A stretch of DNA of 64,000 nt from Ancylobacter gelatini (GTDB lineage: Bacteria; Pseudomonadota; Alphaproteobacteria; Rhizobiales; Xanthobacteraceae), in the NCBI RefSeq assembly GCF_022601675.1, contig NZ_JAKVIL010000005.1, forward strand, positions 62,001 to 126,000. The letters run 5' to 3'. A program made the position numbers and the translations under genes. The stretch's first letter is position 1; the number at the start of each line of letters is the position of its first letter. This document shows positions 1 through 64,000 of the stretch, one piece after another. The notes under the pieces are model-generated. The model did not search any database and was not told the DNA's origin. It saw nothing but the letters and a program-made list of their open reading frames with translations.

Positions 1-403
1 CGGCGATCGAGGCGCCGCCCTTCAGAATCTCGCGCACCATCGCGGTTTCCAGCTTGCCGAGCGGCATGCCGAGAATGGCCAGCGCCAGCAGCGGCTTGCC
101 GCCCATGGCGTAGACATCGGAAATCGCGTTGGTCGCCGCGATGCGGCCGAACTGGAACGGGTCGTCCACCATCGGCATGAAGAAGTCGGTGGTGGCGATC
201 AGGCAGGTGTCGTCGTCGAGCTGCCACACCGCCGCATCGTCGCTGCTCTCGGTGCCGACCAGCAACTGCGCGAACGGCCCCGCGGCCGGCTGCTCGGCCA
301 GCAACTCGCGCAGCACCGACGGCGCCAGCTTGCAGCCGCATCCCCCGCCATGGGCGAGCGAGGTCAGGCGGAACGGGGGGGTCTGGGTCGGCTTGTCGAG
401 CAT
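1..403 (-). CDS. selD: Selenide, water dikinase (selenophosphate synthase), 5' part only
   Basis: This gene makes selenophosphate from selenide and ATP, the selenium donor for Sec-tRNA synthesis. The minus-strand frame opens at an ATG (403-401) with AGGAG upstream and runs off the left edge, so only the first ~134 residues are seen. The family signature HGGGCGCK is present, with the catalytic Cys at residue 22 and Lys at 25, matching the E. coli Cys17/Lys20 pair. TTDFFMP and [12 protein letters not shown] follow as in SelD. The catalytic residue is encoded as Cys, not Sec. It fits the adjacent fdn-sel genes but reads on the opposite strand and is separated from the upstream minus-strand genes by a terminator-like hairpin. 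Confidence 0.95.
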
Positions 404-440
404 GGCTCACTCCTGAAGGGCGCTGCGCGCGCCCCTGACG

Positions 441-481
441 AATAAAACTGCGTCATGGCGGGATCCGCCCGGCCATGACGC
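441..481 (-). terminator. Rho-independent terminator between the transglutaminase gene and selD
   Basis: A 10-bp perfect inverted repeat (GCGTCATGGC at 450-459, GCCATGACGC at 472-481) surrounds a GC-rich loop. Read on the minus strand it is followed by a short T run (complement of 444-447). It sits just after the stop of the 503-1645 gene and only ~45 nt before the selD start, so it may end that operon or act as an attenuator ahead of selD. Confidence 0.6.
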
Positions 482-502
482 GGGACGACACGGCGCCGTC
501 CG

Positions 503-1645
503 TTAGGCCGTGATCTCGCTGGCCTTGATCGAATAGGTGAACAGGTCCGGGTCCAGGCAGTCATGGCGCAGCCCGGCCACTTCCGCCTGCGGGTACATCA
601 GGAAGCCGAGCTTCGGGCCCGAGGACCCCGGCAGCGCGATGTCATGGCCGTCATTATAGGCGAGCCAATTGCCCTCCCACGCGCCGAACAGCGCCTTGCG
701 GGCCGCCACCACCTTGGCGTCGTCGAGCGCGTTCTTGCCCGGCGGCTCCTCCAGCACGACCTTGCGCACATCGGCGGGGTCGACGGCGGTCCAGCCGAAG
801 CCGTCGAGCCAGACCTCGGCGCGGCAGTGCTGGGCCTTGCTCACGGTCGGCGAATTGGCGCCGAGGCTCTTATAGCCGAAGGCGGAGGGCGCCACGCGCA
901 GTCCGTAGACGTCACGGGCGGGGATGCCGGCGGCGCGGGCCAGCCCGACATAGAGCGCGTTGAGGTCGGCACATTTGCCGCCGAGATTGCCGGAGGCCAG
1001 CAGCGCGGCGATGTCGCCGGTGCCGCAACCACGCGTCGCGGCGTTGCGATAGGTGTTGTCGACCACCCATTCATAGATGGCGCGCGCCTTCTCGACGTCA
1101 GTGGTCTTGCCGGCGACGATCTTGTCGGCGGTCGCCTTCACGATGCCGTCGGTCGGAATCAGGTCGGTGGCGGCAAGGAACAGCGCCCGGTCGTCGGCGC
1201 TGAGCGGGGCGATGGTGGCGGGCTTGCTGAAATCGGTGGCGCGGTCGCGCGTCGCGAATGTCGAGGTGATCTCCACCACCGGCGCCGCCTCGCCCTCCTT
1301 CCACACCACATGAAGCATCTGCGCGCCGTAATGCGGGTCCTTCACGATCTCGGCGGTCGCGGCATTGGTGGTCCAGCTGCTGCCGGCGGGCTTGAACCAG
1401 TCGTCGCCGGTGAAGGCCGGCAGCGGAATCCATGCCTGCGCCGGGCCGGCCTTGCCCTCCACAGGGGCCACGTCGAGACGGGTCACCACCTGGAAATTGC
1501 GCCAGTCACCGGGTTTTGGCGCGAACACGGCGCCCGCTGAGGCCACGACGGCCGGCGTCGCCGCCTGCGCGAGCGCGTGGCCGGGAAGGGTGGCGACGGC
1601 GGCAAGCCCGACGCCCGCTTTCAGAAAATCGCGACGGCTGGTCAT
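503..1645 (-). CDS. Tat-exported transglutaminase-like (papain-fold) protein
   Basis: This 380-residue protein has a twin-arginine signal (SRRDFLK near the start, hydrophobic stretch, cleavage after ALA around residue 23). The transglutaminase-like core lies around residues 190-290. A Cys in GGKCADLN, a His in the AQHCRAEVWLDGFGW segment and an Asp in VDPAD form a plausible Cys-His-Asp triad. The start ATG at 1645 overlaps the stop of the upstream thioredoxin-like gene (ATGA), so the two are translationally coupled. It probably acts in the periplasm on peptide or protein substrates, but the substrate is unknown. Its position between selD and the Tat-exported formate dehydrogenase is suggestive only. 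A longer in-frame extension to 2038 overlaps the neighbour and is rejected as the start. Confidence 0.8.
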   Translation of the reverse strand: MTSRRDFLKAGVGLAAVATLPGHALAQAATPAVVASAGAVFAPKPGDWRNFQVVTRLDVAPVEGKAGPAQAWIPLPAFTGDDWFKPAGSSWTTNAATAEIVKDPHYGAQMLHVVWKEGEAAPVVEITSTFATRDRATDFSKPATIAPLSADDRALFLAATDLIPTDGIVKATADKIVAGKTTDVEKARAIYEWVVDNTYRNAATRGCGTGDIAALLASGNLGGKCADLNALYVGLARAAGIPARDVYGLRVAPSAFGYKSLGANSPTVSKAQHCRAEVWLDGFGWTAVDPADVRKVVLEEPPGKNALDDAKVVAARKALFGAWEGNWLAYNDGHDIALPGSSGPKLGFLMYPQAEVAGLRHDCLDPDLFTYSIKASEITA

Positions 1646-2268
1646 TGGGTGCTCCCATTGTCTGTTTGGAGGGCCGGAAGGGCGGGCAGCGCCGCAGCGC
1701 TCTCCGCCTCGTCCGCTTGCAATATGTCGAGGATGGCCTCGGCCTCGGGCCGGTCCCAGTCGATCGGGATGTCGGCGACGAGGCGCAGCCGGTGCGTGGC
1801 GTCCAGCAGGAAGGTCGTGGGGAACACCCCGACCTGCCATGCCTTCATGGCGGCCCGCTCGGCGTCGAGCAGCACCGGGAACGGCACCGGCTGCTTCTCG
1901 AAGAAACGACGTACGCGGATCTCCACCTCGCCGACATCGACGGCGAGGATGGCGACGGCAGGTGCGGATGGGCGTTTGGAAAAGCGTTCGGACAGTCGCG
2001 AAAGCCCGGCCATCTCCTCGCGGCAGGGCTCGCACCACGTCGCAAAAAAGTGAACCAGCACCACCTGGCCTTGCAGTGCAGCAAGGCTTTGCGGCCCGTG
2101 ATGCAGCGAGGGCAGGTCGATCGGCGGCACGTCCGCCCCCGGCTCCAGCCGCGCCGGTTCAGCGGCCACGGCGCCGCGCCCCGGCGCGAACAACGCCAGA
2201 ACACTCAGGAAAGCCATGAGAAATCGCAAATAGGGGCCCCGGCACGCGGGAGCGTCTGGCGCGAGCAC
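1642..2268 (-). CDS. TlpA/ResA-like periplasmic thiol-disulfide oxidoreductase
   Basis: This ~200-residue thioredoxin-fold protein has an N-terminal hydrophobic signal or anchor (FLMAFLSVLALF) and the active-site motif WCEPC in HFFATWCEPCREEM, followed by the cis-Pro loop VGVFPTTFLLD. TlpA/ResA proteins reduce periplasmic disulfides, often in cytochrome or cofactor maturation. The start is uncertain: GTG at 2268 gives a signal with a basic n-region, while a TTG at 2229 and an ATG at 2217 are alternatives with weak ribosome sites. Its stop overlaps the start of the transglutaminase-like gene by four bases, so the pair is one operon. A role with formate dehydrogenase is only inferred from proximity. 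Confidence 0.8.
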   Translation of the reverse strand: MLAPDAPACRGPYLRFLMAFLSVLALFAPGRGAVAAEPARLEPGADVPPIDLPSLHHGPQSLAALQGQVVLVHFFATWCEPCREEMAGLSRLSERFSKRPSAPAVAILAVDVGEVEIRVRRFFEKQPVPFPVLLDAERAAMKAWQVGVFPTTFLLDATHRLRLVADIPIDWDRPEAEAILDILQADEAESAAALPALPALQTDNGSTQ

Positions 2269-2411
2269 GGCACGATCCTGAATCGCCGGGCCGCCCCCGT
2301 CAATCGGCCGAACGATCAGGCAGCCGCAACCACGCCGCCAATGCTGCGTCGCAACAATTGAACATGTTGGATTCGCACGATTATTTGCGTCCTACCTATA
2401 CCTAGGTTGGT

Positions 2412-2440
2412 TTGACATTGGACTAGCTAAAAAATAGGCT
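2412..2440 (+). promoter_or_regulatory. Possible sigma70-type promoter of the fdn-sel operon
   Basis: The AT-rich divergent spacer holds TTGACA at 2412-2417, a 17-nt spacer and a weak -10 (TAGGCT, 2435-2440), about 68 nt before the fdnG ATG. An ACCTAGGT palindrome lies just upstream (~2399-2406). A regulator cannot be named from this. Confidence 0.35.
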
Positions 2441-2507
2441 CGAACCATCGAATATCCCTATCGGCCGACGGTATTCATCGGCCACGCCATGAGGGAGGGC
2501 CTTTCAC

Positions 2508-5500
2508 ATGAATATGGAGCTCTCGCGCCGCGCGTTCCTGAGAACGTCGGGTGCGGGTCTTGCCGGAACGACGCTGGGAGCCATGGGCTTCGGCGAGGCG
2601 GAGGCGGCCACCGCCGCCTATATCAAGCCGTTCCATCTGGCGAACACGACCGAAACCCGAAACACCTGCACCTATTGCTCGGTGGCCTGCGGCATCATCA
2701 TCTATTCCAAGGGCGACCTGAAGAAGGGTGAGAAGGCCGAGATCGTCCATATCGAGGGCGATGCCGACCACCCGACCAATCGCGGCACGCTGTGCCCGAA
2801 GGGCGCCGCGCTCCGCGACATCGTGCACTCGGCCCAGCGCCTGCAGTATCCGATGCTGCGCAAGGCCGGCTCCGACAGCTTCGAGCGGATTTCGTGGGAT
2901 GTGGCGCTCGACAAGATCGCCCGCGCCATGAAGGACGATCGCGACGCCAACTTCATCGCGAAGAACGCGGACGGCACGACCGTCAACCGCTGGCTGAGCA
3001 CCGGCTTCCTCGCCGCCTCCGCCACGACGAACGAGACCGCCTTCGCCACCTACAAGGTGGTGCGCTCCACAGGTATGCTGGCATTCGATAACCAGGCACG
3101 CGTCTGACACGGCCCGACGGTGGCGAGTCTCGCCCCAACATTCGGCCGCGGTGCAATGACGAATTCCTGGACGGATATCAAGAATACCGACCTCGTCATC
3201 ATCATGGGCGGCAATGCCGCCGAAGCGCATCCGTGCGGATTCAAATGGGTCACCGAGGCGAAAGCCAACCGTGGCGCCAAGCTGATCGTCGTCGACCCGC
3301 GCTATAACCGGTCGGCGGCGGTGGCGGACTTCTACGCGCCGATCCGTCAGGGCTCGGACATCGCCTTCCTGCTCGGCGTCATCAACCAGTGCATCCAGAA
3401 CGACAAGGTGCAGTGGGACTATGTGAAGGCCTTCACCAACGCCACCTATCTGGTCAAGGACGGCTTCGCCTACAGCGATGGCCTGTTCACCGGCTATGAC
3501 GAGAGCAAGCGCGACTACAACCGAGACGAGTGGGAATACCAGATCGGCGAGGACGGCTATGTCCTCACCGACGACACGCTGACCAATCCACGCTGCGTGT
3601 GGAACCTGCTGAAGCAGCACGTCGCGGTCTACACGCCCGAGATGGTCGAACGCATCTGCGGCACGCCGAAGGACAAGTTCCTGAAGGTGGCGCAGATGAT
3701 GGGCGAGTGCTCGGCGCCGGACAAGGTGATGACCTCGATGTACGCCCTGGGCTGGACCCAGCATTCCAAGGGCGCGCAGAACATCCGCTGCATGGCGATG
3801 ATCCAGCTCATACTGGGCAATGTCGGCATGCGCGGCGGCGGCGTGAACGCGCTGCGCGGCCATTCCAACATCCAGGGGCTGACCGATATCGGGCTGATGA
3901 GCAACCTCATCCCCGGCTATCTGAACATCCCGACGGACAAGGAAACCGACTTCGCGACCTATATGTCGACGCGCGCCTTCAAGCCGCTGCGGCCGAACCA
4001 GATGAGCTACTGGCAGAACTACAAGAAGTTCTTCGTCAGCTTCATGAAGTCCATGTACGGCCCGGCGGCGACGCCTGAGAACGACTGGGCCTACGACTAC
4101 CTGCCCAAGCTCGACGTGTCCGGCTACGACGTGCTGCGCGCGTTCGAGATGATGAAGCAGGGGAAGATGAACCTCTACTTCTGCCAGGGTTTCAACCCGC
4201 TTCAGGCCTTCCCCAACAAGGCCAAGCTGGCCGAGGCGCTGGGCAAGCTGAAGCTGCTCGTCATCATGGACCCGCTGGAGACCGAAACCGCCCGGTTCTG
4301 GGAGGATCACGGCGTCTTCAACAAGGCCGATCCGTCCGCGGTGAAGACCGAGGTGATCCAGCTTCCCACGACCTGCTTTGCCGAGGACGAGGGCGCGCTG
4401 GTCAATTCCGGCCGCTGGCTGCAATGGCACTGGGCGGCGGGCACGCCTCCGGGCGAAGCCAAGCATGACGCCTGGATCATGGCGCAGATCCACCTGCGCC
4501 TGAAGGAGCTGTACCGCACGGAAGGCGGCACCTTCCCCGACCCGATCGTCAATCTCAACTGGCCCTATGCCGATCCGGGCGAACCGACCCCGGAAGAGCT
4601 GGCCAAGGAGATGAACGGCTCGGCGCTGGTCGACGTGTTCGATCCCAACGACCCGACCAAGAAGGTGCTGGAAGCCGGCAAGCAGCTCTCCGGCTTCGGC
4701 CAGATGCGCGACGACGGCACCACCGCCGGCGGCTGCTGGATCTTCTCCGGCTCCTGGACCGAGGCGGGCAACATGATGGCGCGCCGGGACAATTCCGACC
4801 CGGGCGACACCGGCGCCTTCCTCAAATGGTCCTTCGCCTGGCCGGCCAACCGGCGCATCCTCTACAACCGCGCCTCGTGCGACCTCGACGGCAAGCCGTG
4901 GGACTCCTCACGCAAGCTGATCGAATGGGACGGGGCGAAATGGTCGGGCTATGACGTCCCCGACATCGCGCCGACGGCAAATCCGCGCGATGTCGGGCCG
5001 TTCATCATGAACCCGGAAGGCTCGGGCCGCCTCTTCGTGCGCAAGATGATGCGCGACGGGCCGTTCCCCGCGCATTACGAGCCGTTCGAAAGCCCGGTGG
5101 CCAACGTGGTCGCGCCGAAGGTGCGCGGCAACCCGGTGGCACGCGTGTTCCCGGACGACTGGAAGCAGTTCGCCGACATCGGCGATCCAGCCTTCCCCTA
5201 TGCCGGCACCTCCTACCGTCTCACCGAGCATTTCCACTACTGGACCAAGAACAACCATGTGAACGCGGTCCTGCAGCCGGAGCAGTTCGTCGAGATTTCC
5301 GAGGAACTGGCGAAGGAGAAGGGCATCACGCTCGGCGGCTGGGTACGGGTGTGGTCGAAGCGCGGCGAGATCTACGCCAAGGCGGTGGTCACCAAGCGCA
5401 TCAAGCCGATGACGATCGACGGCAAGACCGTCCACATCGTCGGCGTGCCGATCCACTGGGGCTTCGTCGGCGCTGCCCGCAAGGGCTTCCCGGCGAATGT

Positions 5501-5594
5501 GCTCACCCCCTTCGTGGGCGACGCCAATATCGAGACGCCGGAGTTCAAGGCGTTCATGGTCAATATCGAGCCCTCGACCGGGCCGGTGGCATAG
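2508..5594 (+). CDS. fdnG: Formate dehydrogenase-N alpha subunit, selenoprotein (in-frame UGA = Sec200)
   Basis: This 1028-residue molybdopterin/[4Fe-4S] catalytic subunit oxidises formate to CO2 in the periplasm. A Tat signal (SRRAFLR) opens the protein, and the ATG at 2508 follows GGGAGGG. The cluster ligands are in TCTYCSVACG (Cys54, 57, 61) and LCPKG. The frame is interrupted by TGA at 3105-3107 within NQARV-U-HGPTVASLAPTFGRG, exactly where E. coli FdnG/FdoG has selenocysteine. A SECIS-like hairpin follows, and selA, selB and selC are downstream, so it is one selenoprotein gene and not two ORFs or a pseudogene. The rest is collinear with FdnG, ending VNIEPSTGPVA. It leads the operon fdnGHI-fdhE-selAB-selC. 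Confidence 0.97.
3105..3136 (+). promoter_or_regulatory. UGA Sec codon and bacterial SECIS hairpin of fdnG
   Basis: Immediately after the UGA (3105-3107) the mRNA can fold with 3119-3120 pairing 3135-3136, a bulged U at 3121, then 3122-3125 pairing 3131-3134, and the loop AGUCU (3126-3130). A bulged U below an apical stem whose loop carries GU is the SelB-recognition pattern known from E. coli fdhF and fdnG. The hairpin lies within the coding sequence. Confidence 0.85.
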
Positions 5595-5606
5595 GGAGCA
5601 GGCGCG

Positions 5607-6590
5607 ATGTTTCCTCCTATCCCGAACCCCACTTTGCCCCCTCCCGAACCGAAATTCGGCGAGAAGGACATCATGCGGCGGTCGGCGTCCAATGTGACGC
5701 CGCCAGCCGAGCGCCTGACGGAAGTCGCCAAGCTGATCGATGTCACCAAGTGCATCGGCTGCAAGGCCTGCCAGGCGGCCTGCCTCGAATGGAACAACCT
5801 CACCGAGGAGGTCGGCTTCAACCACGGGGTCTATGAGAACCCCATGGACCTGACGCCCGACACCTTCACCCTGATGCGGTTCACCGAATGGGTGAACCCG
5901 GAGACCGAGAACCTCGAATGGCTGATCCGCAAGGATGGCTGCATGCATTGCGAGGATCCGGGCTGCCTGAAGGCCTGCCCCTCGCCGGGCGCGATCGTGC
6001 AGTATTCCAACGGCATCGTGGACTTCCAGCACGAGAACTGCATCGGCTGCGGCTACTGCATCAAGGGTTGCCCGTTCGACATCCCGCGCATCTCCAAGGT
6101 CGACCACACCGCCTATAAGTGCACGCTGTGCTCCGACCGCGTGGCGGTGGGCCAGGGCCCGGCCTGCCAGAAGGCGTGCCCGACCCAGGCCATCGTGTTC
6201 GGCACCAAGGACGAGATGAAGGACTGGGCGGATTTTCGCATCAAGGACCTGAAGTCGCGCGGCTTCGAGAATGCCGGCCTCTATGACCCGCAGGGCGTGG
6301 GCGGCACCCATGTGATGTATGTGCTGCACCATGCCGACAAGCCGTCGATCTATGCCGGCCTGCCGGACAACCCGCGCATCTCGCCGATCGTCGAGACCTG
6401 GAAGGGCGTGACCAAATATCTGGGCCTCGCGGTGATGGGCTTCGCCGCCGCCGCGGGCGCGCTGCACTATTTCGTCGCCGGCCCGAACAAGGTCACGGAA
6501 GAGGATGAGGAGAACGCCGAGAAGCTGACCGAGGGCAAGGCGCCGCCACCCCCGGCCGACCCCACGCAGAGTCAGGGACACGCGCCATGA
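5607..6590 (+). CDS. fdnH: Formate dehydrogenase-N beta (iron-sulfur) subunit
   Basis: This 327-residue electron-transfer subunit carries electrons from FdnG to the cytochrome b subunit. Four Cys groups for [4Fe-4S] clusters are visible: [11 protein letters not shown] (from residue 49), [24 protein letters not shown], and CTLCSDR...CQKACP. A single transmembrane helix near residues 275-295 ([19 protein letters not shown]) anchors it, as in FdnH. The N-terminus has a Pro-rich stretch not typical of E. coli FdnH, and an internal ATG at residue 23 is an alternative start. It lies 12 nt after fdnG and overlaps fdnI by ATGA (6587-6590). Confidence 0.96.
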
Positions 6591-7294
6591 CCCTCCATGA
6601 CCCGGTGGCGGGAGTTGCTCCCGCTGATGTCGAGACCGGCGACGCCGTGCATCCCGGCCCGCCGGTGACGGTGGACCGCTACACGCTCGGCGCGCGGATC
6701 AATCACTGGATCACCGCCATCAGCCTGGTGCTGCTGGCGCTGTCCGGCCTCGCGCTGTTCACGCCCAGCCTGTTCTTCCTCACCGGCCTGTTTGGCGGCG
6801 GGCAGATGACGCGCATCCTGCATCCGTGGATCGGCGTCGTGCTGTTCTGCTCCTTCGCCATCCTGTTCGTGCGCTTCTTCAAGGCCAACCTGCCGGCGCG
6901 CGAGGACGTGACCTGGGTGGCGCATTCGGCCGATCTTCTGGCCGGGCGCGAGGAGAAGATGCCCGAGGTCGGCAAGTACAATGCCGGCCAGAAGGGCGTG
7001 TTCTGGGCGATGTCGGCGCTGATCCTGATCCTGATCGCCTCCGGCATCGTGATGTGGGACCAGTATTTCTTCGACCTGACCACCATCGAGCAGAAGCGCA
7101 TCGCCATATTGGTGCACTCGATAACGGCGGTGGTGATCATCTGCGTCTGGATCGTCCACGTTTACGCGGCGATCTGGGTCAAGGGCACCATCGGCGCCAT
7201 GACGCGCGGCCGGGTCACCGGCGGCTGGGCCTGGCGCCATCACCGCAAATGGCTGCGCGAATTGGTGCGCCGGCCCGGCGCGCCCGCCGAATAG
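6587..7294 (+). CDS. fdnI: Formate dehydrogenase-N gamma subunit (cytochrome b556)
   Basis: This 235-residue integral membrane cytochrome b takes electrons from FdnH to quinone. Four hydrophobic helices are visible (starting around residues 43, 82, 140 and 180). Candidate haem histidines occur in [19 protein letters not shown] and the [18 protein letters not shown] segment, as in the FdnI/HydC cytochrome b family. The start overlaps the fdnH stop, so translation is coupled. The protein has a short N-terminal cytoplasmic extension compared with E. coli FdnI. Confidence 0.94.
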
Positions 7295-7414
7295 ACGGCC
7301 GCGCCGGCCTTCACCGCCCCGCAGGGGGCTTGATGCGGCGGCGCTCGGTGTCCAATTGGCACAGGAGCGCCGTCCTCTTTCGACAACCACGTGGCCCGTG
7401 TGGTTCGTGAGGTA

Positions 7415-8341
7415 ATGATGCCGTCCCATCCCCGCGCCTTCTCCCTCCCCGAGGCCGATCCGACCGCGATCGGCAATGTCTCGACCCCGCCCTTCGCGGT
7501 CCTGCCCGATCCCTCGCACCTGTTCGCGACGCGCGCGGCGCGGCTGCGGGCCTATGCCGGGGTGAGCCCGGCGGCGGATTATCTCAATTTCGTCGCCGGT
7601 CTCGTCGAGGCGCAGCACGCCATTCTCCCCGGCCTGCCCGAGCCCGAGCGCCCGGATTTCGAGACGCTGGAGCGCGCGGCGGCCTATGGCATGCCCCCGC
7701 TCGACCGCGCTCGCTTCACCCTCGACGCGGCGGCCGAGACCACGCTGGACCGCCTGTTCGATGCCGCGGCGGCCGTCGCCATGCCCGAGCCCGCCGCACG
7801 CGCCCTGGAAAGGGTGCGCGCCGGGACCGACCGCGCCGCCATGGTCGCGGACGTGCTGTCGTCCTCGCTGCCGATGGAAAGCCTTGCCGAGCATGTCTTC
7901 ATCGCCGCCGGGCTTCAGGTGCATTTCGCCCGCCTCGCCGCCGGCCTCGATCCCCGGGCGCTGGTCCCGGTGGGTGATGGGCTGTGCCCGTGCTGCGGCG
8001 GCCCGCCAGTCGCCTCGCTGATCGTGGAGTGGCCCAACGCCCATGGCAGCCGGTTCTGCGCCTGCGGCCTGTGCGCCACGCTCTGGCACTATGTGCGCAT
8101 CCGCTGCACCTCCTGCGGCTCGACCAAGGGCATCGGCTATCAGGAAGTCGAAGGCGGTCCCGGCACGGTGAAGGCCGAGACCTGCGACGAGTGCCGCACC
8201 TATGTGAAGGTGATGTACCAAAACAAGGACACCGGCATCGAGCCGCTGGCCGATGATGTCGGCTCGCTCGGGCTCGACATGATGATGCAGAACGGGCCGT
8301 ATAAGCGCGCCGCCTTCAACCCCTTCCTCATCGGCTATTGA
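7415..8341 (+). CDS. fdhE: Formate dehydrogenase accessory protein FdhE
   Basis: FdhE is a cytoplasmic rubredoxin-like chaperone needed for assembly of the respiratory formate dehydrogenases. The ~308-residue protein carries the family Cys motifs in its C-terminal half: CPCCGGPP, CACGLCATLWHY, CTSCGSTKG and CDECRTYVKV. The frame is open upstream to a GTG at 7391, but two adjacent ATGs (7415, 7418) follow GAGG at 7409-7412 and give the usual N-terminus. It sits between the structural genes and selA in one transcription direction, with a ~120-nt gap after fdnI. Confidence 0.94.
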   Translation: MMPSHPRAFSLPEADPTAIGNVSTPPFAVLPDPSHLFATRAARLRAYAGVSPAADYLNFVAGLVEAQHAILPGLPEPERPDFETLERAAAYGMPPLDRARFTLDAAAETTLDRLFDAAAAVAMPEPAARALERVRAGTDRAAMVADVLSSSLPMESLAEHVFIAAGLQVHFARLAAGLDPRALVPVGDGLCPCCGGPPVASLIVEWPNAHGSRFCACGLCATLWHYVRIRCTSCGSTKGIGYQEVEGGPGTVKAETCDECRTYVKVMYQNKDTGIEPLADDVGSLGLDMMMQNGPYKRAAFNPFLIGY

Positions 8342-8353
8342 GAGGCACGCGCG

Positions 8354-9784
8354 ATGGCGGACCTCTCCTCGCCCCCGGAGAACCTCAAGGCCCGGCTGCG
8401 CGACTTGCCGGCGGTCGATGTGGTGCTGAGAACTCCCTGCGCCGCGCTGCTGGTCGAGCACCATGGCCGCCCGGCCGCCACCGGGGCGGTGCGCAGCGCG
8501 CTTGAGGCCGCGCGTAGCGGCCTCCTCGACGGCTCGGCCCTCGCCCTGCCCACGGCCGACCATCTCGCCAGCCACGCCCAGGCGCTGCTGGAGCACGCCG
8601 CGCGATCGAGCCTGCGCCCGGTGTTCAACCTCACCGGCACGGTGCTGCACACCAATCTCGGCCGCGCCCTGCTGGCGGAAGAGGCGGTGGCGGCGGCGAG
8701 CGACGCCATGCGCGCCGCGGTTTCGCTGGAGTTCGACCTCGATACCGGCAAGCGCGGCGAGCGCGACGACCATGTGCGCGAGCTGCTGATCGAACTGACC
8801 GGCGCGGAAGACGCCACCGTGGTCAACAACAACGCGGCCGCCGTGCTTCTGGTGCTGAACACCCTTGGCGCCGGACGCGAGGCCGTCGTTTCGCGCGGCG
8901 AGCTGATCGAAATCGGCGGCGCCTTCCGCATGCCGGACATCATGAAGCGCGCCGGTGTGACGCTGGTCGAGATCGGCACCACCAACCGCACCCACCCGAA
9001 GGACTATGAGGGCGCGATCACACCCGAGACCGGGCTGGTGTTGAAGGTTCACACCTCGAATTACCGCATTGAGGGCTTCACCAAGGAGGTGCCGGCCCGC
9101 GAGCTCTCCGCCATCGCCCGCGCGCGGGGCGTGCCGCTGGTCAACGACCTCGGCTCCGGCACGCTGATCGACCTCACCCGCTTCGGCCTCGGCCATGAGC
9201 CGACCGTGCGCGACTGCGTGAATGAGGGCGCGGATATCGTCACCTTCTCCGGCGACAAGCTGCTGGGCGGACCGCAGACCGGCTTCATCGTCGGGAGCAG
9301 GGACCTCATCGCCGCGATCAACAAGAACCCGATGAAGCGCGCGCTGCGGGTCGACAAGATCCGCCTCGCCGCGCTCGCCGCGACGCTCAAGCTCTATCGC
9401 GACCCCGACCGGCTCGCCGCAAAGCTGCCGACGCTGCGCCTTCTCGCCCGCACGCGCGACGACATTTATGCGCAGGCGCTGGCGCTGCGGGAAAAGCTGG
9501 CGCCGCTTTTTGCCCCCGGCTTCACCGTCGCGCTCATTGACTGCGCCAGCCAGATCGGCTCCGGCGCACTGCCGCTGGAAACACTGCCGAGCGCGGGGCT
9601 CGCCCTTCGCCCGAACGAGGGCCGCTCCAGCGGCGCACTGAACGCGCTGGCCGGCGCCCTGCGCGAACTCCCCGTGCCAGTGATAGGGCGCATCGAGGAC
9701 GGTGCGCTGGTGCTCGACCTGCGCTGCCTTGAGGACGAGGCCGCCTTCCTCGCCAGCCTGAACGCGCTGGCGGTGCCGTCATGA
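8354..9784 (+). CDS. selA: L-seryl-tRNA(Sec) selenium transferase (selenocysteine synthase)
   Basis: SelA converts Ser-tRNA(Sec) to Sec-tRNA(Sec) using selenophosphate and PLP. The 476-residue protein matches the family in length and motifs: [14 protein letters not shown] near residue 92, NNNAAAVLL, the [10 protein letters not shown] and SNYRIEGFT segments, and [11 protein letters not shown], with the PLP lysine at residue 302. Twelve bases separate it from fdhE, and its stop overlaps the selB start (ATGA, 9781-9784). Confidence 0.97.
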
Positions 9785-11898
9785 TCATCGGCACCGCCGG
9801 CCATATCGACCACGGCAAGACCGCGCTGGTCGGCGCACTGACCGGCGTCGATACCGACCGGCTGAAGGAGGAGAAGGCGCGCGGCATCTCCATCGATCTC
9901 GGCTTTGCCTATCTGCCGAGCGAGGCCGGCACGCTCGGCTTCATCGACGTGCCCGGCCATGAGCGGCTGATCCACACCATGCTGGCCGGCGCCAGCGGCA
10001 TCGACCTCGCGCTATTGATCGTCGCCGCCGATGACGGCGTGATGCCGCAGACCCGCGAGCATCTGGCGCTGCTCGACCTGCTCGGCATTTCGCGCGGCGT
10101 CGTGGCACTCACCAAGGCCGATCTCGTCGACGAGACCCGCCGCGCCGATGTCACCGCCGAAATCGCCGATCTGCTGGCCGGCACCTCGCTGGAAGGAGCG
10201 CCGATCCTTGCCGTTTCCGCCATCACCGGCGAGGGCGTCGAGGCGCTGCGCATGCGCCTCATCGAGGAGGCCCGCGCCTTCGCCGCCCGCGCCGCCAATG
10301 GCGGTTTCCGCCTCGCGGTCGACCGCTGTTTCACCCTCTCCGGTGCCGGCACCGTGGTCACCGGCACCGTATTGTCCGGGCAGGTCGCGGTTGGCGATCA
10401 GCTCACCATCAGCCCTTCCGGGCTTGCGGCACGGGTGCGCTCGATCCACGCCCAGAACCGCAAGGCCGAGACCGGCCGCGCCGGCGACCGCTGCGCGTTG
10501 AACCTCGCCGGCGACGCCATCTCGCATGACGCAATCGCGCGCGGCGACGTGGTGCTGACGCCCGCGCTCCATGCCCCAACATCGCGCATCGACGCCACGC
10601 TGCGCGTGCTGGCGAGCGAGCCCAAACCTCTCGGGCAATGGTTCCCGGTGCGTTTCCATCACGGCTCGGCGGAAGTCGGCGCCCGGCTGGTGCCGCTCTC
10701 CGGCGACACGCTGGCTCCCGGCGAGGACGGGCAGGTGCAGATCGTGCTCGAACGGCCGATCGCGGCTGCCGTCGGCGATCGCTATGTGGTGCGCGACACA
10801 TCGGCCCGGCGCACCATTGGCGGCGGGCGGCTACTCGACCTGCGGGCACCGGCCCGCAAGCGAAGGCTCCCCGCCCGCCTCGCCCAGCTCGCGGCGATGA
10901 CCGCGAGCGCTCCCGACGAGGCCATCGCCAATCTGCTGGCAATCGAGCCGTGGCACATCGACCTGGCGACCTTCGTCCGCGATCGCGCGCTCGGCGAGAA
11001 CGACGCGGGGGTGCTGGCCCGGCGTCTGGCGCTGGTGACGTTCGCGGCCGGCGGCGCGTTGACCGCGCTCACCGCCGCACGCTGGACGCTGTTTTCCGAC
11101 GCGCTGCTCGCCGAACTCGCCCGGTTCCACGAGGCGAATCCGGACCTCGCCGGCATCGGTGTCGAGAAATTGCGCCTGTCGCTCACCCCCGCCCTGCCCA
11201 AGGCGGCCTTCGCCGAAGCACTGAAGCGGCTGGCCGGCGGAAACCAGCTTGCGCTGGAAGGCGCGTGGGTGCGCCTCGCCGACCACGAAGTGCGCCTCGG
11301 CCGCGATGACGAGCTGCTCTGGGAGGCGATCGCGCCCAGGCTCGGCGGGGCCGAACGCTTCCGCCCCCCGCGCGTGCGCGATCTTGCCGGCGCGCTTGGC
11401 GAGCCGGAAGCCGATATCCGGCGGCTGATGAAGCTGCTGGGCCGCATGGGCAAGGTCGACGAGGTGGCGCATGACCATTTCTTCCTGCGCGGCACCGTCA
11501 CCGAAATGGTGAGCGTGGCACGGAACCTTGGAGCGGCGAGCGCGGGCGGCCAGTTTGCCGTCGCCGCCTTTCGCGACCACATCGAGCATGGCGAGCACGC
11601 GGTCGGCCGCAAGGTCGCGGTGCAGATCCTCGAATTCCTCGACCGGCACGGCGTCACGCTGCGCCGGGGCGACCTGCGGCGGATCAACCATCACCGGCTG
11701 GACCTGTTCGGCGCAATCGACGAGATTGGGCGCGGGGTGGAAACGCCCGAAACAGCGACGAACGACGTGCCATCGACTTCTGGAGGAGAAGCGTCCCTGG
11801 TGGGGCGTCCGGGCTTCAAACCCGGGAAGGGCCGCGAGCCGGTCCTTGGTGGGTTCGACTCCCACTCTCTTCCGCCATCACCTGACCCGCCGTGCTGA
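9781..11898 (+). CDS. selB: Selenocysteine-specific elongation factor SelB, C-terminus overlapping selC
   Basis: SelB delivers Sec-tRNA(Sec) to UGA codons by binding the SECIS hairpin. The GTPase motifs GHIDHGKT (residues 7-14), DVPGHE and TKAD are intact, followed by EF-Tu-like beta-barrels and a string of winged helices ending near [21 protein letters not shown] and the following HHRLDLFG. The family is usually ~610-640 residues, while this frame is 705. The last ~45 codons leave the conserved fold and read straight through selC (codons 668-699 are exactly the 96 tRNA bases) to a TGA at 11896-11898. No earlier in-frame stop exists, so the true protein carries this tail unless the transcript is processed first. 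Confidence 0.95.
11782..11877 (+). tRNA. selC: tRNA-Sec (anticodon TCA)
   Basis: This 96-nt tRNA has the long acceptor typical of tRNA-Sec: GGAGGAGA (11782-11789) pairs with TCTCTTCC (one G-U) before the discriminator G and an encoded CCA (11875-11877). The anticodon stem is CCGGG/CCCGG around loop CTTCAAA, with anticodon TCA at 11816-11818. A long variable arm (GGGCCGCGAGCCGGTCC region) and the T arm GGGTTCGACTCCC follow, closely like E. coli selC. The gene lies entirely within the sense 3' end of selB and overlaps the antisense 3' end of the downstream minus-strand gene. Confidence 0.96.
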
Positions 11899-12604
11899 CC
11901 ATGCCGGCCAGCGAAATGTCGGCGATCACCGGCAGATGGTCCGAGCACGCCCTCGCGGCCGGATCGGTCCACGACGCCAGCAGCGGCGCGGTGCTGTAGA
12001 CGCGGTCCAGTCGCAGCATCGGGCGCCACGCGGGGAAGCTGCGCAGCCGCGTGCGCTCGGCAAAGGCGGCTGCGAGACTCTTGCGCACCGGCCGCCAGGG
12101 GAACCAGTCGTTGAAATCACCCATCATCAGCGACAGGTCGTCGTCCCGCCCCGCCGCCGCGATCTCAACCAGCCGGCGCGCCTGCATCCAGCGCTCCGCG
12201 ATGGCGAGGCCGAGATGCACCGCCACCACGTGACAGCTACGATCCCCGATCCACACCCGCGCCTCGATGGCCGAGCGCGGCTCGCGCCGGCGGTGTGACA
12301 TGTCGTGTATGGCGATGTCGGTCAGCGGCCAGCGACTATAGAGGGCATGGCCATAGTCGCCGTCCGGCCCGACGATGGTGGCCGCACGCGCCAGATGACC
12401 GCCACCGCCGGCCAGCCCCGCCAGCGGCGCGAGGCATTCCGGCGTTCGGCCGCGGGTGTCGATCTCCTGCAGGGCGAGTATATCCGGCTCATGGCGCGCG
12501 ACGAGGTCGCATACCCGCCCGAGATCGAAACGCCGGTCGGGCCCGATGCCGCCATGGACGTTCCAGCTCATCACGCGCAGCTTTGCCGGCAGTGGCTCGC
12601 TCAT
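11816..12604 (-). CDS. Endonuclease/exonuclease/phosphatase family protein
   Basis: This 262-residue EEP-fold (Mg-dependent phosphohydrolase) protein shows VMSWNVHGG at the start, ALQEID (metal-binding Glu), GDFNDW and SDHLPV (catalytic Asp-His), the standard order of the family. The ATG at 12604 overlaps the stop of the phospholipase D-VTT gene (ATGA), so the two are coupled. The same pairing occurs in other bacteria and suggests a lipid or phosphodiester role, though DNA substrates are not excluded. The domain ends near 11905. The last ~29 codons run antisense through selB and selC, and the stop (11818-11816) is the complement of the tRNA anticodon. Confidence 0.88.
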   Translation of the reverse strand: MSEPLPAKLRVMSWNVHGGIGPDRRFDLGRVCDLVARHEPDILALQEIDTRGRTPECLAPLAGLAGGGGHLARAATIVGPDGDYGHALYSRWPLTDIAIHDMSHRRREPRSAIEARVWIGDRSCHVVAVHLGLAIAERWMQARRLVEIAAAGRDDDLSLMMGDFNDWFPWRPVRKSLAAAFAERTRLRSFPAWRPMLRLDRVYSTAPLLASWTDPAARACSDHLPVIADISLAGMVSTAGQVMAEESGSRTHQGPARGPSRV

Positions 12605-14763
12605 GCGACCGGACGGTAGCGCGCGATAAGCCATTGCAGGCCGATGCCCATCACCACCCAAAGCAGCACGAACAGCGCCAGCAGCGCGATTCCGCCCGCC
12701 GATGGGTCGGTGAAGAGGTCTGCAAGCTGCTGGCCGAGCGCCGACATCACCAATATGCCGGGCGTCAGTCCGACCGCGGTGCCGACAATATAGTCGAAGA
12801 AGCGCAGGCCCGACGCGCCCGCGACCAGATTGACGAAGGTGAACGGGGCCAGCGGCACCACGCGCACCGCCGCCACCGCCATCACGCCCCGGCTAAGGAG
12901 GGCACGGCGGATGCGGTTGGTGCGCGGCCCGATCACCCGGCGCAGCGGCCCGGCGCCGAGATAGCGCCCGGCGCCATAGGTCGCGGTTGCGCTGGCCAGC
13001 GCGCCGGCCATGGCCAGCATCGCCCCGGTCCACCCGCCGAATACGGCGATGGTCGCGAACACCAGCAGCGTGATGGGAAACACCACGCATTCCGCGATCA
13101 GGAACAGGGCGATCACGGCCAGCGGCGCCCAGGGCCGCTCGGAAATGGCGTCGATCGACTGCACGATGCGATCGGTCTGGCCGAGCGGCGACATCTGCCA
13201 CACCAGCGCGAGCAGCAGCAGCACCACAAGTGCAAGACCCGCCTTGAGGATCAAGCCCCTGTTGATGCCGCCCATCGGCACGGTGCGTTCGCCATCGTCG
13301 TCAAAGGGCTCCGGCGGATCGGCCACGGCATCGAGCGAAGCGTCGCTCGCGACAATCCCGCTCGAAGCGTCATCGACCCGGCGCAGGCCGCGCCCGCGAC
13401 TGTCGATCCTGCCGTCCAGCCGTTCCAGCATCGAACCTCCCTCGTTCCAGAGACGCGCAATGTCCGCCACCGGCACACCGCTGTGCTCGGCAAGCAGCCG
13501 GTCGCGCACCCGCGCTATGCCGGCACGCTCCGCCTCGTCCTGCGCCGCGATCACCAGATCGCATTCACTGTCGAGACCCATGGAGCGGTTGCACAGATTG
13601 GCGGAGCCCACGCGCAGCACCTCATCGTCGATGATCGTGACCTTGGAGTGGACCATCACGTCCTCCTCCGTCCCGTCGGCGCAGCCCTGCGGAGAGAGCA
13701 GGCGCACCCGGTCGTGAACCCCGGCGGTTTCGAGAATGGCCATGAAGCGCAGCCGCCCGCCGATCATCACCCGGCGCTCGACCCAGCCTTCGTAATCGCG
13801 CGGCACCACGATCACCGCTTCCAGCTCCGGCCGCTCGGCCATGCGCCGCGCCAGGGCTTCGGCCGTGCCGGCATGGGTGACGAACTGATTCTCGATATAG
13901 ACTAGCCGCTCGGCGCGCCCGACCATCTCCTCGAACAGGCGCACCACCTCGGTTACCGGCGCCTCGCGGCCATGGGCCGGCAGGGTACGGGCGACGCCGA
14001 TCGTCACGGCGCGGAAGTCCGGCTCCAGCCCCGCCGGCCAGCGGCTCGGCACATGGCCGCGCCGCACTACGCGGGGCGGGCGAATCTGTTCACAGGCCGC
14101 CCGCCGCCAGCGCTGGCGCGCCAGTTCGGCCAGCGCACGCGCCGCCTCGCCGTCTACCGCCATCTGCACGTCGTGAAACGGCGGATAGACCACGCCGGCC
14201 GGATCGGCCCGCCGTGTGTCGCCGGGGAGATGCTCGTCGGTGTCCCAGCGCCGGATGGTGAGATCGAGCCCGCCCGAGAAGGCGAGCGTGTCGTCGATCA
14301 CCACCAGCTTCTGGTGATGTGACGCGCCGATCGGCAGCACGTCGTCGAGGCAGATTTCGATCTGCGCCGGCGTGCGCCAGAGAAAGGAGACGATCGGCGC
14401 CAATTCGCGCTGTAGCGCGAACACCATGGAATAGTCCCACAGCAGCAGCCGGATGCGCAGCCGCGGCCGCCGTTTCACCAAGGCGGAGAGAAACGCGCCG
14501 AGAGTCTCCGGGAGCCCGTCGTCGCAGGAGCCGGAGGGGCCGACGAGACGGGTGCGGCTGTCAATGTCCCAGCCGACGATCATGATGGAATGTTCGGCGG
14601 CCAGCATCGCCTGACGCAGCGCGCCGAAATAGGCGGCGGCGTCGATCAGCACCGCCGCGCGCTCGGCCTCGGCCAGCCGCCAGACGGTGCGGCCCGGGAC
14701 CAGAAGCGAATCGGCGATCTCGTCTCGGCGGGGGCGTTGGGTCGTCGAGGTACGGTCGAGCAA
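12601..14763 (-). CDS. Phospholipase D-like protein fused to a C-terminal VTT (SNARE-associated/DedA-like) membrane domain
   Basis: This ~720-residue fusion has two PLD HKD motifs, HHQKLVVIDD near residue 150 and VHSKVTIIDD near 370, each followed by the usual GG/GS and N/D residues (FSGGLDLTIRRWD, VGSANLCNRSMG). From about residue 500 there are several hydrophobic helices with a VTT-type core (FPITLLVFATIAVFGGWTGA, PLAPFTFVNLVAGAS). PLD domains transfer or hydrolyse phosphatidyl groups, and VTT proteins are linked to lipid scrambling or transport, so the fusion plausibly remodels membrane lipids. The start is uncertain: TTG at 14763 with AGGAAA upstream is chosen, and the frame stays open to 14916 without an ATG. 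Confidence 0.85.
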   Translation of the reverse strand: MLDRTSTTQRPRRDEIADSLLVPGRTVWRLAEAERAAVLIDAAAYFGALRQAMLAAEHSIMIVGWDIDSRTRLVGPSGSCDDGLPETLGAFLSALVKRRPRLRIRLLLWDYSMVFALQRELAPIVSFLWRTPAQIEICLDDVLPIGASHHQKLVVIDDTLAFSGGLDLTIRRWDTDEHLPGDTRRADPAGVVYPPFHDVQMAVDGEAARALAELARQRWRRAACEQIRPPRVVRRGHVPSRWPAGLEPDFRAVTIGVARTLPAHGREAPVTEVVRLFEEMVGRAERLVYIENQFVTHAGTAEALARRMAERPELEAVIVVPRDYEGWVERRVMIGGRLRFMAILETAGVHDRVRLLSPQGCADGTEEDVMVHSKVTIIDDEVLRVGSANLCNRSMGLDSECDLVIAAQDEAERAGIARVRDRLLAEHSGVPVADIARLWNEGGSMLERLDGRIDSRGRGLRRVDDASSGIVASDASLDAVADPPEPFDDDGERTVPMGGINRGLILKAGLALVVLLLLALVWQMSPLGQTDRIVQSIDAISERPWAPLAVIALFLIAECVVFPITLLVFATIAVFGGWTGAMLAMAGALASATATYGAGRYLGAGPLRRVIGPRTNRIRRALLSRGVMAVAAVRVVPLAPFTFVNLVAGASGLRFFDYIVGTAVGLTPGILVMSALGQQLADLFTDPSAGGIALLALFVLLWVVMGIGLQWLIARYRPVA

Positions 14764-14946
14764 GGTGGCTGGTTTCCTGTGCGATGTCGCGCAACAACGC
14801 GCTGCGCCGCAAAAAGATCGCCCGGCACGTGTGTTTTCATGCACACGGCATACATGGTCGATGGGGCGTGAACGCCTCAGGAGCGCCTTGCGGAAGCGGA
14901 TATCGGGGCGCGCCAATGGACGGCCCCGCGACCGTTGATCGCGCGA

Positions 14947-15177
14947 TCAGATCGGCGGCACCGCTGGCGGCACCATCGGCTCCCGCGCCGGCAGATCGAT
15001 CGGCATCGGTGCCGGCTCGTCGGCCGGCTCATCAATGTCGGGGCGAATGTCCGGGTCCTGGTCCGGCGGCGTCACCGGGTCCTGAACCACCGGATCGGGG
15101 AGTTGCTCGGGATCGCGATTAGGGCTGCCGGGCCCCTCGCCGGGCGTGCGCGGACCGTTGAAGCTGTGCATGGCCAT
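14947..15177 (-). CDS. Small Pro/Asp-rich low-complexity protein
   Basis: This 76-residue protein is dominated by repeated D-P and P-x-D units (PDPVVQDPVTPPDQDPDI) with no hydrophobic segment or signal peptide. It is strongly acidic and likely disordered. It lies 15 nt after a second Pro-rich ORF on the same strand and has a purine-rich site (AGGGGG, GGA) before the ATG. No function is recognised. Its neighbours are stress-type genes, so a stress role is a guess. Confidence 0.55.
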   Translation of the reverse strand: MAMHSFNGPRTPGEGPGSPNRDPEQLPDPVVQDPVTPPDQDPDIRPDIDEPADEPAPMPIDLPAREPMVPPAVPPI

Positions 15178-15192
15178 GTTCGTCCTGCCCCC

Positions 15193-15405
15193 TTAGCGCC
15201 GTTCGGGATCGATGTTCGGCTCCGGCAAAGGCGGGGCCGGCGAGGGATCGCCAATGTTTGGCGGCACCGGATCAGTGATGATCGGCACCTCGGGATCGTG
15301 AACCGGGGCAGGCACGGGATCATGCACCGGCGCTGGAGCCGGCGGGGGCGAAGGCTGGGGATTGGGGGTGGGGTTCGGGGTCGGGATCGGCTCGTTCGCG
15401 GTCAT
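15193..15405 (-). CDS. Small Pro-rich repeat protein with a perfect Shine-Dalgarno
   Basis: The ATG at 15405 is preceded by AGGAGGT at the ideal spacing, which supports real translation. The 70-residue product is nearly all Pro, Asp, Asn, Thr and Ala. It has NPTPNP-like units in the first half and two near-identical PVHDPVPAPVHDPE units in the middle, then DPVPP and DPSPAP. It is a paralogue in style of the following gene, and both read divergently from the SDR gene. Function unknown. Confidence 0.6.
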   Translation of the reverse strand: MTANEPIPTPNPTPNPQPSPPPAPAPVHDPVPAPVHDPEVPIITDPVPPNIGDPSPAPPLPEPNIDPERR

Positions 15406-15480
15406 GACGGACCTCCTTGTTCCCGTCGACAACGATCGACGGGCCCGCTTGTTCACATCGGCCGTGCTTTTGCCGGCGCC

Positions 15481-15505
15481 GGAACCGGATCCACGCCGCG
15501 GTGTT
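15481..15505 (+). promoter_or_regulatory. Possible EcfG (general stress sigma) type promoter for the SDR gene
   Basis: GGAAC (15481-15485), 16 nt, then TGTT (15502-15505), 50 nt before the SDR ATG. The alphaproteobacterial EcfG consensus is GGAAC-N16/17-CGTT, so one -10 base differs. This is inference from the pattern only. Confidence 0.35.
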
Positions 15506-15554
15506 GCCCCTGACAGCCATTCACGCCCCCTCACCTCGCAGGAAAGGCTCAGAC

Positions 15555-16415
15555 ATGCTCCGCGACTATCCCGCTCCCCCATTTGCCGAGCAGCCCCAGC
15601 CCATGCCGGGGCAGACGGCCGACATGAACCCGCGCCCCGATCATGGCGAGGAGAGCTACAAGGGCTCCCGCCGCCTTGAGGGGATGAAGGCAATCATCAC
15701 CGGCGCCGACAGCGGCATCGGCCGGGCGGTTGCCCTCGCCTATGCCCGCGAGGGCGCCGACGTGCTGATCTCCTATCTTGAGGAGACCGACGATGCGCTG
15801 GCGACCTGCGAGCTGGTGCAGAAGGCCGGCCAGCGCGCCGTTCTGGTGCCCGGCGACATTCAGAGCCCCGCCCATTGCCGCAAGATCGTGGACACCGCGC
15901 TCGCGGAACTGGGCGCCATCGACATCTTGGTCAACAACGCGGCCCATCAGGCGAGCTTCGCGGAGATCGCCGACATCAGCGAGGAGGAATGGGAGCTCAC
16001 CTTCAAGGTGAACGTCCATGCCATGTTCTACCTGACCCGCGCGGCGGTGCCGCACATGAAGCCGGGCAGCGCGATCATCAACACCGCCTCGATCAATTCC
16101 GACAAGCCCAACCCGGCCCTGCTGGCCTATGCCACCACCAAGGGCGCAATCCAGAACTTCACCGCCGGGCTGGCGCAACTCCTCGCGGAGAAGGGCATCC
16201 GCGCCAATGCCGTGGCGCCGGGGCCGATCTGGACCCCGCTGATCCCCTCCACGCTGCCGCCGGAAAAGGTGTCGCATTTCGGCGAACAGGTGCCGATGAA
16301 GCGGCCCGGACAGCCCGCCGAACTCGCCACCGCCTATGTGATGCTGGCCGACCCGCTGTCGAGCTATGTCTCGGGCGCCACCATCGCCGTCACCGGCGGC
16401 GGGCCGATGCTTTAG
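15555..16415 (+). CDS. SDR family oxidoreductase of the general-stress (YhdF/YghA-like) type
   Basis: This 286-residue short-chain dehydrogenase has a ~45-residue N-terminal extension (QPMPGQTADMNPRPDHGEES) typical of the YghA/YhdF stress subgroup. The NAD(P) motif is TGADSGIG, followed by NNAA, the catalytic Ser in the TASINS stretch and YATTKGA (Tyr-x-x-x-Lys), ending VTGGGPML. The ATG at 15555 follows GGAAAGG. The substrate is unknown; homologues in B. subtilis belong to the general stress regulon. The flanking small Pro-rich genes and a candidate EcfG promoter fit that. Confidence 0.88.
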   Translation: MLRDYPAPPFAEQPQPMPGQTADMNPRPDHGEESYKGSRRLEGMKAIITGADSGIGRAVALAYAREGADVLISYLEETDDALATCELVQKAGQRAVLVPGDIQSPAHCRKIVDTALAELGAIDILVNNAAHQASFAEIADISEEEWELTFKVNVHAMFYLTRAAVPHMKPGSAIINTASINSDKPNPALLAYATTKGAIQNFTAGLAQLLAEKGIRANAVAPGPIWTPLIPSTLPPEKVSHFGEQVPMKRPGQPAELATAYVMLADPLSSYVSGATIAVTGGGPML

Positions 16416-16462
16416 GCCGCCCGATCACAACCCCTGCCATCAACCTTTGCAAGGAGACCACC

Positions 16463-16702
16463 ATGGTCCGCGACCCGCGCCTGCTCGACCAGAACCCCGT
16501 CGTCATCGATCCTGCCGATGTCGATGCCGTGCTCGATGACAAGCCGACCCCGCCCGGCAACCCGCTCAAGCCGCCGCTGGACGAGGTGAGCCATACCGAC
16601 CCCAGGCCGCGCGAGGAGGCCGCGCATGCCGCCAAGGCGGTGCGCACCGTCGACGGCTCGAAGGACGGCACGCCGCTGAAACCCGACGATCCGCGCCGCT
16701 GA
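16463..16702 (+). CDS. Small acidic Pro-rich hypothetical protein
   Basis: This 79-residue soluble protein is rich in Asp and Pro (RLLDQNPVVIDPADVDAVLDD, then PLKPPLDEVSH) with no known domain. The ATG at 16463 has AAGGAGA at good spacing. It is 47 nt after the SDR and probably cotranscribed. It resembles in composition the two minus-strand Pro/Asp-rich proteins nearby, giving three such genes around one SDR. Confidence 0.6.
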   Translation: MVRDPRLLDQNPVVIDPADVDAVLDDKPTPPGNPLKPPLDEVSHTDPRPREEAAHAAKAVRTVDGSKDGTPLKPDDPRR

Positions 16703-16720
16703 GCGCGGGCCTCGCGCGGT

Positions 16721-19420
16721 TCAGGAGGGCGCGATGGACGGCGCGGGTCCGACATAGAGGCGCTCGGCCGCCTTCGCGATCGCCAGCGCCTCGTGGAACG
16801 GCATCGGCCGGCCCACAAGAAAACCCTGCGCCTCGGTGCAGCCGGCGCGGCGGGCGGCCTCAAGCTGCTGCGGCGTCTCGATGCCCTCCGCCGTGGTGGT
16901 CATGCCGAGCCGCAATGCCAGCGCGGCGATCGCCTCGACAATGGCGGCGCTGTCAGCTCGTACCGTCATGTCCCGCACGAAGGAACGGTCGATCTTGATC
17001 TTGTCGAGCGGGAACAGGTGCAGGTGGCTGAGGCTGGAATAGCCGGTGCCGAAATCGTCCAGCACGATCCGCGCCCCCAGCGCGCGCAGGTGGCGCAGCG
17101 CTTCCAGATTACGCTGGTTATGGGCGAGAAGGGCGGTCTCGGTGATTTCGAGTTCCAGCCGTCCGGCCTCGATATGGGCCTCGCGCAGCGCGGTGCTGAT
17201 GGTGGCGACGATGTTGCCGCTGGCGAATTCGATGGGTGACAGGTTGACGGCGACCTTCAGCGGGTGTGGCAGCCGCGTGAGGTCGGCGCAGGCCTGTCGC
17301 AGCACCCAGGCGTCGATATCCACGATGAGCCGCGTTTCCTCGGCCAGCGGAATGAACGCCGCCGGGCTGACCGTACCACGCTCCGGATGGCGCCAGCGCA
17401 ACAGCGCCTCGAATCCGCAGAGCTGGCCGGACACCACCTCGTAGATCGGCTGGTAGGCGAGTTCGAACTGCTTGGCGGCCAGTGCCCGGCGCAAATCCGC
17501 CTCCAGCTCCAGCCGCGCGCGCAGGCGCTCATCCATGTCCGGCGCGAACACGCAGAAGGCGCTGCGACCCTTGGCCTTGGCCTGGTACAGCGCGAGGTCC
17601 GCCTGCTTCAACAGGTCGTCGGCATCGGCGCTGCCGGCCACGGCAATGCCGATGCTGGCGCTGATCGAGATGGTGTGGCCGAGCACATTATAGGGCTCGC
17701 TCAGGCTTTCGATGATGTGCGCGCTCAGCAACTCCGCCTCGTCGGGCTGCTGGCGCGCCACGCAGATCACCGCGAACTCGTCACCGCCGAGCCGGGCGAC
17801 CCGCGTGGAATCCCTCACACAGGCATCCAGCCGCTTGGCAACGGAACGCAGCAGCGCATCGCCAACCGGATGACCGAGCGTGTCGTTCACATCCTTGAAG
17901 CGATCGAGATCGAGATAGAGCAAGGCGAGCGGGACACCGCGGTCGCCGGCAAGCTGCAGCGCCTCCTCGATGCGTTCACGGAACAGGATGCGGTTGGGCA
18001 GTCCCGTCAAATCGTCATGATGGGCGAGGAAGCGGATTTCGGTCTCGCGCTCGATCAGCGCGGCATTCTGGCGGCGCGCCTCGCCGGCGGCCTCATTGGC
18101 ACGGGCATTGGCCTCTGCGAGCTCAGCCAGCGTCGTCCTCAATGTGGTGATGTCGGTGCGGATCGCCACGATGCCGCCATCGGCGGTGCGCCGCTCCTTC
18201 ATCAACACCCATCGTCCATCGGCGAGCCGTCGCTCGATCGAGCCCGCGCCCTGGCGATGCCACCCCACGATTTCGGCGACCCCCGCGTCGACGTCGGCCC
18301 CCTCGATGCTGTATTGGCCGCGTTCCGCGCCATGGCGCACCAGTTCCTCGAAGCTGACGCCGGGCGTGAGGATATCGGCGCTGATGGCATAGAGATCCCG
18401 GTAGCGCTGGTTGCAGGTCACCAGCCGGTCCTGCTCGTCCCACATCGCAAACCCATCGGACATGGCGTCGATCGCGTTGACGAGCACGCTGGCAGCGCGG
18501 GCCCGCTCCGCCAGCGAGCGTTCGCGCTGGGCGAGCGCGACCAGCAGCGCGAAGGCAAACGCACAGATCAGCAGCGCGCCGATGCCCACGGCCGTCAGCG
18601 TCCGATCGCGGTCCCGGTACCAGTCGGCCAGCAGGGTGCGGAGGTCGGCGGCCATGACGATGCGGATGTCTCCATAAAGCGAGACCCGGCCGACAACGAG
18701 TTGCTCCCCCGTGGCACCTTCGCCCTGCACCAGCACGGCCTTGCCATTGGCGGGGCTGGTGCCGAGCGGGGTCGGTCGAATCTGCCCGGTCTGCATCTCG
18801 TCATGGGGCAGCGCGGCGATCAGCCGGCCGTCGGGCCCCTCCAGAAACATCTTCACATTCGGCTGGATACCGGTTTCGGCCAGCAGCTCCATCAGCGTGC
18901 GCAACGGCACTTCGGCGATCGGGATCACGCCGTTCCAGTCCGGCACCGTGCGGGTGACATAGATCACCCAATCGCCGGCGATGGTGTTGCGAACCGGGCC
19001 GACCAGCCCGGTCGGGTCGCGGCCCAGCAGGCTGACGTCGATCGGCAGCACGCGCCCGGCGCTCCGCCCGCGCGCCGTGGCGAGGATCATGCCCTGCGCA
19101 TCGACCAGAAGCAGGTCGCGATAGGCTAGCGTCTGAAAGTTCAGGCCGCGCAGCAACTGGTCCGCAACCACGGAGGAGTAAGGCGTGGCCCTCGCGGCCG
19201 CGAACAGCGTCGGCAGGCTGGCCAGCGCGCCGTGCACCTGGAGCAACTGGCGGTTCAAGGCGTTCTCCACCGCCTGCGCCGAGCGCTCAAGGGATGATTG
19301 CGCGCCCAGAAGCGCGGCACGCTCCCCGCGCTCGACCAGGACGGCGACGCCGGCGGCCAGCACGATGAGAATGATGGCCGTACCCGCAAAAATGGAGAGC
19401 TTCAGACGGTGCCAGATCAT
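16721..19420 (-). CDS. Membrane sensor with Cache-like input, PAS, GGDEF and EAL domains (c-di-GMP turnover)
   Basis: This 899-residue protein has an N-terminal TM helix (~9-28), a ~240-residue periplasmic Cache-like region, a second TM helix (~277-296), a PAS domain (~315-430), a short coiled coil, then GGDEF and EAL domains. The cyclase signature GGDEF is intact near residue 543, and the phosphodiesterase signature reads EALLRW near 670, followed by the NLSP, DDFGTGYSSL and KIDRSFV motifs of active EAL domains. Both activities are therefore possible. The ATG at 19420 is chosen because the upstream frame loses homology. It lies 29 nt after a periplasmic binding-protein gene in the same direction. 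Confidence 0.93.
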   Translation of the reverse strand: MIWHRLKLSIFAGTAIILIVLAAGVAVLVERGERAALLGAQSSLERSAQAVENALNRQLLQVHGALASLPTLFAAARATPYSSVVADQLLRGLNFQTLAYRDLLLVDAQGMILATARGRSAGRVLPIDVSLLGRDPTGLVGPVRNTIAGDWVIYVTRTVPDWNGVIPIAEVPLRTLMELLAETGIQPNVKMFLEGPDGRLIAALPHDEMQTGQIRPTPLGTSPANGKAVLVQGEGATGEQLVVGRVSLYGDIRIVMAADLRTLLADWYRDRDRTLTAVGIGALLICAFAFALLVALAQRERSLAERARAASVLVNAIDAMSDGFAMWDEQDRLVTCNQRYRDLYAISADILTPGVSFEELVRHGAERGQYSIEGADVDAGVAEIVGWHRQGAGSIERRLADGRWVLMKERRTADGGIVAIRTDITTLRTTLAELAEANARANEAAGEARRQNAALIERETEIRFLAHHDDLTGLPNRILFRERIEEALQLAGDRGVPLALLYLDLDRFKDVNDTLGHPVGDALLRSVAKRLDACVRDSTRVARLGGDEFAVICVARQQPDEAELLSAHIIESLSEPYNVLGHTISISASIGIAVAGSADADDLLKQADLALYQAKAKGRSAFCVFAPDMDERLRARLELEADLRRALAAKQFELAYQPIYEVVSGQLCGFEALLRWRHPERGTVSPAAFIPLAEETRLIVDIDAWVLRQACADLTRLPHPLKVAVNLSPIEFASGNIVATISTALREAHIEAGRLELEITETALLAHNQRNLEALRHLRALGARIVLDDFGTGYSSLSHLHLFPLDKIKIDRSFVRDMTVRADSAAIVEAIAALALRLGMTTTAEGIETPQQLEAARRAGCTEAQGFLVGRPMPFHEALAIAKAAERLYVGPAPSIAPS

Positions 19421-19449
19421 CGATCGCCATCGCCGGTCTTGGACACGTC

Positions 19450-20553
19450 TCACTCCCCCCCGAGGATGATGCCGTGGGCCGGGGCGAGATAGCGGTTCCA
19501 GGCGGTCTTGCAGCTCTCGCCGCAGCGCTCGATCCAGCGCGGCAGCACGACTTCCCGAATCAGGCGGCTGCGCCGCGCCTCGTCCGCGGCGGAGGTGACC
19601 AGCTTCATGTGGCCGGGCGCCGGGCCACTGCACGAGCCCTCGCCGGTATTGCAGGCCAGTCCGCGCTCGGTGTCGGCTTCGGCCTGCAGCCAGATTCGCG
19701 CCTCCAGATCGTCTACCCCTTCGCGGATGATGCGCTGCAGCTCCGGCGCCAGCGCGTTCCAGGAGGCGAGATTGACGCCGAAGAACGACAGGCCCCAGCT
19801 CAGCGCCATGGCATGAACATGCGTGGTCACGCCCGGCAACCCGATCTCGAAGCCGCTCAGCGTGCCGGTGATGGCACAATCGGCGACGTCGGACTCGAGG
19901 GCCCGCACGATCTCGGCGAAGGGCACGATGACCGGCACCGCGCCGAGCGCCGCCATCAGCTCCGACTGGCTGACCGAGGAGGTGCGCACCCGGCGGCCCG
20001 CCAGATCGTCGAGCCCGGCGAAGCTGTCCTTGCAGTACAAGACCTGCGCCGGATAGGTGTAGACGCCCAGCAGCTCGATGCCATAGCGCTGGAGCAGGAT
20101 CTCCTTCAGGCGCGCGCGAAACGCACCGACCGTCACGCGCAGCGTCGCCATGTCGGGATTGAGCACCGGCAGGTCCGGTGCGTTCAGCTCCGGCTCGTCG
20201 CCTGAAATCAGGCTCAGCAGCACCGTGCCGAACGGCACCACGCCAAGCCGCATCAGCTGGAGCATCTCCTGGCCGCGCAGCCCACCGCCGTCGAAGGGGC
20301 GGATGGTCGCGGTGATCCGCCCGCCGGAGCGCTCGGTGATCTCACGCTCCCAGAATGGTCTCTCGAATTGCGTGAACTGGGTCACGGCGGCGAGGCCGCC
20401 GACGATGGACAGCTTCACCGTGTCCGTGGGCTCATGGCGCGCCTGTCCGGCACCCGCGCCGGCCGCCAACACCGTGATGATGACGAACATCCGCGCCAGG
20501 AGCCCTCGCCCTGCGCCGTCCATCACCATCCGAAAGACAAGCCCCGCAGCCAT
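19450..20553 (-). CDS. TRAP-type (DctP family) periplasmic solute-binding protein, orphan
   Basis: This ~367-residue exported protein has a signal peptide (hydrophobic segment MFVIITVLAAGAGAG, cleavage near QARHE) and the DctP pattern around GRRVRTSSVSQSELMAALG and the following PVIVPFAEIVRALES stretch. No TRAP membrane subunits (DctQ/DctM) lie next to it. It is instead cotranscribed with the Cache-GGDEF-EAL protein, so it may be a ligand sensor rather than a transport component. Four Cys in the C-terminal third (ACNTGEGSC, ERCGESC) could form disulfides. The ATG at 20553 is preferred to a TTG at 20571. Confidence 0.85.
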   Translation of the reverse strand: MAAGLVFRMVMDGAGRGLLARMFVIITVLAAGAGAGQARHEPTDTVKLSIVGGLAAVTQFTQFERPFWEREITERSGGRITATIRPFDGGGLRGQEMLQLMRLGVVPFGTVLLSLISGDEPELNAPDLPVLNPDMATLRVTVGAFRARLKEILLQRYGIELLGVYTYPAQVLYCKDSFAGLDDLAGRRVRTSSVSQSELMAALGAVPVIVPFAEIVRALESDVADCAITGTLSGFEIGLPGVTTHVHAMALSWGLSFFGVNLASWNALAPELQRIIREGVDDLEARIWLQAEADTERGLACNTGEGSCSGPAPGHMKLVTSAADEARRSRLIREVVLPRWIERCGESCKTAWNRYLAPAHGIILGGE

Positions 20554-20668
20554 GTCTTTGCCTTCACGCAACCGTAAGCTGGCGAATGATAGGCGCTATC
20601 GGGCAGTCGCGAAACAGCTAAACAAGGCGCGACCGCTTCCTCGCACAGCCCGCGCTCAGGCCGGCACG

Positions 20669-21835
20669 TCAGGCGCCGAAGATCACCCTACGGAACCGCG
20701 AGAGGGCGTAGGCGAAATACACCGCGCCGATCGCCGCCACCGCCAGCAGCGGCGTCCACACGGTCTCGATCCCGGCGCCGCGATAGAGCACCCCCTGCGC
20801 GAAGGCGACGAAATGGGGCGTCGGGCTGATGAACTGCATGGTGTATTGCAGCCAGACCGGCATGCTCTCCATCGGGGTCGACGATCCCGACAGCAATTGC
20901 ATGATCACCAGCACGGGGATCGCCAGCAGGCCGAACTGGCCCATGGTGGTCGCCAGCGTGCCGAGCATGATGCCGAGCGAGGCGACGGAGAAGGCATAGA
21001 GCCCTGCACCGGCGAGGAACAGGGTCAGCGAGCCGGCGATCGGCACGCCGAGCCCCCAGCCCACCACGACCACAAGCGACAGCCCGGCGGCCAGAAGGAT
21101 GACGAGGCTGGAGGCGGCGATCTTGGCCAGCATGATCTCCGCGGGCACGACCGGCATCACCAGCAGATGCTCCACAGTGCCTTGCTCGCGCTCGCGAATC
21201 AGCGCCGCGCCGGTGAGGATCACGGTCAGCATGGTGATCGAATTGATCACCTGCATCACCGAGGTGAACCATGCCGAGGTCAGGTTCGGATTGAACCGCG
21301 CCCGGATCACCACGTTCACCGGCGACGCTGTGGCCGCCTCGCGCCGCGCGGCGAAATCGCCGACTTCCTGCGCGATGATCGACTGGAGGTAGACCGCGCC
21401 ATTACCGGCCTGCGTCATCGCGGTCGCGTCGACATTGACCTGCAGCGAGGGCTGGCGCTCGGCGAGCACGTCGGACTGGAAGTTCGGCGGAATTTCGACC
21501 ACGAACACCAGCCGCCCGGCATCCATCTCGGCGTCGATCCGGTCGGGCGCGATCAGCTCGGCAGTCTTGAACAGCGGCGGGTTCAGCGCATTGAGGATCT
21601 GGCGCGACAGGTCGGAGCGGTCCTCGTCGACGATGCCGACGGTGAGGTTGTTGGCCTCGGTCGAGGCGCCGGAGGCCACGGTGTAGACCGAGACGCTGAA
21701 CGTATAGGCCACGAGGAACAGCATCACCGGGTCGGCGCGAATGCCGCGCAGCTCCTTGATCACCAGCCGGTAGATGTTGGCCAGATGCGTGCGCAGCCCC
21801 TGCCGCCGCGTCCGCCCCCCTCCCATTTCCGCCAT
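20669..21835 (-). CDS. yhhJ: ABC-2 type exporter permease (YhhJ-like)
   Basis: This 388-residue membrane protein has one N-terminal helix, a large periplasmic domain, and a C-terminal block of five to six helices. Between these is the ABC-2 permease signature EREQGTVEHLLVMPV. The ATG at 21835 is preceded by AGGAGG and lies 2 nt after the stop of the fused ATPase gene. Gene order (HlyD-like, double ATPase-permease, permease) and lengths match E. coli yhiI-rbbA-yhhJ, whose substrate is not settled. Confidence 0.88.
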   Translation of the reverse strand: MAEMGGGRTRRQGLRTHLANIYRLVIKELRGIRADPVMLFLVAYTFSVSVYTVASGASTEANNLTVGIVDEDRSDLSRQILNALNPPLFKTAELIAPDRIDAEMDAGRLVFVVEIPPNFQSDVLAERQPSLQVNVDATAMTQAGNGAVYLQSIIAQEVGDFAARREAATASPVNVVIRARFNPNLTSAWFTSVMQVINSITMLTVILTGAALIREREQGTVEHLLVMPVVPAEIMLAKIAASSLVILLAAGLSLVVVVGWGLGVPIAGSLTLFLAGAGLYAFSVASLGIMLGTLATTMGQFGLLAIPVLVIMQLLSGSSTPMESMPVWLQYTMQFISPTPHFVAFAQGVLYRGAGIETVWTPLLAVAAIGAVYFAYALSRFRRVIFGA

Positions 21836-21837
21836 GG

Positions 21838-24612
21838 TCACGCCTCCTGCTTGCGCAGCAGGAGCCGCGCGAGGACGAGGAAGAGAAGGAAGAAGCCCGC
21901 CAGCGCGACCAGGTTGGGCCACAGCTCGGCAAAGCCTAGCGATTTTGTGAAAGTGCCGACCGCGATCGGCTGGTACCAAGCCGGCGGGAAGCTGATGCCC
22001 AGCAGCCGTGCCCCGCCCGACAGCGAGGCGACCGGCACCATAAGCCCGGAGAAATTCACCGCCGGCACGATGGAGAGGATCGAGGTGGCGAACACCGCCG
22101 CGACCTGGGTGCGGGTGAAGGTGGAAACCAGCTGCCCGAAGCCGGTGGTCGCCATCACATAGAGCACCGTGCCCACCAGCAGCATCGTGATCGAGCCCTT
22201 GATCGGCACGTCGAACAGCAGCAGCGCCAGCAGCACCAGCAGCACGAAGCCGATCAGCGCGACCGCGATATAGGGAAGCTGCTTGCCGAGCAGGAACTCC
22301 AGCCGGGTCACCGGCGTCGCACGGAAATTGGCGATCGAGCCGGTCTCCTTCTCGCGCACCACCGAGATCGCCGACATGATGGCCGGGATTAGGATCAGCA
22401 TCAGCATGATCACGCTCGGCACCATGGCGTTCACGCTCTTGAAGGACTGGTTGTAGCGGAACCGGGTCTCGATATTGATCACATTCAGGCTCGCCGCCGC
22501 GCTGGGGCCGCCGCGCCGGGTCGCGAGGTCGCGGGCATATTGCGTAGCAAGGCCCGTGACATAGCCCTTGGCGGTCTCGGCCCGGAACGGCATGGCGCCG
22601 TCGAGCCACACCGCGACCTCGGGCGTGCGCCCTCCCAGCAGGTCGCGGCCGAAGCCGGGGGGAATCTCGATCACGATCTGGGTGGTCCCGCTGCGCAGCC
22701 GATCGTCCATCTCGGCGGCGCTGGCGATCGATGGCTGCCGGCTGAAATAGCGCGAGCTGGCGAACGCCTCGGTGAGTTCCCGGCTTTCCGGCGAGCGGTC
22801 CTGGTCGTAGGCGGCGAAGCGCAGATTCTCGACATCGAAGGAAATGCCGAAGCCGAAGGCGACCATCAGGATCATCGGGCCGAGAAAGGCGAAGGCGAGG
22901 CGGATCGGGTCGCGCAGCAGTTCCAGTGTCTCGCGCCGCGCATAGGCCCAGAGCCGGCGCGGATCGAAGCGCCGCACCGGCGGAATCGGCGCCGCCGGTG
23001 CCGCCGATTCCGCCGATTCCGGCGGGGGTGGCACCGCCGCCACGCGCTCGATGCCCGCCGCCTGCGCGAGATAGTGGATGAAGGTATCCTCCAGCGAGGT
23101 GCCGCCATGGGCGGCGACCAGTTCCTGCGGCGTGCCGACCGCCAGCACGCGCCCGGCATGCATCAGGGAGATGCGGTCGCAGCGCTCCGCCTCGTTCATG
23201 AAATGGGTCGACAGGAAGATCGTCACGCCGTCGTCGCGCGACAGGTCGATCAGCGTGCGCCAGAACGAATCGCGCGCGATCGGATCGACGCCGGAGGTCG
23301 GCTCGTCGAGGATCAGCATGGCGGGCCGGTGCAGCACCGCCACCGCCAGCTGGAGCCGCTGGCGGAGGCCGAGCGGCAGGCTCTCCGGGCGGGCGTCCAT
23401 CACGTCGGCGAGGTCGAAGCGCTCGGCAAGCTCGGCGATGCGCCCGGGAATGTCGCCGGAAGGCAGGTGGTAGAGATGGGCGTGCAGCTCCAGATTCTGC
23501 CGCACCGTGAGTTCGCCATAGAGCGAGAACGCCTGGCTCATGTAGCCGACATTGCGCCGTGTCTCCATGTCGTCCGTGCCCATCGGCGCGCCGAACAGCC
23601 TGGCCCAGCCCTCGGTCGCCGGCAAAAGGCCGGTCAGCATCTTCATGGTGGTCGACTTGCCGCAGCCATTGGAGCCGAGAAAGCCGAAGATCTCGCCGCG
23701 CGCGATGCGCAGGCTCACATGATCCACCGCGACGAAATTACCGAACCGCCGGGTCAGCCCCTCCGCCTCGATCGCCGGAACGCCGTCGTCGTTTCCGGCG
23801 CGCGGGCGCACCTCGACCTTGCGGTGACGCGCGCGCTTCTCCTCCGGCAGCAGCGCGATGAACGCGGATTCGAGGTCGCGCTCGCCGGTGCGCGCCAGCA
23901 GCTCGGCCGTGGTGCCGCTGGCGATCACCCGGCCATCATCCATCGCCACCAGCGCATCGAAGCGCTGCGCCTCGTCCATATAGGCGGTGGCGACGATCAC
24001 GCTCATCTGCGGACGCCGGGCACGGATGGTGTTGATGAGGTCCCAGAACTGGCCGCGCGACAGCGGGTCGACGCCGGTGGTCGGCTCGTCGAGGATCAGC
24101 AGGTCCGGATCGTGGATCAGCGCGCAGCACAGCGAGAGCTTCTGCTTCATGCCGCCGGAGAGCTTCCCCGCCGGCCGGTCCTCGAACGGATCGAGCGCGG
24201 TCGCCTTCAGCAACTCGTCGATGCGGGCGCGGCGCTCGCCCTCTGCCTGGCCGAACAGGCGGGCGTGGAAGTCGATGTTCTCGAACACGCTGAGCGTGGG
24301 ATAGAGGTTGCGCCCCAGCCCCTGCGGCATGTAGGCGATGCGCCCGCCCTGCGCGGTGCGGTGCGCCTTGTCCGCCATGTCGCCGCCCAGCACATGGACC
24401 GTGCCGTGCTGGATGACGCGCACCCCGGCGATCAGCGCCAGCAGGGTCGACTTGCCGACGCCATCCGGCCCGATCACGCCGATCATCCGGCGCGGGGGAA
24501 TGTCGAGGCTCACCTCGTCCAGCGCGACAGTGCGGCCATAGCGATGCGACACCCCGGCAAGCCGGGCGACCGGCGGCTCCGGCCGGGAAGCGACCGCGCG
24601 GTCCCCGGTCAT
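21838..24612 (-). CDS. rbbA: RbbA-type fused double ABC ATPase and ABC-2 permease
   Basis: This 924-residue protein has two ATPase domains followed by a membrane domain. The first has GPDGVGKST (Walker A), [12 protein letters not shown] and [13 protein letters not shown]. The second has GSNGCGKST, a degenerate signature ([12 protein letters not shown]) and [13 protein letters not shown]. From about residue 560 a TM helix, periplasmic region and five helices with [19 protein letters not shown] form the permease half. E. coli RbbA is 911 residues with the same order; it has been linked to ribosomes, but the family behaves as an exporter component. The ATG overlaps the upstream HlyD-like stop (24609-24612). 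Confidence 0.92.
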
Positions 24613-25661
24613 TGCGGCAGGTTCACCGCCAGCTCGGCCGGCCAGGCGACATCCGGGCGCACCCGCACGAAGCCCATGCCGCGCACGCCGGTTTTTACAT
24701 AGGAATGGTACTTGTTGAGCACCTGCGGATCGATCTGCAGCTTGACGCGGAACATCAGCTTCTCGCGCTCCTCGGCGGTCTCCACGCTCTTGGGCGTGAA
24801 CTGGGCGTCGGCCGCCACGAAGCCGATGGTGGCGGGCACCACATATTGCGGCGCCGGATCAAGCACGAGCCGCGCCTCGTCGCCGAGCGCCAGCAGCCCG
24901 GCCTGGGCGGCCGGCAGGTAGATGGTCATGTAGACATCGCCGAGGTCGAGCAGGGTCAGCACGCGCTGGCCGGCCGCCACCACCTCGCCGCCGCGCGCGA
25001 GCTGGTACTGCACGCGCCCGCTGCGCGGGGCCACCAGCGTCAGATCGACGAGGATCGCCTCGATGCGGTCGACCTCGGCATCGGCATTCTTGATCGCGAA
25101 CTCCGCCTGCTCGCGCTGCGCCTCGGCGACCTTCAGCGCGGCTTCGGCGATTTCCGCCTTGGCGACGCGCTGGTCGTAGATCTGGCTGGAGAGGTAGCCG
25201 TTCTCGACCAACTGCTTGCCGCGCTGGAGTTCGTTCGCGGTGAGGGTGACGTCGCTCCGGCGCTGCACGATCAGCGCCTCGGCCTCGGCGAGGCCCTGCT
25301 TGGCCTCGAGCACCTGCGCCTGCGCGCCGCGAAGCTGCGCCTCATATTCCGGCGCCGAGATGCGGGCGACCACCTGTCCGGCGGTCACCTCGTCGCCCTC
25401 CTTCACCAGCACCTCGGAGAGGCGGCCGGCATATTTGGCGGAAATGTCGATCTGGGTCGCTTCGATGCGGCCGTTCGACTTCACGATGCCCTCGGGCAGC
25501 GTGTTGCCGCGCAGCCGGTCGATCAGGCTGCGGATCGCCGACTGGGCCTGCACGCGCGCCATGCCGGGCCACAGAGCGCCGGACCAATCGCCCTGCCCCG
25601 GCAGGAGGCCGACACCGGCGACGATCGCGAGCAACAGGACGAGGGGACGGGCGGCGCGCAT
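24609..25661 (-). CDS. yhiI: HlyD/YhiI-like membrane fusion (periplasmic adaptor) protein
   Basis: This 350-residue adaptor has an N-terminal signal anchor ([18 protein letters not shown]), a biotinyl-lipoyl-like segment ([20 protein letters not shown]), a long coiled coil (~100-200, [13 protein letters not shown] and [20 protein letters not shown]), and the second lipoyl half ([21 protein letters not shown]). It would bridge the RbbA/YhhJ-like exporter to an outer-membrane channel, which is not encoded here. The ATG at 25661 has GGAGAAG upstream; the longer frame to 25925 lacks homology. Confidence 0.9.
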
Positions 25662-26374
25662 GAACTTCTCCGGCTGCGAAACGGACAGTGCGGGTGACCT
25701 ATACCCGAGAACCGCACCCGCCCACGCGACACAGATCAAAGCCTCGACCGCAGCCTGTCCCAAAACCGGGTCGGGTCGCAACGCCTGTTTTCGGCGTGCC
25801 GACCCCCAGCGGACGCGGATGCGCGGACCGCCTCGCCGGCCGCGATTCCCGCCGGGCGGCCATGCTGCATCGCAGCAATAAGGCGCAAAAACGGAGAGGG
25901 CGCGGGCAAAATCGGGCGACGTCACACGTTATGAAGTATTATTCGTGCATAACCCAGAGAGAGCTGCGACAAGCTGTCCATACCGCGCCTCTGGTGGCAC
26001 CCTGGTCACGCGGCCCCGCACCGGTCAACACCCTGTTATGAAACCCATTGCTCTTCAATGGCTTACATAATACGGCATCTGCCGCATTTTATTAATTATA
26101 ATGTATACCAAAATTGGAATACCAAATACGTAATAACAGTGAAGAGTAATATAGGCTTACCTTGCGACGCACCATTCGACTTTCGAATTAACACTTGGCT
26201 TTGACGAATTCTTGGTACAACTTATTCCACGGAATATCCGGCGGAGAGACACAACAAAGACTGCCGGTTATCGAGGCTCCGCAGCGTGTCCAACACACGG
26301 TCCGGCGCCCAATCAAAATGCCGACATTCAAGATCGGCTGTTCGCCAGAACCCCTTTGGGAAGGAAAACGCCAA
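25662..26374. other. Intergenic region, divergent promoters of the export and tct operons
   Basis: No convincing gene is seen in these ~710 nt. The left third is GC-rich. Bases ~25930-26230 are clearly AT-rich and probably hold the tctC promoter (for example TTGACG at ~26202) and regulator sites described separately. A ribosome site (AAGGAAA, 26361-26367) precedes tctC. Confidence 0.6.
26104..26125. promoter_or_regulatory. Candidate GntR/FadR-type operator upstream of tctC
   Basis: TATACCAA (26104-26111) is followed by TTGGAATACCAA (26114-26125), the latter a near palindrome of TTGG-N4-CCAA with two mismatches. FadR-subfamily regulators such as the one encoded after tctA often bind TTGG/CCAA-type sites. 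A further TTGGTACAA lies at ~26212. Inference from pattern and context. Confidence 0.35.
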
Positions 26375-27385
26375 ATGAAATACGTCTCCACTTTCGGCCT
26401 TGGTGCCCTGACGGCCCTCGGCATGACGGCCATGTCGATGCTGCCGGCCAGCGCCGCCTGGGAGCCGACCAAGCCGGTCGAGTTCATTGTCCCCGCCGGC
26501 ACCGGCGGCGGCGCCGACCAGATGGCCCGCACGCTTCAGGGCATCATTGCCAAGCACAATCTGATGTCGACGCAGCTCGTCGTCATCAACAAGTCCGGTG
26601 GTGCCGGCGGCGAGGGCTTCCTCGACGTCAAGAGCAACAAGGGCAACCCGCACAAGATCGTCATCACGCTCTCGAACCTGTTCACCACCCCGCTCGCCAC
26701 CGGCATTCCCTTCAACTGGAAGGACCTGACCCCGGTCGCGATGCTGGCGCTGGACGAGTTCGTGCTGTGGGTGAACGCCCAGGAGCCCTACAAGACCGCG
26801 CAGGAATATGAGGCCGCGATCAAGGCCGCGCCGGACAACACCTTCAAGATGGGCGGCACCGGCTCCAAGCAGGAAGATCAGATCATCACCGTCGCCGTCG
26901 AGAAGGCGCTCGGCAAGAAGATGACCTACATCCCCTATAAGGGCGGTGGCGAGGTCGCGGTGCAGCTGGTCGGCGGTCACATCAATTCGAGCGTGAACAA
27001 CCCGATCGAGGCCGTCTCGCAGTGGCGCGGCGACAAGCTGCGTCCGCTCTGCGTGTTCGACTCCAAGCCCCTGCCCTACACCGACAAGATCCTCGGCGAC
27101 CTGTCCTGGTCCTCGGTCCCGACCTGCAAGTCGGCCGGCCTCGACGTCGAATATCTCATGCTGCGCGGCATCTTCATGCCCCCGGGCGTGAGCGAGGAGC
27201 AGGTCGCCTACTTCGTCGAGCTGTTCAAGAAGGTTCGCGAGACCCCGGAATGGAAGCAGCTCATGAAGGACGGTGCGTTCAACCAGACCTTCATGTCCGG
27301 CGACGAGTTCAAGGCGTGGCTCGACCAGTCCGAAGCCACCCACAAGGGCCTGATGCAGGAAGCCGGCTTCATCGCCGGCAACTGA
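26375..27385 (+). CDS. tctC: Tripartite tricarboxylate transporter substrate-binding protein
   Basis: This 336-residue periplasmic binding protein (Bug/TctC family) has a signal peptide (GALTALGMTAMSMLPASAAW). The conserved N-terminal pattern is PVEFIVPAGTGGGADQMAR, and VQLVGGHINSSVNNPIEA follows later. The ligand is usually a carboxylate or related small acid but cannot be read from sequence. The ATG at 26375 follows AAGGAAA; the open frame upstream to 26195 has no homology. It is first in the tctCBA operon. Confidence 0.92.
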   Translation: MKYVSTFGLGALTALGMTAMSMLPASAAWEPTKPVEFIVPAGTGGGADQMARTLQGIIAKHNLMSTQLVVINKSGGAGGEGFLDVKSNKGNPHKIVITLSNLFTTPLATGIPFNWKDLTPVAMLALDEFVLWVNAQEPYKTAQEYEAAIKAAPDNTFKMGGTGSKQEDQIITVAVEKALGKKMTYIPYKGGGEVAVQLVGGHINSSVNNPIEAVSQWRGDKLRPLCVFDSKPLPYTDKILGDLSWSSVPTCKSAGLDVEYLMLRGIFMPPGVSEEQVAYFVELFKKVRETPEWKQLMKDGAFNQTFMSGDEFKAWLDQSEATHKGLMQEAGFIAGN

Positions 27386-27408
27386 TAAAGACGATGGCGT
27401 GAGCCCGA

Positions 27409-27437
27409 GCACGGCCGGCCCGCAAGGCCGGCCGTGC
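27409..27437 (+). terminator. Strong intercistronic hairpin between tctC and tctB
   Basis: A perfect 12-bp stem (GCACGGCCGGCC at 27409-27420 and its complement at 27426-27437) with loop CGCAA lies 23 nt after the tctC stop, without a T run. It may stabilise tctC mRNA or partly terminate, which would give more binding protein than membrane subunits. Confidence 0.6.
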
Positions 27438-27618
27438 GATCCCCAAGCGGATCACGGCCGGCGCAGCGCAATAGCGAGGACTTCTTAGGGTCCCCGCCGG
27501 TCGCCCCCTGGGCGAGACAATAACAAACAGACATTCAACGGGCTCGCGGCAGACGCTCCGTCGACGGACAGCACTCCGTCGACCGGCTCGTTGCGCGGAT
27601 TTTTCGGAGACAAACGTG

Positions 27619-28119
27619 ATGGAACAGGCTCACCACGGAGCCGAAACGGGACCCAAGCAGCGCTCAGTGGAAATGGGCACTGCGCTGTTGACCCTGCTCT
27701 TCGGCCTTATCGTCGTTTATGGAAGCGTCATCGTCGGCTTTGGATGGAGTTCGGACGGCCCGCAGGCCGGCTTCTTCCCCTTCTATGTCGGCCTCATCAT
27801 CTGCGGCTGCAGCATCATCAACTTCGTGCAGGGCGTTCGCGAGAACCCCGAGCCGCTGTTCGCCGAGTACGGCCAGCTCCGTCAGGTGCTGAAGGTCCTG
27901 ATCCCGGCCTGCATCTATGTGGCGCTGGTGCCGTTCCTCGGCATCTACCTGCCGTCGGTGCTGCTGATCGTGCTCTTCATGATCTGGCTGGGCCATTACG
28001 GCTGGCCGCTGTCGCTGGCCGTCGCCTTTGGCGTCCCGGCCTTCTTCTACATCACGCTTGAGCGCTGGTTCCTGATTCCGCTCCCGAAGGGGCCGATCGA
28101 GGCCATGCTCGGACTCTGA
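27619..28119 (+). CDS. tctB: Tripartite tricarboxylate transporter small membrane subunit
   Basis: This 166-residue protein has four hydrophobic helices (starting near residues 20, 52, 90 and 115-140), with the second passing through GFFPFYVGLIICGCSIINF, as in the TctB family. It partners TctA in the membrane. A GTG at 27616 and the ATG at 27619 both fit the GGAGA at 27606-27610; the ATG is chosen. Confidence 0.88.
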   Translation: MEQAHHGAETGPKQRSVEMGTALLTLLFGLIVVYGSVIVGFGWSSDGPQAGFFPFYVGLIICGCSIINFVQGVRENPEPLFAEYGQLRQVLKVLIPACIYVALVPFLGIYLPSVLLIVLFMIWLGHYGWPLSLAVAFGVPAFFYITLERWFLIPLPKGPIEAMLGL

Positions 28120-28160
28120 TCAGGCTCGCACAAGAAGGCCTCCCAAGGGGATAAGCGCCC

Positions 28161-29678
28161 ATGAATATGATTGCTGAGAATTTCACCCTCCTCTACCACG
28201 GCTTCGGCATCGCCTCCGATCCGTTCAACATCCTTCTGATGGCCATCGGCATCCTGCTGGGCGTCATCATCGGCGTGCTGCCGGGCCTCGGCGGCGCCAA
28301 CGGCGTCGCCATCCTGCTGCCGCTCACCTTCTCCATGTCGCCGACCTCGGCGATCATCCTCCTGACCTGCATCTACTGGGGCGCGCTGTTCGGCGGCGCC
28401 ATCACCTCGGTGCTGTTCAACATCCCGGGCGAGCCGTGGTCGGTGGCCACGACCTTCGACGGCCATCCCATGGCGCGGTCGGGACGCGCGGGCGAAGCCC
28501 TGACGGCGGCGTTCACCTCGTCCTTCGTCGGCGCGTTCTTCGCGATCGTCATGATCACGCTGATCGCCCCGCTGGTCGCCCAGTTCGCGCTGCAATTCGG
28601 TCCAGCCGAGAAGTTCGCGGTGTACTTCCTCGCCTTCGCCTCCTTCGTGGGCATGAGCAAGGAACCGCCGGCCAAGACCGTTGTCTCCATGATGATCGGC
28701 TTTGCGCTCGCCGCGGTCGGCCTCGACATGGTGACCGGCCAGCTGCGCCTGACCTTCGGCGTCACCGAACTGCTCAACGGCTTCGACTTCCTCATCGCGG
28801 TCATCGGTCTGTTCGGCATCGGCGAGATCCTGCTCACGATGGAAGAAGGCCTGGAGTTCCGCGGCAAGGCGGCGAAGATCGACCCGAAGGTGGTGTGGAA
28901 GACCTGGAAGACGCTGCCGCGCTACTGGATGACGTCGCTGCGCTCCTGCATCATCGGCTGCTGGATGGGCATCACCCCCGCCGGCGCGACCCCTGCCTCG
29001 TTCATGGCCTACGGCATTGCCAAGCGCGTGTCGAAGAACGGCAAGAACTTCGGCAATGGCGAGATCGAGGGCGTCGTCGCCCCCGAGACCGCCGCCCACG
29101 CCGCCGGCACCGCCGCCATGCTCCCCATGCTGGCGCTCGGCGTCCCCGGTTCGCCGACCGCCGCGGTTCTGCTCGGCGGCCTGCTGATCTGGGGTCTTCA
29201 GCCCGGCCCGATGCTGTTCGTCGAACAGGGCGAGTTCGTGTGGGGCCTCATCGCCTCCATGTATCTCGGCAACATCGTCGGCCTCATCCTGGTGCTGACC
29301 ACGGTTCCGCTGTTCGCCTCGATCCTGCGCATCCCCTTCTCGATCATCGCCCCGGTGATCCTGGTGATCTGTGCGATCGGCGCCTACACCGTGAACAACA
29401 ACGTGTTCGACGTGCTGATGATGATGGTGTTCGGTGTCCTCGGCTACCTGCTGAAGAAGACCAACTACCCGCTCGCCCCGCTGGTGCTGGCCATCGTGCT
29501 CGGCGATAGCGCCGAGGAAGCCTTCCGCCAGTCCCTGCTTGGCTCGGGTGGCTCGCTCTCGGTGTTCTGGTCGAACGGCCTGGTGTCTTCGATCATGGGC
29601 CTCGGCGTCATCGCCGCCATCTGGCCGCTGATCGGCATGGCGCTCAACAAGCTGAAGGCCTCGCCCCAGCCGGCCTGA
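28161..29678 (+). CDS. tctA: Tripartite tricarboxylate transporter large membrane subunit
   Basis: This 505-residue protein has about twelve hydrophobic segments and the TctA hallmarks: GVLPGLGGANGVAILLPLTF, GALFGGAITSVLFNIPGE followed by the conserved DGHPMA, and a second half-repeat with GVVAPETAAHAAGTAAMLP and LGVPGSPTAAVLLGGL. It forms the ion-coupled transport channel used with TctB and TctC. The ATG at 28161 follows AAGGGGA. Confidence 0.95.
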   Translation: MNMIAENFTLLYHGFGIASDPFNILLMAIGILLGVIIGVLPGLGGANGVAILLPLTFSMSPTSAIILLTCIYWGALFGGAITSVLFNIPGEPWSVATTFDGHPMARSGRAGEALTAAFTSSFVGAFFAIVMITLIAPLVAQFALQFGPAEKFAVYFLAFASFVGMSKEPPAKTVVSMMIGFALAAVGLDMVTGQLRLTFGVTELLNGFDFLIAVIGLFGIGEILLTMEEGLEFRGKAAKIDPKVVWKTWKTLPRYWMTSLRSCIIGCWMGITPAGATPASFMAYGIAKRVSKNGKNFGNGEIEGVVAPETAAHAAGTAAMLPMLALGVPGSPTAAVLLGGLLIWGLQPGPMLFVEQGEFVWGLIASMYLGNIVGLILVLTTVPLFASILRIPFSIIAPVILVICAIGAYTVNNNVFDVLMMMVFGVLGYLLKKTNYPLAPLVLAIVLGDSAEEAFRQSLLGSGGSLSVFWSNGLVSSIMGLGVIAAIWPLIGMALNKLKASPQPA

Positions 29679-29698
29679 TCGCCACTGACGTGAAATGG

Positions 29699-29729
29699 GC
29701 CCGCCGCGTCCCCCGACGCGGCGGGCTTT
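29699..29729 (+). terminator. Rho-independent terminator of tctCBA
   Basis: A 12-bp perfect stem (GCCCGCCGCGTC at 29699-29710 and its complement at 29715-29726) with loop CCCC and a short TTT sits 20 nt after the tctA stop. It separates the transporter from the regulator gene. Confidence 0.75.
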
Positions 29730-29935
29730 CGAACCGACCGGAGTTGCCGCAAGGGAACTTATGTCGGTGCCCATGCGAAGAGCGGCAATGGCCGCTCCCC
29801 GCCGGCTCCCTCGTTCCCCCCGGAGAGCGGAGATCGGGCACAACGGGCGCCTTCCGCAGCGCAACACGCCCCCAAGAAGGCGGCGCGCAGGCGGCAGTCG
29901 TCACCGCACGGGACGGGGAACGGGAGGCAACGCCA

Positions 29936-29986
29936 ATGACCCAGACTTCAGCTTCGACGTCCACTCTCGGGACGCGGGCATCATGA
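29936..29986 (+). CDS. Short Ser/Thr-rich leader ORF coupled to the GntR gene
   Basis: GGAGG (29923-29927) precedes an ATG at 29936 that opens a 16-codon frame ending TGA at 29984-29986. The TGA overlaps the ATG of the GntR gene (29983-29985) as ATGA. The peptide is almost all Ser, Thr, Ala, Leu and Gly. The regulator itself has no strong ribosome site, so this frame may serve translational coupling. Real translation is unproven. The remaining ~200 nt upstream (29730-29935) show no other gene. Confidence 0.4.
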   Translation: MTQTSASTSTLGTRAS

Positions 29987-30708
29987 TGAGCTTCGAGCCC
30001 ACTACACGCCGCATCGGCAGCGGCGCCGCCAAGCTCTCCGTGGCCCCGCTCGAGGACACCTCGACCTTCAAGAACCGCGCCTACAGCGCGCTCAAGGAGG
30101 TCATCGTATCGCTCAACATCTACGATCAGCCGCATGAGGTGCGGCTGGACGAACGCCAGCTCGCCCAGAGCCTCGGCGTGAGCCGCACCCCGGTCCGCGA
30201 GGCCATGGCGCAGCTCGAACGCGAGGGCTTCGTCCACTCGGTGCCGCGCCGCGGCATCTATGTGGTGCGCAAGACCAAGCGCGAGGTCATCGAGATGATC
30301 CAGGTGTGGGCGGCGCTGGAAAGCCTCGCCGCGCGGCTGATCACGCTCCATGCCTCGAATGAGGAGATCGCGATGCTCCGCCAGATGTTCGCGACCTTCG
30401 AGGACGGCGCGCCCCACGCCAAGCTCGACGAATATTCCGAAGTGAACATCCAGTTCCACCAGGCCATCATCGCGATGGGCGGCAACGGCATCCTCGAAAA
30501 CCTCGCCGAGAACCTGTTCACGCATATGCGCATGATCCGTCGCAAGACGATCGGCGAGGAGAACCGGGCGGACCGCTCGATCCAGGACCATCTGGCCATC
30601 ATCCAGGCGCTGGAGGCCCGGCAGACCGACGCGGCCGAGGTTCTGGTGCGCAACCACGCGCTCGGCCTTGCCGAGCACGTCTCGCGCTACGCCGACTATC
30701 TCGAATAG
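29983..30708 (+). CDS. GntR family (FadR subfamily) transcriptional regulator
   Basis: This ~241-residue regulator has an N-terminal winged HTH (LDERQLAQSLGVSRTPVREA) and a C-terminal FCD ligand domain with the metal-binding pattern around ALESLAARL, NIQFHQAII and DHLAIIQALEA. It is immediately downstream of tctCBA in the same direction but behind a terminator, and most likely controls that transporter in response to its substrate. The start overlaps the stop of a 16-codon leader ORF; a longer open frame to 29695 lacks homology. Confidence 0.9.
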   Translation: MMSFEPTTRRIGSGAAKLSVAPLEDTSTFKNRAYSALKEVIVSLNIYDQPHEVRLDERQLAQSLGVSRTPVREAMAQLEREGFVHSVPRRGIYVVRKTKREVIEMIQVWAALESLAARLITLHASNEEIAMLRQMFATFEDGAPHAKLDEYSEVNIQFHQAIIAMGGNGILENLAENLFTHMRMIRRKTIGEENRADRSIQDHLAIIQALEARQTDAAEVLVRNHALGLAEHVSRYADYLE

Positions 30709-30774
30709 ACCGGACGTGACACCCGCCGGCACAGCCTTGGCCGGAGCTCTCCCCGGCCTGCGACCGACCTCTCC

Positions 30775-30810
30775 CCCGGCGGGTTCCTCGACCCCGCCGG
30801 GCTTTTTTTT
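30775..30810 (+). terminator. Rho-independent terminator after the GntR gene
   Basis: A 9-bp stem (CCCGGCGGG at 30775-30783, CCCGCCGGG at 30793-30801) with a 9-nt loop is followed by eight T residues (30803-30810). This is the clearest terminator in the window. The remaining bases to 31003 hold no recognised gene. Confidence 0.9.
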
Positions 30811-31003
30811 GTGCCGCCGGCGGGCGTGGCGGGCCGGCATGTGTGGCCCCGCTGCACCGACCTCGCCCCATGCGCGCGAGCGGCACGCGCAAGCGTTGCG
30901 CCGCCCGGTCTCTTCGGTTACCCACGAGACAGGGCCGGTGCGCACCTAGCGCCATCCCTCCCCCGTTCGCCCCGTCGTCTTGCCGCTGGAGAATCGCGCC
31001 GGC

Positions 31004-31474
31004 ATGCTGCGCAGTTTGACCGACTTCATCGCCGAGATTGCCGGCGGCGGCCGCGAGACCGCCTTCGCCGAGAATGACTACCGGCTCGCGGCGGCCGCCC
31101 TGCTGGTCCATGTGGTGACCATTGACGGGGTGATCGGCTCCGACGAGATGGCCAAGCTCCGCCGCCTGCTGAGCTACCGTTTCAGCCTCTCGGAGGACGA
31201 CGCGGAAACCCTGCTGGAAGCCGCCATCGCCCGCGACGCCGAGGCGGTCGACCTCTATGCCTTCACCAGCGTGCTGAACCGCGCGCTGGACGAGGAGGGC
31301 CGCAAGCGTATCGTCGAGATGATGTTCGAGGTCGCCTATGCCGATGGCGGGCTGACCGAGTTCGAGGACAATCTGGTCTGGCGCGCCGCCGAACTGCTCA
31401 ACATCACCTCGCGCGACCGGGTGCAGATCCGCAAGAACGTCCGCGACGCCTCCGAGAACGGCGGGGCGGAGTAG
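31004..31474 (+). CDS. TerB-like (tellurite resistance/co-chaperone type) cytoplasmic protein
   Basis: This 156-residue all-helical protein has the TerB domain pattern: acidic loops in VVTIDGVIGSDEMAKL and FEVAYADGGLTEFEDNLVWR, which carry the Asp/Glu metal-binding positions. TerB-like proteins occur alone in many alphaproteobacteria, and a tellurite role cannot be assumed. The ATG at 31004 is chosen over a TTG at 30980 that has a closer purine-rich site. It has its own transcription unit between a terminator and a small membrane protein gene. Confidence 0.82.
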   Translation: MLRSLTDFIAEIAGGGRETAFAENDYRLAAAALLVHVVTIDGVIGSDEMAKLRRLLSYRFSLSEDDAETLLEAAIARDAEAVDLYAFTSVLNRALDEEGRKRIVEMMFEVAYADGGLTEFEDNLVWRAAELLNITSRDRVQIRKNVRDASENGGAE

Positions 31475-31561
31475 CGCCGGCTGCCGGCGCCGGGCCGGCC
31501 GGATGACGGATTTGGGGACGCCCACCGCGCCAGAGCGCGCTGCCGGGCGGCCGCCGGGCGA

Positions 31562-31586
31562 TGAACTTTCGCGCGCGACGCGCGTT
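31562..31586 (+). promoter_or_regulatory. Possible EcfG-type stress promoter
   Basis: TGAAC (31562-31566), 16 nt, CGTT (31583-31586), about 55 nt before the ATG of the small membrane protein. This differs by one base from the EcfG consensus GGAAC-N16/17-CGTT. Pattern-based only. Confidence 0.3.
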
Positions 31587-31640
31587 GAACCCGCTCCAGA
31601 ACAGAGGCCGGCGCCGCCGGCTTTGCAGAGCGAGGTCACG

Positions 31641-31967
31641 ATGGACAGGAACCGCATCACCGGCACCGCCCGGCAGATGGGCAGCCGCCTCAAGAGCGTT
31701 GCCAGCCACGCCGGAAACGACGCAGCCACCCGCGCCGAGAGCGCCTATGACGACGCGCTGGAAGCCGGCGTGCGGGTGCTGGAGCAGGCGCGCGGGCGCG
31801 CGCTGCATCTGGCGGACGACACGCTCGACAGCGGCCAGCGGCTCTACGGCCACGGCATGCGCGCGCTGACGCGTCAGGCTAGCGCGCATCCGGTGGCGCT
31901 GATCGTGGCGGCGGGCGTCGCCGGAGCCGCCCTCGCGCTGCTGTTCGCCGCGCCGCGCCGCCGCTGA
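31641..31967 (+). CDS. Small ElaB/DUF883-like protein with a C-terminal membrane anchor
   Basis: This 108-residue protein has a mostly helical, charged N-terminal part (RMTGS-like start, then RAESAYDDALEAGVRVLEQARGR broken across helices) and one C-terminal TM helix (PVALIVAAGVAGAALALLF) ending in basic residues. The layout resembles ElaB/YqjD/DUF883 proteins, which are stress-induced, tail-anchored and sometimes ribosome-associated. The ATG at 31641 follows GAGGT. The assignment is by architecture, not by clear sequence identity. Confidence 0.6.
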   Translation: MDRNRITGTARQMGSRLKSVASHAGNDAATRAESAYDDALEAGVRVLEQARGRALHLADDTLDSGQRLYGHGMRALTRQASAHPVALIVAAGVAGAALALLFAAPRRR

Positions 31968-32092
31968 GCGCGGCAAAGGGATGTGGACCCCGGCACGCTT
32001 TGCGGCGCCGGGGTCGGCGGGGTACTTGTGCCGGACGCCCGCCTCGGCTATTGAGCGCCTCACTCTCGGGCGATTGACCATCGCCCTCGCGT

Positions 32093-32182
<90 letters not shown>

Positions 32183-32343
32183 TCGCCCTTTGCCCTCGCG
32201 GGCTTCCCCATGCACGTGGCTTGTAAACGCAAGGGTTTTCGGCAAGTGCCCGTGCACTGCCTTGCATCCTTTTGCGCCCCAAGGGCCGGCAATTCCCGGG
32301 TATAAACCGGGTACGGGATCGGGGTGACCGGGTATCGGGTGAC

Positions 32344-32913
32344 ATGGCGGCTGCGCAGGGACTGAGCCATGCGAAGATTCGCAAGGCGGCAGCGGGCGAG
32401 AGGCCCTACAAGCTGACGGACGCGGGCGGACTTAATCTCCATGTGCTGCGGACCGGCACAAGAATCTGGCGGATGCGCTACGAGATCGCCGGTCGGGAGA
32501 AGCGGCTCACCCTCGACCCCTATCCCGACATGAGCCTTGCCGCCGCACGGGAGGCCGGCGCGGAGGCGCGCAAGCTGCTGCGGCAGGGGTGCGCCGGAGG
32601 CGGCGCGCTTCGAGGCTCCGGCTCGCGAGTGGCATGCGCTCTCCAAGCGCACTGGAGCGACACCCACGCTCAAGACGTGCTGCTCTCGCTGGAGCGCGAC
32701 GTGTTCGCCGCGATCGGCGCGAAGGATGTGCGCGAGATCACGCCGGCGGACGCGCAGGCGGTGCTGCGCGCGATCGAGGCGCGGCCGGCGATCGAGACCG
32801 CCAAGCGGGTGCGCCAGCGGATAAGCGCGGTGTTCGTGTTCGCGATCGGCAGCGGGTTGGCGACGCAGGACCCGGCACCCGTCCTTCCAAGGTCGAACGT
32901 CACCCTGTTCTAA
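32344..32913 (+). pseudogene. Decayed tyrosine recombinase (P4-type integrase), truncated and frameshifted
   Basis: The 189-codon frame begins like the DUF4102 arm-binding domain of P4-type integrases (LTDAGGLNLHVLRTG, then RYEIAGREKRLTLDPYP and LAAAREAGAEARKLL). The middle (about 32589-32655) makes sense only in the +1 frame, where FEAPAREWHALSK matches the family. Homology then returns to the first frame with DVLLSLERDVFAAIGAKDV and ETAKRVRQRISAVFVFAIGSG. So there are two compensating frameshifts. The frame then ends after the core-binding domain, and the catalytic domain with the R-H-R-Y residues is gone. It is a remnant of an element once inserted at the adjacent tRNA-Ser. Confidence 0.85.
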
Positions 32914-33011
32914 CCGGAGTTCCTGCATGCTTCAGCACGTTTGGCTTCGCGCCCGGTTCTGGTCCCCCTTCAGTATGACCAGTACAACGCAGGCGACTGG
33001 CCTCAGCTGCC

Positions 33012-33827
33012 TCAGCGTGGCAGGCCGAATTGCTGACGCAGCGCCTTGTCGAACAGCCGCGCCGGCATCAAGCGGCGCAGCAGGCTGACCTGTTTCGCCA
33101 CGTTGCCGACCGGGTAACGCAGTCTGTGGCGGGATGTGGTGGCCGCCCGCAACACTGCTTCCGCTACCTCTTCCGGCGTGACCGCCTTCGGCAGCGACTT
33201 CCCGATGAAGTCATGCACCCAGGCGCGGCCGCCATCATATTCCTGCTTCTTGGCGTCGGGCTCCAGCGCGCTCTGGTCGAAATTGCCGGTCACCGTTCCG
33301 GGCTCGATCAGGGCGACGCGGACATTGAAGGCGCGGACCTCGTGATCGAGCGACTCGGAATATCCCTCAACGGCGAACTTGCTTCCGGCATAATGGGCCG
33401 AATACGGCGCGGGGATGAACCCGAGCGCGCTGCTGAGATTGATGATGCGGCCCTGCCCGCGGTCCCGCATCGACGGCAACACCGCATTGATGACCCGGAC
33501 AACGCCGAACAGATTGACATCGTAGAGGCGCTGAACCTGCGCGGTCGAGGATTCCTCGGCGCCCCCGAACATGCCGACGCCGGCATTGTTGACGAGAACA
33601 TCGATGCGCCCCGTGCGTGCGAGCACCTGCGACACGAGGGTGGCGACGGAATCGTCATCCGTCACGTCGCAAGCCAGCATGGTGACCTGGCTCGAGGCGG
33701 TTCCGCCCGGTTTGCGGCTCGTGCCGAAGACGGTGAAGCCGGCCCGCGCCAGGGCTTCGGCGCTCGCACGGCCGATGCCGGACGACGCCCCTGTCACAAG
33801 AGCGGTTTTCGGAGAGTGTGAGGACAT
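33012..33827 (-). CDS. SDR family oxidoreductase
   Basis: This 271-residue classical short-chain dehydrogenase has TGASSGIG for the cofactor, NNAG, LSSALG (catalytic Ser) and YAGSKFA (Tyr/Lys), with a C-terminal extension. The ATG at 33827 is chosen, and the open frame to 33944 has no homology. It belongs to a minus-strand trio of oxidoreductases (SDR, MDR, SDR) likely under the divergent TetR regulator. Substrate unknown. Confidence 0.85.
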   Translation of the reverse strand: MSSHSPKTALVTGASSGIGRASAEALARAGFTVFGTSRKPGGTASSQVTMLACDVTDDDSVATLVSQVLARTGRIDVLVNNAGVGMFGGAEESSTAQVQRLYDVNLFGVVRVINAVLPSMRDRGQGRIINLSSALGFIPAPYSAHYAGSKFAVEGYSESLDHEVRAFNVRVALIEPGTVTGNFDQSALEPDAKKQEYDGGRAWVHDFIGKSLPKAVTPEEVAEAVLRAATTSRHRLRYPVGNVAKQVSLLRRLMPARLFDKALRQQFGLPR

Positions 33828-33940
33828 AGCTGCTGATCCGATTTGCCGAACGAGGGAACGGGTCCGCCATCGCGGCCCAAATAGTTGCCGCCGGCCGGCG
33901 CCGCGGGGCCGGCCATGCGTCAGGGTTTGAGATGCCGCCG

Positions 33941-34942
33941 TCACTTCAGCCGGACGACGACCTTGCCTTTGGACCGTCCCGTGTCGAGATAGGCCAAGGC
34001 CTCGTTGGTGGCTTTGAACGGGAAGACCCGGTCCATGATCGGGCGAATGGCACCGGCCTCGATCAGCGCCGTGATCTGGCTCAACTGCCCGCCATCCGCC
34101 CGCATGAACAGGAAGGAATAGGCGAGCCCCCGGCCTTTCGCCTTCCGGCGAATGCCGAAGCTGAGAAGGCGCATGAGCTGCCGCAGTCCCCAGTTCAGCC
34201 CCTTCTGTCGGGCGAAATCGGCGTCCGGCGGGCCGGAGATGGAGATCAGCTTCCCGCCGGGCTTCAGCACGCGCAGGGACTTCTGAAGCGTGTCGCCGCC
34301 GAGGCTGTTCAGGACGACATCGTAACCCGACAGGACTTTCTCGAAGTCCTGCGTCTTGTAGTCGATCACCACATCGGCGCCGAGGCTTCGGACCAGATCG
34401 ACATTGGCGGTGCTGGTGGTCGTCGCGACAGTCGCGCCGAGATGCTTGGCCAGCTGGATGGCAAATGTGCCGACACCGCCGGAGCCTGCATGGATCAGGA
34501 TCTTCTGCCCCTTGCGCAGACCGGCGCGCTCCACCAGCGCCTGCCAGGCGGTGAGCCCGACCAGGGGAATGGACGCCGCCTCCTCCATGGTCAGGTTCTT
34601 CGGCTTCAGCGCGAGATCGGCCTCATGGACGGCAATCCGCTCCGCGAGGGTTCCGACCCGGCCATCGCGCGGACGGGCATAGACCTCGTCGCCCACCTCG
34701 AAACGGCGAACCCTCGAGCCGACCCGCGCGACCACGCCGGCCATGTCATGTCCCAGCACGAAGGGCGGGCGATAGGGAAGGAGCGGCTTGAAGGCACCAT
34801 CGCGGATCTTGGAATCCAGAGGGTTCAGGCCGGCGGCATGAATGTCGACCAGGACATCTTCATCCCCCAATTCCGGCTCCGGCCTATCGCCAAAGCGCAG
34901 GGCGCCGCTCTTCTTGTATTTGTCGAGGATGAAGGCCTTCAT
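33941..34942 (-). CDS. Zinc-independent MDR family NADPH:quinone-type oxidoreductase
   Basis: This 333-residue medium-chain dehydrogenase/reductase has the GroES-like half with GHDMAGVVARVG and a Rossmann half with the motif AGSGGVGTFAIQLAK. The catalytic zinc ligands of alcohol dehydrogenases are not evident, which puts it near quinone oxidoreductase/enoyl reductase-like proteins that reduce enones or quinones. The ATG at 34942 opens MKAFILDKYKK. It lies between two SDR genes on the same strand. Confidence 0.85.
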   Translation of the reverse strand: MKAFILDKYKKSGALRFGDRPEPELGDEDVLVDIHAAGLNPLDSKIRDGAFKPLLPYRPPFVLGHDMAGVVARVGSRVRRFEVGDEVYARPRDGRVGTLAERIAVHEADLALKPKNLTMEEAASIPLVGLTAWQALVERAGLRKGQKILIHAGSGGVGTFAIQLAKHLGATVATTTSTANVDLVRSLGADVVIDYKTQDFEKVLSGYDVVLNSLGGDTLQKSLRVLKPGGKLISISGPPDADFARQKGLNWGLRQLMRLLSFGIRRKAKGRGLAYSFLFMRADGGQLSQITALIEAGAIRPIMDRVFPFKATNEALAYLDTGRSKGKVVVRLK

Positions 34943-35033
34943 TTTGGTGTTCTTTCTGGTTTCCTGCGGATGGCGCGCCGCCGGTCGAAGGGCGGGACTG
35001 TTGCCGGCGAACCGGGCCGCGGCGGGCAAAGGC

Positions 35034-35822
35034 TCAGTCGGCCGTCCGGTAGCGCGCGGCGGCATGTTCCTGGCGGGTGTTCGGCAGCATGGCCTGACGC
35101 GCAGCCTGGAAGGCGTTCCACTGCTCCACATCGGGCAGCGGCGGGATGGTAACGGCCTCGCGGCGGTCGAAGCCGGTCATGGCCGCGTCAACGAGTTCGT
35201 CGACGCTCATCACCCCCGACATGGCGTTGACGTCCGCCCCGGCGTGGCCCCAGATTTCGGTGCGTGTGGCGGCGGGAAGCACCGCCTGGACATAGACACC
35301 CTTCGGGCCAAGCTCGAGGCTGAGCCCCTGCGACAGGAACAGCGCGAAAGCCTTGGTGGCGCCATAGACCGTCATGGCGAATTCCGGCGCCAGCCCGACC
35401 ACCGAGCCGATGTTGACGATAGCGCCCGCGCCGGCCTGTGCCAGCCGCGGCGCGATGGCACTGGCCAGCCGCAGGACGGCGGTGGTGTTGAGGGCGAGCA
35501 GCCGCGCCACATCCTCGGTGCTCTGCTCGATGAAGCTGCCGCCAATGGCGGTGCCGGCATTGTTGATGAGGATACCGATGCGTGCGTCCTCGCGCAGCCG
35601 GGTCTCGACGGCAGCGAGGTCGGCGGGCTGCGTGAGATCCGCCACGATGATGTCGATCGCCACGCCGGTCTCGTCGCGCAGGCGCGCCGCTAACGCCTCC
35701 ATTCGCGCCGTGTTGCGGGCAACCAGCACCAGATCATGCCCACGGCGGGCGAAACGCTCGGCATAAGCCACGCCGATGCCGGTCGAGGCGCCGGTGATAA
35801 GAACGGAGGGTTGTGCGGCCAT
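35034..35822 (-). CDS. SDR family oxidoreductase divergent from a TetR regulator
   Basis: This 262-residue SDR has ITGASTGIG, NNAG, NIGSVVG and YGATKAF (Tyr-x-x-x-Lys). The ATG at 35822 has GAGAGAG upstream. Its 5' region is shared with the divergent tetR-like gene and contains two repeated operator-like sequences, so it is the likely direct target of that regulator. The substrate is not known. Confidence 0.85.
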   Translation of the reverse strand: MAAQPSVLITGASTGIGVAYAERFARRGHDLVLVARNTARMEALAARLRDETGVAIDIIVADLTQPADLAAVETRLREDARIGILINNAGTAIGGSFIEQSTEDVARLLALNTTAVLRLASAIAPRLAQAGAGAIVNIGSVVGLAPEFAMTVYGATKAFALFLSQGLSLELGPKGVYVQAVLPAATRTEIWGHAGADVNAMSGVMSVDELVDAAMTGFDRREAVTIPPLPDVEQWNAFQAARQAMLPNTRQEHAAARYRTAD

Positions 35823-35854
35823 GGGTTGCTCTCTCTTCCATTCGCGCTCATATA

Positions 35855-35898
35855 CATGACGATCATCATGATTAAATCTAAATATGACAATCATCATG
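35855..35898. promoter_or_regulatory. Duplicated operator in the SDR-TetR divergent promoter
   Basis: ATGACGATCATCATG (35856-35870) and ATGACAATCATCATG (35884-35898) are direct repeats 28 bp apart differing at one base. Each is also an imperfect palindrome of the form CATGA...TCATG. The spacer is AT-rich and should hold both promoters. They are the best candidates for binding by the adjacent TetR protein. Confidence 0.65.
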
Positions 35899-35932
35899 TA
35901 CCTGTCAATCATGGGCGCCGGAGGATTCTGAA

Positions 35933-36508
35933 ATGAAGGTCAGCCGCGAGCAGATGGCGGAGAACCGCCGCCGTATCCTCGACGCTGCCAGCTCGCTGTT
36001 TCGCGACAGGGGGTTTGACGCCGTCAGCGTCGCCGAGGTGATGAAAGCCGCCGGGCTCACCCATGGTGGCTTCTATGGGCATTTCAGTTCCAAGGATGAT
36101 CTGGTCGCACAGACGCTGGTCCACGCCCTCGCGGTGGACGCCGGCGGGGACATCGGAATCCGCGCCTATCTCGAGGCCTATCTGTCGCCGCGTCATCGCG
36201 ACAACCCGGCCGCGGGCTGCCCCACGGCGGGCCTTGCCGCCGCCATACGTCACCAGACCCCGGCCGCACGCGAGGCGATGACGGAAGGGTTTCGCACGCA
36301 GATCGCCCGTCTCGAGACGGCGCTCCCGGCGGTGCATCCGGCAGACGGGCGTCAGGCAGCGATTGGAAGCTGGGCGGCGATGGTCGGGGCGGTCATACTC
36401 GCCCGTGCCATCGATGACCCAGCTCTTTCCGACGAAATCTTGGAGCAGACCCGGGCCTGGATCGAGGCGGGGATCGAGGAGGGGATCGAGGAGGGGTCAG
36501 CCCCATAA
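35933..36508 (+). CDS. TetR/AcrR family transcriptional regulator
   Basis: This 191-residue regulator has an N-terminal HTH (AASSLFRDRGFDAVSVAEVM, then GLTHGGFYGHFSSKDDLV), the GGFYGHF form being common in TetR regulators of reductase operons. The C-terminal ligand domain includes NPAAGCPTAGLAAAI, and the protein ends with a duplicated GIEEG motif. It is divergent from the SDR-MDR-SDR genes and probably represses them and itself through the duplicated operator. Confidence 0.88.
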   Translation: MKVSREQMAENRRRILDAASSLFRDRGFDAVSVAEVMKAAGLTHGGFYGHFSSKDDLVAQTLVHALAVDAGGDIGIRAYLEAYLSPRHRDNPAAGCPTAGLAAAIRHQTPAAREAMTEGFRTQIARLETALPAVHPADGRQAAIGSWAAMVGAVILARAIDDPALSDEILEQTRAWIEAGIEEGIEEGSAP

Positions 36509-36578
36509 TCCGAGGCCCGCGAACGGAATTTGTATCCTACCCGCAGCTAGCGGCGGGCATCACCGCCAACCCGTGGAG

Positions 36579-37391
36579 TCATCGCGGTGCTTCATATCGG
36601 GCTGCAAGTGCCTCCGCTTCCCAGGCGCTGAGAAGATCATACGAAGACTCAGAGACCGGGCAAAAACCTCTGAGGAGCAAGCGCTCCCGGATTGTCGCAA
36701 GCTCCGACGCCTCTTCCACGGCCAGAAAGGCCGTGCGCAGCGCCTCTATTACCTGCCGCGGGCAGGAGCGCGACGCGACAAGAAATGGGATCGGGGCCGG
36801 TGCCGTGGTCGCGACGACGCGCAGTCCGTGGGCGGGATCGTCCGGTGCGGCGCGCATGAGGTCGAACGCATAGGAATCGAGCGGGCCGGCATCGATCGCG
36901 CCGGACAGGAGCGCTGCGACCACACCGCGCGGCGTGTGCAGCGGACCGATGCTTTCCGCATAGAGCGCAGGCCGGCTCAAAGAGCGATAGCCGAGCAGAT
37001 GATGGCGCGGGGCATTGAAGCCGGACTGCGATTCCTCCAGCGTGTAGCCGATGCGATGGCCGAACGTATCCTCCAGCGTCCGAAAGGGACTGTCGGCTCG
37101 CACGACGATATCGGTCATGTAGCGCGGGGCGCCGTCATAACGCGCCGGCGCCGGCACGGGGCAGACGATCGGCGCCGGCTTCGGATCGGCCCGCAACCAG
37201 GGTCGGCCGCACATGAACGCGGCCCCCAGATCGGAGCGCGTCCAGAGCGCCGTCATCGGCAGGCTCGTGGGATGCTGGATCGTCTCCAGATCGACGCCGC
37301 TCTTCCGAGCGACCCAGGCAAAAAGCTCGGTCCATGCGGCCGAGGCATCGGCAGTTACCGCATACATGCGGGCATTGGCCACCCAGCTCAT
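36579..37391 (-). CDS. PhnD-like substrate-binding fold protein without a signal peptide
   Basis: This 270-residue protein has the two-lobe PhnD/SsuA type pattern: SDLGAAFMCGRPW, then DIVVRADSPFRTLEDTFGHRIGYT, and SGAIDAGPLDSYAFDLM. It starts directly with the mature-type fold (MSWVANARMYAV) and has no signal sequence, so it should be cytoplasmic. Its ATG overlaps the stop of the ABC ATPase gene (ATGA, 37388-37391), making it the last gene of the transporter-lyase operon. It may be a cytoplasmic ligand-binding or enzyme-like protein of the same pathway; the role is not known. Confidence 0.75.
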   Translation of the reverse strand: MSWVANARMYAVTADASAAWTELFAWVARKSGVDLETIQHPTSLPMTALWTRSDLGAAFMCGRPWLRADPKPAPIVCPVPAPARYDGAPRYMTDIVVRADSPFRTLEDTFGHRIGYTLEESQSGFNAPRHHLLGYRSLSRPALYAESIGPLHTPRGVVAALLSGAIDAGPLDSYAFDLMRAAPDDPAHGLRVVATTAPAPIPFLVASRSCPRQVIEALRTAFLAVEEASELATIRERLLLRGFCPVSESSYDLLSAWEAEALAARYEAPR

Positions 37392-38332
37392 GCCGCGGCA
37401 TCCGCTCCGTCGAGAATGGCGTCGCGGGTGACATGACCGAGGACGGCGCCGTCGGCACCGCGCACGTTCACGCTGCGCGCACCGGAGCCGATCAGGCGCG
37501 CCAGCGCTTCGCGCACCGAAGCGCCGCTGGCGATCGTCGGCGCATCCGCGACGGAACCAGGTCGCATCAGCGCATCGACGCCGCGCAGGCTCAGGCGCTT
37601 GAGCGCGCGGTCCGGGCCCACGAAGGCCTCGACGAAGGCATCCGCGGGCGCTGCGAGGATCTCGTCCGGCGTGGCGTATTGGATGAGCCGCCCCTCGCGC
37701 ATGATGGCGACGCGGTCGCCCATCTTCATCGCCTCGTCGAGATCATGCGTGACCATGACGATGGTCTTGCGCACGCGTTTGAGGATTTCCTTGAATTCGT
37801 CCTGTAGCCGCTCGCGCGCGATCGGGTCGATCGCACCGAAGGGCTCGTCCATCAACATGACCGGCGGGTCGGCGGCCAAAGCGCGCGCCACGCCGACACG
37901 CTGGCGCTGTCCGCCTGAAAGGCGATGCGGCATCACGCTTCGGAAGCGCTCCGGCTCGAGCCCGACCAGTGCCAGGAGTTCGTCGATGCGCTTCTCGATC
38001 TTCGCCCGCGACCAGCCCAGCAGGTGCGGCACCGTGCCGATGTTCTCCGCCACCGTCATGTGCGGGAACAGGCCGATCTGCTGGATGACATAGCCGATGC
38101 GGCGCCGCAGCGTCACGGGGTCGAGCCCGGTGACGTCCTGCCCCTCGATGAAGATGCGGCCCGCGCTGGGCTCGACCATGCGGTTGATCATCCGCATCGT
38201 GGTTGTCTTGCCGCAGCCCGAAGGGCCGATGAGCGCGGTCGTCGTTCCCTCCGGCATCTCGATGGTCACATCGTCCACCGAGGGCTTGCCGACGGCGCCG
38301 AAACGCTTGGTAATGCCTTCCAGTCTGATCAC
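37388..38332 (-). CDS. OpuC/ProV-type quaternary-ammonium ABC transporter ATPase with CBS-like C-terminus
   Basis: This 314-residue ATPase has GPSGCGKTT (Walker A), LSGGQRQRVGVARAL and VMLMDEPFGAIDP, with the Q-loop in YVIQQIGLFPHMT typical of the glycine betaine/choline class. The last ~65 residues are a CBS-like regulatory segment (VREALARLIGSGARSVNVRG). It energises the two permeases encoded just upstream in the operon and overlaps both neighbours by ATGA. The substrate is predicted from the linked lyase (see findings), not from this protein. Confidence 0.92.
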   Translation of the reverse strand: MIRLEGITKRFGAVGKPSVDDVTIEMPEGTTTALIGPSGCGKTTTMRMINRMVEPSAGRIFIEGQDVTGLDPVTLRRRIGYVIQQIGLFPHMTVAENIGTVPHLLGWSRAKIEKRIDELLALVGLEPERFRSVMPHRLSGGQRQRVGVARALAADPPVMLMDEPFGAIDPIARERLQDEFKEILKRVRKTIVMVTHDLDEAMKMGDRVAIMREGRLIQYATPDEILAAPADAFVEAFVGPDRALKRLSLRGVDALMRPGSVADAPTIASGASVREALARLIGSGARSVNVRGADGAVLGHVTRDAILDGADAAA

Positions 38333-38988
38333 CGCGTATCGCCTCCCTCGCGCACGTTCCTGAGCAGGCGCCGCTCCGCAAAACCGAGCAGGATCTCGAC
38401 GCCCATCGCCAGGATGGCGATCGGCACCGCGCCCGCGAGCAGGCGCTGCTGGTCCATGACCGCGATCCCCGACGTGATGAAATCTCCGAGGCCGCCGCCG
38501 CCGATGAAGGAGGCAAGTGTCGCCCCCGATATCACCTGGATGGCCGCCGTCCGCATGCCCGCGAAGATCGCCGGGGCGGCCAGCGGAATCTGGATCTTGC
38601 GCAGGATCTGACCGCGCGTCATGCCCATGCCCGCAGCCGCGTCGACGAGATCGGCATCCACTTCCCGAAGGCCGATATAGGTGTTGAGCAGGATCGGCGG
38701 CAGCGCCAGCACCACCAGCGCCACGACGGACGGCACGAGGCCAATGCCGAGCAGCGGCAGGGCTGCGGCGAGGATCGCAAGGCTTGGGATGGTGCGGAGC
38801 ATGTTGATGATATTGATGACGAATGCGGCCAGCCGCTCACTCCCCAGAACGGAGATGGCGAGCGGAATGCCGATCGCCAACCCGAGACCGAGCGACCAGA
38901 TGCTCATCTCCGCATGCTGGATCAACGCTGTCCGCATCAAGTCCCAATGGGCGGCGACCCAGGAGAAGGTTCCGGCGATCAGCGACAT
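38329..38988 (-). CDS. OpuC-type ABC transporter permease (second)
   Basis: This 219-residue inner-membrane permease has about five helices. Its EAA-type loop runs through VDADLVDAAAGMGMTRGQIL and the following RKIQIPLAAPAIFAGMR, as in OpuCB/OpuCD and YehY. It overlaps the ATPase start by four bases and follows the first permease by one base. The two permeases likely form the transmembrane heterodimer. Confidence 0.9.
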   Translation of the reverse strand: MSLIAGTFSWVAAHWDLMRTALIQHAEMSIWSLGLGLAIGIPLAISVLGSERLAAFVINIINMLRTIPSLAILAAALPLLGIGLVPSVVALVVLALPPILLNTYIGLREVDADLVDAAAGMGMTRGQILRKIQIPLAAPAIFAGMRTAAIQVISGATLASFIGGGGLGDFITSGIAVMDQQRLLAGAVPIAILAMGVEILLGFAERRLLRNVREGGDTR

Positions 38989-38989
38989 C

Positions 38990-39616
38990 TCAGCCCACCC
39001 GTCCAGGACGCAGGCGCCGCTCGAGGCGCGTCAGGGCGAAATCGGCACTGACCGCCATGGCAGAGGCGAGCAGACCGCCGGTCAGGATCTTCTCGGGATA
39101 GCGCTGGTCGATGCCGGCGAAGATGATCGTGCCGAGCCCGCCGGCATTGATATAGGCCGCGACCGTCGCGATGCCGATGACGGTGATGGTGGCGATGCGG
39201 ACACCGGAGACGATGAGCGGCATCGCCAGCGGCAATTCGATCCTCAGCAGGCGCCGCCATGGATCGTAGCCCATGCCCGTCGCCGCATCGAGCACCTCGG
39301 GCGGCACCGACCTGATGCCGAGCGCCACGTTGCGTACGAGGGCCAGCAGACAATACGACACAAGCCCGACGATCGCCGGCTTGAATCCGAGCCCGAGGAA
39401 GGGGATGAGCAGCGCGAACAGCGCCAGGCTCGGAATCACGAAGATGGCGCCGGTCAGAAAGACCACGACGGCATAGACCGCCGGCCGGCGCGCGCTGTAG
39501 ACGCCCAGAACCAGCGATATGGCCAGCGCGATCGCTACCGAGACGAGGACGAGCGTTACATGCTCCAGTAGCGCCTGGGCGATCTCGGGCAGATGTGTGG
39601 GGACCCAGCGCAGCAT
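38990..39616 (-). CDS. OpuC-type ABC transporter permease (first)
   Basis: This 208-residue permease starts with an extracytoplasmic segment and TM helix (HVTLVLVSVAIALAISLVLG) and has the EAA-like loop PPEVLDAATGMGYDPWRRLL followed by RIELPLAMPLIVSGVR. The ATG at 39616 overlaps the lyase stop (TGATG) with GAGGAG upstream, so translation is coupled to the lyase. This direct coupling of an ammonia-lyase-type enzyme to a betaine-type importer is the main functional clue for the operon. Confidence 0.9.
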   Translation of the reverse strand: MLRWVPTHLPEIAQALLEHVTLVLVSVAIALAISLVLGVYSARRPAVYAVVVFLTGAIFVIPSLALFALLIPFLGLGFKPAIVGLVSYCLLALVRNVALGIRSVPPEVLDAATGMGYDPWRRLLRIELPLAMPLIVSGVRIATITVIGIATVAAYINAGGLGTIIFAGIDQRYPEKILTGGLLASAMAVSADFALTRLERRLRPGRVG

Positions 39617-41145
39617 CACGTCGTCTCCTCGCCGATCCCGTCAAGGACATCAAACACACCGGCCGCGATCATCGCGTCCAGCGCTTCGATATCGGGCGTC
39701 GCAGGCCTGTCCTCGGTCAGCATCGCGACAGCGCTCCGCACGGCGGCCTGAATGCCGGCCGTGCCACGGCCGAGTGCGATGCCATCCCGAAGATCGACGG
39801 CCTGAGCGGCGACCATCAGTTCCACGGCGATCAGCAGCCGCAGCCGGGCGACGATATCGGCGGTCTTCTCCACCACCGCCGTCGCCATGGTGGCATAGTC
39901 CTCGACGCGGTCGGCGACGGGCAGGATGAAAACGGGCATCGGATTGGCCCGGTGCTGGATCTCCGCGACCAGCGCCGCGACCGTCTTCTGCACCGTGGCA
40001 TAACCGTTGCTGCCGTTCTGGATCGGGCTGAGAAAGCGCGGAAGATCGCTGGAGGCCGGCGACATCAGTTTCATGACCCTCTCGCCGACCATGGCCGCGA
40101 CCCGGGCGAGGGCAAGGCCAAGCATCTCGAGGACGAGGGTCAGATGGGTGGTGTCGAAATTGGCGTTCGGCAGGGAGCGCCCCTCGGCGAAGATCGCCGG
40201 GTTGTCGTCGCTGCTGTTGATCTCGGCCTCGACGATATCGCGGGCGGAATCCAGCGCGGCAACCGCCGCCCCCATGACGGGCGCTATGCAGCGGAAACTC
40301 AACGGATCCTGCAGGCGGCGGGCCGCGCCTGGCTGGATGAGGGCGCCGCCCTCGAACAGGGCGCGCATTGCGGCCGCCACCACCCCCTGGCCCTGCAGGG
40401 GCCGCAGAGCCAGCGCGGCTTCCGACAGCGGATCCAGCGAGCAGCGATAGGCTTCGAAGGAGAGGGCGCCGGCCGCGACAGCGGCCGAAAGCACCCGCCG
40501 TGCATCGGCGACGCAGAGCACCGCAAGACCGACCGACGCGGCATTGGAGGACACCAGCGCGAGGCCGTCCTTGCCGACGAGACGGAGGGGGGACAGACCC
40601 GCGCGTTCCAGAGCTAGGGCCCCCGGTACGATTTCCCCTTCCATGGACGCGAAACCCCGCCCGATCAGGACAGCTGCGATCGCCGCCAGCGGCGCGAGGT
40701 CACCTTCCCCGATCGAGCCCGTCATCGGTACGACCGGTTGCACGTCGCGTTCGATCAGCCCGGCAAGACCGTGCGCTGTCGCGAGACTCGCGCCGGAATA
40801 GCCCCGGGCGAGCCGGGCGGCCCGCGTCGTCATGATGGCGCGTACCTCCCGGCGCGAACCGGCCCGGCCGACGCCGACGCAACGCGCCAATGGCACGCGC
40901 ATCTGCACGTCGTCATCCGCCCGCAACGCCGTATCGACGGCGGCGCCTAGCCCGGTCGTAACGCCGTAGATGCGTTCGCCCGCGGCGCTGAGCAGGGCAA
41001 GCGCGCTTGCCGAGGCCTCGATACCGGCCTCAGTTGCTTTGGAGAACGCGATAGTGCGCTGACCATCGGCAACGGCGACGATATCGCCGATGGTGAGGCG
41101 GGCTATCCCGAGCGTGACGATGGGCTTCATGGCGACGGTCCGCAT
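39616..41145 (-). CDS. Aromatic amino acid lyase-fold enzyme lacking the MIO triad; candidate ergothionase
   Basis: This 509-residue protein has the histidine/phenylalanine ammonia-lyase fold: YGVTTGLG (catalytic Tyr loop), QDPLSFRCIAPVMG, EAEINSSDDNPAIF and MPVADR-like C-terminal motifs (ILPVADRVEDY). The loop that normally reads GSVGASGDLAPLA reads GSIGEGDLAPLA: the Ala-Ser-Gly that forms the MIO cofactor is replaced by a shorter Glu-Gly. The usual NGT motif is SSN. It cannot work like HutH. Ergothionase, which eliminates trimethylamine from ergothioneine, is a known MIO-independent member of this superfamily. Linkage to an OpuC-type importer supports ergothioneine or a related trimethylammonium substrate. 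An internal ATG at 41130 is a possible start. Confidence 0.82.
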   Translation of the reverse strand: MRTVAMKPIVTLGIARLTIGDIVAVADGQRTIAFSKATEAGIEASASALALLSAAGERIYGVTTGLGAAVDTALRADDDVQMRVPLARCVGVGRAGSRREVRAIMTTRAARLARGYSGASLATAHGLAGLIERDVQPVVPMTGSIGEGDLAPLAAIAAVLIGRGFASMEGEIVPGALALERAGLSPLRLVGKDGLALVSSNAASVGLAVLCVADARRVLSAAVAAGALSFEAYRCSLDPLSEAALALRPLQGQGVVAAAMRALFEGGALIQPGAARRLQDPLSFRCIAPVMGAAVAALDSARDIVEAEINSSDDNPAIFAEGRSLPNANFDTTHLTLVLEMLGLALARVAAMVGERVMKLMSPASSDLPRFLSPIQNGSNGYATVQKTVAALVAEIQHRANPMPVFILPVADRVEDYATMATAVVEKTADIVARLRLLIAVELMVAAQAVDLRDGIALGRGTAGIQAAVRSAVAMLTEDRPATPDIEALDAMIAAGVFDVLDGIGEETT

Positions 41146-41158
41146 GACGCTCTGGTGC

Positions 41159-42040
41159 TTACTTGATCACGCCCTTTTCCTTAAGAAACGCCATGGCGAC
41201 GTCCTTCGGCTCCTCGCGGTCCTTTTCGACGCGCGCGTTGAGCTGGCGCATCGTGTCGTTGTCCAGCAGCGGGGAGAGCGCGTCGAGCGTTGCGGCGATC
41301 TTCGGATTGGCCGCAAGCGTATCCTGCCTGATGACGGGCGCGACGTAGTAGGGCGGGAACAGGTGCTTGTCGTCCTCGAGAGCGACCAGATTGCCGTCGG
41401 CGATCTGCCAATCGGTCGCGAAGCCGTTCGCCACGTCGATCTGCTCGGCGGCGAGCGCATCATAGCGCAGACCAAGCTTGGCGAATTGCTTGAACTCCTT
41501 GAACACCGCACCATAGGTGGCCTTGAGGCCGGGCAGCCCATCCGCCCGATCGCTGAACTCGGGCCCGGCGCCCAGGACCAGCGTGGGAGCGGCCTTGCCG
41601 AGGTCGCTCAGCGTCTTGAGGTTATGAGCCGCCGCCGTTTCCGGCCGGACCAGCAGAGCGTAGCCGTTATTGATCGCATCAGGCTTCAGCCATGTGACCT
41701 TGAAGTTACTCTCATAGAAGTCCTTGACCTCCTTGTAGACGGCATCCGGATCGCTCTGGACCTTGCCCTTCACGACAGAGATCAGCGCGGTGCCGGTATA
41801 TTCCGGGTAGAGGTCGATCTCGCCAGTGGTCAGCGCCTGATGGGCGATGAGCGTTCCACCGAGATTGATCTTTCGCACCACCTTGAGGCCGGCATTCTCA
41901 AGCGCTGCCGCGTAGATTTCGGCGAGCACATATTGTTCGGTGAAGTTCTTGCTGCCGACCTTGACCGTCTGCGCAACAGCCGGGCTGGCGAGACCAGCGA
42001 GAACAACGGCGCCGGCCAGCGCCTTGAAAACCTTGAACAT
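41159..42040 (-). CDS. OpuCC/OsmX-type periplasmic substrate-binding protein
   Basis: This 293-residue exported protein has signal peptide KALAGAVVLAGLASPAVAQ and the family pattern VGSKNFTEQYVLAEIYA near the N-terminus, then GEIDLYPEYTGTAL. The Tyr- and Trp-containing loops resemble quaternary-ammonium binding proteins of the OpuC/YehZ/EgtU group. Ergothioneine importers known from other bacteria (EgtUV) use this same binding-protein class, fused there to the permease. The ATG at 42040 has GAGGGG upstream. It precedes the lyase gene by 13 nt. Confidence 0.9.
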   Translation of the reverse strand: MFKVFKALAGAVVLAGLASPAVAQTVKVGSKNFTEQYVLAEIYAAALENAGLKVVRKINLGGTLIAHQALTTGEIDLYPEYTGTALISVVKGKVQSDPDAVYKEVKDFYESNFKVTWLKPDAINNGYALLVRPETAAAHNLKTLSDLGKAAPTLVLGAGPEFSDRADGLPGLKATYGAVFKEFKQFAKLGLRYDALAAEQIDVANGFATDWQIADGNLVALEDDKHLFPPYYVAPVIRQDTLAANPKIAATLDALSPLLDNDTMRQLNARVEKDREEPKDVAMAFLKEKGVIK

Positions 42041-42087
42041 GGTTGTACCCCTCTGGTTTTTGGATTCGTAGGGTTGACGGTATTCGC

Positions 42088-43092
42088 TCAGGCGTATCTC
42101 AGGCGTTGTCCGATGTTCAGCGCCCTTGCCTTCTCCAGCATGGCGTGCCCCAACGCGATGTCCGACGATGACAGGCCGCGATGCCAGAACAGGTTTGTTT
42201 CATTGTCATCGGTGCGTCCGGGCTTCAGCCCGGCGACGATCTGCCCGAGTTCGGCGTGGAGCGTCTCCAATGTCACCTTGCCCTCGTCGACATGTCGGCG
42301 AAGCGCGCCGAAGGGGCGGCCCGGTTGGCACTGTCCCCAGTCGTCGACGACAACCTTATCCATGATGTCTGTGAGATCGATCTCCAGTGCGCTCATCGTG
42401 CCGTAAGGAACCACGAAGGCCCCCTTCTTCACCCAGCTGGTCTTGAACAGCGGCGTCGGTTCGGGCAGGCGGCTCGCCTCCACCATGATGTCGGCGCCCT
42501 TTAGGCAATCTTCCCAGTTGTCCGTCACGATGATCTTCTTGCCGAGGTCCTGTTCCAGCCGTGCGGCAAAGGCTTCGCGGCTCTCGGGGCGGCGCGAATG
42601 GACACGGATCTCGTCGAAGTCGAACAGATGATCCAGCAGCCGCACGTTCCAGTAAGACGTGCCGCGTGCGCCGACATGGCCCAGGATTTTGCTGTCCTTG
42701 CGCGCCAGATGCTTGGCGCCGAGCGCGGTGACCGCGCCGGTGCGCATGTCCGTGATCGCCGTCGCGTCGATGATGGCCTGTGGCATGCCGGTCCGCGGGT
42801 TGAACAGGTTCAACACCGCCATTTCGGAGGGTAGGCCCACCTTGTAGTTGTCGACGAAATCACCGACCACCTTCACGCCGGCGCAGTCGAGTGGCTTCAC
42901 ATAGCCGCGCAGGACGTTGAAATGGCCCTTGTCGGAGCTCTCGGGAACCAGGTGAACCCTGGGTTCGATCACCGTTTCGCCTCGCCCTTGGGCGGCCAGC
43001 GCACCGGACACGGCGTCAAGGATCTCGTCGTTGGTCAGTTCCAATGCCTTGGTATCCAGGGCATTGATGTAGTCGATCCAGATTTCCTGCAT
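42088..43092 (-). CDS. Ornithine cyclodeaminase/mu-crystallin family protein
   Basis: This 334-residue Rossmann-fold protein has the family N-terminal substrate lid (EPRVHLVPESSDKGHFNVLRG in part) and VKVVGDF. It also has the DATAITDMRTGAVTALGAKHL helix, then a dinucleotide fold GHVGARGTS. The classic ornithine cyclodeaminase catalytic Asp region is not clearly kept. Relatives include alanine dehydrogenase, ketimine reductase and opine-type enzymes, so the reaction is open. The ATG at 43092 has AGGAAGA upstream, and it is the first gene of the seven-gene minus-strand operon, 47 nt before the binding protein. Confidence 0.82.
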   Translation of the reverse strand: MQEIWIDYINALDTKALELTNDEILDAVSGALAAQGRGETVIEPRVHLVPESSDKGHFNVLRGYVKPLDCAGVKVVGDFVDNYKVGLPSEMAVLNLFNPRTGMPQAIIDATAITDMRTGAVTALGAKHLARKDSKILGHVGARGTSYWNVRLLDHLFDFDEIRVHSRRPESREAFAARLEQDLGKKIIVTDNWEDCLKGADIMVEASRLPEPTPLFKTSWVKKGAFVVPYGTMSALEIDLTDIMDKVVVDDWGQCQPGRPFGALRRHVDEGKVTLETLHAELGQIVAGLKPGRTDDNETNLFWHRGLSSSDIALGHAMLEKARALNIGQRLRYA

Positions 43093-43431
43093 TTTTGTCT
43101 TCCTGGATTTCAATGCGAACGAAGGTTGCGCCCGTTGCTTTGTCGGGCGGGTCGTCCGGCAGGGAGAACGGCATACGCTTCGCGCAACCGGGCACTGCCG
43201 ACGAAGCCGGGGTCGGATACCACGCTGATATTGACGGATCCCCCCGGTCAGGAGGCGTCGTCGGCCAGCCTCCCGTCGCGCAGCCGAGCGGCTGCCTCGC
43301 GGGCAGTTCTGATACGCACCGGTTCCCCGGAAGATCTTCTTATAGGAGCAGCCAAACATAGCTTCCGACGGCTGAGAAGGCCCCTATGACCCTATTTCAG
43401 GGTGTACATATTTTGGGATATGCTAGAATCT

Positions 43432-43458
43432 TCATATTGGCATATGATGTTTAACATC
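43432..43458. promoter_or_regulatory. Two adjoining palindromes in the operon-LysR divergent region
   Basis: TCATAT-TGGC-ATATGA (43432-43447) overlaps GATGTT-T-AACATC (43446-43458), within an AT-rich patch (43390-43500) between the transporter-lyase operon and the divergent LysR-type gene. These are candidate regulator sites. The rest of the ~740-nt gap 43093-43833 is GC-rich with several short open frames but nothing recognisable. Confidence 0.5.
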
Positions 43459-43833
43459 TTGAACTGGGTCTTCATGAATCTTCAAATATCATCTGATACT
43501 TAGCGGACGTCTCCAAACGTCGTGACCTCACCCGTGCTGATGTCGGGTGTCGAAATCAGGTCCGCGGCACGCCAGCGATTTCCGCTGTTTGCGACGGGGC
43601 GAAGAGGCCCTCCGGTTCAGCGGACGGAGCAGCGCGTCAAGCGCCTCTGCCGCAATTGCTATGGTGAACCGATGAGATTCTCGGCCAACTCCAAGATAGG
43701 TTGGCAGCTCCCGATCTACTGCTTGAACTATCGCGCGTGCCCAACCATCCGCTGAACGGTGCGCGTTTCCGTGTTCTCTTGTTCTCGTTGAGGTTGGCAA
43801 TTCTTGGCAACATAGGCGCTGACAGGTCTCGAA

Positions 43834-45024
43834 ATGGATACCTCGACCCTTCTGATCGTCCATCGGGTGATGAGCGAACGGAGCATCCGGGGCACGGCCC
43901 GGGTAATGAGGAAGCCGGTTTCAAGTATTGCCGCCGCGATCGATCGACTGGAAAGCCAGATCTCTGTGCCACTTGTGCAGAAAGCTGGGACGAGCGTTGT
44001 CCTGACCCTTGAGGCCGAGAGACTTTCTCCTGTCATCAAGCAGCTCGCCGAGCATGTCCAGGATATCATGGCCATCGGCAACCGTAGCAGGCAGGACGTC
44101 TCGCTGAGCCTCAGCGCTTTAGCCCGCCTTGCACATGTCGCCGAAACCGGCAGCATCCGCGGGGCAGCCAAGTCGCTCGGGTTGGGCCAACCCCAGCTTG
44201 CCCGCCAGATCGCACATGTTGAAGCGACGCTCGGCTGTCGCCTGTTCAATCGCCGGGTGGATGGCTCGACGACGACAGAGGCGGGAAAGCGGCTGGTAAG
44301 GTCGACCCGTGCCATCGAGGCGATCTGGAACGAACTGGCTCATGCGGCGGCCGGCCGCTCCCGCCGAAGTGCCGCGACCATCCGGCTCGGCTCGATCAGT
44401 CCAATAGGCCATGACAGCTTTGTTGCCACGCTGCTCGCCTCGCTCGTCGCGGCCTGGATGAACGACAAGCCCCGCCAACCCCTGTTGGTGGCCAATACGA
44501 CCACCGAAGGACTCATCGCCGGCCTGAAGAGCGGCACCTACGATGCGGTGCTCCTGAACAGCGTCACCGTCCCAAGGGATTTCGACGGTTATCTGATCGC
44601 ACGATCGCCGTTGTCGCTTGTCGGTCAGTCGCACGTTATCAAACCGGGCGAAGGGCGGGATGCCTTGGCCAGGATCGTGCTTGGCTCTCCTATCGCCGTC
44701 CCAAGCCCGAGGAGTGGGCTACGTCAGATCATCAATCGCCTGCTGGCGGATACGCTCACGGAGGGCGAGATGGACAGGCTGAAGGTGATCGAGCTCGATT
44801 CGATGCCCGTCGTCCTCAATCTGGTCCTGCACCACGGTGCCGTTTCGGTGCTGCCGTCGGAATCGGTAGCCCGGATGAGCAGCGACCTGCGCCAGATCCC
44901 ACTGCCCTCAGAACTAGCCCTGCCATATTGGCTTGTCTGCCGGAAGAATGAGAGCGGACGCCAGACCGCCAACGCCCTGCTGACCGTGCTTGCGGGTTTG
45001 GGTTATGGCGACGACGCGACGTAG
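43834..45024 (+). CDS. LysR-type regulator with two tandem N-terminal winged HTH domains
   Basis: This 396-residue protein has two LysR-type HTH units in a row. Residues ~1-80 contain HRVMSERSIRGTARVMRKPV and the helix AAIDRLESQISVPLVQ. Residues ~90-170 contain LAHVAETGSIRGAAKSLGLG, then QIAHVEATLGCRLFNRR. The co-inducer domain follows (TIRLGSISPIGHDSF onward). Standard LysR proteins are ~300 residues with one HTH. It is divergent from the transporter-lyase operon and is its likely regulator. The first HTH is more diverged, and either could be the DNA-contacting one. Confidence 0.85.
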   Translation: MDTSTLLIVHRVMSERSIRGTARVMRKPVSSIAAAIDRLESQISVPLVQKAGTSVVLTLEAERLSPVIKQLAEHVQDIMAIGNRSRQDVSLSLSALARLAHVAETGSIRGAAKSLGLGQPQLARQIAHVEATLGCRLFNRRVDGSTTTEAGKRLVRSTRAIEAIWNELAHAAAGRSRRSAATIRLGSISPIGHDSFVATLLASLVAAWMNDKPRQPLLVANTTTEGLIAGLKSGTYDAVLLNSVTVPRDFDGYLIARSPLSLVGQSHVIKPGEGRDALARIVLGSPIAVPSPRSGLRQIINRLLADTLTEGEMDRLKVIELDSMPVVLNLVLHHGAVSVLPSESVARMSSDLRQIPLPSELALPYWLVCRKNESGRQTANALLTVLAGLGYGDDAT

Positions 45025-45229
45025 CGCCTGAGCGTACGGCGGCGCGATCGGACTGTGAGTCCCGACAGCCCAGCGCGCCGCCCCGATGGTTCGGAAAAAA
45101 CGATTAGCGCGATCTTCCATTGCTGCAGAAGGCTTCGCCCGCTGCAGGTTTGTGGGTAGCTGGATAAGTCATCCAACGGGACTGGGGAGAGAAATGCAAC
45201 GGAGCGGAAATACAATGTAACCGTTGTCT

Positions 45230-45570
45230 TCAGGCCGCGTGGCTGAAGACCGGCTGTGCGGGATAGGCCCCTGGCATGAGGTCGTCGATTCGGCTGTTGG
45301 GGTGGCCGTTGACGATGCGGGTGATGACGTCTGCGAGGTAGGCTTCGGGATCGATGCGGTTGAGCTTGCAGGTCTCGACCAGCGAAGCGATGACGGCCCA
45401 GTGTTGATGATCGGTCTGCTCTTCTCCTGGCGCGCGGCCCGGCGCTCATCCGGGGTTCGTCCACGGATCGGAGCCTCGACGCGATAGAGCTCGGCGATGC
45501 GTTGCAGGGCTTCACTGGCGATCTGCGCTGGGCCGGCCTGGGCGAGCTCGTAAAAGCGGCGCCGAAATCG
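45230..45570 (-). pseudogene. IS66-family transposase remnant (C-terminal part, internally deleted)
   Basis: On the minus strand, FRRRFYELAQAGPAQIASEA and RIAELYRVEAPIRG match the IS66 transposase segment after the conserved WAHARRKF-like motif. The frame then loses homology after QEKSRPII. In another frame WAVIASLVETCKLN, IDPEAYLADVITRIVNGHPN and IDDLMPGAYPAQ match the extreme C-terminus, ending in a TGA at 45230-45232. About 60-70 codons between them are missing, so the copy is an internally deleted fragment with no N-terminal half or visible terminal repeats. It lies between the LysR and P450 genes in the gap 45025-45665. Confidence 0.82.
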
Positions 45571-45665
45571 AGCACTGGCGCCGTGGTCTCGTCGGGGCGT
45601 TGTTGCGGGATCGATTAAGCCGTCTCGCACGTGTCGAAGGCACTGCGTCGCAGGTGGCGCAGTGA

Positions 45666-46922
45666 TTAGGCTGCTAAGCGTTCACGGATGCGGACCATGA
45701 GTTCGGTATAGCCGTGCCCGAAGGTGGACGAGGTCGTGACCGGCGCCTGGACCACTTCGATGCGCGGGATGCGCCGCAGGATCTCCTCCCAGAGAATCTT
45801 CAGCTGTAGATCGGCCGCGCGTGCACCTATGCACCGGTGAACTCCCGCGCCGAAGGAAAGATGACGCCGTGCATTGGGCCGCTCGATCCGGAAGTCGTCG
45901 CCGCGCTCGAACACGTCCTCGTCCCGGTTCGCCGAGATGTACCAGAGGATGACCTTGTCGCCTTTGCGGATTTGCTGCCCGCGAAGGGTCACGTCGCGCA
46001 TGGCCGTGCGGCGCATATGGGCGACGGGCGTCTGCCAGCGCAGAACCTCGGGCGTGAGGGCGGTCAACAGCTCGGGATGAGCTTTCAGCTTCTCGCGTTC
46101 TTCTGGAAAGCGATCGAAGGCGACGACGCTGCCGCTGATCGCGTTCCGGCTGGTGTCATTGCCGCCGACGATCAGCAGCACGAGGTTTCCGTGGAGTTCC
46201 GCGCGCGACATGGCGCGCGTTTCGGGGCCCGAGGCCAGCATGGAGAGCAGGTCGTCTCCCTGCGGGTTTTTCAGCCGTTCCTCCCAGATGGCGTCGAAGG
46301 CCGAGAAGCATTCCTGCATCACTTTCAGCTTGTCGTTGATCGTCGGGAAAGCCGCGCTGCCGGGGAGCGAAACCATCGCGTTCGACCAGCGGATCAGGTC
46401 GCGCGACCGCTCCCGCGGGAAGCCGAGCAGCGAGGCCAGCGTGCGCGCCGTCAACTCGATGGAGACCTTGTCCACCCAGTCGAAAGGTTCGCCGACCGGC
46501 AGTTCGCCCACAATCTCTGCCGACCAGTCACGAAGCCGCTGCGCGAGGTACTGCAGGCGCTCGGGAGAAAATGCCGGCGCGACAGCCTTTCGTTGCGCCG
46601 CGTGTCGGGGCGGGTCCATCGCGATGAAAGAGGGCAGGAACTGAGGGTCATCGGGACGCGACGTGATCGTGATGCCGCCATTGGCGTGCTCCGAAGAGAA
46701 GGTGTCCGGATCGAGTTCGATCGCCTCGATGTCGCTATGCTTGGTGATCGACCAGTAGGACCCGAACAGCCCGTCGGCGCAGTGGTGAACAGGCGCCTCC
46801 CGTCGCAGTCTTTCAAAGCAGCGGAACACTCGGCCGGTTTGAAAAAGCTCCGGTCGCGCGACGTCCAGTTTGTGCAGCGCGCAAGCCGCCTCGCTTGCAA
46901 TGCTGTTGATGCTGGTACTCAT
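45666..46922 (-). CDS. Cytochrome P450
   Basis: This 418-residue soluble class I bacterial P450 has the I-helix motif LIVGGNDTSRNAISG (Thr for oxygen activation), EVLR (ExxR), and the haem loop HLSFGAGVHRCIGARAA with the axial Cys. The ATG at 46922 has GGAG six bases upstream; a second ATG at 46934 lacks one. No ferredoxin gene is adjacent. It lies downstream of a GMC oxidoreductase and a response regulator on the same strand, so these may act on one substrate pathway, which is unknown. Confidence 0.92.
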   Translation of the reverse strand: MSTSINSIASEAACALHKLDVARPELFQTGRVFRCFERLRREAPVHHCADGLFGSYWSITKHSDIEAIELDPDTFSSEHANGGITITSRPDDPQFLPSFIAMDPPRHAAQRKAVAPAFSPERLQYLAQRLRDWSAEIVGELPVGEPFDWVDKVSIELTARTLASLLGFPRERSRDLIRWSNAMVSLPGSAAFPTINDKLKVMQECFSAFDAIWEERLKNPQGDDLLSMLASGPETRAMSRAELHGNLVLLIVGGNDTSRNAISGSVVAFDRFPEEREKLKAHPELLTALTPEVLRWQTPVAHMRRTAMRDVTLRGQQIRKGDKVILWYISANRDEDVFERGDDFRIERPNARRHLSFGAGVHRCIGARAADLQLKILWEEILRRIPRIEVVQAPVTTSSTFGHGYTELMVRIRERLAA

Positions 46923-47018
46923 AAGGTACTCCATGTTGCTGGAGCACCGATAAGCGGCCTGTTCGTCGATATGGCTTCAGCGAGATGGAGAATTACGACG
47001 GATGAAACATGCACGTCG

Positions 47019-47801
47019 CTAGAACAAGGGCTCGACCTCCGCATCCAGCAGGTAGCCCACGCCCCTCTCGGTGCGGATCGGCTGCGGCGCGCTGGCGTTC
47101 GGCTGAAGCTTCCGTCGCAATCTGAGCACCTGCCCGTCGATGCTCCGGTCGAAGATGTCCTCATGTGGGCGAGTGGCCCGCATGAGCTGCACACGGGTGA
47201 GCACCTGACGCGGTGCCTCCAGAAAGGTGCATAACAACGCATATTCATTGCGCGTGAGGTCGACGACGCGGCCGGGCGGATCGGTGAGCGTTCGGGTGCG
47301 GCGCCGAAGCTCCCAACCAATGAAGCGCCAGCCACCCGAGCGGTTCTCGGCATCGAAGAAGCGAGAGCGTCCGATGCGACGCAGAATAGCGCGGCCGCGG
47401 GCCAGCAATTCGCGCGGACTGAGCGGGGCGGCGAGGACGTCGTCGGCGCCCAGCTCCAGCCCGACGACACAGTCGATCTCGTCCTGCCGGTTTCGGGTGA
47501 TCATGATGATGGGAAGCTCAGACACCGCCCGCACGCGGCGAAGCGCCTCGAAGCCATCGCCGGGGTCAAGCTGTGCGTCGAGAACCAGAAGGTTGAACCG
47601 CTCGGACTGGAGCCGCCCCACCGCCGGCACGCGGTCCGCGCCGACGACGCGGCATCCGTGCTCCCGCAAATAGGTCGTGACATGGCAACGCAGGGTATGG
47701 TCCGACGTCACCATCATCACATTCAGGCCACGGAACGGCTCGGGATGGTCGAGCCTTTCGAGCGAAGCGGAATCATGCAGCACGGATCGATCTCGCGGCA
47801 T
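47019..47801 (-). CDS. OmpR/PhoB-type response regulator, no adjacent kinase
   Basis: This ~260-residue regulator has an N-terminal receiver domain with the phospho-acceptor Asp in LLVLDAQLDPGDGFE and the conserved Thr/Lys region (MITRNRQDE, ADDVLAAPLSPRELL), where the usual Lys appears replaced by Ala/Ala-Pro. The C-terminal winged helix has LTRNEYALLCTFLEAPRQVL and RTERGVGYLLD. The acidic pocket reads VTSD instead of VDDD. No histidine kinase is nearby. The start is ATG at 47801, with an in-frame codon at 47843 overlapping the GMC stop. Confidence 0.85.
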   Translation of the reverse strand: MPRDRSVLHDSASLERLDHPEPFRGLNVMMVTSDHTLRCHVTTYLREHGCRVVGADRVPAVGRLQSERFNLLVLDAQLDPGDGFEALRRVRAVSELPIIMITRNRQDEIDCVVGLELGADDVLAAPLSPRELLARGRAILRRIGRSRFFDAENRSGGWRFIGWELRRRTRTLTDPPGRVVDLTRNEYALLCTFLEAPRQVLTRVQLMRATRPHEDIFDRSIDGQVLRLRRKLQPNASAPQPIRTERGVGYLLDAEVEPLF

Positions 47802-47839
47802 CGCCGGGGCGCCTCGTACCGGCGGCCCCGGCAGGCAAC

Positions 47840-49453
47840 TCACAGGTGGTGGGTCTGACGGATTGCCTTGGCGGCGCGCTCTCCGATGATGGCGCAGGGT
47901 GCCTGCGTGTTTCCGGTTGTGACGCGCGGCATGATGGAGGCGTCGGCAATGCGCAGTCCTTTGACGCCGTAGACCTCGAGAGTACCGTCGACGACCGACA
48001 TCGCGTCGCGTCCCATCTTGGCTGTGCAGCTCTGGTGCCAGTAGGTGACGGCTGAGTCGCGGATGAACTGCTTCATCGACTCGCCCTTCAATGGCCCCGG
48101 AAGGACCTCGCCGCTTACCAGCGGCCCAAAGGCCTGTGCGTTCCCAAGCTCGCGGCAGAGCTCGACGCAGGCGATTGCGGCGTCCATGTCCTCCGGCGCC
48201 GACATCATGTTGGCGTCGATCTCGATGCCGGACGAGGGATCGGATCCGGTCAGGCGCAGCCGCCCTCGGCTCGCGGGGCGGGCAAGTCCGGCGAACATCG
48301 TCCAGCCATGACCGGGCACGCCGCGCGCCGCGGTACGCTCGCTCGGCACCGGGAATTCCACCTGGCAGAACAGCAGGTCCGGCGATTCGAGCTCCGGACG
48401 CGTCTTCCAGTAAAGCTTGGCCTCGTTTCCGGTATTGCGCGGCGCGATCGGCTCGCGCGTGCCCCAGATGCAGCAGAAAGCGACGTGGTCCTGAAGATTG
48501 CCGCCGACCCCGGGCAGATGCTCGATAACGGGGATGCCGAACCGCTCAAGCTCGGAGCGATCCCCGATCCCCGAATGCATCAGCACCTTTGGTGTGTGCA
48601 TCGCGCCAAGCGAAAGGATCACCTCGGAGGTGGCGCCGATAGTCAAGAGGTTGCCATCGCGAAGCGCCTCGACCCCGACGGCGCGCCGACCCACGAACAG
48701 CACCCGGCGGACCGTCGTGCCAGTCAGAACCGTGAGGTTGGGCCGGTCCATAAACGGGTAGGTGTAGGCGCGGAACAGCGAGTTGCGCCGACCGTCCTTG
48801 ACCAGCATGTCGGTGATAGCGGCCCCGCCGGCGCCCTCCATCATTGCGCCGTTGGGATGATCGTAGCGGGGAATGCCGATCTCGGTCGCTGCGTCGAGCA
48901 TTGCGAGCGCGATGGGGCTGGGGTCCTGCGCGGGCTGCACCCATACCGGGCCCGAGGTTCCGCGGTATTGCGGGTCCGGCTTGCCCTGCCAGTTCTCGAT
49001 CCGGCGATAGGTATCGAGCACGGCGTCATAGCCCCAGGAATCGTCACCGCTTTCCTTGGCGAAGAAGTCCCAGTCGCTGCGATGGCCGCGGGCCCAGACC
49101 ATGACGTTGATGCTGGATCCGCCGCCGAGTCCCTTGCCCATCGACATCGGCAGGGTCCGGCCATCGAGATGCGGGTTCGGGGTTGCCTGGAAGCCCCAGT
49201 CGCGCTCGCTGCCCAGATTGAGTGGCCACATGGAAGGGTTGCGGACGCTCTCGGCATCATCGTCGCCGCCCGCCTCCACGAGGAGGACCTGCAACGCCGG
49301 GTTCTCGGCCAGCCGCCGCGCCACGACCGAGCCGGAGGAGCCGGCGCCGCAGACGATGAAATCATAGCGCCGCTGGAGCTTCGAACGCAGCCGCTGCTGA
49401 TTGTCGGCGGCGGTCACGGCGAAGTCTGCGGCTTCGGTGTGCTGGGACGTCAT
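47840..49453 (-). CDS. GMC family FAD-dependent oxidoreductase (choline/alcohol dehydrogenase-like)
   Basis: This 537-residue flavoprotein has the FAD motif FIVCGAGSSGSVVARRL near residue 32, the GMC signatures GKGLGGGSSINVMVWARGH and GAMHTPKVLMHSGIG, and the C-terminal catalytic His regions SAVTYWHQSCTAKMG and RVTTGNTQAPC. It oxidises an alcohol, possibly choline- or PEG-like, but the substrate is not readable. The ATG at 49453 has AGGAGG upstream. It leads a likely minus-strand group GMC, response regulator, P450. Confidence 0.9.
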   Translation of the reverse strand: MTSQHTEAADFAVTAADNQQRLRSKLQRRYDFIVCGAGSSGSVVARRLAENPALQVLLVEAGGDDDAESVRNPSMWPLNLGSERDWGFQATPNPHLDGRTLPMSMGKGLGGGSSINVMVWARGHRSDWDFFAKESGDDSWGYDAVLDTYRRIENWQGKPDPQYRGTSGPVWVQPAQDPSPIALAMLDAATEIGIPRYDHPNGAMMEGAGGAAITDMLVKDGRRNSLFRAYTYPFMDRPNLTVLTGTTVRRVLFVGRRAVGVEALRDGNLLTIGATSEVILSLGAMHTPKVLMHSGIGDRSELERFGIPVIEHLPGVGGNLQDHVAFCCIWGTREPIAPRNTGNEAKLYWKTRPELESPDLLFCQVEFPVPSERTAARGVPGHGWTMFAGLARPASRGRLRLTGSDPSSGIEIDANMMSAPEDMDAAIACVELCRELGNAQAFGPLVSGEVLPGPLKGESMKQFIRDSAVTYWHQSCTAKMGRDAMSVVDGTLEVYGVKGLRIADASIMPRVTTGNTQAPCAIIGERAAKAIRQTHHL

Positions 49454-49484
49454 TCCAATTCCTCCTGATGTGCGGGAGGTGAAG

Positions 49485-49510
49485 TATCAAATTTATCATT
49501 TCTATCAAAT
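49485..49510. promoter_or_regulatory. Direct repeat TATCAAAT in the GMC/HTH-GAF divergent promoter
   Basis: TATCAAAT occurs at 49485-49492 and 49503-49510, 18 bp apart, in an AT-rich 124-nt divergent spacer. The spacing places both on one DNA face, so it may be an operator for the divergently encoded HTH protein. Confidence 0.4.
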
Positions 49511-49577
49511 ATGACTTTGTGCTAATATCCTGTTTGTGGGTTATGACCCGTGCCGCTCAAGCTCTATTGGGAACGCG

Positions 49578-50690
49578 ATGATCGACGCAGAGAAGGACAT
49601 CCTCACCACCGCCGATACGGCTCGGCTGCTCGGTGTGTCGGTGCGTACGGCGCAGTTGCTCATCGAGGGCGGCACGATTTCGTCATGGAAGACGCCGGGC
49701 GGGCATCGCAGGGTCTATCGCGCCGATGTCATGGCTTTGATCGACAATAAGGGCGCGACCTCCGAGGTGCTCCGCGCGTCCGCAGCCATCGTGGTCATCG
49801 CATCAGCTGAGCGTCTGGCGACCTATCGCAGGCTTCTGGACCAGGTGCCGGAATGCGCGGCCGAGCTGTTCGACGATGTCATGTCCGCGATGGTCATGAT
49901 CGGCGCCTTGAAGCCGCATACCGTGCTCATTGATCTGACTGGCGCCGACGATCACCACCTCCCGCTTCTGGAGAGTCTCGCCGGCAATGCGCAACTTCTG
50001 CACAGCCGCATCGTGGCGGTCGGCGACCCACCCGGGCTGCAACTGCCCTCGCGGGTCACGCTCCTGCGCGAACCGGCCGAAGCGGTGGCGACCCTGCGCG
50101 GATGGCTCTCGGACGACGAGGTCACTGCCATGGCTCAGGAGGGCCTGGCGTTCCCGATTGCGCTCAACGAGCGGCAACGGCTGGTCGCGCTGGAGCGCAC
50201 GGGCCTGTTGGATACGCCGCCCGAAGAAGCGTTCGACCGGCTCACCTGGCTCGCCGCCCAGAGTCTGGAGGCACCGATCGCCCTGATGACGCTGCTGACG
50301 CCGACGCGGCAATGGTTCAAGTCGCGGATCGGGCTTGAACTGCCCGAGACGCCGCGGAGCTGGGCCTTCTGCAACCACACCATCCTGCAGAAGAAGGTGT
50401 TCTCCGTCTCTGACCTCTCCAGCGATCCGCGTTTTGCCGACAACCCCGCCGTGGCCGGGGAGCCCGGATTCCGCTTCTATGCGGGCGCGCCGATTCTGGA
50501 CGGCAACGGCTTTGTCGTCGGCTCACTGTGCGTCATCGACAGGAAGCCGCGCGACTTGAGCGAGCGCGAGGCGCACGCGATCGAGGCGCTTGCCGCGCTC
50601 GCCTCCGATGAAGTCCGTCTGCGGGCGGTCGATCGCCAGTTGCGCCAGACCTTGCAGGCACGCGAGCGCGGCACCGGCAGCAGAAGCTGA
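49578..50690 (+). CDS. One-component regulator-like protein: excisionase-type HTH, receiver-like domain, GAF domain
   Basis: This 370-residue protein begins with a MerR/excisionase-type HTH (LTTADTARLLGVSVRTAQLL, then WKTPGGHRRVYRADV). Residues ~70-190 look like a degenerate receiver (VVIASAERLATYRRLL, TVLIDLTGAD), and residues ~205-360 form a GAF domain with RSWAFCNHTILQKKVFSVSD and RFYAGAPILDGNGFVVGSLC. The GAF part resembles that of cyanobacterial and proteobacterial signalling proteins but has no output enzyme. It is divergent from the GMC-P450 group and may regulate it. The ATG at 49578 is chosen over a GTG at 49536. Confidence 0.75.
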   Translation: MIDAEKDILTTADTARLLGVSVRTAQLLIEGGTISSWKTPGGHRRVYRADVMALIDNKGATSEVLRASAAIVVIASAERLATYRRLLDQVPECAAELFDDVMSAMVMIGALKPHTVLIDLTGADDHHLPLLESLAGNAQLLHSRIVAVGDPPGLQLPSRVTLLREPAEAVATLRGWLSDDEVTAMAQEGLAFPIALNERQRLVALERTGLLDTPPEEAFDRLTWLAAQSLEAPIALMTLLTPTRQWFKSRIGLELPETPRSWAFCNHTILQKKVFSVSDLSSDPRFADNPAVAGEPGFRFYAGAPILDGNGFVVGSLCVIDRKPRDLSEREAHAIEALAALASDEVRLRAVDRQLRQTLQARERGTGSRS

Positions 50691-50714
50691 GACCGCATGC
50701 GGGAAGCGCGCGGG

Positions 50715-51010
50715 CTATGGCTCATAGCTTTCACTCGCCCGCGCGCTGGCAATGTCGAGGACAAGGCGTCCGGCCAATTCGTTGAAGGCGGAAACCGCGT
50801 GCCGGAATGGCGCGTGAGATGGCAGCGGGCGCGCCACGGATGGCCGAAGGAGATCCCGTCGATGGCCGTGGCCCAGCAGGTCGAAGGCGATCAGCCGGCA
50901 CGCGTCCCTCAACGGGCTGTCCACCTGCCGCGCGAAACAGCCCGGCTGGTGGAGTTGCCGTGCGATGTGGGCACGAGCGTTTACCTCATCGGCTCGCGAG
51001 GGCCCGGCGA
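50715..51010 (-). pseudogene. Fragment of an alpha/beta hydrolase gene
   Basis: The minus-strand frame across this segment reads FARQVDSPLRDACRLIAFDL followed by LGHG. This is the typical strand-turn after the oxyanion region of alpha/beta hydrolases (FDLPGHG type). The preceding VNARAHIARQLH and the end HAVSAFNELAGRLVLDIASA look like nearby parts of such a protein. No nucleophile elbow, His or start is present in the ~95 codons, so it is a decayed fragment beside an intact hydrolase gene. Recognition rests on a short stretch. Confidence 0.4.
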
Positions 51011-51024
51011 CAACGAGGACGCCC

Positions 51025-51819
51025 TCACTGCGCCTTGGCGCTGACCGACCGGGCCGCCTCGTCGATGACGTCGGCGACGACCTTGGGCTGTGTCATGAAG
51101 ACCGCATGGCTTGCGGGGACCTCGGTGATCTTCGCCCCGATGCGCTTGGCCATGTGCTGCAGCATGCGCTGGTCGAAGGCTTTGTCGTCGGTGGCGATCA
51201 CAGCCCAGCTCGGATTGCTGCGCCAGGCGGCTTCGGTGAGCTTTGTCCCGAAGACGGACATGGCGATCGGCACCTGCGAGTCGCGCATGAAAGCGGCGTC
51301 GGAATCGCTCGCATCGGCGGCAAAGCCGGCCTTGAAGTTCTCCGCCTTCACATAGCCGAAACCGTCGTTGCCGACGTCCAGCACAAATTCCGGCGGGGTG
51401 GTGAACCCGTCATATTGCTGGGCCGTGGTCTCGCCCTTGTCGGGGGACAGGGCTGAAACATAGACGAGGCCGGACACCTTCGGATCAACGCCCGCCTCGG
51501 TGATCACCGTCCCGCCCCAGCTGTGCCCCACGAGGATCGCCGGGCCCTCCTGCCGGGCCAGCGCCCGCTTGGTCGCCGTGACGTCGTCGGCAAGCGAGGT
51601 CAGCGGGTTTTGCACGATGGTGACCCGATAGCCGCGCTGGGTCAGCTGGTCATAGACGCCGCGCCAGCCCGAGCCGTCGGCAAAGGCGCCGTGCACGAGT
51701 ACGACATTCTTAACAGCCTGCGCTTCCGGGATCCGATCAGCTGAATGGGCGAGTGTCGCCGACGCAAGAGAGGCGGCAGCGGCAGTTGCAGCGAGAAGGC
51801 CTGTCTTAATTGCAGCCAT
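51025..51819 (-). CDS. Exported alpha/beta hydrolase
   Basis: This 264-residue protein has a signal peptide (LLAATAAAASLASATLAHS). It shows VVLVHGAFADGSGWRGV (oxyanion region), the nucleophile elbow VGHSWGG with Ser, an acid in the C-terminal half and the catalytic His in VPASHAVFM. It resembles the secreted alpha/beta hydrolases annotated near EstC or salicylate-esterase types, but the substrate is not clear. It is divergent from the Lrp-type gene across a ~365-nt spacer. Confidence 0.87.
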   Translation of the reverse strand: MAAIKTGLLAATAAAASLASATLAHSADRIPEAQAVKNVVLVHGAFADGSGWRGVYDQLTQRGYRVTIVQNPLTSLADDVTATKRALARQEGPAILVGHSWGGTVITEAGVDPKVSGLVYVSALSPDKGETTAQQYDGFTTPPEFVLDVGNDGFGYVKAENFKAGFAADASDSDAAFMRDSQVPIAMSVFGTKLTEAAWRSNPSWAVIATDDKAFDQRMLQHMAKRIGAKITEVPASHAVFMTQPKVVADVIDEAARSVSAKAQ

Positions 51820-52185
51820 GGAGAAGTTCCTTCCAATAGAAGACGCCAGCTAGAGCAAGGCCGTCAAAAACGAGGAGTTTGGAGGTGCCGTTGTGTGGCA
51901 GGCGTGCAAAGGCATCGCCGCAGCCCTTCGTCGGGCGGCGCCAACAATCAAGAAACGCTTGAGAGGGCTCATTTTTTCGGTCGCCGGAGGCGAACGAAGA
52001 GAGGGGGATTAGGCGGTCAGATCAGGAGCTCTCGTTCTCACGCGGCGATCTCATTTGAGTTACGTTGCGTGGTCAGAAGTACCCGATCTTGCGCGGAAGG
52101 TGCTCTCGTAGTTTTTTCATTATTTATGATAAATGTTGAGAACGACCCCTTCAAATGGCTATCCCGGCGCATTTTTGGTTTGAAA
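51820..52185. other. Intergenic region between hydrolase and Lrp-type regulator
   Basis: No gene, RNA or clear repeat is recognised. The right half (52080-52185) is AT-rich and should hold the promoter of the Lrp-type gene. No strong ribosome site is present just before its ATG. Confidence 0.5.
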
Positions 52186-52662
52186 ATGAAAGAAACTTCC
52201 AAGCCTTCCCTCGATCGGATAGATGTCAAAATCCTGCGGGCCCTTCAGATCGATGGAAGGTTAAGCAATGCGGAACTCGCAATGCAGGTGAACGTGAGCC
52301 CGGCGACGTGTCACAGACGGACGCAGCGCCTGTTCGACAAGGGATTTATCACGGGCGTTCGAGCCGATTTGGCGCCGGAAATGGTGGGCCTGGGCACTCT
52401 CGTGATGGTCGGCGTTGCACTTGATCGAGCCGCTCCGGAGCATAGGCTGGCATTCGAAGAGGCGATTCTCAAGATGAAAGAGATCATCGACTGCCTGTTG
52501 GTGGCAGGAGAGTTCGACTTTCTACTGAAAATTCGATGCCGTGACATGGACGACTTCAACAGATTGCAGGGAGAGAAATTGATAGCCCTTCCTGGCGTCA
52601 GGCAGACACGGACGTTCTTCGTCATGAAGTCGGTTAAAGAGAACGTACGCCTGCCGTTCTGA
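52186..52662 (+). CDS. Lrp/AsnC family transcriptional regulator
   Basis: This 158-residue protein has an N-terminal HTH (LDRIDVKILRALQIDGRLSN, then AELAMQVNVSPATCHRR) and a C-terminal RAM ligand domain (IIDCLLVAGEFDFLLKIRCR, then LPGVRQTRTFFVMK). It is full length for the family. No amino-acid gene is adjacent; the target may be the divergent hydrolase. The start is ATG 52186 (MKETSKPS), and the long upstream open frame has no homology. The 232 nt after it (52663-52894) show nothing recognisable. Confidence 0.9.
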   Translation: MKETSKPSLDRIDVKILRALQIDGRLSNAELAMQVNVSPATCHRRTQRLFDKGFITGVRADLAPEMVGLGTLVMVGVALDRAAPEHRLAFEEAILKMKEIIDCLLVAGEFDFLLKIRCRDMDDFNRLQGEKLIALPGVRQTRTFFVMKSVKENVRLPF

Positions 52663-52894
52663 CACCAAGGTCGCGTTTGATAATATGTGCGACTTCGCCA
52701 ATTGCTTCGCCTGGAAATCGCAGCACGCCCCAGCATCGTATGTTGAGCGCTGGTCCTGGTGAAATGACGTGCCCGTAGTGGAAGTAGCCACGTGTAAGCC
52801 CATCCTGGCGTGCCCCCTGAAGCGGACGCTCGGCGCGTCTGGTCTGCGCGCCAGATGGGGGTGCTGATCGAACTCGTCGGCGCACCTTCGCCTC

Positions 52895-53548
52895 TCAGCG
52901 AGCCGATGTCGTTCCGTTCAGGAATACACGGATGCATTCCCGGACATAGGCCCGGCGCCGGTCGCTGCCGTCCCAGTCGAGCCGTCCGTCGAGACCGCGC
53001 GTGACGGAGCCCGTCACCATGTCCATCAGCATACGCGCGGCATCTGTCGGATCGGGGACGTCGAGACGCCCGCGACGGCATTCATGCGCGATCCAGTCGC
53101 CGAGCAACTGCAAGACGACGCCTCTGCCGTGCGTTACCGATATCTGATCAAGTTCGGGATGCTGAACCGCCTCCACGAATATCAGCTGCAGGAACGCAAA
53201 GCGTTCGCGGTCGGCCTCGTCGTCGATGTCGTTGCCGAAGATCAGGTCCAGAGCGCGGTCGAGCGGCACATCATCGTAATTCGCCGGCAGCCGCACCATG
53301 AGCGCGCGATGCTGGTCGATGATAGCCGTCAACAGCGCCGCCTTGCTGGGAAACAGCTGGTAGAGCGTGCGCTTCGAGATGCGGCAGCGGGCCGCCACCG
53401 CGTCGGTGGTCAGCCGCGCATAACCCGCCTCCTGGAACATCTGCATGGCCACGGCAACGATGTCGTCCCGACGGGCGGCGTCGGGCGCCAGCTTGGGGCG
53501 TCCCCGAGAGCGTGGGGCAGTGGGAAGTTTCGTTTCTTCGGAGGGCAC
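52895..53548 (-). CDS. TetR family repressor of the RND efflux operon
   Basis: This 217-residue protein has the HTH AMQMFQEAGYARLTTDAVAA followed by CRISKRTLYQLFPSKAAL, and a C-terminal AefR-like ligand domain (LQLIFVEAVQHPEL and TRGLDGRLDW). It is divergent from the RND pump operon with a 111-nt shared control region that contains a palindrome over the pump promoter, the classic AcrR-type arrangement. Confidence 0.88.
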   Translation of the reverse strand: MPSEETKLPTAPRSRGRPKLAPDAARRDDIVAVAMQMFQEAGYARLTTDAVAARCRISKRTLYQLFPSKAALLTAIIDQHRALMVRLPANYDDVPLDRALDLIFGNDIDDEADRERFAFLQLIFVEAVQHPELDQISVTHGRGVVLQLLGDWIAHECRRGRLDVPDPTDAARMLMDMVTGSVTRGLDGRLDWDGSDRRRAYVRECIRVFLNGTTSAR

Positions 53549-53595
53549 AGCAACGCTTCCCGCAGGCGATGACCGATGAGGGCAGACCTAACACA

Positions 53596-53639
53596 ATTGA
53601 CAAGCCGGGCGCTCGCAAAATATAGGTACTATCCAGTAC
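53596..53639 (+). promoter_or_regulatory. RND operon promoter with overlapping palindromic operator
   Basis: TTGACA (53596-53601), 18-nt spacer, TATAGG (53620-53625), then a perfect palindrome GGTACT-ATCC-AGTACC (53624-53639) covering the end of the -10 and the start site. A repressor bound there would block transcription; the divergent TetR is the likely ligand. Confidence 0.75.
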
Positions 53640-53659
53640 CATAAATTGGATCGGTTGCG

Positions 53660-54916
53660 ATGTCGCCTCCCAAGGGCCGTTTGGCCAGAATAACGGTGCC
53701 CGCATTCCTGGCGCTGGCGCTGGCCGCTTGCGACGGGAACGACAATGCGGGTCCCAATGGCCCGGGCGCGCCGGGTCGTGTGCAGGTTGGCGTCGTCGCC
53801 GTGCATCCGCAGTCGGTGGCGGTCACCGCGGAGCTGCCGGGGCGCACCTCGGCCTCGCTGATCGCCGAAGTCCGGCCGCAGGTCGGTGGACTTATCAAGG
53901 AGCGGCTTTTTAAGGAGGGCGGTGAGGTCAAGGCGGGCGACCCGCTCTACCAGATCGAGCCTTCGAGCTATCAGGCCGCCTATGACAGCGCCGTCGCCAG
54001 CCTCCAGAAGGCCGAGGCGGCCGTGCCGAGCGCCGAGGCCAAGGTCGAGCGCTATGCCGGCCTTATCAAGCAGAACGCGGTAAGCAAGCAGGACAATGAC
54101 GACGCGATCGCCTCGCTGGCGCAGGCCAAGGCAGAGGTCGCGGCAGCACGCGCGAGCGTCGATACCGCGCGGATCAACCTCGATTACACCCGGATTACCG
54201 CGCCGATCGGCGGACGGATCGAGAAGTCTGCGCTTACCCCCGGCGCGCTGGTGACGGCAAGCCAGGATACGGCGCTGACCACGATCCGCACGCTCGACCC
54301 GATCAATGTCGACGTGACGCAGTCGAGCACCAATTTGCTCAATCTGCGCGAGGCGGTCCGGGAAGGGCGCATCAAGATCAGCGGCGACGATGTCGCGGTG
54401 CGGCTGAAGCTCGATAACGGCATCATCTATCCGCATGCCGGCACGCTCGAATTCGCCTCCGCCTATGTCGACGAGACCACCGGCACCTATTCCGTGCGCG
54501 CGCAGTTTCCCAATCCGGACCGCCTGCTGCTCCCCGGCATGTATGTGCACGCCGTCGTCGAGGAAGGCGTGGCACCCAACAGCTTCCTGGTTCCCCAGCG
54601 TGGCGTCACCCGCAATTCCAAAGGTGAGGCGGTGGCGCTCGTGGTGAATGCTCAGAACAAGATCGAGCAGCGCGTGCTCACCGTGGCGCGCAGCGTCGGC
54701 AATAGCTGGCTGGTCGAGACCGGCATTGGCGATGGCGACCGCGTGGTGGTCGAAGGCAGCCAGTTCGTGCGCAGCGGACAGGACGTCACCGCCATCGACG
54801 TGGTGGTCGACGACACCACCGGCGAGGTCAAGGAGCGTGGTCAGCAATCCGCGACACCGACGAGCGGCGCCATTGCAACGGGTGGCGCGGGCGCTTCCAC
54901 CAGCACGCCGAACTGA
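53660..54916 (+). CDS. RND efflux periplasmic adaptor (AcrA/MexA-type lipoprotein)
   Basis: This 418-residue adaptor has a lipoprotein signal (FLALALAAC, lipobox Cys near residue 25). The first lipoyl half ([20 protein letters not shown]) and a coiled coil ([20 protein letters not shown]) come next. The second lipoyl half and barrel follow ([34 protein letters not shown]). It links the inner-membrane pump to the outer-membrane channel. The C-terminus ends in a Gly/Ala/Thr-rich tail. It is first of three genes, 8 nt before the pump gene. Confidence 0.94.
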
Positions 54917-54924
54917 GGCCGGTC

Positions 54925-57900
54925 ATGTCGCGTTTCTTTATCGACCGCCCGATCTTCGCCTGGGTGATCTCCATTCTCATCATGCTGGGCGGCCTGTTGG
55001 CGCTGAACAGCCTGCCCATCGCGCAATACCCGCAGATCGCGCCGACCACGGTGACGATCAGCGCCAGCTATCCGGGCGCGGACGCACAGACGGTCGAGAA
55101 CTCGGTGACCAAGATCATCGAGCAGGGCATGACCGGCATCGACCATCTCGACTACATGTCGGCGACGTCGACCTCGACCGGACAGGCCAGTATTTCTCTG
55201 ACCTTCACCGGCTCCGCCGATCCCGACGTCGCCCAGATGCAGGTGCAGAACAAGCTGCAATTGGTGACCTCGCAGCTGCCGACGATCGTGCAGAACTCCG
55301 GCATCGAGGTCGCCAAGGCGTCCGACGGCTTCCTGATGGTGATCAGCTTCGTCTCGTCGGACGGCAAGATGTCCTCGGTCGACCTCGCCGACTATGTGGA
55401 TTCGACGCTCTCCGACACGCTGAAGCGCGTCGAGGGCGTGGGATCGACACAGCTTTTCGGCTCGGGCTACGCGATGCGCATCTGGCTCGATCCCGACAAG
55501 CTGGCCAAGTATCAGCTTATGCCCGGCGACGTTTCCACGGCGCTGGAGAGCCAGAACACGCAGGTGTCCGCCGGCCAGCTTGGCGGCCTGCCGCAGGTTC
55601 GCGGCCAGCAGCTCAACGCCACCGTGACCGCTCGCTCGCGGCTACAGACCGCCGAGCAGTTCCGCAACATCATCCTGAAAAGCCAGACCGACGGCTCGCT
55701 GGTGCGGTTGAACGATGTGGCCACCGTCGAGCTTGACGCGGAAAGCTTCACCACGACCTCGCAGTACAACGGCAAGCCGGCAGCGGGCCTCGCGATCAAT
55801 CTCGCCACCGGCGCCAACGCCATTGACGCGGCGGAGGCGGTGAAGGCGACCATCCAACGCCTTGCCGCGACCTTCCCCGAAGGCGTCGAGGTGGTCTACC
55901 CCTATGACACGACGCCGTTCGTGGTGCTGTCGATCGAGAGCGTGGTGCACACGCTGATCGAGGCGGTGGTGCTGGTGTTCGTGGTGATGTTCGTGTTCCT
56001 GCAGAACATCCGCAGCACCCTTATTCCGACCATTGCCGTGCCGGTCGTACTTCTGGGCACGTTCGGTGTGCTCTCCGTTTTCGACTATTCCATCAATACG
56101 CTGACCATGTTCGCCATGGTGCTGGCGATCGGCTTGCTGGTCGATGACGCCATCGTCGTGGTCGAGAATGTCGAGCGCGTGATGGAGGAGGAAGGCCTCT
56201 CGCCGCGCGAGGCGACGCGCAAGTCGATGGATGAGATCACCGGCGCGCTGATCGGCATTGCGACCGTGTTGTCGGCAGTGTTCGTGCCGATGGCATTCTT
56301 CGGCGGCTCGGTCGGCGTGATCTATCGGCAGTTCTCGGTGACCATCGTCACCGCCATGATCCTGTCGGTGCTGGTGGCGCTGATCCTGACGCCGGCCCTG
56401 TGCGCCACCATTCTGAAACCCGCCAAGCCCGGCGCCAAGCAGCGCGGCATCTTCGGTGCGTTCAACCGCGGCTTTGATCGCACCACGGAAGCCTATCGCC
56501 GGGGTGCCGCCGGCATCATCGCCCGCACGGGCCGCGCGCTGGTCGTCTTCCTCATCATCGCGCTCGGCATGGGCTGGCTGTTCGTTCGCCTGCCGTCTTC
56601 CTTCCTGCCGCAGGAAGATCAGGGCCTCCTGATCACCAGCGTCCAGCTGCCGGTCGGCGCCACGGCGGACCGGACGCAGCAGGTTCTGCAGCAGGTAACC
56701 GACCACTATCTCCAGGAGGAGAAGGAGGCGGTCGAGGGCGTCATGACCGTGTCCGGCTTCGGCTTCGGTGGACAGGGACAGAATGTCGGCATCGCCTTCG
56801 TGCGCATGCGGCCCTTCGATGAGCGCAAGACCGCCAATCTGTCCGCGGACGCCGTGGCAGGGCGCGCCATGGCCGCGTTCTCGACGTATCGCGACGCCAT
56901 GGTGTTCGCCCTCTCCCCGCCCGCGATTCAGGGCATGGGCAACTCCAACGGCTTCAGTTTCTACCTTCAGGACATCAATGGCGCCGGGCATGCAGCCCTG
57001 ATCGCGACCCGCAACGAATTGCTGGCCAAGGCCGCAGGCGATCCCCGCCTCGCCAATACCCGCCCCAACGGGCAGGAGGACGAGCCGCAATTCGTGGTCG
57101 ATATCGATCAGGAGAAGGCCAGCGCGCTCGGCGTCTCTCTCGGCGACATCAACGACACGCTCTCCACCGCCTGGGGCAGCAGCTACGTCAACGATTTCAT
57201 CGATCGCGGGCGGGTGAAGAAGGTCTATCTGCAATCGGCAGCCGCGTTCCGCATGCAACCGGAAGACCTCACCAGATGGCAGGTGCGCAACGCGGATGGC
57301 GCGATGGTGCCGTTCTCCTCCTTCGCCTCATCGCGCTGGACGTTCGGCTCGCCACGGCTGGAGCGCTTCAACGGCGTCTCGGCGGTGGAGATCCAAGGAC
57401 AGGCCGCACCCGGCGTCAGCTCCGGGGACGCGATGACGGCGATCGACGAGATTTCCGCAACACTTCCCAGTGGATACGGCCATGTATGGACCGGGCTTTC
57501 CAATCAGGAGCGGCTGTCCGGCAACCAGGCGAGCGCGCTCTACGCCATCTCGTTGCTGGTCGTGTTCCTGTGCCTTGCCGCACTCTATGAGAGCTGGTCG
57601 ATCCCGTTCGCGGTGCTGCTGTCGGTTCCGATCGGCATCTTCGGCGCGCTGGTCGGCGCTCACCTGTTCGGCCAGACCAACGACGTCTATTTCAAGGTTG
57701 GCCTGCTCACCACGATCGGCCTTGCCGCCAAGAACGCGATCCTGATCGTCGAATTCGCTATTGAGCGGCAGGCACATGGCCTCGGCCTCGTCGATGCGAC
57801 ACTGGACGCGGCCCGCCAACGCCTGCGGCCGATCCTGATGACGTCCTTCGCCTTCATTCTCGGCGTGACGCCGCTCGCCATCGCCAGCGGTGCCGGCTCG

Positions 57901-58077
57901 GGCGCGCAGAACGCCATCGGCATCGGCGTGATGGGCGGCATGATCGCGGCCACCGTGCTCGGCGTGTTCTTCATCCCGCTGCTCTTCGTAACGGTGCGGC
58001 GGCTGTTCGGAAGGAATGCGGCGTCGCGCGGCGTTTCAGAAGCCGCCCTTCAGGTGGAGGACGCCGATGCCCGCTGA
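54925..58077 (+). CDS. RND multidrug efflux transporter (AcrB/MexB type, HAE1)
   Basis: This 1050-residue inner-membrane proton antiporter opens with the family start [17 protein letters not shown]. It has the TM4 proton-relay motif [20 protein letters not shown] (two Asp), the large periplasmic loops with [20 protein letters not shown] porter sequences, and the second half motif [14 protein letters not shown] with the conserved Lys. Full length and intact. Drugs exported cannot be inferred from sequence alone. It overlaps the outer-membrane gene start at 58067. Confidence 0.96.
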
Positions 58078-59650
58078 CCGCTTCTTCGGATGTGCCCGGC
58101 ATCCTGCCGCTACCGGTGATCTCATGCCTCGCTCCAAGCCATGGCTGCTTTCGCGGGCCTGCGTGGTCTTGCTTGCCGGCCTTCTCGGCGGCTGTGCGGT
58201 CGGCCCCGATTACACGGCACCCACCCTGCAGCTTCCCACCGCCTGGGGCAGCGGCAAAACGGCCGGCATGACGGCCGGCGATGCCACCAGCCTGCCGCCG
58301 GACCTTGCCCATTGGTGGGAGCAGCTCAACGACAAGACGCTAAACCGCCTTGTCGAACAGGCTGTGGCCGGCAATCTCGATGTCGCGACGGCCAAAGCGC
58401 GGGTGCGGGAGGCGCGGGCTACCCGCCGACAGGCGATCGCCGCGCTCGCCCCGACGCTGACCGGCTCAGGCAGCTACAGCCGAGCCGACAATGGCAGCAA
58501 CGTCTCGGCGCAGTCCGGTGATGTCACCGTCTCCGGCCCGTTCGACTCCTTCGGCGCCGGGCTCAATGCGAGCTGGGAACTCGACCTGTTCGGCGAAAAC
58601 CGCCGCGGGGCCGAGGCGGCGGAATATGGGCTCGACGCCTCCGACGAGAACCTCCGCAACACGCTGCTGGTGCTGGTCGGCGACGTGACCACCAGCTATG
58701 TCGAAGCGCGCGGCTATCAGGCTCGCATCGCGCTGGCGCGCCGCACGGCGGCCTCGCAGCGCGAGACGGCGGCGCTGACACGCAACAAGCTGGAGGCGGG
58801 ATCGGCCTCCGCCGTCGACGTGGCCAATGCCGAAGGGCAGGCGGCGAGCACGGAAGCCGATATCCCCCAGCTTGAATCCGCCTATCAGCAATCGATACAT
58901 CAGATCGCCGTGCTGCTCGGGCAGCCGCCTTCATCGCTGAACGAAACCATGAAGCCGAGCGCGCCGATCCCCGCGCCGCGCCGTGCCGTGCCGCAGGGCG
59001 TGCCGGCCGATGTCCTGCTCTCGCGCCCCGATGTGCGGCTCGCCGAACGCCAACTCGCGCAGTACACCGCGAAGATCGGCCAGGCCGAAGCCGCGCGCTA
59101 TCCCGATGTCAGCCTTGCCGGCGAGGTGTCGACCTCGGCAACCAAGGTGGGCGACCTCGGCAAGAACTCGTCCATCAGCTGGAGTTTCGGCCCGAGCGTG
59201 AGCGTGCCGATCTTCAATGCCGGACAGTTGCAAGCCGCCGTCGCGTACGCCCAGGCCGAGCGGGACGAATATTTCATCGCCTATCGCGCTGCCGTGCTGA
59301 CGGCGCTGCAGGATGTCGAGAATGCCAGCGTGGCGCTGAGGCAGGAGCAGCGGCGCAACCGCAGCCTCGACGCGTCCGCGCGTTCCTACCGGCAGGCGAC
59401 GTCGCTGGCGCGCACGCTGTATCAAAGCGGCAGCAGCAGCTTCCTCGACGTGCTCGACGCGGAACGTTCGCTCTATTCGGCAGAAGACGCCCAACTACAG
59501 AGCCGCGTGGCGATTGCCACTTACTACATCTCCCTGAACAAGGCGCTGGGCGGCGGATGGTCGGGCGTTGTCGATACGCGAACACCGGAGGTCACGGATC
59601 AGATGGCGCCCCGCTTTGTGCATGCCGTAAAGACGGCCTCATCCCACTGA
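58067..59650 (+). CDS. RND outer-membrane channel lipoprotein (OprM/NodT type)
   Basis: This 527-residue outer-membrane efflux protein has two repeated OEP domains: [20 protein letters not shown] (first) and [20 protein letters not shown] (second), and a lipoprotein signal ([11 protein letters not shown], then AVGPDY). The ATG at 58067 follows GGAGG and lies within the pump gene end, giving coupling. An ATG at 58124 directly before the signal peptide is an alternative. It completes the tripartite system. Confidence 0.93.
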
Positions 59651-59749
59651 TCGACCTTGCCTGCCAAAACGTGGTGCGGATCGTCGCGTTCGCACGCGAG
59701 CCACGGGCCGGGGTGTACGCGGACCATAACGCTCCCGCACATCCCGCCA

Positions 59750-59828
59750 CGGCGACCCCGCCCGGCTTGTTCGGCAAAAGCCGGGCAATGATCGCCCATT
59801 CCCCGTCGGCCCGTTCGTACCGGCGCAT
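59750..59828 (-). pseudogene. Possible N-terminal fragment of an IS5-type transposase
   Basis: The minus strand reads MRRYERADGEWAIIARLLPN followed by KPGGVA. This resembles the start of IS5-family transposases (MRRY..T..EW..I.PLLP.K..G). Homology fades after ~26 codons, and the rest of the 59651-59880 gap has no gene. Low confidence because the match is short. Confidence 0.4.
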
Positions 59829-59880
59829 CGCTTTCTCCCCTATCGGGAAAGGGTGAATCACGCCCCAGCCGGCCAGCCAA

Positions 59881-61122
59881 TTATTGGGATGACTGCCTGG
59901 CGGAATGACGATGCACCATCGCAACCGCGATGGCGGCGAGCATCATTGCGCCAGCCAGCAGGAAGGTCAGCCGCATCCCCGAAGCGATGGCCGACGTGCT
60001 GGCGCGCGCGAACTCCTCCGTCCCCACGCCGAAAGCGAAGACGGCCCCCATGGCGGATGCGCCGGCAATCAGGCCGATATTGCGCGACAGGCCAAGCAAT
60101 CCGGAGATCGTGCCGCGCCGGTCCTCGGAGATATCGGCGAGCGCGGCGGTGTTGTTCGCGGCCTGGAACAGCTGATAGCCGGGCGTCAGCACGATGATGG
60201 AGAGCACATAGCCCGCAACGCCGATCCCGTTCGGCAGAAACGCCAGCAGGAAAGCGCCCGTTGCCAGCAGGCCAAGGCCGATGGCGAGCATGCGGCCACT
60301 GCCCCAGGCATCGACCAGCCGCCCGGACGGAACGCCGCTGAAAATGGAGATCACGGGGCCGACCGCCATGATGAAGCCGACCTGCGGCGCCGTCAGACCA
60401 AGCCCGATGCCGAGATAGAAGGGACCCACCACCAGCGTCGTCATCATGACGGCGGCGACCACGCCATTGACCAGGAGATTGGGCGCAAGGCTCCGGCTCA
60501 TGACCGACCACAGGCTGACGGACGGCGCCTTTTCCTTGCCGGGATCGGCCGGAAGCATTGTGATTGCCAGTATCAGCGCCAGAATCACCAGCGGTACCTG
60601 TACCCAGAAGATGCCGCGCCATCCTGTCACGGGGATCAGCAGCCCACCCAGCGAGGGGCCAAGCGCCGTGCCGAGCGCCGAGACCGTACCGAGCAGGCCC
60701 ATGGCTCGCCCGACGCGCGCCTCGTTCGCGGTCTGGCGCATCAGCGCCATGGCGAGTGTCATCAGGAATGCCGCCCCGATGCCCTGAAGCGCCCGCGCCC
60801 CGATCAGCAGCGGCAGGTTCGGCGCGACGGCGCACAGCAGCGAGGCGACGGCGAACACGGCGAGGCCGGCCACCAGCATGGGCTTCAGCCCGCGACGGTC
60901 GCCGAGCCGGCCCGCGATCACTACGCAGACCGTCAGCGCCGCCAGATAGGCGACGACCACCGCCTGCACCTGTGCGAAGGGCGCTGAGAAGGCCTCGGCC
61001 AGCGCCGGCAACGCGATATTGGCAATGCTCGTGCCGAGTGCGGCCAACAGCATCGCGAGCGCCAGCGTGACCGCTATCCCCGCTTGCGCCTTCTCCATTA
61101 CGCCTGACCGTGCCTGTCCCAT
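59881..61122 (-). CDS. MFS drug-type transporter (DHA2-like)
   Basis: This 413-residue protein has about 12 helices with the MFS loop motif GRLGDRRGLKPMLVAGL between TM2 and TM3, and motif C-like sequences (GLLGTVSALGTALGPSLGG) in TM5, which mark drug/H+ antiporters. The ATG at 61122 follows GAGGAGG. It is divergent from a MerR regulator with a shared MerR-type operator, so it is probably induced by a ligand of that regulator. Confidence 0.9.
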   Translation of the reverse strand: MGQARSGVMEKAQAGIAVTLALAMLLAALGTSIANIALPALAEAFSAPFAQVQAVVVAYLAALTVCVVIAGRLGDRRGLKPMLVAGLAVFAVASLLCAVAPNLPLLIGARALQGIGAAFLMTLAMALMRQTANEARVGRAMGLLGTVSALGTALGPSLGGLLIPVTGWRGIFWVQVPLVILALILAITMLPADPGKEKAPSVSLWSVMSRSLAPNLLVNGVVAAVMMTTLVVGPFYLGIGLGLTAPQVGFIMAVGPVISIFSGVPSGRLVDAWGSGRMLAIGLGLLATGAFLLAFLPNGIGVAGYVLSIIVLTPGYQLFQAANNTAALADISEDRRGTISGLLGLSRNIGLIAGASAMGAVFAFGVGTEEFARASTSAIASGMRLTFLLAGAMMLAAIAVAMVHRHSARQSSQ

Positions 61123-61166
61123 TGCGTCCTCCTCTTGCTTCGAGAGCCATGAGCGAGCAGGCTGCC

Positions 61167-61186
61167 ACTTCAAGCCGACTTGAGGT
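61167..61186. promoter_or_regulatory. MerR-type operator between MFS and MerR genes
   Basis: ACTTCAAG-CCGA-CTTGAGGT is a 20-bp near-perfect palindrome (one mismatch) resembling SoxR-type sites (CCTCAAG...CTTGAGG). It lies in the 69-nt divergent spacer and overlaps the ribosome site of merR (TGAGGT). Confidence 0.7.
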
Positions 61187-61191
61187 CAAGC

Positions 61192-61638
61192 ATGAAGTTT
61201 CTGGACATTGGCGAGGTTGCGGAGAAGAGCGGGAACAAGCCCTCGGCGCTGCGCTACTACGAGGAAGCCGGGCTGATTTCCTCGGTCTCCCGGCATGGAT
61301 TGCGCCGACAGTTTGCCCCCGAGGTGCTGTTGCAGCTCAAGCTGATCGCAATGGGCAAATCGGCCGGCTTTTCGCTCGACGAGATCGCGGGGATGTTCGG
61401 CAGGAACGGTATGCCGGATCTGCCGCGCGCGGCCCTACACGCGAAGGCGGAAGAAATTGACCGACGAATCCGCGAGCTGACGGCGCTGCGCGACACCCTC
61501 CGCCATGTCGCCGACTGCCCGGCACCCTCTCACATGGAGTGCCCGACGTTTCGCCGACTGGTGGACATGGCGGGCAAACGCAGCGGCAAGCGCGCGAAGA
61601 TGGCAAAGCCGAAAACGGGCGCGTCACGCGACTATTGA
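61192..61638 (+). CDS. MerR family transcriptional regulator
   Basis: This 148-residue protein has the MerR HTH (FLDIGEVAEKSGNKPSALRY, then YEEAGLISSVSRHGLRR), a dimerisation helix (EIDRRIRELTALRDTLRHVA) and Cys in DCPAPSHMECPTF. SoxR's four-Cys [2Fe-2S] motif is not present, so it is not SoxR itself. The ATG at 61192 with GAGGT upstream gives the family start. It likely activates the divergent MFS gene. Confidence 0.9.
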   Translation: MKFLDIGEVAEKSGNKPSALRYYEEAGLISSVSRHGLRRQFAPEVLLQLKLIAMGKSAGFSLDEIAGMFGRNGMPDLPRAALHAKAEEIDRRIRELTALRDTLRHVADCPAPSHMECPTFRRLVDMAGKRSGKRAKMAKPKTGASRDY

Positions 61639-61640
61639 CG

Positions 61641-61670
61641 ATCCAATCATCATACGTATGATGATTGGAT
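61641..61670. promoter_or_regulatory. 30-bp perfect palindrome at the GntR start (autoregulatory operator)
   Basis: The half-site ATCCAATCATCATAC (61641-61655) is followed without spacer by its exact reverse complement (61656-61670). The last two bases are the first two bases of the GntR ATG (61669-61671). No Shine-Dalgarno lies between, so the mRNA may be leaderless or initiate within the site. It is the likely site for the GntR protein itself. Confidence 0.8.
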
Positions 61671-62490
61671 GACCCTGTACCATGACACTCTCGACCGATT
61701 GGGGAAGGACATCTGCGCGGGCCGCTATCGCCCGGGGCAGGTGATTCCGGCCGAGCCGGTGCTGTGTGCGCAACTCGGCGTCAGCCGGATCGTGCTGCGA
61801 GAGGCGATCAAGGGGCTGGTGTCGAAAGGCATGCTGGAGGCGCGCCGTCGCACCGGCACGGTGGTGCTGGAACAGAGCCGGTGGAGCCTGCTCGATCAGG
61901 AAGTGATGATCTGGCGCGCCGATGCCAATGGCGTCGATCTCGCGCTCGGCTCCGACATCATGGAACTGCGGCGCATCATCGAGCCGGCCGCCGCCCGCCT
62001 CGCCGCCGAGCGGGCCAGCCCGGCCGAACTCAAGACGCTGCGCGCGGCCTATGAGGCCATGGCGGCCGCCGTCGACGGGCAGGGCGACTATGTCGCCGCC
62101 GACCTCGAATTCCACAGCACCATCATCCGCGCCTGCGCCAATCCGTTCGTCACCCAGTTGCAGAGCGTGATGTCGACGGTGCTTCGCATCTGCTTCGAAC
62201 GGGTCGCCGCCGTTCCCGGAGGGCGCGCGCATTCGCTGCCGCTGCACCGCCGGGTGTGTGAGGCGATCGAGAGCCGTCGGCCGTCCGATGCCGGCGACGC
62301 CATCATCGAACTGCTTGACGATGCCGAGCGCGACATGCGCCATCTGTTGAGCCTGAATGCCAATGCATTCCGCACGCCGGCCCAGAGCGCCAGCGTCGCG
62401 GAAGTTCAAAAGCGAGCCAAGCAAGAGCTCGCCCCACGCAACAGCCAAGAGGCTGCGGAGGAACGCCATGACCGGACCGTCCTGACCTGA
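61669..62490 (+). CDS. GntR family (FadR subfamily) regulator of sugar-acid catabolism
   Basis: This 273-residue protein has the HTH QLGVSRIVLREAIKGLVSKG after RYRPGQVIPAE, and an FCD domain with metal-site pattern (MELRRIIEPAAARLAAERAS, DLEFHSTIIRACANPF, LPLHRRVCEAIESR). It precedes an enolase-superfamily dehydratase and an SDR in the same direction, typical of hexonate or galactonate operons. The start ATG overlaps its own palindromic operator. Confidence 0.9.
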   Translation: MTLYHDTLDRLGKDICAGRYRPGQVIPAEPVLCAQLGVSRIVLREAIKGLVSKGMLEARRRTGTVVLEQSRWSLLDQEVMIWRADANGVDLALGSDIMELRRIIEPAAARLAAERASPAELKTLRAAYEAMAAAVDGQGDYVAADLEFHSTIIRACANPFVTQLQSVMSTVLRICFERVAAVPGGRAHSLPLHRRVCEAIESRRPSDAGDAIIELLDDAERDMRHLLSLNANAFRTPAQSASVAEVQKRAKQELAPRNSQEAAEERHDRTVLT

Positions 62491-62647
62491 CGCTGCGCCT
62501 GTCCGCAGCCTGATCGTCTGCCATCTTCCGGCCGCCCCGCGCGGGCCGGGATAGCGGACCTGTGCCTTACATCGTCGGTTTCTCTGCCAGTTCGTCCTGC
62601 CGGACGGGCCACGGCGGAGTGTGTCCTCAAAGCTCCGTGCAAGCGCC

Positions 62648-63847
62648 ATGAAAATCACAGCCATCGAGACTATCCGCCTCGCCGAATTCGCCAATCTGCT
62701 CTGGGTACACGTCCACACCGACGAGGGCGTGATCGGCCTCGGCGAGACCTTCTATGGCGCCGGCGCGGTCGAGGCGCACATTCACGACACGCTCGCCGGC
62801 CGGCTGCTGGGCCGCGACCCGCTGCGCATCGAGGCGCTCAACCGGGAGATGGTCAACCTGCCGCTGGCGCAGGCCTCGACCGGCGTCGAGTACCGCGCGG
62901 CCTCGGCCATCGATTTCGCGCTGTGGGACATTTTCGGCAAGGTCTGCAACCAGCCGGTCCACCAGATGCTGGGCGGCCTCGCCCATGACAAGCTGCGCCT
63001 CTACAACACCTGTGCCGGCTACAAATATGTCCGCTCGATGAGCATCAAGCCGGTGTCCACCTGGGGCCTCGGCGAGGCCGAGGGGCCGTATGAGGATCTC
63101 GACGGCTTCATGAACCGGGCCGACGAAGTGGCGGAGAGCCTGCTCGACGAGGGCATCACCGCCATGAAGATCTGGCCGTTCGATCCCGCCGCCATCGAGA
63201 CCGGCGGCAATTACATCACCGCCGAGCAGATGAAGACGGCGATCCAGCCCTTCGAGAGGATCCGCAAGGCTGTCGGCGACAAGATGGAGATCATGGTCGA
63301 GTTCCACTCCCTGTGGAACCTGCCGACCGCCAAGCAGATCGCCCGCGCGCTCGAACCCTATGCGCCCACCTGGTATGAAGATCCCATCCGCATGAATTCG
63401 CCGCAGGCCCTTGCCGAATATGCGCGCTCGACGGATGTGTGGGTCTGCGCCAGCGAGACGCTGGGTTCGCGCTTTGCCTATCAGGATTTCCTGAACGTCG
63501 ACGCGGTCGGCGTGGTGATGGTGGATCTGTGCTGGACCGGCGGCCTGACCGAAGGCCGCAAGATCGCCGCCCAGGCCGACACCTATCACCGGCCGTTCGC
63601 GCCGCATGACTGCACCGGCCCGGTGGCCTTCGCGGCAGCGATCCACTGCTCCTTCAGCCAGCCCAACACGCTGATCCAGGAGTCGGTCCGCGCCTTTTAT
63701 CGCGGCTGGTACACCGAGCTGGTGACCGAGCTGCCGCGCATCGAGAACGGCTATGCCTACCCGATGGAAGGTCCCGGCCTCGGCCTTGAGCTGAAGCCCG
63801 ACGTGTTCACGCGCCCCGACATCAGCACCCGCCGCAGCGCTCTCTAG
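62648..63847 (+). CDS. Mandelate racemase/enolase superfamily sugar-acid dehydratase
   Basis: This 399-residue enzyme has the capping domain (MKITAIETIRL onward) and a barrel with metal ligands on successive strands: VEFHS, WYEDPIR and ASETLG (Glu/Glu/Glu), and the general acid/base His in APHDCTGPV. The usual KxK base strand reads AMKIWPFDP, i.e. a KxW variant seen in RspA-like and gluconate/galactonate dehydratases. It probably dehydrates an aldonic acid; the exact sugar is not readable. A ~157-nt spacer separates it from the GntR gene. Confidence 0.9.
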   Translation: MKITAIETIRLAEFANLLWVHVHTDEGVIGLGETFYGAGAVEAHIHDTLAGRLLGRDPLRIEALNREMVNLPLAQASTGVEYRAASAIDFALWDIFGKVCNQPVHQMLGGLAHDKLRLYNTCAGYKYVRSMSIKPVSTWGLGEAEGPYEDLDGFMNRADEVAESLLDEGITAMKIWPFDPAAIETGGNYITAEQMKTAIQPFERIRKAVGDKMEIMVEFHSLWNLPTAKQIARALEPYAPTWYEDPIRMNSPQALAEYARSTDVWVCASETLGSRFAYQDFLNVDAVGVVMVDLCWTGGLTEGRKIAAQADTYHRPFAPHDCTGPVAFAAAIHCSFSQPNTLIQESVRAFYRGWYTELVTELPRIENGYAYPMEGPGLGLELKPDVFTRPDISTRRSAL

Positions 63848-63861
63848 AAAGCGATATCTCC

Positions 63862-64000
63862 ATGTCCACACAGCTCTTTTCCCTCGAAGGCCGCACGGCT
63901 CTCATCACCGGTTCGGCGCGCGGCCTCGGCTATGGCATCGCGCGCGGGCTCGCCCAGGCCGGAGCGCGGGTGGTGCTGAACGGCACCCGGCCCGACACCA
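63862..64000 (+). CDS. SDR family oxidoreductase, 5' part only (gluconate 5-dehydrogenase-like)
   Basis: The frame from ATG 63862 gives an N-terminal Rossmann start (LFSLEGRTALITGSARGLGY) with the TGxxxGxG motif, then runs off the window. Start and context after a sugar-acid dehydratase fit gluconate 5-dehydrogenase-like SDRs (IdnO type). Only 46 residues are seen, so the function is tentative. Confidence 0.75.
   Translation, partial: MSTQLFSLEGRTALITGSARGLGYGIARGLAQAGARVVLNGTRPDT

Follow-up and report, generated by a model that had tools for sequence, protein, structure and literature searches.

The window analysed here, a 64,000-nucleotide stretch of the Ancylobacter gelatini genome, encodes a system that is related to the known ergothioneine-degrading system, yet distinct from it. 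Judged from its sequence, this seven-gene operon (36579–43092, minus strand) has about an even chance of serving the import of a histidine-family betaine, the MIO-free elimination of trimethylamine, an extra step by an OCD-family enzyme and entry into the hut pathway. In transcription order, with the upstream, divergent regulator gene given last, the genes are:

42088..43092, minus strand: OCD/mu-crystallin-family enzyme, 334 aa (PF02423, 177 bits)
41159..42040, minus strand: OpuAC-type periplasmic binding protein with a signal-like N-terminus (PF04069, 235 bits)
39616..41145, minus strand: MIO-less aromatic ammonia-lyase homologue (PF00221, 419 bits)
38990..39619, minus strand: OpuC-type permease 1 (PF00528), overlapping the lyase gene by 4 nt
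38329..38988, minus strand: OpuC-type permease 2 (PF00528)
37388..38332, minus strand: OpuC/ProV-type ATPase (TIGR01186, 322 bits, slightly below the cut-off of 327)
36579..37391, minus strand: PhnD-like protein, signal peptide not obvious (PF12974, 99 bits)
43834..45024, plus strand: LysR-type regulator (PF00126 in two HTH_1 stretches, PF03466)

The intergenic distances in transcription order are 47, 13, −4, 1, −4 and −4 nt, confirming the same-strand operon with overlaps and short gaps reported in the preliminary description, and the divergent LysR-type protein (43834–45024) likely regulates it. We surveyed the best 80 of 202 lyase loci found. All six gene types occurred together, in varied order, in 23 of these 80 and an OCD gene was present in 75, an association greater than expected by chance. 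The OCD relatives in these 75 loci are 68–97% identical, and 74 of them lie on the same strand. Many of the hosts of the lyase clusters are legume-associated.

Alignment of the lyase revealed SIGEGDL where MIO-type enzymes read SVGASGDL. It shares its fold family and the catalytic-site positions of Tyr60, Arg285 and Glu415 with HutH, but the missing ASG triad, together with scores of 352–365 bits against HutH cut-offs of 524–539, rules out an ordinary HutH. The closer resemblance claimed earlier, to a MIO-less ergothionase, was borne out: the lyase matches the Treponema denticola ergothionase (6s7j) with 236 bits, in keeping with the favoured reading, and carries its GEGD loop, S-x-N, LQDPLSFRC and QKT features. 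Residues Tyr60, Glu147, the S-x-N triplet, Leu282, Arg285, Lys387 and Glu415 are common to both proteins, and Lys387 occupies the position of T. denticola Lys383, which we take to be catalytic in ergothionase. More broadly, the Lyase_aromatic fold family, the absence of the MIO triad, the S-x-N triplet, the LQDPLSFR segment and the equivalent of Glu415 are also shared with the ergothionases of Burkholderia and Paracoccus clusters. Two of the shared residues count against the favoured reading, since Glu147 varies across the lyase's own clade and 16 of 78 R-type rows have Arg in place of Lys387.

The correspondence with T. denticola ergothionase, whose catalytic residues the preliminary description had proposed to map, held at Tyr60, Glu147, Arg285, Lys387 and Glu415 and failed at Arg88, which stands at the position of HutH His83 and is His in the T. 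denticola enzyme. Position 88 is Arg in all 26 rows of a third clade and in 120/120 homologues among the matches listed, and His in the 13 other rows, which include ergothionases and HutH. In the tree, the 26-row clade containing our lyase branches at sister level (98/95) and excludes the T. denticola and ert-cluster lyases; the ergothionases form a separate clade of six rows (100/100), all six with His at position 88. The ring-pocket pair also differs, being A/G/P/S-R rather than the S-H of HutH and T. denticola ergothionase. As far as sequence comparison indicates, the lyase is not an ergothionase by descent and neighbourhood, because it belongs to this third clade, has Arg88 instead of His and is encoded in a genome with neither thiourocanate hydratase nor thiohydantoin desulfurase over cut-off.

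The gene set and a predicted quaternary-amine cage bear out the assignment of the transporter to the OpuC class of importers for quaternary ammonium compounds. As in OpuC/AfProX systems, a binding protein is combined with two permeases and an ATPase, and the binding protein has the SK-x-F motif of AfProX; here, in contrast, the importer is coupled to a catabolic lyase and an OCD enzyme. The binding protein is of the same class as EgtU and, when residues are mapped by spacing without alignment to EgtU, matches it at seven of ten ligand positions and appears to retain most quaternary-amine cage and carboxylate contacts, with Phe293 changed to Tyr and Tyr419 to Phe. Unlike EgtU, whose binding domain is fused to the permease (PMC9732360), it is encoded by a gene of its own. 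It further differs at the position of EgtU Gly244, where it has Phe33 (Phe in 34/34 rows); Gly244 is invariant in EgtU and a Gly-to-Phe change lowers affinity about 100-fold (PMC9732360).

Of all the neighbours of the lyase, the OCD-like enzyme, left without a role in the preliminary description, accompanies it most constantly. Its nearest solved structure is the Archaeoglobus fulgidus alanine dehydrogenase 1omo, to which it aligns end to end, and it shares its Pfam family with alanine dehydrogenase and ketimine reductases, but it scores under the cut-off of all 13 NCBIfam equivalog and subfamily models listed, so that no curated model supports calling it an ornithine cyclodeaminase. By these comparisons it is a distinct, tightly conserved family. 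It is not tied to one lyase, since in one Comamonadaceae and one Rhodococcus OCD cluster the sole neighbouring lyase is a MIO-type HutH; this, and the absence of any lyase from 5 of 15 OCD regions taken from the host's order, weighs against the favoured reading. A literature search, with most subscription papers outside its reach, found no account of the lyase–OCD pair.

The PhnD-like protein scores 34.7 bits against 261 for the PhnD equivalog and, by eye, begins within the mature fold with no obvious export signal. Cys61, Ser121, Ser123 and Arg129 are invariant across 22 aligned relatives, and the nearest solved structures are AioX and ArrX, with phosphite binders also matched. DszB has the same fold as the PhnD-like protein; a DszB-like desulfinase role was considered and set aside, as the sequence search returned AioX, ArrX and phosphite binders instead. 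The conserved Cys is no proof of catalysis, because the same Cys aligns in AioX.

The host genome (99.83% complete) encodes HutF, I, H, G, U and D, its MIO-type HutH being a separate protein within the hut operon, as well as Tmm and Tdm away from the operon described here. A search of it for MttB-type demethylation gave no match. Among OCD-positive genomes of the host's order, 20/20 have a HutU match, compared with 155/297 overall (Fisher p 1.4e-6, kinship ignored), and 12/20 have Tmm over cut-off, compared with 57/297 (Fisher p 3.2e-5, kinship ignored). Neighbourhoods in relatives also speak for the favoured reading: in Paracoccus and in one Comamonadaceae strain, OCD and PhnD-like genes are embedded among hut genes, HutC-type repressors adjoin the lyase in Rhizobium, and MttB-like methyltransferases, below the model cut-off, do so in two relatives.

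In the pathway that we favour, the OpuC-class ABC importer would take up a quaternary-ammonium α-amino acid (betaine), most likely a histidine-derived one with an altered ring. The lyase would expel trimethylamine, a good leaving group, directly, yielding a urocanate-like α,β-unsaturated acid. The OCD-family enzyme would make a further, nearly constant change to the same skeleton, perhaps by oxidising or reducing the betaine or what the lyase makes of it, and the PhnD-like protein may act with it in many relatives; this change, provisionally placed here in the order of steps, would let the product enter the hut pathway. Trimethylamine would then be oxidised by Tmm and Tdm. The betaine uptake and breakdown proposed earlier is accordingly supported in part: the lyase, the importer and the trimethylamine-oxidising host genes fit it, and a related betaine is a candidate substrate, but ergothioneine by the known route finds no support.

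We consider it unlikely, though worth weighing, that the operon forms a second route into hut, for ergothioneine or a different histidine betaine that bears sulfur. In it the lyase would eliminate trimethylamine while Arg88 holds the C2 sulfur group, and the OCD and PhnD-like proteins would take the place of the Ert enzymes thiourocanate hydratase and thiohydantoin desulfurase by desulfurising the product to urocanate for hut. Arg88 and the conserved Glu415 would suit a ring with acceptor and NH groups, and the hut clusters with OCD and PhnD-like genes agree with such a route. YeiH-type 'sulfate exporters', present in 14 of the best 80 of 202 loci and in Polaromonas and Paracoccus clusters, might expel sulfite. 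We know of no desulfurising chemistry in either the OCD or the PhnD-like family, and Phe33 of the binding protein also argues against this route.

A similarly low probability attaches to a non-imidazole aromatic betaine such as tryptophan betaine (hypaphorine), with degradation of the acrylate by β-oxidation. The A/G/P/S-R pocket pair and the legume association of many hosts would suit such a substrate, as would CoA-transferase, SDR and MaoC genes, present in 17, 20 and 16, respectively, of the best 80 of 202 loci; as additional genes of Rhizobium clusters, they fit side-chain β-oxidation better than urocanate and count against the favoured reading. Against it stand the HutC-type repressor beside the lyase in 19 of the best 80 of 202 loci, the hut genes adjoining some clusters, the HutU match in every OCD-positive genome of the order and the retention of Glu415, which is Glu in HutH too.

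It is distinctly improbable that the lyase is an ordinary ergothionase with the remaining Ert route elsewhere in the genome. The absent MIO triad, the shared ergothionase signature and an importer class that includes EgtU, with seven ligand positions identical by spacing, would agree with this, but the tree position, Arg88 and Phe33 at the costly Gly244 position do not. Ergothionase-type lyases of Burkholderia and Paracoccus adjoin thiourocanate hydratase, whereas the top scores in our whole-genome searches were 691 bits for this enzyme (cut-off 930) and 26 for thiohydantoin desulfurase (cut-off 440), so the known route is rejected for this genome.

Less probable again is hercynine (histidine betaine), cleaved to urocanate and trimethylamine: it would most simply connect betaine import, a lyase without MIO, the hut genes and Tmm/Tdm, but leaves the OCD gene, almost always present (75 of the best 80 of 202 loci), without a role and does not account for Arg in place of the His kept in HutH. 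A better hercynine candidate is another MIO-less class in Salinicola, which has the S-H pair and lies alongside HutU, HutI, HutF and a betaine-type BCCT gene. SbnB, an OCD-family enzyme, cleaves an opine- or metallophore-like conjugate, and Pseudomonas clusters carry TonB receptor and FecI/FecR-like genes (15 of the best 80 of 202 loci), but the breakdown of a histidine conjugate of this kind, with a leaving group other than trimethylamine and OCD cleaving a freed secondary amine, is very improbable given the predicted quaternary-amine cage, the Tmm enrichment, the MttB-like neighbours and the good leaving group that a MIO-less enzyme would chemically require.

The lyases compared here define a still uncharacterised clade, related to the ammonia-lyases but free of their cofactor. 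It has a pocket signature of its own and a partner enzyme that is almost always present, and its members are mostly annotated as histidine ammonia-lyase in the records examined. If these enzymes release trimethylamine from histidine-type betaines, they would represent a bacterial source of trimethylamine that is currently mislabelled, and a route from plant or fungal betaines into histidine catabolism would become testable in rhizobia, Pseudomonas and enterobacteria.

The operon lies as a single unit on one strand, as the preliminary description had it, in a stretch (C16:62001-126000) of a 4.3-Mb genome with a completeness rating of 99.83%. Its genes belong to the Pfam families OCD_Mu_crystall, OpuAC, Lyase_aromatic, BPD_transp_1 (two genes), ABC_tran and Phosphonate-bd, with intergenic gaps of 47, 13, −4, 1, −4 and −4 nt in transcription order.

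36579-43092, minus strand: seven-gene operon (OCD-like, OpuAC binding protein, lyase, two permeases, ATPase, PhnD-like)
43834-45024, divergent: LysR protein whose DNA-binding domain may be duplicated, as HTH_1 is found in two stretches
45666-46934, minus strand: cytochrome P450 gene adjoining the LysR gene, with no connection to the operon seen

The best solved-structure matches of the lyase were 7tqr (238 bits, annotated 'probable histidine ammonia-lyase'), which we take to be a Thermoplasma-type protein, and Treponema denticola ergothionase (6s7j, 236 bits), followed by HutH (213 bits). The lyase and the ergothionase both carry a shorter GEGD loop where the MIO triad would be, and have in common Tyr60, Glu147, an S-x-N triplet, Leu282, Arg285, Lys387 and Glu415. 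The proposed alignment with ergothionases thus bore out the missing MIO and the shared signature residues, but it also revealed Arg88 at the HutH His83 position, where T. denticola ergothionase has His, and the lyase fell in a separate clade. Arg88 was present in all of the best 120 of 769 homologues; Bosea is a source of close relatives. In a 39-row tree, whose midpoint root does not give the order of MIO loss, ergothionases (n = 6, support 100/100), HutH (n = 7, 100/100) and the Arg-bearing R-type lyases (n = 26, 98/95) formed distinct clades, with Arg in 26/26 R-type rows and His in the 13/13 remaining rows. Within the R-type clade, Glu147 varied (Ala in many rows), as did position 387 (Arg in 16/78 R-type rows). 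Residues around Rhodobacter sphaeroides TAL His89 are reported to set ring selectivity (PMC9002059, PMC8773403); the exact register of that histidine against the lyase ring-pocket position is our assumption.

A further MIO-less class, with GSVGYL replacing GSVGASGDL, was present at L057:5955-7514, L027:17680-19224, L056:541-2091 and L064:574-2124 (loci around lyase or OCD relatives). Labelled histidine ammonia-lyase in records, it has an S-H ring pair, lacks Lys387 and retains GSVGYL in 118/120 best-listed homologues; the Salinicola member is flanked by HutU, a betaine-type BCCT gene and HutI. This class is a candidate hercynine lyase.

In the ergothionase controls, the His-type MIO-less lyase adjoins thiourocanate hydratase and a second gene of the known ergothioneine route: in Burkholderia arboris, the hydratase (1050 bits vs cut-off 930) and thiohydantoin desulfurase (608 vs 440); in Paracoccus denitrificans, the hydratase (1046 vs 930) and ErtE (594 vs 520). 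The earlier observation that the window lacks thiourocanate hydratase extends to the whole genome, where the top score (691 vs 930) is that of its HutU; thiohydantoin desulfurase likewise stayed under cut-off there (26 vs 440). NCBIfam returned no ergothionase model for eight scanned lyases, the controls among them. His-type lyases of Paracoccus, Sinorhizobium and Burkholderia (L085:7893-9581, L086:7866-9506 and L087) have extended N-termini that, by eye, resemble signal peptides, so ergothionase may be exported there.

For the binding protein, EgtU ligand positions were transferred by residue spacing from PMC9732360, using an AfProX alignment as anchor. Lys242, Thr296, Asn339, Tyr341, Glu375, Arg379 and Tyr443 are identical, whereas Phe293, Tyr419 and Gly244 are replaced by Tyr81, Phe207 and Phe33, the last kept in 34/34 binding-protein rows; the L056 and L064 rows without the cage belong to a second transporter of those loci. 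That paper reports a loss of EgtU affinity of about 100-fold in the Gly244Phe variant and of about 10-fold in Tyr419Phe. Together, these contacts and mutants make a quaternary amine the likely ligand, with ergothioneine possible but not indicated; seven EgtU contacts are kept, but Phe33 and Phe207 speak against the suggested ergothioneine importer.

Among the best 80 of 202 lyase loci, 75 contained an OCD relative (at least 68% identity), on the lyase strand in 74/75 (median gap 143 nt), 47 a PhnD relative and 31 the binding protein. Across these loci OCD diverges less than the lyase does (68–97% vs 46–90% identity). Of the five OCD-less loci, three (L004, L052, L069) have the lyase near a contig end, and in L015 and L079 no OCD was found within the DNA stretch examined around the lyase. 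Starting from OCD, the link is less strong: among 15 OCD gene regions of the order, drawn from 19 non-own genomes with OCD, 10 had a MIO-less lyase (one, L134, with HutH too) and five no lyase. MIO-type HutH was the only lyase beside OCD on a Comamonadaceae plasmid and in Rhodococcus, indicating an OCD step independent of the R-type lyase; the Rhodococcus case is weak, its match spanning only residues 69–333 beside an insertion-sequence gene. A fatty-acid-desaturase-like gene recurs near OCD-PhnD pairs of different groups (L019:564-1535, L094:9344-10300, L130, L132). Under model cut-offs, MttB-like methyltransferases adjoin the lyase (L129:80-1609, L130:969-2612) and a corrinoid protein lies close to an OCD-PhnD pair (L094:10458-11153).

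A single stretch of Paracoccus saliphilus encodes HutC, PhnD-like, OCD, YeiH, a HutC-like regulator, HutF, HutI, HutH, HutG, HutU and a His-type MIO-less lyase. The Comamonadaceae plasmid carries HutC, MIO-type HutH, HutU, OCD, PhnD-like, HutD, HutI, HutF and HutG, with no MIO-less lyase near this cluster; HutU in both is canonical, not thiourocanate hydratase. Hut genes also lie near R-type lyases in Chelativorans, Salinicola and Brenneria. OCD occurred in 20/297 genomes of the order, all 20 with a HutU match (155/297 overall; Fisher p 1.4e-6, kinship ignored), that of G039 at a weaker, paralogue-like level (5e-207), and 12 with Tmm over cut-off (57/297 overall; p 3.2e-5, kinship ignored). 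The sole congener sampled, G077, gave no match in these order-wide searches, OCD, Tmm and HutU included. The Ancylobacter gelatini genome itself has clustered HutF, HutI, HutH, HutG, HutU and HutD, and a Tmm (trimethylamine monooxygenase, 803 bits vs cut-off 675) with TMAO demethylase (1264 vs 1100) close downstream; MttB is absent.

Like the OCD genes accompanied by MIO-type HutH alone, two further kinds of cluster count against a histidine-family betaine that feeds hut. Those of Rhizobium contain CoA-transferase, SDR and MaoC genes between YeiH, a HutC-type repressor and the lyase, a gene set that would fit beta-oxidation of an aryl acrylate. Those of Pseudomonas combine a TonB receptor and FecI/FecR-like genes with a gene resembling fatty-acid desaturases; they also encode an OpuAC protein that is more distantly related to the window protein and differs from it in the cage residues.

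The earlier proposal of uptake and breakdown of ergothioneine or a related betaine survives as a betaine-type importer with a MIO-less lyase. The operon is predicted to act as a betaine importer plus trimethylamine-lyase, and by the membership tests run its proteins fall outside the families of ergothionase, HutH and EgtU. Because OCD is nearly constant, the substrate probably carries something more than plain histidine betaine. Our preferred reading, at even chances, is a histidine-family betaine that feeds hut; its boldest version, a sulfur-bearing betaine, appears improbable.
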